Origin: a virus
DNA length: 23,630 nt
Virus record (IMG/VR): IMGVR_UViG_3300010391_000423
Coordinates: 1 to 23,630 of that record
Direction: 5' to 3' (one strand)
In this document: positions 1-23,630 of the stretch, in pieces
Position numbering within the stretch: the first letter of the stretch is position 1
How the letters are laid out: every line of letters starts with the position of its first letter
Translations under genes and position numbers: made by a program
The notes under the pieces: model-generated
Databases searched by the model: none
Told to the model about the DNA's origin: nothing
What the model saw: the letters and a program-made list of their open reading frames with translations, nothing else

Positions 1-1123
1 CCTTGTCGGCCTTCGTCGTCACCGTGTCCCTGATTGCCCAGCCCGACGGCACAGGCAAAGGCATCTGAAGCTGCCCAGTCACTGTGTTCCCACGCGCCGC
101 CACACTCGCCCAATTCTGGCCCAATCCAACTACGCCGCCACCAAAATAATTATCAGTCAAGGTCAAATCCAAATTAGCCGCACTTCCGTATGGGAGCTGC
201 ACATTGTTTGCACTCGCTGCAGCGTGATAGGTGAAGTTGCCAGTAATCGTCACACGCTCGGCTGGGCGCATCCCACCGACCAGGATATTCGCATGGGTTC
301 CTTCGCGTGAAGCCGAGCCATTCGCAAATAGCGTGTTGCCCTCAACCCAAAATCCCTTAATCGCCCCGCCCTCAGTGTAAGCGTGAAAGCCCCAGCCGTA
401 TTGATCGAAAATCACGTTATCCACAATCCGCTTCGTACCCACATCATTCTGGGTGTATATGCCATGACCGTGGCCGCGATCCGGATCAGCTCCCTGATAG
501 CCGTTGTGATAGATCAAGCAACCGTAGACCTGTGAATCAATTGCCGGCGTCCAAAGGCCAATCCCGACTCCATTGTCATGCACGACCAGGTTGATCAGCT
601 TGGCGCCAGGCGCGAAAACGTCCACACCGGCGCCGATTGGTTTGGACCGGTCTGCCGTCGGACACGTTACCTCAAAATCGCGCCAGATCGTGCTACTACC
701 ATTTACGGCTAGTATGGCCTTGCTCTGGTCACTCCCACACACCAGCACCGGCCTTTCGCCTGAGTAAGCCCGGATCGTGACAGCCCCGGCCAGCGAACTG
801 GTAAACGGCCCGGTATAAGTCCCGCCGCGCAGATAGATCGTCCCCGATTTCGCCGGCGAGCTCGCTGCGATTGCGCTGGCAAAGTCGCGCGGGTCGGCAA
901 GCGTCCCTGCTGCAGTCGGTTTCCCTGCTGGCGAGACGATCAGGCCGACAAGCGGCGTAGGCGTCGGTGTAGGTGTCTGCACTGGGGCACATTTCGCGCT
1001 GGTGGTACCGGACTGGCCGGCCTGGACAATCACTGCGCCAGGGCAATCGAGCTGTGGGACGAGCTGCTGGGCGAAAATACCAGCGCTCAGAATTACGAGC
1101 AAGAAACCAACTGATCGTTTCAT
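1..1123 (-). CDS. Exported right-handed beta-helix protein (pectate-lyase-like fold), partial at the window edge
   Basis: An ATG at 1123 with AAGGA four bases upstream opens a frame that runs off the left edge (374 codons seen, C-terminus missing). Residues 1-18 are a Sec signal peptide (MKRSVGFLLVILSAGIFAQQ) with cleavage likely after FA. A Cys-containing stretch and a TPTPTPTP-type linker (about 50-57) precede the beta-helix, which starts near ADPRDFASAIAAS, then TIYLRGGTYTGPFTSSLAGA. It continues in turns such as INLVVHDNGVGIGLW, DRGHGHGIYTQND, VDNVIFDQYGWGFHAY, WVEGNTLFANGS and VTITGNFTYH. The fold occurs in polysaccharide lyases and phage depolymerases. Catalytic residues cannot be assigned from the part seen. 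The signal peptide argues against a tail spike and for a secreted moron product. Confidence 0.85.
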   Translation of the reverse strand, partial: MKRSVGFLLVILSAGIFAQQLVPQLDCPGAVIVQAGQSGTTSAKCAPVQTPTPTPTPLVGLIVSPAGKPTAAGTLADPRDFASAIAASSPAKSGTIYLRGGTYTGPFTSSLAGAVTIRAYSGERPVLVCGSDQSKAILAVNGSSTIWRDFEVTCPTADRSKPIGAGVDVFAPGAKLINLVVHDNGVGIGLWTPAIDSQVYGCLIYHNGYQGADPDRGHGHGIYTQNDVGTKRIVDNVIFDQYGWGFHAYTEGGAIKGFWVEGNTLFANGSASREGTHANILVGGMRPAERVTITGNFTYHAAASANNVQLPYGSAANLDLTLTDNYFGGGVVGLGQNWASVAARGNTVTGQLQMPLPVPSGWAIRDTVTTKADK

Positions 1124-1332
1124 AATGTCCTTTCAAAACAAAAAGCGCGGGGGGTTGGCCGGCGCAGCAAAATCTTCGTTCGATAATTATGCGCAGCCTA
1201 ATACGAATGACGGGCGATTGTCAGCCGATCAGGATCGCCCCACCGCTTGGCGACGTACGAAACCGGCCTATCAATTCTTTCGCGCGCTCAACGATTGTTT
1301 GGTATTGAAATCGACTGGCACTCTGTTTGTCT
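1124..1332 (-). other. Intergenic gap before the beta-helix gene
   Basis: I find no convincing gene here. Near its downstream end the minus strand has CATAAT (1191-1186), close to a -10 box, but the hexamer 16-18 bases upstream is GC-rich and not a -35 match. A CTGACA further upstream is too far from it. The ribosome binding site AAGGA lies four bases before the ATG at 1123. A promoter for the exported beta-helix gene is expected in this gap but is not resolved. Confidence 0.4.
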
Positions 1333-1467
1333 TCAAAAAAGCGTCGCACCGTGCGAGTGATCCACCGTATAGAATGTTCTGCCGCACGTTTTCGTCACTT
1401 CAACTTTTACCTCGATAGAGGCACGAATCGCACAGGCGATAGCCAGATCGTCAGTCGCTTTTTCCAT
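1333..1467 (-). CDS. Small hypothetical ORF, 44 aa
   Basis: An ATG at 1467 is preceded by AAAGGTG eight bases upstream and begins 14 bases after the lectin gene stop. The product is MEKATDDLAIACAIRASIEV, continuing KVEVTKTCGRTFYTVDHSHG and ending ATLF. It has two cysteines and mixed helix-strand character; I do not recognise it. Tight spacing and a good ribosome binding site support translation as the last gene of the tail operon. A weak hairpin followed by six T overlaps its end. Confidence 0.55.
   Translation of the reverse strand: MEKATDDLAIACAIRASIEVKVEVTKTCGRTFYTVDHSHGATLF
1335..1356 (-). terminator. Possible weak terminator at the end of the tail operon
   Basis: On the minus strand TCGCAC-G-GTGCGA (1356-1344) forms a short hairpin, realistically five base pairs with a three-base loop, followed by CGC and six T (1340-1335). 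It overlaps the last codons of the 44-aa ORF and precedes a 209-base gap and the exported beta-helix gene. The stem is short, so efficiency is doubtful. Confidence 0.4.
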
Positions 1468-1480
1468 TTAATTGCACCTT

Positions 1481-2326
1481 TCAGCCAATAACGATAGCTT
1501 GCGAGCGTGCGCCGCCGTCCAGAACCGCGGGCGTGCCTGGCGGAAAATAGGTACGGGAAATGACTGGCTGCCACAACTCTCCCCAATTTTGAAGCGCCCA
1601 TGGCCAATATAGTTCTGATGCAACCGCCGAGTCAGGCGCGGCAAATAACTCGCGGTTATAGATGCGCGCTTCGTGAAAGCCCAGCCAGCCGGTCGCCAGT
1701 TTGTTGCAGATATAAAAAAGCCCGCTTGCGTCTGCTGCCGCGTTGTAGTTTTGGCTGCCCGTTTCAGTCGTTAGCAGGTAGCCGTAGACATATAGCCGTC
1801 GCCGGCTGCTGCCATTACTGGTCAACGCGGCGACGTAGCGTTGACCGTTGTTCAGCACGTAGCCTGATTGATGATCGTATAACCCGCTCCCATTATTATT
1901 AAAAACCTTGCCTGCAATCTGCTTCGGCTCTGGATCGTTCGCCGCCTCCATCCCGACCACCCACCCTTGGTTGTTCGTCTCGTTTACATAGGTGGCTCTG
2001 CCTATGATCGTCGGATATTCGCCATTAGCGGTTTGCGCGATACAATCGAACCAGACCATCACAGACCACGGCCCGGAAGTAAAGCCATAATCCGACGTGT
2101 CCGCGTTAGGTAAGAGCACATCCCAGCACAGCGCATCCCCATTAGAATTTCCGCGCATTCCACCCGGTACGTAATAACGCACGTTACCCCGCAAAAGATT
2201 GTAGTAAAGCAATCCCTTGCCCGGCACTGTTTTCCAGGCGCCGATAAGCCCCGTGGCATACACTGAGTTGCGATTGATCTGAAAATCCATCGCAGGCATA
2301 AATTGTGGAGCGAAACGACGGATCAT
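1481..2326 (-). CDS. LamG/concanavalin-like lectin protein of the tail tip, 281 aa
   Basis: Residues about 60-240 show the strand order of a Laminin_G_3/concanavalin A-like jelly-roll: FTSGPWSVMVWFDCIAQTAN, YPTIIGRATYVNETNNQGWV, VLNNGQRYVAALTSNGSSRR, RLYVYGYLLTTETGSQNYNA, and the final GWLGFHEARIYNRELFAAPD, which is the usual closing strand and loop. Such domains bind glycans or act as receptor-contact modules in phage fibres. The N-terminus (MIRRFAPQFMPAMDFQINRN) has no signal peptide, and the C-terminus (WGELWQPVISRTYFPPG) resembles short phage tails that anchor to partners. The gene is coupled to the upstream gene by ATGA. A second LamG-like domain is in the hub gene. Confidence 0.8.
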   Translation of the reverse strand: MIRRFAPQFMPAMDFQINRNSVYATGLIGAWKTVPGKGLLYYNLLRGNVRYYVPGGMRGNSNGDALCWDVLLPNADTSDYGFTSGPWSVMVWFDCIAQTANGEYPTIIGRATYVNETNNQGWVVGMEAANDPEPKQIAGKVFNNNGSGLYDHQSGYVLNNGQRYVAALTSNGSSRRRLYVYGYLLTTETGSQNYNAAADASGLFYICNKLATGWLGFHEARIYNRELFAAPDSAVASELYWPWALQNWGELWQPVISRTYFPPGTPAVLDGGARSQAIVIG

Positions 2327-2937
2327 ACTGTGCCATCCGAATCGTAAGTCTGAGCCTCGGCAACGATACTAACTGAATCACCGGCAGTATCGTCACCATA
2401 ATCAAAGATGCCTTCAAAAGTGGCTCCACCATCAATCCAGATCAGCCACACATCGGCCACGTTACGCACGGTGTCAGCCTGTGCGCTGGTGTGCGTCGTT
2501 TTCAGATTGGTGTCGAGCGTAATTATGCCTGCCGCCACTTTACTAACGCGGTGAAATTCTTGCCGTGCCTGGCTCGCCCCTTCAACGCAGATAATTTGCC
2601 CCGCCGCAAAACCTGAGCTGGATGCTACGTTCAGTGCTGCCTGTCCGCTGTTGCTATTACTGTTGACTGTCGTAGCTGTCGCTGCGGCTGTCTGAGACAA
2701 AAACTCCGCCACGGGCGCCGGATGAATCGCCCCGTCATTATTGAGCGTGCGTCTGACCAGCACGCTCACACCATTGGTCAGCGCAGCCGTGCCACCGCGC
2801 CCGATGGCCAAGAATAAATAAGCGCCACGCTTGGTACGCAGGTCGAGTGTGCCGCGTGCTGTCGAGCCGCGTGCTAGGGTTGCAGCGGCGATTACGGAAA
2901 CGTTATCTGTCCATGTCGGTGTTGTGGTCGTTGCCAT
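2323..2937 (-). CDS. Phage structural protein, 204 aa, tail fibre region
   Basis: The N-terminal part (WTDNVSVIAAATLARGSTAR, RTKRGAYLFLAIGRGGTAAL and VSVLVRRTLNNDG) is a recognisable recurrent beta-sandwich type in phage structural genes. Residues about 85-150 form a module beginning TTVNSNSNSGQAALNVASSS and continuing GFAAGQIICVEGA, EFHRVSKVAAGIITLDTNLK; this resembles a short beta-roll insert commonly found in phage proteins. The end (WLIWIDGGATFEGIFDYGDD) returns to the first domain, so the roll is inserted in a loop. Function is unknown. GGAG lies about ten bases before the ATG, and the stop overlaps the lectin-like gene by ATGA, indicating coupling. Confidence 0.75.
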   Translation of the reverse strand: MATTTTPTWTDNVSVIAAATLARGSTARGTLDLRTKRGAYLFLAIGRGGTAALTNGVSVLVRRTLNNDGAIHPAPVAEFLSQTAAATATTVNSNSNSGQAALNVASSSGFAAGQIICVEGASQARQEFHRVSKVAAGIITLDTNLKTTHTSAQADTVRNVADVWLIWIDGGATFEGIFDYGDDTAGDSVSIVAEAQTYDSDGTV

Positions 2938-2939
2938 TG

Positions 2940-3941
2940 TTATGTTCTCCGTACTTTCAACGCAAGCGTTATGCGCTGAATTGAACTAACTGAATCCACG
3001 TTAAAACGCAGGATGTCACCCGCGCTCACTGAAGTTATCCAGCCGACCAAAGTCGTATCCTGTGACTTCGTTGCCGCGCTAATCGTTGGTTTTGCGCTGG
3101 CCGTGATTGAATCCGCGCCTGTCGGCGGATAGTTGGGATAGCTGTCCTTCCAAATATCCACCACGATGCTGCCGCTTTGATCAGCCAGCAGCGTCACGGC
3201 CTCAATAGTGAACGCGAAATCAAAGGGGCCAAGATCACCCTTGATCCCTGTCGTGATCACTGCCCCACCACCATCAATAATGAATGGGATAGTGAGCAAA
3301 TCAACATCCAACGTACGCCGCGCGGCTGCGGCGTTCGCATCATCAAACAAGGTTCGAATAAAGCTTGTCAAATCAGCCAACGCAGCCGTGCCTAAGCCGG
3401 TAAAGTAAGGCAATTTATCTTCGGCAGAAGTCAGTCCGGCCAGTGCCGCCAGTTCAGCGTCGCCGATATGCGAAGCGAGAATGCCAGCGTCTTTCACACG
3501 CAGCGTGTCTGTGTTTATTTCAAGCGTAGAGCCGTCAACATTGACGCTGAGCACACCGGTTGAATGCGCCAAGCCGTTACCCGCCACTGCCGCTTTCAAG
3601 TCTGCCGTAAACGTGCCCGCGCCGTCGTCGTAGCTGAAATCAAGGGAATTTGAGTCGGTAAGCATCGCGCCAACCAAATCCTGCACGCCCTCCGTGTTGC
3701 CCGCACTTGCGTCAACGTAGGTTTTCGTGGCAGCGTCACTGCCAGATACGGGCGCGCCCAGGCTGGTCAGTTTGAAGCCACCCATTGATTGATCTGCGGT
3801 GAAAGCCCGTGAGCCATCGACTTTGATGTAATTTGCCTCGTCCACGCCGAGCCGCGAAAGCATCGCGGAGGCCGTCTTGTCGCCAAGTAAGGCGCGCGCA
3901 AAATTGCTGATAAACGGCAAGAGTGGAAATCTGGATGCCAT
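2940..3941 (-). CDS. Tail fibre protein, 333 aa
   Basis: Residues about 35-80 carry the classic fibre repeat (ANYIKVDGSRAFTADQSMGG, FKLTSLGAPVSGSDAATKTY, VDA) shared by many phage tail fibres. Residues about 85-190 are low-complexity, with strand phrases such as LDFSYDDGAGTFTADLK and GNGLAHSTGVLSVNVDGSTL, as in triple beta-helix shafts. From about 215 a globular C-terminal beta-jelly-roll begins (IPFIIDGGGAVITTGIKGDL, then AFTIEAVTLLADQSGSIVVD, WKDSYPNYPPTG, and a terminal ITLALKVRR strand). That domain recurs at the ends of phage fibres and is a probable receptor-binding head. The start has AGGAGA four bases upstream. The N-terminus does not match a long T4/lambda-type fibre, so attachment may be through the small protein encoded just upstream. 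Confidence 0.82.
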   Translation of the reverse strand: MASRFPLLPFISNFARALLGDKTASAMLSRLGVDEANYIKVDGSRAFTADQSMGGFKLTSLGAPVSGSDAATKTYVDASAGNTEGVQDLVGAMLTDSNSLDFSYDDGAGTFTADLKAAVAGNGLAHSTGVLSVNVDGSTLEINTDTLRVKDAGILASHIGDAELAALAGLTSAEDKLPYFTGLGTAALADLTSFIRTLFDDANAAAARRTLDVDLLTIPFIIDGGGAVITTGIKGDLGPFDFAFTIEAVTLLADQSGSIVVDIWKDSYPNYPPTGADSITASAKPTISAATKSQDTTLVGWITSVSAGDILRFNVDSVSSIQRITLALKVRRT

Positions 3942-3950
3942 CAGTTCTCC

Positions 3951-4295
3951 TTACGAAATCCGGTTGACGTAACCGCCAATCATCACCACGTTGGCGCTTG
4001 CACAGAACGCTTTAACAGCGAGCGAATTGGTCAAGACCAGCCCCGGCACAACCAAGAGCAACCCCGACTCAGCCGGAATTGCTATTTCAATTAAATCGTC
4101 CGGCGCAGTCGTGCCGCCAAATTCAATCGTCAATTTGCGATCTGACGTGTCACTGTTGACCGCATACAGCCAGATCTCATCGAGCGCCGTGGCGTGTGCT
4201 GCGTGAATGGTCGTGCCTGGCGTGCTGGTTGCGGCGACCTTTATTAATCGCCCATCAGTCGAACCGCTCAATTTTACTTTCGTGTAAGTAGTCAT
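3951..4295 (-). CDS. Small conserved phage structural protein, 114 aa
   Basis: The opening TYTKVKLSGSTDGRLIKVAA followed by TPGTTIHAAHATALDEIWLY and KLTIEFGGTTAPDD is a recurrent small phage/prophage protein that I recognise as usually lying among tail-tip or fibre genes. It is an all-beta sandwich with no signal peptide or cysteine pattern. Role is unknown; it may be a trimeric adaptor or a decoration protein between hub and fibre. GAGG lies seven bases before the ATG. It is separated from the hub stop by nine bases and from the fibre gene by nine bases, so all are co-transcribed. Confidence 0.75.
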   Translation of the reverse strand: MTTYTKVKLSGSTDGRLIKVAATSTPGTTIHAAHATALDEIWLYAVNSDTSDRKLTIEFGGTTAPDDLIEIAIPAESGLLLVVPGLVLTNSLAVKAFCASANVVMIGGYVNRIS

Positions 4296-4304
4296 CTTTC
4301 AACC

Positions 4305-7300
4305 TCATTCGTAGACTTCGACACCGAGCCGGTCATAGCCCGGCACGGCGCGCGTTACATTATTATCGTCAAAAATTTGAGTAGGCAAAATCCAGGGGGC
4401 GTTTAAGTCGTTGGCGTAATCAACGGTGATTGCGGCCGTAATAAAATCGCCCACGTCAAAGCGCGTGCGCACGCGGAAGTGGTAGGTATATGTTCCTTCT
4501 AAATCCACCGGCTCGCGCCACTGGTTTGGCGTGCCGGCCCAGAGTAACGCACCGGGAGCGCCAACAATATCTTCGTAGATTTCATAAATCAGATCAGTTA
4601 GGACAAGGCAGGCATCGGTAATAGACGTCCACGTGTGGCGCACTTCGCGGCGCGATTGATCGAGCGTGAGCGTGTAATCGCTCGGCGTTTCGATCTGAAA
4701 ATTCGGCGCCGTGAATTGAAAGCTGGTAGCCGTGATGTCGATGTCGTCAATATCCTGGCCAGCCGTGAAGCCCTTGAAATCCCGCGTCTGGCCAATCTCG
4801 GAAGCTTCCAACGATAAAAACAAGACGGCTGTTTCATCCAACGCGGCAAACTTATCACCCGTAGCGTGTGTGGCCTTGAATGCTGAAGTACATTTCGCGC
4901 CGCGATTGCTGAGATTGCTCAAGCGCCACTGGTTCGGGCTGTCATCAAGTTGCGTGGCCGTGCGGTATTGGAAAATCTCCCCACCAAGAAACACCAGACC
5001 AGCACCAGCGCTGACCTCACCGCCAGAATAGCTTGCCAACACTTGCCCCGGCAATAACTCGACATCAACCGTCTCACTGCCCAATTCAGTCCCGGCCAGG
5101 ACGCTGATCGCCTCGCCGATGGGTGCCTCTACTGAATTCTCGAAGAGTTTTGCATAACCCGCCCCCTTATCCCGGTATAGCTCAAACTCTGGCCAAGGCT
5201 TGGTGCGAATCTGAGGTCCAGCGGCGACGTAGACGCCCGGTAATCCGCTGGCAATTTCAACCTCGCGCCATAACCGGTCAATCAGCACGAAAGACGAATC
5301 AGCAACGGTCTGAATTTCCCCGCCGCCGCCTGTGTGCGTGTCGGTCGGCTCTGTCTCTGCGCAATAAAGCGTAATGCCGGGCGGATAATCGGTGTCAACT
5401 GGCGGTTCGTTATCGTTGCCTAAATGGCGGCAATTAGGCGAAAAGTCCTTGCTGATTTCAGCTTGATCTTTTTGCGGCCACCATGCCCACAAGTCATCTT
5501 GTTTACACGGCCCGTAGCTTTCCATCTCGGCTTGGATTTCTTCGGCTGTCAGGATGGCTGTCCAAGCCTTTGACGCACAGAGCGAACCTTCCAAATATCT
5601 AAAGGCAAAATTGCCTCTGCCACCAAAGAGAATGTCATAGGACCAATACGAGTTCGCCACCGGCCCGTCGCCGGTTGTGTCAATATCAAGCACGCCATCC
5701 AAATAGATTTTACGCGCTGCGCCATCGCCCGCTTCCGAAATGATGGCAACGTGATACCACTGTGAATAATTGAGGGTTGAGCCGTAATCGTAAATTCCGC
5801 CATTGCCCCGAAAATAAAGTTGATGCCCGGCAAAGAAGTTCGAGATGCCTACAGCCCATTCGTTTTCCAGGATGCCGCGCGTAGTAAAAATCTGAGGATC
5901 GCCGGTTGTATCACCATCAACGATCACCCAGAAGGCGACCGTGTTAGGGAACGAAAATGGATCATCGGGATTAGACCGAAATTGAACCACATCACCGCTC
6001 ACGCTGTAATCCGTTGAACCAAGCGTGTCCGATGGCGGCGTGTCGTCGCAAAAGCTGATGGGTAGCAACGTAATAACCGTGCGCAGATTGGCGTAGGCCT
6101 GAGCGGTGACAATCGTTTCGCCGCGCGGCGTGTGAACGAGGCGCCTGACGATGAAATACTGAAAAACATTCCCATCGCGGTCTTTCGCATTGTCGAGCTT
6201 AACTGAAACAACCTTGATTACTTTGTTGGGATGCAGATCAATGACATCGGGCAGGAAGCCCGGGCAGGCAAAATTCACCTCGCAGTTATTGCGCGTGCCG
6301 CCCGAATAAAACCGCCCGTAATCAAGCAGGTAGAAACCGACCTGGCGCGCTTCGGTGATATTGTTCGTGCCGAAAGCCGTTTCCTGGTCCGGCACCTCGC
6401 GTAGCGACTTATCGCCGTAGACCTGTCCTGCCAGCTCCTGCTGCTCCGGATCGGGAAAGAGCAACGGGCGCTCCAGGTTTTTGTGATCTTTATCGTTGAA
6501 GGTCAGCGTGTAGACGTTTGGAATTCTGTCGTCGTCTTTTTGCGTGACGGTAAGCCGAGAAACGCCGTTCTGATCGACCAGGATATTTCTGCTGCTGCCC
6601 AGGTCCGTGAAAGTCGGAATATCGCCAGCATCAAGGTCGTATTCTTCAATTGCCAGCCATCGCGTGATGCCGTCGTGTGCAAAGGGCGGGAATTGCAGCC
6701 CAGCGAGGCAAATATCTTGAAACTGTTGATGCGCGCTCTTGCCTTGCGCCAGGCCGTTGAAGGTCGAGCCCAATTCGGCGAGGTGCAGGAAATCAGCGAT
6801 TGAATGCCGGGCGATGTCTTCACGATGCCCGTAGGTGGTATCGGTCAGTAAATCAACCAGCACCCAGGCGCGCAAGTTGGAATAGGCGTAGCTGAAGCTG
6901 TCCTCGTCCGAGTAGACCTTGATCGTGTTCCGGCCCTTGTATTTGCACTTGGCGATAATCGAGCTTGGCGCTACTCCTACCGGGTTGATCGGATTTACGT
7001 CGCCCCTGAAATGAGCGAGTCGGTTGTAGTTCAGAACATTTTCGCTATAAGTGGTGGGCTCTTGCTGCTGCGTACCCAACCGAACTTCAAGCCCGCGCCC
7101 GTCGGTGTTGCCGAGTAAGGCGAGAATAAAATCTCGAAAGACCACGCCGGTCAGCGTGCGGGGCAATGGGCGGTCCATCATTTCAACTTCGGTAATCTCT
7201 TCGATTGGGCCTTCACTAACTTCAAACAGCGCACGAATCGTCCCCGCGTCCTGATGCTTGGGCGAGGGGTTGTACTCTTTGGCGTAATCGAGCAGCGGCA

Positions 7301-8156
7301 GATTATTTGCCGTACCTTCGCCATAGCAGACCTGTACGGGATTTTTCAGGTGCGTGGTTTGCCCTTGCGTCTCGCTGCCGGTAGTGTGTTGGCCAGCGCC
7401 GATGTTGCTTGTGTCAGCTATGGCATCAAAACCCCCGTAGCTGAGTAAATCACCCAACCGGGCCATACAATCGGCCTTTGCGCCATCGCAGAAAGTAAAC
7501 GGCTCGTCGCCGTTGTCGGGATCGCCCACACCGCGACTCCCACCAACATGGAAATCGTAGTCGCAAGGGTTATTAGGTAGGATCGGATCAAAACGTCCGC
7601 CAAAACGAGCGGCAAAGCGGCACACGGTACCGTGCGGGCTGCTCGGCACAAGCAGATCGGCCGAAAGCAGGCCTGCGGCAACTGAGATTTCAACGAAGTC
7701 TTTGTTTACGGCATCGGGCGTGCGCAAGTGGCCTTGAAAGACTTCCTTCGCAACGCCGCCGTCAATCTGCGGGTAGTAGCGGTAGATGCGAACCTGCACG
7801 CCGCCCTTGTGCGTCAGCGCTAACTTTTCAAATGCCCGCCCGCGATTGACAAACTTCATCCGTACAACGTCGTCGCCGATCTGTGAAGACAGCGGGATTT
7901 CGTGAAAGCGCTCGACACGTTTTTCGTCGTCAGCGACGAAGCCAACGATCAGCGGCGCGCCGTCGAGAAAGTCTTCAAAGGCTGAGGCTGAGTACAGATC
8001 ATCGTCGAGCAATTGCCAGAAAGCATATACTTTGGTGCCATCGGGCGAGGGCCAGAAGATTTTTACGACTTCGGCGTAGGCAAGGCCGTTACCTGCCGCC
8101 GTGATTGCGGCAGCTTGATCGTCGGTCAATACACGAAGCTGATTTCTGTTACTCAT
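4305..8156 (-). CDS. Tail hub / tip attachment protein (gpJ-like) with Cys cluster and LamG domain, 1283 aa
   Basis: Residues about 1-250 resemble DUF2163/gpL-type distal tail proteins, with four cysteines at 179, 198, 223 and 230 (C-x18-C-x24-C-x6-C; the last pair in FCDGAKADCMARLGDLLSYGG), like the iron-sulfur-binding region of lambda gpL. Residues about 270-690 look like a gpJ-type hub (QVCYGEG, then DAGTIRALFEVSEGPIEEIT). Residues about 720-880 form a LamG/concanavalin-like lectin domain (NTVAFWVIVDGD, YSQWYHVAIISEAGDGAARK, IYLDGVLD, FRYLEGSLCASKAWTAILTA). The block around 1060 (EIFQYRTATQ, WRLSNLSNRGAK, HATGDKFAALD) matches the C-terminal part of gene-transfer-agent and gpJ host-specificity proteins. 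It is the likely receptor-contact protein. Confidence 0.85.
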   Translation of the reverse strand: MSNRNQLRVLTDDQAAAITAAGNGLAYAEVVKIFWPSPDGTKVYAFWQLLDDDLYSASAFEDFLDGAPLIVGFVADDEKRVERFHEIPLSSQIGDDVVRMKFVNRGRAFEKLALTHKGGVQVRIYRYYPQIDGGVAKEVFQGHLRTPDAVNKDFVEISVAAGLLSADLLVPSSPHGTVCRFAARFGGRFDPILPNNPCDYDFHVGGSRGVGDPDNGDEPFTFCDGAKADCMARLGDLLSYGGFDAIADTSNIGAGQHTTGSETQGQTTHLKNPVQVCYGEGTANNLPLLDYAKEYNPSPKHQDAGTIRALFEVSEGPIEEITEVEMMDRPLPRTLTGVVFRDFILALLGNTDGRGLEVRLGTQQQEPTTYSENVLNYNRLAHFRGDVNPINPVGVAPSSIIAKCKYKGRNTIKVYSDEDSFSYAYSNLRAWVLVDLLTDTTYGHREDIARHSIADFLHLAELGSTFNGLAQGKSAHQQFQDICLAGLQFPPFAHDGITRWLAIEEYDLDAGDIPTFTDLGSSRNILVDQNGVSRLTVTQKDDDRIPNVYTLTFNDKDHKNLERPLLFPDPEQQELAGQVYGDKSLREVPDQETAFGTNNITEARQVGFYLLDYGRFYSGGTRNNCEVNFACPGFLPDVIDLHPNKVIKVVSVKLDNAKDRDGNVFQYFIVRRLVHTPRGETIVTAQAYANLRTVITLLPISFCDDTPPSDTLGSTDYSVSGDVVQFRSNPDDPFSFPNTVAFWVIVDGDTTGDPQIFTTRGILENEWAVGISNFFAGHQLYFRGNGGIYDYGSTLNYSQWYHVAIISEAGDGAARKIYLDGVLDIDTTGDGPVANSYWSYDILFGGRGNFAFRYLEGSLCASKAWTAILTAEEIQAEMESYGPCKQDDLWAWWPQKDQAEISKDFSPNCRHLGNDNEPPVDTDYPPGITLYCAETEPTDTHTGGGGEIQTVADSSFVLIDRLWREVEIASGLPGVYVAAGPQIRTKPWPEFELYRDKGAGYAKLFENSVEAPIGEAISVLAGTELGSETVDVELLPGQVLASYSGGEVSAGAGLVFLGGEIFQYRTATQLDDSPNQWRLSNLSNRGAKCTSAFKATHATGDKFAALDETAVLFLSLEASEIGQTRDFKGFTAGQDIDDIDITATSFQFTAPNFQIETPSDYTLTLDQSRREVRHTWTSITDACLVLTDLIYEIYEDIVGAPGALLWAGTPNQWREPVDLEGTYTYHFRVRTRFDVGDFITAAITVDYANDLNAPWILPTQIFDDNNVTRAVPGYDRLGVEVYE

Positions 8157-8568
8157 CCGCTACGTCTCGATACTCTCTCAGCCGAACTTCGGTCTTATAC
8201 AAATCCTTGCTAATCAGCGTCAGCACAAGCTCGTCCTGCGCAAAAACTACAGTCACATCACTATTTGTCCGCTGATCTGTGACAAGAAACGCTAGCCCGT
8301 CATCCGTCCTGCGCGTGAAGAAATCGTCCAAGTAGGCAGCCCAGGTCTTCGACGTGCTGTCTTCTGTGTCGGTCAGCACAAAACGCGAATCGCCTGAACG
8401 GTCAGGCAGGGCTTTGAAGATATAGCGCCAGTATTGCGAGCCGTCGCTGTGACCGACCAACACGGACGGCGTGTAGCCTCTGCCTAGGTCGAAGTCCAGC
8501 CGCGCATATTCCTTCCCGGCTTCCGGTTCGAGCTGACCAACAATGGCTAAACGTAACGGATCAGGCAT
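8149..8568 (-). CDS. Distal minor tail protein, second of two paralogs, 139 aa
   Basis: This gene is clearly related to its upstream neighbour across the full length: AIVGQLEPEAGKEYARL, GYTPSVLVGHSDGSQYWRYI, KTWAAYLDDFFTRRTDDGLA, FLVTDQR and LISKDLYKTEVRLREYR. By eye roughly 40-50 percent of positions agree. It sits where lambda gpL-type genes lie, before the hub. Two related ring subunits may form a hetero-oligomeric distal tail, or one may bridge from tube to hub symmetry; both are inference. The ATG shares one base with the upstream TAA (TAATG), and its own TAA lies inside the hub gene start with an eight-base overlap. Confidence 0.75.
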   Translation of the reverse strand: MPDPLRLAIVGQLEPEAGKEYARLDFDLGRGYTPSVLVGHSDGSQYWRYIFKALPDRSGDSRFVLTDTEDSTSKTWAAYLDDFFTRRTDDGLAFLVTDQRTNSDVTVVFAQDELVLTLISKDLYKTEVRLREYRDVADE

Positions 8569-8993
8569 TACTCGCTGATGCTCCTGTACTCTCGCAGCCG
8601 AATCTCGCAGCGGTAGAGTTCCTTCGAGAAAAGCGTCTCGTCTAGCTGGTGGTCAGCAAACACGACCAGCACGCTTGACGATTCCGGTATGCTCTCGGCG
8701 AGGCGCTGATCGGTCACATAGAAGGGCTCGCCGTCAACCTGGCGATATGAAAAAAAGGCGCGCAAATATCTTTCCCATGTCTTCGGCGTGTCGCCGTCTT
8801 CCGGGTCGTTGACCGTGTGAGTTGAGCGATTTGGCAAGGCGCGAAAAACGTAGCGATAAAACCGAACACCGTCATCGTGGCCGATTAGCTCGCTCGGCAT
8901 AAAGCCGTCGCCGTGCTGCCAGGTCAGGCGAGCGAAGTGATTGCCTAGCTCTGGGGTCAACTGCCCGACAATTTGGAGCGTTTGATAACTCAT
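8568..8993 (-). CDS. Distal minor tail protein, first of two paralogs, 141 aa
   Basis: The protein lies where lambda has gpM, directly after the tape measure. It contains QIVGQLTPELGNHFARL (about 7-23), GFMPSELIGHDDGVRFYRYV (about 30-49), KTWERYLRAFFSYRQVDGEP, FYVTDQR and a C-terminal LFSKELYRCEIRLREYR. The same landmarks recur in the downstream neighbour, so this is a tandem pair. The pattern of strands with a W-x-x-Y-L-x-x-F-F helix fits a Dit/gpM-like ring protein at the tail tip, but no named family is recognised with certainty. Start is an ATG coupled to the tape measure stop by ATGA. Confidence 0.75.
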   Translation of the reverse strand: MSYQTLQIVGQLTPELGNHFARLTWQHGDGFMPSELIGHDDGVRFYRYVFRALPNRSTHTVNDPEDGDTPKTWERYLRAFFSYRQVDGEPFYVTDQRLAESIPESSSVLVVFADHQLDETLFSKELYRCEIRLREYRSISE

Positions 8994-11900
8994 CGCTTGT
9001 TGTTGTACGTCCTGACATCAATCGAAGCCTGATCGCGTTCGCGCTGGCTCTGGGCGACTTTTGCTGTCACCGTCGAAGGCTTTGCCCTTGCGATGAACTC
9101 GTCTGCGCCGATCCCTTTGAACTGGCGCACAACCGCGTGCAGATTGTCGGTCGTGCGGCTCAGGTAGGCCATCATTCCGCGCACTTCAGCTAGCGCCGCT
9201 GCCATCTCTGACGAATCCGCCCCGCCCCCGCGCAGATTGTGATTCGGAAACACATACCCGCCCGTGTCCGCGTGCATCAGCTCCGGCCCTTTCTCGCCGA
9301 TCAGTAGCCAGCCAGGCATAAATGGCCCGCCACTGGCCCGCTTTTGAATATTCATCGCCGAGTACGGGTCTTGCAGCTCGAGCGCAGAGAATAGATTGCT
9401 GTTGCCCTTGAGACCGTGGCCTTTTGAGTACTCGTAGACAGCTTCGCGCGTCTCAGGCAGGCGAACGGTTTCAGCCTCACGTGCCGGAAAATCCTTGACA
9501 CCGAATTTGCTCTCGCCGATCTGCTTGATCGAGTTGAGGAATTCTTTCTCTTTGATGTCAACGCCGTATTCTCCTTTTATCAGGTTGCGCAGGTCTTTGC
9601 TGTAGTCGTGCTGAAAGAGCTTGCTGATAAATGGGGCTGCGATCTGCGCGGCGGTGATTGCGAGGCCGATATAGGGAATAGCTGCGGCAAAACCGGTAGC
9701 GCCCGCTGCGCCTCCACCACCACCACCAAGGCCGAACAGCCCGCCGAGTTTGGAGAAGAACCCACCACTCGCCTTGACGGCATTTCCTGTTACATTCGCA
9801 GCCTGGCTTGCCAGATTGCCACCCACCGCTTTGCCGATGTTGCTGACGGCCGCGTTGAAGCTCGGCTTGAATAGGCCGCCGATCTGGCGGGCGAGGCCAA
9901 AACCCTGCTGAGCGGTACCGAGTGCGCCACTGAAACCGCCGCCGCTGCGCGCTGCGCCGTACACACTCGCCGCTTGATTGCCGAGTTCGGGCAGGCCACC
10001 GCCACCGCCCGCGCCAGCAAATGACGGGCTCAGGCCACCTACCAGCTCGCCTTGAATTGCGCCGACGATCTGCGCCGCGCTCTCTTTTACGGCTGAGACG
10101 ATATTGCCGCCGCTGGCAGCAATCGCCGTCACAACGGGCTGATTGCTGCCGCGCGCCAGACGTTCGACGTCGCTACCCGCCTTCTTTTCACCGCTGAAGA
10201 TGCCGCCGAGTTTGCCCGCAATCCAGTGGCCAATGGCCTCACCAGGTGAAGCAGCCTTGCCGCCCGTAGCCTTCAGGAACAGCTCTTTCTGCACTGCGCC
10301 AAAGATGTCGTGGCCAATGCGCAGGAAGGACTCTTTCCAGTTCTTGCTGACGACGACGAAAGGATCGAGCAAGCTATCCAGGTCATCGCCCAGTTGTTTC
10401 TTGAAGTCCTTGAAGCGCTCGAAACGGGCAGGTGCTTCGAGTTGCGCGCGCGCTTCATCGTCGGCTTTCTTCATCAAGTCCGCCCATTGATTGAGCGCAT
10501 CGGCAAATTTGCCAGCCTGACTGGCGGCATTCTTTTGCGCGGTCGCCACTTGATTGGTCGCCACGGCATTGTCGGCGAGCGCGGCCTTGGCAAGCTTCGT
10601 GTCGCTGCTCAGCTTGAATAGTGATTGATCGAGCTGCGCGGCTTCCGGTACAAGGCCGTGTAGTTTCTCTGTGATCTGCATTACCGCTTCGCTGCCTGCA
10701 ATCGGCTTCTGCCCTGGCGCAATCGGCTTCTGCCCTGGCGCATTCGCCATCTGCTTGAGCGCGGCGACGCTGTCTTTTAGCCCGCCCAGCACGGTTGCCA
10801 CGTCGCCCGTGGCTGCGCCCGCGATGCCGCGTGCAACACCGACCTTCAGGTCCACGCTTGGATGCGTGGCAAATTCTTTCAGATCGCGCGCGGCGTCGTT
10901 TAAGGCCATGGCCGCCACGAACAGATTGCCGGTTGAGAGCGAAGCGCCTAGCCGGGCAATCTCGCCGCGCAGGTTTTCCCAGGTTGAATAGGTGGCCGGA
11001 GATGTGGTTGCCGCTGGCGGGCTCATTGTGATTGCCTGCGCCTTGGCTTGGCGAATTACGTCAACAATCCCCATCACCTTCTGCACATATTCGGGATTGG
11101 GGATGCGCCCCTTGAGCAGCGCCTTGTTGCTCTCACCCTTGTTATAAGCTGCCGTAGCGAACCGCTCGCTTGAAAACACCTTGCCAATTTCTGCCAGATA
11201 GTCGGCGATGGCGTGAATGTTCTTTGCCGGATCGAAGAAATCTTTTTCAGTCTTCAGGCCAAAACGCGCGCCCGTGTCGGGCAGGAATTGCCCCAGGCCG
11301 CGATCATTGGCCGCGCCGCGCGCCTTTGGATAAAAGCTTGACTCACGCAGAATGTGCGCAAAGATGCGCGCTGACGGCACGCCCGAACGCTTCGCGTTCT
11401 CGGCAATCAATTTATCAATCTCTGCGTTGCCGGAGGTGTGGAAGCCTGGGCCAAAGGCGATGCCGCGCTTGAGCAGTCCACTCGCGGCTTTCTCGCCGAA
11501 GATTTTGCGCATTGACTCAAGTTTCGCCGGGTCAATACCGAGCGCTTTTGCGATGTCTGCTACGTTTTGCTTGTTCTTGCCCTGCTCGAATGCTGCACTA
11601 AAGCCGCTCAGGAAGCTTTCGCCCGCATTTGTGCCCAGCACCAGCAGCACGCGCGAGGGCGCGCGCATATCGAGCGAATCCTGCACGCCTTTCTTGATTC
11701 CCTCGCCGGCGGCCTTGCCTGTCTCTTCACCGCTTGCGCTCCACTTCTGCTTGAGCACTTCCCACAGGTCCTGCATCTCCTTAACCGACGCATCCCATTC
11801 TTTCTTGAGTCCATCGAGCGCGCCGAGCTTGCGGATGTCGGGCATTAGGGATTGTAGGCCCTTGGTGGTGAAGTCTGTCACCATTGAACTGGCCGCAGCA

Positions 11901-13018
11901 GCGTGTGGCTGCAACGCAACCGCAGCCTGCGCCGCTTTTACGAACGCCTCGCCACTTGAGAGTTCCTTGATTGTGCCGACTACGCCCTCGCCGATTTTGC
12001 CGGTCAGTTTATTCAACTCGCCCGCGAATTTCTGCGAGCCGTCGGTCGCTAAGGCGCTGGTGCCGAGGGCGAGGGCTTTTTTGTATTGCTCGAAATTCGT
12101 CTTAACGCCGGAAGCAAGAGCCATATCGAGCTCGGATTCAAACTGCGACTGCTGCCCGGCAAGTGTGTTGCCAGCTTTCGTACTCAGCCCGGCAAACTTC
12201 TCGCCCATCATAGCGATCATGCCTTCAATGGCGCGATCTGCTTTAATGCCGCCGGACTCGGCGAGTGATTTAGTCTCAGCAACCGACTTGCCAATCGCTT
12301 TCGATAAAAGCTCCCACGCCGGAATGTTCGCCTCGGTCAACTGGCGCATATCCCCGCCAGTGATCTTGCCAGCGTTGTGCATTTGATTGAACGCGAGCGT
12401 TATCCGGTCGATCGTCTCAGCGCTACCCCCCGTACCGCCGACGGCATCGCCGATAGCTTCAAGCATCGGTACGATGCGGTTGGCGGCAAAGCCCATCTCG
12501 AGGATACGCTGCGCACCGGTAAGAGCTTCAGGCATTTGGAAGACGGGTGAAATCTGGGCGAACTTCTCAAGCTGAGAAACAAAGGTCGTCGTCTGCCCGG
12601 CGGTTTGAAAGAATCGCTCCATCCGCACCGTGCCGGTTCCGAGCATCTTGTTGTATTCGATACCGCGCTGCCAGCCCTCCGTAAGAGCGCCCGTCAGGCG
12701 GCTAAGCGCCCCCGTGATGGCGCCGGAAAGCAGGTTGCCGCCCGTGATATTGAGCATGCCGGATAGGCCGCTGCCAAAGCTTGCGAGCTTGCCCTGTGCG
12801 CCGCTGAGGGCGCTGCCGAGTTTGCCCACAACACCGGTTGCCCGATCAAGGCTGTGCGCCATCGTGCCCGCGCTGCCACTCACACGTCGGGCTGACTGAT
12901 CTGTTTGATTGAGCCCTGTCTGAGTCCTGCGCGCGGCCGCAGTGGCGCGCTGCAGCGCGGCCTCAGCGCGTGTGGCGTCAACATCAATCTGACCTGAAAG
13001 TCTGAAGAGTTCCGGCAT
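8990..13018 (-). CDS. Tape measure protein with lytic transglycosylase domain, 1342 aa
   Basis: This is the longest gene and sets tail length; at about 0.15 nm per residue a tail near 200 nm is expected. Residues about 85-300 are the tape measure domain (ITGGDMRQLTEANIPAWELL). Residues about 526-635 are an SLT-type lytic transglycosylase: catalytic Glu559 in ILRESSFYPKA, then RGLGQFLPDTGARFG and TAAYNKGES. A hydrophobic segment (AAIPYIGLAITAAQIAAPFI, about 1112-1135) follows a Gly-rich stretch, and the typical ASGGPFMPGWLLIGEKGPEL element is near the C-terminus. The frame stays open up to 13159, but that part overlaps the chaperone extension; ATG at 13018, beginning MPELFRLSGQIDVDATRA, is preferred although no good Shine-Dalgarno precedes it. 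The stop overlaps the next start by four bases. Confidence 0.93.
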   Translation of the reverse strand: MPELFRLSGQIDVDATRAEAALQRATAAARRTQTGLNQTDQSARRVSGSAGTMAHSLDRATGVVGKLGSALSGAQGKLASFGSGLSGMLNITGGNLLSGAITGALSRLTGALTEGWQRGIEYNKMLGTGTVRMERFFQTAGQTTTFVSQLEKFAQISPVFQMPEALTGAQRILEMGFAANRIVPMLEAIGDAVGGTGGSAETIDRITLAFNQMHNAGKITGGDMRQLTEANIPAWELLSKAIGKSVAETKSLAESGGIKADRAIEGMIAMMGEKFAGLSTKAGNTLAGQQSQFESELDMALASGVKTNFEQYKKALALGTSALATDGSQKFAGELNKLTGKIGEGVVGTIKELSSGEAFVKAAQAAVALQPHAAAASSMVTDFTTKGLQSLMPDIRKLGALDGLKKEWDASVKEMQDLWEVLKQKWSASGEETGKAAGEGIKKGVQDSLDMRAPSRVLLVLGTNAGESFLSGFSAAFEQGKNKQNVADIAKALGIDPAKLESMRKIFGEKAASGLLKRGIAFGPGFHTSGNAEIDKLIAENAKRSGVPSARIFAHILRESSFYPKARGAANDRGLGQFLPDTGARFGLKTEKDFFDPAKNIHAIADYLAEIGKVFSSERFATAAYNKGESNKALLKGRIPNPEYVQKVMGIVDVIRQAKAQAITMSPPAATTSPATYSTWENLRGEIARLGASLSTGNLFVAAMALNDAARDLKEFATHPSVDLKVGVARGIAGAATGDVATVLGGLKDSVAALKQMANAPGQKPIAPGQKPIAGSEAVMQITEKLHGLVPEAAQLDQSLFKLSSDTKLAKAALADNAVATNQVATAQKNAASQAGKFADALNQWADLMKKADDEARAQLEAPARFERFKDFKKQLGDDLDSLLDPFVVVSKNWKESFLRIGHDIFGAVQKELFLKATGGKAASPGEAIGHWIAGKLGGIFSGEKKAGSDVERLARGSNQPVVTAIAASGGNIVSAVKESAAQIVGAIQGELVGGLSPSFAGAGGGGGLPELGNQAASVYGAARSGGGFSGALGTAQQGFGLARQIGGLFKPSFNAAVSNIGKAVGGNLASQAANVTGNAVKASGGFFSKLGGLFGLGGGGGGAAGATGFAAAIPYIGLAITAAQIAAPFISKLFQHDYSKDLRNLIKGEYGVDIKEKEFLNSIKQIGESKFGVKDFPAREAETVRLPETREAVYEYSKGHGLKGNSNLFSALELQDPYSAMNIQKRASGGPFMPGWLLIGEKGPELMHADTGGYVFPNHNLRGGGADSSEMAAALAEVRGMMAYLSRTTDNLHAVVRQFKGIGADEFIARAKPSTVTAKVAQSQRERDQASIDVRTYNNKR
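10699..10740 (-). repeat. Perfect 21-bp tandem duplication in the tape measure gene
   Basis: Two identical 21-base copies lie at 10699-10719 and 10720-10740 (plus strand caatcggcttctgccctggc plus g). They encode PGQKPIA twice, in frame, in a Pro/Gly linker after the transglycosylase domain. Identity suggests a recent slippage event that changes the length of the tape measure by seven residues. Confidence 0.9.
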
Positions 13019-13059
13019 GAGCCGAATTGTAGGCCAGCCTTGAGAATTATTGCGGTCGG

Positions 13060-13302
13060 CTAGTCGTCGGGCTCGCCCTGCTTGTGCTCTTGAATTTTCG
13101 CGGCGATTTCTTCCGCGCGTTTTTCGGCTGATTCGAACCACAGCGCCCATTCTACCCATCGAGGGCGCTTACGCAGTTGCCAAGGCGCGACGCCTAGAAA
13201 ACGCGCGCTGCGCGTGAGCCAGAACTCTTCCGGCGGCGCGGCGCCCTTCTCACCCCTAGTTGCGAGCCAGATCGCTAGGCCTTCGATCCGCTCGCTGCGA
13301 GC
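13060..13302 (-). CDS. -1 frameshift extension of the tail assembly chaperone (lambda gpT analogue)
   Basis: In the -1 frame relative to the short chaperone an open stretch runs from after a TGA at 13374-13372 to TAG at 13062-13060. It contains no ATG, GTG or TTG, so it can only be translated by frameshifting. It reads through IEGLAIWLATRGEKGAAPPE, EFWLTRSARFLGVAPWQLRK and WVEWALWFESAEKRAEEIAA, ending QEHKQGEPDD. The Trp-rich pattern with a charged helical end is plausible coding sequence. A shift at GTA AAG (13307-13302) would give a fusion of about 179 residues. The coordinates given are those of the extension after that codon. In lambda the G-T fusion recruits the tail tube protein to the tape measure. 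Confidence 0.82.
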   Translation of the reverse strand, partial: ARSERIEGLAIWLATRGEKGAAPPEEFWLTRSARFLGVAPWQLRKRPRWVEWALWFESAEKRAEEIAAKIQEHKQGEPDD

Positions 13303-13598
13303 TTTACCGCGTCGTCTTGAATCTCCTCGTAAATTGCATTGAGCAATAGGCCGGGAATCCGAAGGAGATTGTCATAAGTGGGCAGCAAAGGCTGATCGTC
13401 TACCGTTACGTCCCAACTTTTCACCAGATCGGCAACGATGGTGGCGGCCTGATCCTTGTCGCTATCTTTTAACCGCTCGCTGATGTTTTGGTAGAACTGG
13501 CGGCTAAGTCTGCCGAAGTAATACTCAACCGTGACTGCTTCGTCACCGTAAGCGACTATGATCTTGCGGGTTTTCTCTTGCAGTTTCTTTAAGTCCAT
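13275..13598 (-). CDS. Tail assembly chaperone, short form (lambda gpG analogue)
   Basis: A 107-aa largely helical, charged protein (MDLKKLQEKTRKIIVAYGDE, then VEYYFGRLSRQFYQNISERL, then LLNAIYEEIQDDAVKLAAS) lies exactly between tail tube and tape measure, where siphophages encode tail assembly chaperones. The decisive evidence is a second open frame in -1 that overlaps its end and has no start codon of its own. Chaperones coat the tape measure protein during assembly and are not in the finished tail. The ATG has no Shine-Dalgarno; it is preceded by a T-rich stretch (GAATTTTT) and the terminator hairpin. Its lower output relative to the tube protein is therefore likely. Confidence 0.85.
   Translation of the reverse strand: MDLKKLQEKTRKIIVAYGDEAVTVEYYFGRLSRQFYQNISERLKDSDKDQAATIVADLVKSWDVTVDDQPLLPTYDNLLRIPGLLLNAIYEEIQDDAVKLAASGSKA
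13302..13308 (-). promoter_or_regulatory. Candidate -1 ribosomal slip site GGTAAAG
   Basis: The heptamer is read G GTA AAG in the short chaperone frame. The A-site AAG can re-pair as AAA after a -1 shift, as at the well known phage site G GGA AAG, but the P-site step GTA to GGT mismatches, so the site is a variant. It is the best candidate I see between the -1 stop at 13374 and the zero-frame stop at 13277. Another point within this interval cannot be excluded. Confidence 0.45.
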
Positions 13599-13606
13599 AA
13601 AAATTC

Positions 13607-13648
13607 AAAAAAAGCCCGCCGGGCCACTCTCTTGTCGGCCCGGCGGGC
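13607..13648 (-). terminator. Strong rho-independent terminator between tail tube and chaperone genes
   Basis: On the minus strand a perfect 12-base GC-rich stem (GCCCGCCGGGCC at 13648-13637 with GGCCCGGCGGGC at 13625-13614) encloses an 11-base loop and is followed by seven T (13613-13607). It sits 44 bases after the tail tube stop and ends only eight bases before the ATG of the next gene. Transcription of the chaperone, tape measure and tip genes must therefore read through it or be antiterminated. Confidence 0.93.
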
Positions 13649-13692
13649 AAGACTCTGGATTGGTACGTTGTCGGACGTGGTAACTCAAAAAA

Positions 13693-14121
13693 TCAATAAG
13701 TCGTTGCAGTAATCGCGCCGGTCACTTGCAGATCGAGCTGGAACGTGTTCGGCGCGTTGACTTTTGAATCAGTCTTAAAGCTGGTCACAAAGCATTCGCC
13801 GGTGAATTTGGGATTGCCGCTGGTAGTGCCCTCCGGTCCCCACTGGAACGAGCGCGTTGTGCCGCTGCCCGCCGTAGCGACGAGACCCATCAGGTGGGCA
13901 ATGATCGTGCCATTGGCAAAGCCTGAGACCGAAAACTTGCCATCAGAAAAACCGACCAGATAGGCTTTACCGGTGTCTTGAAAAGCCGTCACGTCAAACG
14001 ATTCGACCGCGTTGGTCAGGTCGACGTTGTTACATTGGTTGCTGATGTCTATCAACGAACCGGCTGAATCGTCCAAACGGAAGTCAGCCGAAATCCCTCT
14101 GTGTTTGCCTGTGGTACTCAT
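13693..14121 (-). CDS. Tail tube protein, 142 aa (probable major tail protein)
   Basis: The 142-aa product is a single beta-rich domain that matches the N-terminal domain of its upstream neighbour through the block around VESFDVTAFQDTGKAYLVGF and the strand pair ECFVTSFKTDSK and NTFQLDLQVTG. Its compact length, strong ribosome binding site (AGGAG nine bases before the ATG) and a very strong terminator right after it all fit a highly expressed major tail tube subunit. Position before the frameshifted chaperones and tape measure is the standard siphovirus order. Duplication of the tube gene within this lineage is inferred from the similarity. Confidence 0.85.
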   Translation of the reverse strand: MSTTGKHRGISADFRLDDSAGSLIDISNQCNNVDLTNAVESFDVTAFQDTGKAYLVGFSDGKFSVSGFANGTIIAHLMGLVATAGSGTTRSFQWGPEGTTSGNPKFTGECFVTSFKTDSKVNAPNTFQLDLQVTGAITATTY

Positions 14122-14151
14122 CTGCGTTTTCTCCTATCAAAAACTAAAAGA

Positions 14152-14898
14152 TCAGTAGCGTGCGAACGCCACCTGAAAAGTAAAAGCCGGGCCCGTGCCA
14201 GTCAGCGCCCAGGTTGTGCGCACGTAGCGTTCAACCGTACCCGTCACATCAATCTGTTCGGCGCCAATGGCGGTCTTGGGCGTGAAAATGATCAGGTCAA
14301 CAAACGTCGAGTTGTCGTCACTATCCTGAATCTTCGCGGCCAGCGCCGGCGTGCTGGTGCCAGCCAGGGCCGTCACTTGCAACTGGCCGCGTCCGCCGTT
14401 CTCGCTCGGTGAACCGCTCGCGCCATTATCAATCGAAAGGCCGTCAGCGTCTGATGTTTCTTCAGCAAGCGCGTGCAAGATCAAACCAGCCGCTACGCCC
14501 TCGTCAGCCTGAAAATCAACCGACTCCATGATTAGTTCCTGTGCTGGGTTGGTGACTTTCAGATTGGTGAAGAAGCCTTGCGCGAGAAAACAATGTTTGC
14601 CGAAGGCGTCATTCTCTGGCGAGACGGAGATCGCCTTGCGCACGCTGCTACCCAGTAGTGGCCGCAGAATGTCATCAATTGCATCAGCCGTGCCGGGGCT
14701 GGGGACGCTATCGTAGAAGCCTTCAAGTGAGAACTTGCCGTCAGGAAAGCCGACCACATAAGACTTCGCCGTGTCCATAAAAGCCGTTGCGTCGAAGCTC
14801 TCCACGCTGTTGTCGTTGGCAAACGATTTGAAGGCGTTGGACAGATCGTAACCGGCAATCAAAACTTTGGTTTGTATACCTCTGGCTTTGCTTCCCAC
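14152..14898 (-). CDS. Tail tube protein with extra C-terminal domain, 248 aa
   Basis: Residues about 1-140 form a tail-tube-type domain that is homologous to the next gene: VESFDATAFMDTAKSYVVGF then PDGKFSLEGFYDS here, against VESFDVTAFQDTGKAYLVGF then SDGKFSVSGFANG there. Residues about 155-248 are a separate beta-sandwich (ENGGRGQLQVTALAG, AAKIQDSDDNSTFVDLIIF, VTGTVERYVRTTWALTGTG). It resembles the decoration or Ig-like domain appended to many phage tail and capsid proteins. The start is GTG directly after the upstream TAA, with GGAGGG seven bases before it. It may be a decorated minor tube subunit or an initiating ring, with the shorter paralog as bulk tube; which one is the major subunit cannot be told from sequence. 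Confidence 0.8.
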   Translation of the reverse strand: MGSKARGIQTKVLIAGYDLSNAFKSFANDNSVESFDATAFMDTAKSYVVGFPDGKFSLEGFYDSVPSPGTADAIDDILRPLLGSSVRKAISVSPENDAFGKHCFLAQGFFTNLKVTNPAQELIMESVDFQADEGVAAGLILHALAEETSDADGLSIDNGASGSPSENGGRGQLQVTALAGTSTPALAAKIQDSDDNSTFVDLIIFTPKTAIGAEQIDVTGTVERYVRTTWALTGTGPAFTFQVAFARY

Positions 14899-15117
14899 TT
14901 ATTTGCCCTCCACAATTGCACCACGGCGCAGACAGGTTTTGAGCGTCGCCGGCGGTAGGCTGATCGTCAGCGGTCCAGGTTCAACACGGTTTTTTCGCCG
15001 CTCTTCTTCGGTTGCGCCAAAGTTGAAACCTTTGACAACGGTGTATCTCGTTTTCGGCGCCGGCCCGGGTGGTAAAAGCTCTTCGTCTTCGGTTGGTAGC
15101 TTGTCGAAAAATCCCAT
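14899..15117 (-). CDS. Small hypothetical phage protein, 72 aa
   Basis: The protein is short, charged and Pro-rich: MGFFDKLPTEDEELLPPGPA, then a basic strand-like segment (TRYTVVKGFNFG), a charged linker (EEERRKNRVEPG) and ending LKTCLRRGAIVEGK. I do not recognise it. The ATG at 15117 is chosen; a TTG at 15123 that overlaps the upstream TGA by four bases is the alternative and would add two residues. A GGAGG lies upstream of both. The stop codon is followed immediately by the GTG of the tail tube gene, so it is part of the same operon. Presence between tail terminator and tail tube suggests a minor tail or assembly role. Confidence 0.7.
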   Translation of the reverse strand: MGFFDKLPTEDEELLPPGPAPKTRYTVVKGFNFGATEEERRKNRVEPGPLTISLPPATLKTCLRRGAIVEGK

Positions 15118-15119
15118 CT

Positions 15120-15527
15120 TCAACTGCCCTCCGCCATCACGAAATAAAAGCCGCCTTCGTGCTGGTATAAAATGCCGTCTTCAAAGCTGGTGTATTCGAT
15201 ACCGCTCACCCACTCCACTGACCGGGTGGCGTAGCCGGTGATCGTCAACGCCGCGCCTTCCAGGTTCGTCCGAATCGCCCGGGCAATCGCCCCCGCGTTT
15301 TTCGGCGAGCTCGATTTATCAATCCCACGCACCAGGAAAATTGACTCTTCAAACCCGACGCGCTGAAAAACGCGCGCGCCGCGTGGCGGCTGTTGCGCGC
15401 TCACGATAATGAACGGGTACGTGTTGCCTTCTGGCGCAACGTCCGGGTAAATGCGTGTGCTCACCAACGCGGTGATAGTCGAGTCGGTCTGCAAGCGCGT
15501 CAGGATTGCCGACTTGACCACGCTCAT
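15120..15527 (-). CDS. Tail terminator / tail completion protein (DUF3168-like)
   Basis: The 135-aa product opens with MSVVKSAILTRLQTDSTITA and then VSTRIYPDVAPEGNTYPFII, the signature arrangement of DUF3168/tail-completion proteins (lambda gpU and SPP1 gp17 group): a first helix, then a strand with R-I-Y-P and a Y-P-F/Y-I/V motif. The later segments (FLVRGID, AIARAIRTNLEG, and TSFEDGILYQHEGGFYFV) fit the mixed alpha/beta fold of that family. Such proteins cap the growing tail tube and set the interface to the head. ATGA coupling to the gp10-like gene and position just before the tail tube genes support the call. Confidence 0.85.
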   Translation of the reverse strand: MSVVKSAILTRLQTDSTITALVSTRIYPDVAPEGNTYPFIIVSAQQPPRGARVFQRVGFEESIFLVRGIDKSSSPKNAGAIARAIRTNLEGAALTITGYATRSVEWVSGIEYTSFEDGILYQHEGGFYFVMAEGS

Positions 15528-15904
15528 CCAAAGACCTCGTCCAGCTTCTTTTCAAACTCCGGCGCTGCGGCCTCGAAAGCCGAGGCCAGAAACGGACGCG
15601 GCGCCATCTTCGCTCCACCGAATTCGAGCACCGGCGCGTATTCCTGATTTGTCCCAACCACGGCAGTCAATCCGTCAATCTCTGTTTGTATCGAATTCAC
15701 CAGCACCCCCGTATCAATCGCCGGCGCTTCACCTGGCGCGCTGGCCTGGTGGGAGCCGTAGATGTGGCCGGATTTTGCCTCGGCCATCGAAATCTTGATT
15801 CGGGCTTCAATCCCGAAAGCCGTCTCGGCTACGATCTTTTCACCTCGCGAACGCAGTTGCTGCGTAAGTTGTGGGATATTTGATTGAAGCTGAAATTGAC
15901 TCAC
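15524..15904 (-). CDS. HK97 gp10-like neck / head-tail connector protein
   Basis: The 126-aa product has the typical features of the HK97 gp10 family: an N-terminal helix, then SAPGEAPAIDTGVLVNSI (about 55-72), VVGTNQEYAPVLEFGG (about 82-97) and MAPRPFLASAFEAAAPEF (about 100-117). Family members help join tail and head and are normally found between head-closure and tail-terminator genes. The start is GTG at 15904 with no clear ribosome binding site; no ATG exists in frame nearby. Its stop overlaps the tail terminator start by four bases. It should follow the head-closure gene at 22188 directly, but a block of about 5.7 kb lies between them. Confidence 0.88.
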   Translation of the reverse strand: MSQFQLQSNIPQLTQQLRSRGEKIVAETAFGIEARIKISMAEAKSGHIYGSHQASAPGEAPAIDTGVLVNSIQTEIDGLTAVVGTNQEYAPVLEFGGAKMAPRPFLASAFEAAAPEFEKKLDEVFG

Positions 15905-15949
15905 GGGCTGAGATTATCAGGCAAGAAAAATAATTATTGTGAGTGGGGC

Positions 15950-16303
15950 TCAAGCCAGCCCGCGCTGAATACGAATCGTCAGAAAAGCCGCCTCGCCCGC
16001 ATCACGCGGAAAAGTCACCTGATCGCCCGCCGGATTAATGCAGATGAACTCGGCCAGATAGATGTTAGGTGTATCTACATCCTCGGCAGCCCAGGCGTAG
16101 GTCACAAGGCCGGGATTGGCTTCCTGATCGGGATCAATCGTTGCCAGCGCGTCGACTGTAGGCTCGTCAATCGAGCCCTTGCGTTTCATCACCAGCTTCA
16201 CCTCTGCCCATGCGCTTAAATCAATCGGCCCATCGCTATCGCTCAAAACGACGCGCAGGGGCACGCCAGTATCACCTTGCTTCAGAAAGAATTCAGTGCT
16301 CAT
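15950..16303 (-). CDS. Small protein resembling the BppU N-terminal domain, 117 aa
   Basis: The opening EFFLKQGDTGVPLRVVLSD, followed by GPIDLSAWAEVKLVMKRKG, a pro-strand linker and NIYLAEFICINPAGDQVTFP, follows the pattern of the phage baseplate upper protein N-terminal fold (BppU_N) and similar stand-alone phage proteins. In those, a beta-sandwich links receptor-binding parts to the virion. Here it is a single domain with no receptor-binding extension. It overlaps the repeat-protein gene by 11 bases (ATGAGCACTGA), with GGTAGG upstream as ribosome binding site, so the two are coupled and their products may interact. A 45-base gap separates it from the neck gene that follows. Confidence 0.7.
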   Translation of the reverse strand: MSTEFFLKQGDTGVPLRVVLSDSDGPIDLSAWAEVKLVMKRKGSIDEPTVDALATIDPDQEANPGLVTYAWAAEDVDTPNIYLAEFICINPAGDQVTFPRDAGEAAFLTIRIQRGLA

Positions 16304-17951
16304 AAAAACCTACCTGCGTTCGTCCTGTGTCGAGTGGTTGCGCGGCTGCGCGTAGTGGCATCGCAAGGGCGATGTCGTCTTCAGTAAGTACCGTCACAGC
16401 AGCCTGCGATTCCGTCATATCAGCCAGACCGCGCGCGTTGTCAATGTCGATCTGTAAAAGCTCAAAAATCTGATCGGCGAACAGGAAGCGCCAAAGGGCT
16501 GTCAGCGGGAAACTGAAATTAAAGTTTCCCGCTTCAGCCGCCAGTACGAACGAGCTCGATAGTACGGCATCCTGCCCGATAAGTGCGAAGTTGCCCGTGT
16601 CCACCACCACAGCGCGGGTGCGCGCAAGGTCTACCACCTGCCCCGTGAGCGTAAAAACGCCGTTCGACGCAGATAGATTTGCTACGCGCAGCAATCCCGC
16701 CGTTTGGCCGTTGAGCGCAAACGCAGCGACAAACGCAGGCATATTCCGAGTGCGCAGGAAGTCTGCGGCCTGGCCGTTGAGCGCGAACGATCCAGCAGCG
16801 CAGACCAGTGTGCGCGTCAGACTCAGACCAACATCCTGTCCGGCGAGAGTGAATGCGCCAGCCGTGACTGCCAGGGTAACGTTAAATGTTATTGATTGTC
16901 CGGTAAGCGCGAATGCACTCGCATCCACAGGCATCGTGAGCGCAAATGTCGCTGCCTGTCCCGCAAGGGTGAAGCTCGCCGCATTCGCTGCCATCGTGAC
17001 ACTACCCGACGACTGCGTGAGCGTGACATCTGCGCCGATGAGCAGAAACGCGGCGACGTTCGCGAGCATTGTGACAGCGAACGTCAGATTCTGACCTACA
17101 AGCAAAAAAGACGCCTGATCGGTAATGACGGCGCGCGTGAGAATGAAACTTGCTGCCTGTCCCGCAAGGATGAAGCTCGCCGCATTCGCTGGCAGCCTCA
17201 CATCAAACGTGACCACGGTGCCGGTGAGGACGAAGCTTGTTGAATCCGCCGTCAACAATACGGCGTGTCTAAGTGCGGTGTCGTTGCCGATGAGGGTAAA
17301 GACTTCGGCAACGATGGGTAAGCTGATGTCAAACGTCGCGTCTTGACCGGCAATGGCGAGGCTTGCCACGTCAGCAAGTATTGAAACGTTGAATGCCGCT
17401 GCCTGGCCAGTGAAAGTGAACGGGTCAACAGCACAGGCCAGCGCGCGTGTTGCCGTGAGTGCGTCATCGTTGCCGGTCAACGCGAAGGCTTCAACAGCGG
17501 CAAGCATTGTGACTTTCAGAGTCGTATCAATGCCCGTTTCAGTGAAGCTCGCAACGGCAGCGGGCATCGTCAGTGCAAAGGTCGAAGCCACGCCGTCCAG
17601 CGTGAAACTCTCACTGGCGGTAGGTAGCTTAACGTCCAGGTTTGGCGTGATGCCGGACAGCATAAAGCTGGCGGCAGAGCAGGCTAGTGTGATGGAAAAG
17701 CTGGCCGCCACGCCGGTGAGCGTAAAGCTTACGACCGCTGCTGGTATGGCAACCTTGAGCGTTACGTCAATCCCGGTCTCGGTGTAGCTCGCGGTGTCGG
17801 CTGTGAGCTTGCGTGCGGCCATCACGCCCGAAGCCACGCCGTCCAACGCGAACGTAGCGACCGTAGCAGAGATTGTGCCACCCGCCTGTACCTGGATGAG
17901 CAGATGGCGACCTTGAGCTTGCCAATATGAGGGTTGCCGAAAGACGCCCAC
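16293..17951 (-). CDS. Tandem short-repeat phage protein, 552 aa (about 21 repeats)
   Basis: Residues about 25-480 consist of about 21 imperfect repeats, each 19-25 residues long. The core of each is roughly A-A-x-F-x-L-x-G-x-x-A-x-F-x-(L/V)-T, as in AASFTLAGQAATFALTMPV. Similar F-x-L-T-G-Q-x-x-x-L repeats occur in minor structural proteins of other phages. Alternating hydrophobic residues suggest a stacked beta-solenoid. A different C-terminal domain of about 75 residues follows (ALWRFLFADQIFELLQID, then acidic VLTEDDIALAMP, then QPLDTGRTQVGFYEH). The start is a GTG with GGAG eight bases upstream. The stop overlaps the next gene by 11 bases. No signal peptide is present, so the protein is probably virion-associated. 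Confidence 0.75.
   Translation of the reverse strand: MGVFRQPSYWQAQGRHLLIQVQAGGTISATVATFALDGVASGVMAARKLTADTASYTETGIDVTLKVAIPAAVVSFTLTGVAASFSITLACSAASFMLSGITPNLDVKLPTASESFTLDGVASTFALTMPAAVASFTETGIDTTLKVTMLAAVEAFALTGNDDALTATRALACAVDPFTFTGQAAAFNVSILADVASLAIAGQDATFDISLPIVAEVFTLIGNDTALRHAVLLTADSTSFVLTGTVVTFDVRLPANAASFILAGQAASFILTRAVITDQASFLLVGQNLTFAVTMLANVAAFLLIGADVTLTQSSGSVTMAANAASFTLAGQAATFALTMPVDASAFALTGQSITFNVTLAVTAGAFTLAGQDVGLSLTRTLVCAAGSFALNGQAADFLRTRNMPAFVAAFALNGQTAGLLRVANLSASNGVFTLTGQVVDLARTRAVVVDTGNFALIGQDAVLSSSFVLAAEAGNFNFSFPLTALWRFLFADQIFELLQIDIDNARGLADMTESQAAVTVLTEDDIALAMPLRAAAQPLDTGRTQVGFYEH
16520..17880 (-). repeat. Degenerate tandem repeat array, period about 57-75 bases
   Basis: This is the DNA underlying the short-repeat protein. 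Copies are diverged at the nucleotide level but keep phrases such as TTTGCGCTGACC- or CTTGCGGGACA-like segments around the conserved F-x-L-x-G codons. Two stretches near 16960-16985 and 17150-17180 (plus strand tgcctgtcccgcaa, aagctcgccgcattcgctg) are nearly identical, which suggests recent unequal recombination between copies. Confidence 0.75.
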
Positions 17952-17982
17952 GCGCTTGTCTCCGTTTTAAGTAATCAAGCCA

Positions 17983-18486
17983 CTATACAAGTTCCTCGTA
18001 GACGAGGGTTAGGTCCCAACCAGCGGTGTTACTCGGCGCAGTAGCAAAGCGCGCAACCCACACTGTGGCAGGCGGTACAATGATTCGCTCCTCTGGCACT
18101 GGTAGATACAAATAGCCATTAAGTTGATTCGGAGCCATCGCGAAGTGATTGGTATAAGTCCCGCCTGAATCCGCGCTTGAGTTGATACCAATACGCGCCG
18201 CGCCACCAACAGGCGCAGTATTGCCCACAAGAGCAGAAGCCGGGCCACCGAGCACTGCATTGACCGGGGTAACGCTACTCATCGTGTAAGTGCCTGCTGT
18301 GTCACGCGTCGAAAAAACCAGCCGAACTTGGGCGCTGGTCGTTGACCCGCTTTGCGTGGCTTCAACGCGCAGGAGCTTGATTATCCCACCCGCTGTCACA
18401 CCATCAGCCGCCGTGCGAAAGGCAATCAGGCCGCTGCCGGTGCCAAGCGTGCCATTTTCAAGATGTGCCGTATAAACTCTTCCCAT
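17983..18486 (-). CDS. Small beta-sandwich phage structural protein, 167 aa
   Basis: The product is Gly/Ala/Thr-rich with regular beta strands and no cysteines or signal peptide. The opening MGRVYTAHLENGTLG, the central VEATQSGSTTSAQVRLVFSTRD and the ending PATVWVARFATAPSNTAGWD resemble small conserved phage proteins that accompany minor structural genes; I know no specific function. AGGAG, overlapping the upstream stop, serves as ribosome binding site for the ATG at 18486. It lies in the accessory cassette between two large beta-rich proteins, so it may be a partner or decoration subunit. Confidence 0.7.
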   Translation of the reverse strand: MGRVYTAHLENGTLGTGSGLIAFRTAADGVTAGGIIKLLRVEATQSGSTTSAQVRLVFSTRDTAGTYTMSSVTPVNAVLGGPASALVGNTAPVGGAARIGINSSADSGGTYTNHFAMAPNQLNGYLYLPVPEERIIVPPATVWVARFATAPSNTAGWDLTLVYEELV

Positions 18487-18497
18487 AATTCACTCTC

Positions 18498-20162
18498 CTA
18501 TTGTGGCAGCACGTGCAGGTGCGCCAACTGACGCAGCCGGTCAAATAAGGGCGCAACTACAACCTGCACCAGTATCCTGCTCGCGTATAAATCGTTGTTG
18601 TTCGTTGTGGCGATCACGTCAATCTCGTACGCGCTGTCGGGCAGCGTGAGCGTCGAGCGCCCCGCGTTGTCTGGGTTAGTGACGGTTGAGCCGGTAACAT
18701 CAACTGGCGTGCTGTTAGGGTTGTACTGAAGCTTAGCGTCAGATGTTGCTCCGTTGGCGGCTTCAAGCTGGTGCGCATAGGTGTTTATGACGCCACGCCA
18801 TTCAGCCGGGTCAAAGTAAGTGTCGGAGTTCTGCAAAGCCGTGCCTGCGGCGAGCAGGGTGTTGGCGATGAGGCATTGGGGTTCGAGCTTTGAGATGCCT
18901 GGCTGACCTAGCATCTCAAAGTAAATGTCACCGCTATTGGGTAACGCAACCCAGGTATTGTTATCGCGCGACCACGGCACGCTATTGGGGTAGACAGAGA
19001 TGAATCCGGTGTGACCTTCGACGGAGTATACGTTCGTCACATCATACCCCCCTGTTCGCGTGAATCGCAGATAATAGGTAGTCCCTGGCGTCAGCGGTAG
19101 ACTATTACTGAAGGTCAGCGTATAAGTCGCAAACGATGAGGTCAAAGAAGTGCCCCCAATAGTGGCGGACGCGAGCGGACTGCTCGACGTTAGGTCGTTC
19201 ACGATGTCTACATTAACTGTGTCAATTGGAAATCCCGACTTCTTCAGGCCGACCTTTACACCGGTTATATTTCCGGCTTGAGCTACAGTGAATTCTTGCG
19301 CACAGGCTTGTTGATTTTGTCCGCTGGTTGCTGTTCCACCAGCGATAGAGCCAACCGCAGTGCCGTCTCTGTAGTAGTTCACCGCGTCGGTCTGCAGGAT
19401 AATCAGCTTGGCGTTGTAGATGGTTCCGGTATTCTTCGTCGAGGTGGTCTTTACTGCCACTCTATAGTTACGTCCCGAAATGAGCGTGATATAGTTACCA
19501 ATTAGATTGCGTGTCCTTGTTGCGGTTGTGGCCGTGACAGTCAGAGCAACGCCAGTGTCCGCCCACCCGGTGAAGCCGTCGCCCGTGCCATCGGCAACTT
19601 GAAGGCTGTAGGTCATCGTATTCTTTGTTGAATCCGACTTGCCTGTTACTTCTAGGTATACAAGTAGCGTGCCGTTCCTGTTCGCTGAATCGAAGTAAAA
19701 ATATTTAGGGCGGGTAAGCGCGCTGGCAGTTGTAGCGGTGAAGGTCTGCGTGTCTCCCAATTCGATTTGCGTTTCAGTCCGAGTGAGCGCAGTGCTATTT
19801 TGAATAATAACAATCCGCGCGGCTTTTACATTCTTCGTCGCCCCGACCGCCGCATCAATAAATACCACGTACTCAGTTGCCCCGTCAGGCGGCGCGAATG
19901 AAGCTGAACGAATGCGCGTGTAGGCGGTTGTGAGCAGAGGGATAGTGCAAGTGGCATCGTCCGTTGACGTACCCTTGCGTCGTAATGTGACGTTGCTGGT
20001 GAGCGAAAGCGAAGTATCGGCTACGATCTCAAAGTAACAAGTGATCGTTCCGCTATATTGCGCCGTATCTAGCCGGACTATCTCGTTGGACGTAGCCGAA
20101 GCTCCGCTGGCCGCGCTGAGCACGGCAGTCAGGATATTTATTTCTTGGCGAATCGTCGACAT
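18498..20162 (-). CDS. Large beta-rich surface-type structural protein, 554 aa
   Basis: Almost the whole protein alternates Thr/Ser/Val-rich strands, typical of phage decoration or fibre-like proteins. Residues about 275-430 look like a jelly-roll carbohydrate-binding module: CAQEFTVAQAGNITGVKVGL, then an Asp/Asn-containing strand VDIVNDLTSSSPLASATI, the segment SFATYTLTFSNSLPLTPGTT, and a terminal GDIYFEMLG strand. That arrangement is common in bacterial choice-of-anchor/DUF4082-like modules. The rest (YEIDVIATTNNNDLYASRIL near the C-terminus) resembles conserved phage particle proteins. The ATG follows the TAA of the methyltransferase-glycosyltransferase gene with no gap. Proximity to that enzyme makes it a candidate target for glycosylation or methylation, which is inference only. 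Confidence 0.75.
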   Translation of the reverse strand: MSTIRQEINILTAVLSAASGASATSNEIVRLDTAQYSGTITCYFEIVADTSLSLTSNVTLRRKGTSTDDATCTIPLLTTAYTRIRSASFAPPDGATEYVVFIDAAVGATKNVKAARIVIIQNSTALTRTETQIELGDTQTFTATTASALTRPKYFYFDSANRNGTLLVYLEVTGKSDSTKNTMTYSLQVADGTGDGFTGWADTGVALTVTATTATRTRNLIGNYITLISGRNYRVAVKTTSTKNTGTIYNAKLIILQTDAVNYYRDGTAVGSIAGGTATSGQNQQACAQEFTVAQAGNITGVKVGLKKSGFPIDTVNVDIVNDLTSSSPLASATIGGTSLTSSFATYTLTFSNSLPLTPGTTYYLRFTRTGGYDVTNVYSVEGHTGFISVYPNSVPWSRDNNTWVALPNSGDIYFEMLGQPGISKLEPQCLIANTLLAAGTALQNSDTYFDPAEWRGVINTYAHQLEAANGATSDAKLQYNPNSTPVDVTGSTVTNPDNAGRSTLTLPDSAYEIDVIATTNNNDLYASRILVQVVVAPLFDRLRQLAHLHVLPQ

Positions 20163-21203
20163 TTAGTTATTCAAATGCTCAATCTTTAACATTCCCCACA
20201 GTTCAACTACGGGCAACCTGCGCGGTTGTACTTCGTTGCGCCAATACCAGCCATCACAAGTTGTTTCTGCAGGAGCCTGCGCGAATGACGTTTGCTCCAT
20301 CAGTAATCGGCTAAATAGAGAGCAGCCAAAGCCGCTCATTCCCTGCTCTGGGTTCGTCCGGTCGGGATAGTTATGGCTTGTCCAGCAGGCTTGCTGACCG
20401 TGCTTGAGTAGTACGCGAATCGTCTCAGGCGGCGCAATAACATCACTCTCTAAGTTCAGCCAATACGTCGCATCGCTCGCCAAAAACTCTTGCCTGATGC
20501 GCTCCATTGACAACGCAATACGCCGATTCATCGGCTCACGCTGAAGTTCAATGCGAATCATCGACACGCGCTCGCACCAGCGTTCGTAGAACTCCGGCGT
20601 ATCTGAGTTGTCCACAAGTAACATACGCTTGTTCGGCCAGTCGAGGTTGTCAACCGCATCAAGCCAGCGTTGCATTGCATACTCTTTGCATGAGTAATTC
20701 GCACAAGCAATCAATATCTGCGGCCCCTTCAAATGTTCATCCCACCAGGCGCGCGATTGCCAAGTGATATAGCGATACTCGTTATGCCATTCGGCCTCGC
20801 TGGAATCTACGTTGTGATCTTGAATCCGCCCAATGCGATGGCATTCAGCCACGGCGCGCTTTACGTCAGATTCCTGTTGATAGCCAAACAATCCTTGACT
20901 GTGGACGACATCAAAAAAGCCATCTTTGAAAGGCAATTCACGCACATCGCCGTAGATTACGAAGCCCGGCGCGCAGGTGTTCTCAAGCGCGTATTCGCTC
21001 ATCTCGCATCCCCAGGCATCGCAGCCTAGCTCGCGCAGGCACTTCACAAGGTAGCCGCAGCCTGTGCCACAATCCAAAATTCGACAGCGGCCATACTTGG
21101 TAATGAGGGATGCGCCCAAACCAGCACAATAGTCATGCCGGTGAACTGTGCCCCAAATAGCCTGGTAATAGTCTGGCCCGAATTGTGGTGGTTGATCGCT
21201 CAC
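20163..21203 (-). CDS. Fusion of class I SAM methyltransferase and GT-A-type glycosyltransferase
   Basis: The N-terminal half is a class I methyltransferase: motif I ILDCGTGCGYL (about 42-52), the acidic residue after strand 2 in GCEMSEYAL, and GDVRELPFKDGFFDVVHSQ as the motif II/III region (Methyltransf_11 style). After about residue 155 a second domain begins with PQILIACANYSC, followed by LLVDNSDTPEFYERW and ATYWLNLESDVIAPPE. This is the nucleotide-sugar-binding start and DXD-like metal site (ESD) of a GT-A fold, and CDGWYWR lies near the end. The GTG at 21203 is preferred because it overlaps the upstream TGA by four bases; a TTG at 21236 would add 11 residues. Substrate is unknown. Modification of virion or host surface glycan is inferred from the neighbours. 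Confidence 0.8.
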   Translation of the reverse strand: MSDQPPQFGPDYYQAIWGTVHRHDYCAGLGASLITKYGRCRILDCGTGCGYLVKCLRELGCDAWGCEMSEYALENTCAPGFVIYGDVRELPFKDGFFDVVHSQGLFGYQQESDVKRAVAECHRIGRIQDHNVDSSEAEWHNEYRYITWQSRAWWDEHLKGPQILIACANYSCKEYAMQRWLDAVDNLDWPNKRMLLVDNSDTPEFYERWCERVSMIRIELQREPMNRRIALSMERIRQEFLASDATYWLNLESDVIAPPETIRVLLKHGQQACWTSHNYPDRTNPEQGMSGFGCSLFSRLLMEQTSFAQAPAETTCDGWYWRNEVQPRRLPVVELWGMLKIEHLNN

Positions 21204-21595
21204 TGCGTCTCGATCGTCGTCGTCTTGAATGGGCAAACCGCCCCATTACATATTTCAGCAGTCACCGTCCAAATGGCAACGCAACTAGGCGTGAATTGCG
21301 TAGTGAACGTCGCGCTCGCCTTGCCGCTGAGCGTAACATCCGACACGATAAGCAACACCTGCTCAGTTGCCGTCCCGCCGCAATCAGCCGTGGCTCGCAT
21401 GATCACTGAAACGTGCTTGGTGCCGTTGCAATTGTTTGTAGCGATCGCGGTGACGGTCACTGATTGGCCCAGAGTGATCACGGCATTGTCAACCGCCACG
21501 CTTGGCGTCACACAAGGCGTTTTCAACACCACCGTGCCGTAGATACGATCTTGAGCGAAACCGATCGCGCCCAAAATGACGGCTAAAACCGCCAC
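21200..21595 (-). CDS. Secreted Cys-rich, Ig-like-type protein (131 aa as read; probably about 141 aa with its leader)
   Basis: The open frame begins with a GTG at 21595 that has no ribosome binding site and starts inside a hydrophobic signal-peptide core (VAVLAVILGAIGFAQ). The real start is probably the ATG at 21624, reached through the T8 tract. The predicted mature part (from about DRIYGT) is beta-rich with short strand-like repeats (SVAVDNAVITLGQSVTV) resembling bacterial Ig-like or fibronectin-like folds. It has six cysteines (TPC, NNCNG, ADCGG, PSCVA, ICNGAVC), enough for three disulfides, which fits an exported protein. No specific family is recognised. It directly follows a terminator and overlaps the next gene by four bases. 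Export from the cell is odd for a virion component, so a moron role at the host surface is plausible. Confidence 0.7.
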   Translation of the reverse strand: MAVLAVILGAIGFAQDRIYGTVVLKTPCVTPSVAVDNAVITLGQSVTVTAIATNNCNGTKHVSVIMRATADCGGTATEQVLLIVSDVTLSGKASATFTTQFTPSCVAIWTVTAEICNGAVCPFKTTTIETQ

Positions 21596-21636
21596 AGCAA
21601 AAAAAATGCGACTGTCTTTCTCATATTTTTCCTCTC
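21596..21636 (-). other. Ribosome binding site and out-of-frame signal-peptide start with a T8 tract
   Basis: A strong ribosome binding site (GAGAGG, 21636-21631) lies six bases before an ATG at 21624. That frame reads MRKTVAFF and then hits a run of eight T (21606-21599), after which it stops at TAG. Moving one base back at the T run joins it to the frame of the downstream gene and gives MRKTVAFFLAVAVLAVILG followed by AIGFAQ, a textbook Sec signal peptide with a positive n-region, hydrophobic core and A-x-A-like cleavage site. In the upper frame the codons are TTT TTT TTG, so T TTT TTG forms a canonical X XXY YYZ slippery heptamer. Options are programmed slippage, on/off variation of the tract, or a base-count error. 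Confidence 0.7.
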
Positions 21637-21647
21637 AAAGTTGTCCA

Positions 21648-21689
21648 ACAAAAAAGGCAGCGATGGCCTTCTCGCCTACACGCTGCCTT
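21648..21689 (-). terminator. Rho-independent terminator after the 153-aa structural gene
   Basis: On the minus strand a nine-base perfect stem (AAGGCAGCG at 21689-21681 pairing with CGCTGCCTT at 21662-21654) encloses an 18-base loop that can itself pair GGC with GCC. The stem is followed by a run of six T (including the stem's last bases) and then GTTG. It lies just downstream of the 153-aa gene and 24 bases before the start codon of the secreted-protein reading frame, separating the neck genes from the accessory cassette. Confidence 0.85.
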
Positions 21690-21712
21690 GAGTGAAAATC
21701 GTCGCGTCAATC

Positions 21713-22174
21713 TCACGCTAGCGTCAACACGCCTGCCGAACCATCAAAGTCCACCGTGAAGGTCTCACCCGTATTGATCGAAATTGACGAGCCATAATCG
21801 TACCAGCCAATCAATGGACGTGTAGAGGCCGCACCCGCTGTCGCATTGTAGAGCACGACGTAACGGAACGGCCCGAAGCTGCCACCGGACGCCGTGAATA
21901 CCACGTCCGCCAAAACCAGCTTATACGTACCTGAAGTTTGTGCTGAGCTTGATTGCGTGGCCGTTGCACCACCCGCGCTGTAACCATTCTGCGCCGTGAT
22001 CTCCACCGCATTCGAGGTTGCTTCCAAGCGTACGTCAACACTGGTGTCAAACTGAATGTCGGCAGCGTTCGGCGAAGTATTAAAGAGCGCGACTTTGAGT
22101 GTGTCTGTACCCAGATTATGGATTTTTTCAGCCACGTCTTCGACAAATTGATTGAACTTATTGAAACTTGCCAT
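21713..22174 (-). CDS. Conserved phage structural protein, 153 aa
   Basis: The sequence belongs to a recurrent phage/prophage protein type that I recognise by its opening (FNKFNQFVEDVAEKIHNLG), its LKVALFNTSP strand, the central NGYSAGG and TSGTYKLVLADVVFTASGGS segments, and the ending IGWYDYGSSI followed by TFTVDFD. Members are beta-rich structural proteins found in head or tail regions; the exact location in the virion is not known to me. A clear CGGAGA ribosome binding site lies about seven bases before the ATG, in a 13-base gap after the head-closure gene. A rho-independent terminator follows 24 bases after the stop, so this gene ends a transcriptional unit. Confidence 0.8.
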   Translation of the reverse strand: MASFNKFNQFVEDVAEKIHNLGTDTLKVALFNTSPNAADIQFDTSVDVRLEATSNAVEITAQNGYSAGGATATQSSSAQTSGTYKLVLADVVFTASGGSFGPFRYVVLYNATAGAASTRPLIGWYDYGSSISINTGETFTVDFDGSAGVLTLA

Positions 22175-22187
22175 TTTGCTTTCTCCG

Positions 22188-22556
22188 TTAAATGCCCCGA
22201 ACTAAAAATCTGTCGGCCATTTGATAAGAGCGCGTGCCTGCGTCGGTCACTACTGCGTAAGTCGCGCTGCCAATCACCAGCCTGTCAGTGGTCACAACAC
22301 CGGTGCCAAGCGGCAGAGCAATCAGAAAGGCTTCACTTGCTTTAATTCCGGCGGCTACGATTTGTTTTTCATAGCGCGGATTATTGCCAACGAAAACCAG
22401 CCGGCATTTCGTGCGCGCGCGTTGCGTTGTCCAGCTTTCGATTTTCCCGCCCTCGCCGTCGGAAGCGAGCAAGCGGCTGTAAACAAGCGCGACATCCGGC
22501 ATTGCGTCCTCGTTCGCCGCGCGAACTTTTTGAATTATCGAAGCTGGGATATTCAT
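22188..22556 (-). CDS. Head closure / head-tail joining protein (SPP1 gp16-like)
   Basis: The 122-aa product is a small beta-rich protein with the layout of phage head-closure proteins: an N-terminal helix, then SRLLASDGEGGKIESW (about 27-42), which corresponds to the start of the beta-barrel in this family, followed by alternating strands and the C-terminal DRLVIGSATYAVVTDAG segment. Such proteins seal the connector after DNA packaging and provide the docking surface for the tail. The start is coupled to the adaptor gene by ATGA. Length and position immediately after the DnaT-like adaptor fit the usual neck order. The family call rests on pattern and synteny, since sequence conservation in this family is weak. 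Confidence 0.75.
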   Translation of the reverse strand: MNIPASIIQKVRAANEDAMPDVALVYSRLLASDGEGGKIESWTTQRARTKCRLVFVGNNPRYEKQIVAAGIKASEAFLIALPLGTGVVTTDRLVIGSATYAVVTDAGTRSYQMADRFLVRGI

Positions 22557-23089
22557 GCTCGCTGGAATCTGTTCCCTTGCAAGAGCCCGCTCAGCAGCCT
22601 TGCCACCACAACCGGCAACTGGCCAGCCTGCGCTTTGCTCTGGCTGCCCTGGCCGAATTTGACCCGAACGTTATCGGCTTGAAACTCTTCGACGCGGGCA
22701 TCATCGGCCTCATTCGTATTGAAGCGTTCGTCGAGGATTGCAAAAGCCAGCTCACATTGTGCGCGCTTGACCGGCCCGGCAATCTCGGTCATCAGGTAGT
22801 CATTGGGCCCAGCATAGCCGTCAAGGTAGCTGCCACTTGCACTATCGCGTTTTTCAAGTCCACTGCGCGGGTGTGAGAGCGCCTGCGTAGTCGTCGCGCG
22901 CGCGCCGCGCCAATTATTGATTTCCAGCAAGTCCATTGTTTCAAGCAAGCCCAAAGCTTTGTCATCACTTGAGAGCGCCAACACAGTCGCTGAATTGCGC
23001 TTGAGCGCAAGAAATGCGTCGAACTCGGCGACAGAGTTGTAGCTGTCCGATGAAGCGCCGCCGATGGTTGTTGTAAGCGTGATAGCCAT
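22553..23089 (-). CDS. DnaT-like head-tail adaptor protein
   Basis: The 178-aa product matches the pattern of phage proteins annotated as DnaT-like ssDNA-binding: an early Y-N-S-V-A-E-F-D-A-F segment (about 17-26), a helical stretch ending in NNWRG (about 58-62), then TTTQALSHPRSG (about 66-77). In phages such proteins sit directly after the capsid genes and act as head-tail adaptors like HK97 gp6, so a connector role is inferred here rather than DNA replication. The C-terminal end (LPVVVARLLSGLLQG) is helical, as in those relatives. The ATG has no good Shine-Dalgarno, but an in-frame TGA two codons upstream excludes an earlier start. Its stop overlaps the head-closure start by four bases. 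Confidence 0.85.
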   Translation of the reverse strand: MAITLTTTIGGASSDSYNSVAEFDAFLALKRNSATVLALSSDDKALGLLETMDLLEINNWRGARATTTQALSHPRSGLEKRDSASGSYLDGYAGPNDYLMTEIAGPVKRAQCELAFAILDERFNTNEADDARVEEFQADNVRVKFGQGSQSKAQAGQLPVVVARLLSGLLQGNRFQRA

Positions 23090-23149
23090 ACGTCACTGAA
23101 TCAATTCGCGCTCCAACGATCAGCTCTGCAAACGGCTCGCAGATCATCG

Positions 23150-23578
23150 TTAAATTAAACCCTGCCGCTTGATCTCGGCGGCTCGCTCGGCAGCCAGTTT
23201 CTGCGCAGCTAGCACTTCACGCTGCGCCTTGACGAGATCGTGCTGATTGATCAGAAAATCCAGCCAACGCGCACCAGCCGGACAGTTGTAGACGAAGTTC
23301 TCTTCGTCATCGTCGCGCAGCACTGTAATTGATTCAGCGCCAGCCAGGACGATAATCAGCATCCGGCGCGTGACAAGATTCAGCCGGCAAGAGATGCGAC
23401 AGCCGCCGGCGGCGATCTCCCAGCGCGCTTCATCGCCGCTTGGTTGGCCTTCGGCTTCTAAGGCTTGAGCAAGTTTAGCCAGGCGTTCCTGATCAGCCAA
23501 ATACTGTTTCTGCTGCGCCAGTTTGTCGGGCGTTATTTCAACCGGACGCACGAACCGGATTGTTAGCATTTCCGTCAT
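23150..23578 (-). CDS. Hypothetical phage protein, 142 aa, head/neck module
   Basis: I do not recognise a family. The protein starts with a short beta-like segment (MTEMLTIRFV), then a charged helical stretch (about residues 18-45, rich in Q, A, K and L). A central region follows with two close cysteines (CRISC, about 60-64) and a hydrophobic strand (MLIIVLAG). The C-terminal part is a long Ala/Lys/Glu-rich helix (about 110-140) that could form a coiled coil. The ATG overlaps the TGA of the upstream gene by four bases and no strong Shine-Dalgarno is seen, so coupling is likely. It precedes the head-tail adaptor gene by 60 bases, so a virion or assembly role is plausible but unproven. Confidence 0.8.
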   Translation of the reverse strand: MTEMLTIRFVRPVEITPDKLAQQKQYLADQERLAKLAQALEAEGQPSGDEARWEIAAGGCRISCRLNLVTRRMLIIVLAGAESITVLRDDDEENFVYNCPAGARWLDFLINQHDLVKAQREVLAAQKLAAERAAEIKRQGLI

Positions 23579-23630
23579 TTTGATTTTGGGCGGCCAGCTT
23601 TGCGCTTCACGGGCTGAACATCGTCTTCAG
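23575..23630 (-). CDS. C-terminal end of an upstream phage protein (partial, basic tail)
   Basis: Only the last 17 codons are inside the window. They read EDDVQPVKRKAGRPKSK and end in a TGA that shares four bases (ATGA, 23575-23578) with the start of the next gene, so the two are probably translationally coupled. The tail is rich in Lys and Arg around a central GRP, which resembles an AT-hook core; that is a resemblance only. Its position upstream of the head-tail connector genes suggests a small head-proximal protein, but the fragment is too short to assign a family. The reading frame is supported by the overlap arrangement rather than by length. Confidence 0.6.
   Translation of the reverse strand, partial: EDDVQPVKRKAGRPKSK

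Follow-up and report, generated by a model that had tools for sequence, protein, structure and literature searches.

Introduction

Glycosyltransferases (GTs) are known from phages, as are a few cases of virion glycosylation; to our knowledge, dedicated pairs of acceptor and enzyme have hardly been described. In the chlorovirus PBCV-1, an algal virus, the protein A064R (GT-GT-methyltransferase) adds two rhamnoses to a capsid-protein glycan and 2-O-methylates the terminal one (PMC9614988). ORF6 of Klebsiella pneumoniae O7, which acts in bacterial O-antigen assembly, has the order methyltransferase (MT)-kinase-coiled coil-GT2-GT2 (PMC11231755), and at Fap1/GspB-type adhesin loci dedicated GT genes adjoin the adhesin, whose Ser-rich region is O-glycosylated intracellularly (PMC5207161, PMC6973325).

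Here we describe a phage MT-GT fusion encoded on a 23,630-base virus record (IMG/VR IMGVR_UViG_3300010391_000423), referred to below in its entirety as the window. Like A064R, the fusion is virus-encoded and joins a GT-A domain (about 200 aa in A064R) to a class I SAM O-methyltransferase-like domain in one polypeptide, while A064R differs in coming from a eukaryotic virus, in its domain order and in acting on an N-glycan of the capsid protein. We propose that the two enzymes may be functionally alike, the likeness resting on function and domain make-up; a PDB profile search with the phage GT returned no A064R chain at E values up to 1. ORF6 and WbdD-type terminators likewise carry an N-terminal SAM-dependent MT and C-terminal GT modules in a single chain and perform methyl(-phosphate) capping of a glycan, but they serve O-antigen assembly, include a kinase and a coiled coil, are much larger and have no virion partner.

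Results

A two-domain gene within the head-tail connector block

A sequence-only reading of the window had proposed an MT-GT fusion within a phage neck module, next to a large beta-rich protein and a secreted protein. The following features, all on the minus strand, define the region.

20163..21203, minus: MT-GT fusion gene, 346 aa, starting at a GTG within a GTGA that overlaps the upstream gene (nine-sequence alignment A6)
20724..21203, minus: class I SAM-methyltransferase domain, residues ~8–158 (profile, alignment and predicted structure)
20163..20723, minus: compact GT-A glycosyltransferase domain, residues 161–346 (predicted structure and alignment)
18498..20162, minus: beta-rich partner, 554 aa, start codon immediately after the fusion stop
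16293..17951, minus: repetitive beta protein, 552 aa, many similar short repeats AxFxLxGxxxxxxxT
15524..15904, minus: tail completion/Neck1 protein (phrog_5, 6.4e-14)
21200..21595, minus: Ig-like/beta protein on weak evidence, 131 aa, overlapping the fusion start by 4 bases
21713..22174, minus: phrog_644 family protein, function not known (PHROG match)
22553..23089, minus: head-tail adaptor Ad1 (phrog_477, 1.9e-24)

An alternative in-frame TTG at 21236 would give an ORF of 357 aa (20163–21236, minus). The GTG start is more plausible because its GTGA overlaps the stop of the upstream gene and homologs begin at the matching position; the coordinates chosen by the sequence-only reading correspond to this form and are the better choice. 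A single uninterrupted frame runs through the MT domain and then the GT-A domain, as had been read, and every motif quoted for the protein was found in it, the metal motif being LESD (ExD). An assembly artefact was ruled out, with an identical join in independent contigs and no stop within the window ORF.

The fusion interrupts the head-tail connector block, with Ad1 upstream and the tail completion/Neck1, tail terminator and major tail proteins downstream, in agreement with the neck-module placement. The description of the neighbour at 21200–21595 as secreted fared less well: its N-terminal hydrophobic stretch is only modest, and its Ig-like and 3D matches were below threshold. No transmembrane segment was found in the MT-GT enzyme (highest 19-residue hydropathy 0.65), which sets it apart from the membrane-anchored Gtr-type serotype conversion system (GtrA/B/C). 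No other sugar gene was recognised in the 23.6-kb window, part of whose ORFs were profile-scanned. At the end of the contig, the protein at 2-1123 (minus), which runs off the end, has a signal-peptide-like start and by eye a probable right-handed beta-helix; it had no PHROG match.

Conserved sites and predicted folds of the two halves

The N-terminal half matched the Pfam family Methyltransf_11 at 46 bits against a curated cut-off of 21.2 (E 8.5e-12, residues 54–135 of the 357-aa form), confirming the family suggested for it. Among the nine fusions of A6, VHRHDY (20–25) and the SAM loop G46xGCG50 were invariant (346-aa numbering); the Gly-rich motif I (LDCGTGCG) and the acidic residue (E/D) after strand 2 were conserved, D55 being replaced in one fusion only (L006). 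AlphaFold2 run with the nine fusion sequences (pLDDT 82, pTM 0.73) gave an MT structure matching the class I methyltransferases 6f5z, 3cgg, 3dlc, 2p8j and LahSB (E 2e-5 to 4e-5). The domain appears short because only five core strands (41-45, 62-67, 82-84, 97-103, 125-131) were modelled, all ahead of the GT start; strands 6-7 were unseen and region 136–145 was of low confidence. On this model, a role of the short domain in binding or structure is conceivable.

The C-terminal half showed a clear GT-A match in the predicted structure (Z 17.5–17.7), as anticipated, aligning over 172-178 residues with WrtF (Z 17.7), mannosylglycerate synthase (Z 17.5) and SpsA (Z 16.3). The predicted fold is that of these enzymes and of further GT-A members such as Mimivirus R699, at about 9-16% identity. 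Invariant residues in the nine fusions were E252xD254, H277, GxGC 291-294, D317, W321 and H343, such that the expected DXD-type metal motif is present as ExD. H343 sits at the end of the structural match to mannosylglycerate synthase and is a putative metal-binding His. By profile, the GT2 family suggested for this half fell short in the window: its GT half reached 13.1 bits with Glycos_transf_2 (PF00535), under the gathering cut-off of 23.3, while the homolog in L007 barely exceeded it (23.6 bits). A PDB sequence search with the GT profile gave nothing of note.

Distribution of the fusion

Single-protein searches for close relatives were empty in both INPHARED and IMG/VR. The first real relatives were found through a bait alignment (A1) that included two invented sequences for looser search patterns; all later alignments and all inferences used real sequences only. 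Loci of relatives fetched from IMG/VR are given L-numbers. After removal of duplicates and one incomplete copy, A6 held nine full-length fusions, the window and eight further non-identical ones from IMG/VR with 42–47% identity to it over the full length, which also shows that the join is genuine.

No MT-GT fusion was found in INPHARED phages. In prokaryotes, a pattern scan of 84,980 genomes with the fusion alignment returned only MT-domain matches (best 80 of 113), and the GT profile matched 1 of ~1150 sampled genomes from three phyla, weakly (2.8e-7), while 6/6 viral sequences used as positive controls matched; a bacterial origin was rejected on these two results. We found no description of a phage MT-GT fusion in the open-access literature. 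The statement that the fusion was not a recognised one thus holds for phages in the records searched, but A064R is a close functional precedent, and MT and GT modules also share polypeptides in bacteria.

A beta-rich gene follows every fusion with downstream sequence

All ORFs of the fetched loci were searched with HMMs of the MT half, the GT half and the beta-rich protein. The beta-rich family was the next gene downstream in 9/9 fusions with downstream sequence (the window, L004, L006, L007, L010, L011, L012, L013 and L024), the two genes lying 0–2 bp apart or overlapping by 1 bp at eight loci and being separated by 109 bp in L012. The sequence-only reading had named recurrence of the fusion next to the same beta-rich gene as a check; it held for the window and all eight relatives. 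Seven of these eight were retrieved with MT or GT queries and not with the beta-rich gene, so for them the linkage is not circular; L024 was retrieved via the beta-rich gene. Neighbouring genes in relatives include those for portal, scaffold and major head protein, which indicates that the position of the cassette varies within the head/neck module.

The predicted model of the window's beta-rich protein (pLDDT 84.8) begins with a CBM6/36-like sandwich (residues 1–126; Z about 10, with about 105 residues superposed at 2.5 Å). Residues 262–420 resemble a baseplate protein of phi812 (Z 14.0), a capsid-associated protein of PBCV-1 (13.7) and a capsid chain of cyanophage A4 (9.5). The model is most naturally read as that of a fibre, spike or decoration protein.

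Two further observations on the surroundings of this gene were made by eye. Repeats of the window protein at 16293-17951 resemble L003 8036-9568 and the C-terminus of the L003 beta-rich protein (5557-8025). A family of ~140 aa (MEYKYPQ...) often precedes the beta-rich gene where the GT fusion is absent; the members scanned had no Pfam or PHROG match. Members are:

L002:5591-6001, MEYKYPQ family
L019:4578-4997, MEYKYPQ family
L022:4481-4987, MEYKYPQ family
L028:4568-4987, MEYKYPQ family
L109:6566-7030, MEYKYPQ family
L013:4624-5004, MEYKYPQ family

Exchange of the N-terminal module

The same GT also occurs alone (L109) and behind a Cys-rich N-terminal domain in place of the MT, with the motif C..CG.C...CPH...C.I...C...KCGY, in three loci:

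L003:4680-5555, Cys-rich domain before the GT
L111:5746-6573, Cys-rich domain before the GT
L118:5713-6561, Cys-rich domain before the GT

No Pfam or NCBIfam family exceeded its cut-off for the Cys-rich domain. Its assignment as a FliB/YkgJ CxxCxxCC methylase, compared through the FliB Cys motif (PMC8598068), was not retained; a CxxCxxC-type motif is visible, but there was no PF03692 profile match. The beta-rich gene adjoins these GTs with other N-termini in L003 and L118 and lies near them in L109 and L111; no beta-rich gene was detected in the fetched stretches around the more distant stand-alone GTs of L008, L123 and L124.

On the GT tree, the window grouped with the stand-alone L109 and the Cys-rich L003 and L111 (support 100/98), apart from most other fusions. 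A single clade of all MT-GT fusions was rejected (AU p = 3.2e-5), as was a single clade of Cys-rich fusions (AU p = 3.4e-5). Consistent with this grouping, the window MT was 45–66% identical to other fusion MTs, whereas its GT was 33–49% identical to other fusion GTs and 47–56% identical to those of L109, L003 and L111. The tree rejections and this contrast in identity indicate more than one exchange or loss of the N-terminal module. Either direction at the window is compatible with the tree, gain of the MT there or its loss in the others.

Sugar genes and Ser/Thr-rich tails in relatives

Extra sugar genes lie directly upstream in L011, L024, L004, L118 and L019, drawn from the epimerase, NTP transferase, GT2, Gly_transf_sug and TOD1 families. 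Among the selected upstream genes of six other contigs there was no sugar-gene match, the remaining flanks being read by eye. Cassettes and proteins with long Ser/Thr-rich repeats (SPSxSPS, STSTSSTSQS) are located as follows:

L011:90-5023, phage glycan cassette directly upstream of the fusion, with epimerase/dehydratase and several GTs
L024:356-3334, phage glycan cassette directly upstream of the fusion, with NTP transferase and several GTs
L017:5001-10496, protein with long Ser/Thr-rich repeats
L011:6025-9198, protein with long Ser/Thr-rich repeats
L024:5001-8738, protein with long Ser/Thr-rich repeats
L019:6651-7832, protein with long Ser/Thr-rich repeats

In several relatives the beta-rich protein ends in mucin-like Ser/Thr repeats, with S+T over 150 aa reaching 52% (L004/L017), 70% (L011) and 91% (L024); in L019 the gene after the beta-rich gene encodes 73% S+T. 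Across 15 contigs with a complete beta-rich gene, a Ser/Thr-rich tail on the beta-rich protein or, in L019, in the next gene was present in 4/4 with extra sugar genes and 0/11 without them, a split with a chance probability of 1/1365 if contigs were independent, which these few, related contigs are not, and the pattern was seen post hoc. In the window itself, the beta-rich protein lacks such a Ser/Thr-rich tail, its S+T content peaking at 28%. HNH-like genes were also seen near the glycan cassette in L024, and in L019.

L004, L011, L024 and L019 resemble the Fap1/GspB-type loci in having a Ser/Thr-rich region beside GT genes. Those loci differ in encoding Gram-positive cell-wall proteins with accessory Sec export, and the window differs from them in lacking a Ser-rich tail.

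Discussion

Glycosylation of a virion protein with methyl capping by the fusion is the best explanation of this locus, and we hold it with moderate confidence. What we infer are the two activities, the sugar and its acceptor, the sequence of the steps and the benefit. The C-terminal GT-A domain would use a nucleotide sugar and a divalent metal, bound by the ExD motif plus the C-terminal His, to add a sugar; the acceptor would most likely be Ser/Thr of the adjacent fibre-like beta-rich virion protein, or a glycan already present there. The N-terminal SAM domain would then cap the added sugar by O-methylation, and the benefit may lie, for instance, in shielding from host enzymes or in tuned adhesion. 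The add-and-cap logic proposed from the sequence is plausible. Since the partner in the window lacks a Ser-rich tail, the sugar may here go onto ordinary Ser/Thr residues in the beta domains, onto a different virion protein or onto some other target.

The enzyme might instead add and methyl-cap a sugar on a host surface glycan, a receptor or O-antigen, during infection, so that the phage's CBM-like adhesin avoids debris and infected cells. The partner's CBM-like domains could bind the very glycan altered, MT and GT are joined in ORF6 of K. pneumoniae O7, a protein of bacterial O-antigen assembly (PMC11231755), and one of the nearest MT domains, in an 897-aa plasmid-encoded protein, adjoins an ABC transporter pair and galE. 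However, the gene lies among late structural genes of the head/neck module and not among early or lysogenic-conversion genes, and no GtrA/GtrC-type partners were recognised in the window. We favour the virion over the host surface because the enzyme has no membrane segment, is strictly linked to a fibre-type virion gene and has relatives whose Ser/Thr-rich tails point to protein acceptors; action on a host glycan is accordingly unlikely.

We also consider it quite improbable that the GT alone is active, with the short SAM domain and its Cys-rich replacements serving as targeting or regulatory modules that bring it to the beta-rich protein. This would fit an N-terminal module that is interchangeable or dispensable (absent in L109, Cys-rich in L003, L111 and L118) and an MT model from which the usual last strands are missing, but the SAM loop and strand-2 acid are conserved across the fusions, D55 being replaced in L006 alone, as expected of a SAM-using enzyme. 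Phages use GTs on hydroxymethylated bases and their DNA-modification genes can be scattered, yet glycosylation of a modified base in hypermodified phage DNA is very improbable here, given that the gene is strictly linked to one for a virion protein, that its best GT-A matches are GTs acting on glycans and proteins, and that 12 related virus records (possibly fragments) yielded neither a TET/JBP match above cut-off nor a thymidylate-synthase-like gene.

Returning to glycosylation of the virion, we propose that the GT is the constant part, that the GT-plus-fibre pair forms the core because the MT can be absent or swapped for a Cys-rich module, and that the N-terminal module tailors the product. 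More broadly, and tentatively, these loci may represent a widespread, undescribed system for modular O-glycosylation and capping of phage fibres, a counterpart to the serine-rich-repeat adhesin loci of bacteria. It would comprise a virus-specific GT-A, a CBM-like fibre and interchangeable N-terminal modules (a SAM-methyltransferase, a Cys-rich domain possibly of methylase type, or none), with a mucin-like tail in some members.

Relative to the open-access literature searched, what is new is an MT-GT fusion that recurs in phages in linkage with a single fibre family, whose N-terminal modules can be exchanged and which comes with candidate acceptors of mucin-like type. Accompanying this fibre family through unrelated head modules, the GT offers an enzyme-acceptor pair that can be tested directly, and the swaps of its N-terminal modules are a natural experiment on the role of methyl capping for the phage. 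If the Ser/Thr-rich tails are glycosylated, they would be to phages what mucin-like adhesins are to bacteria and would bear on adsorption and the stability of the particle.
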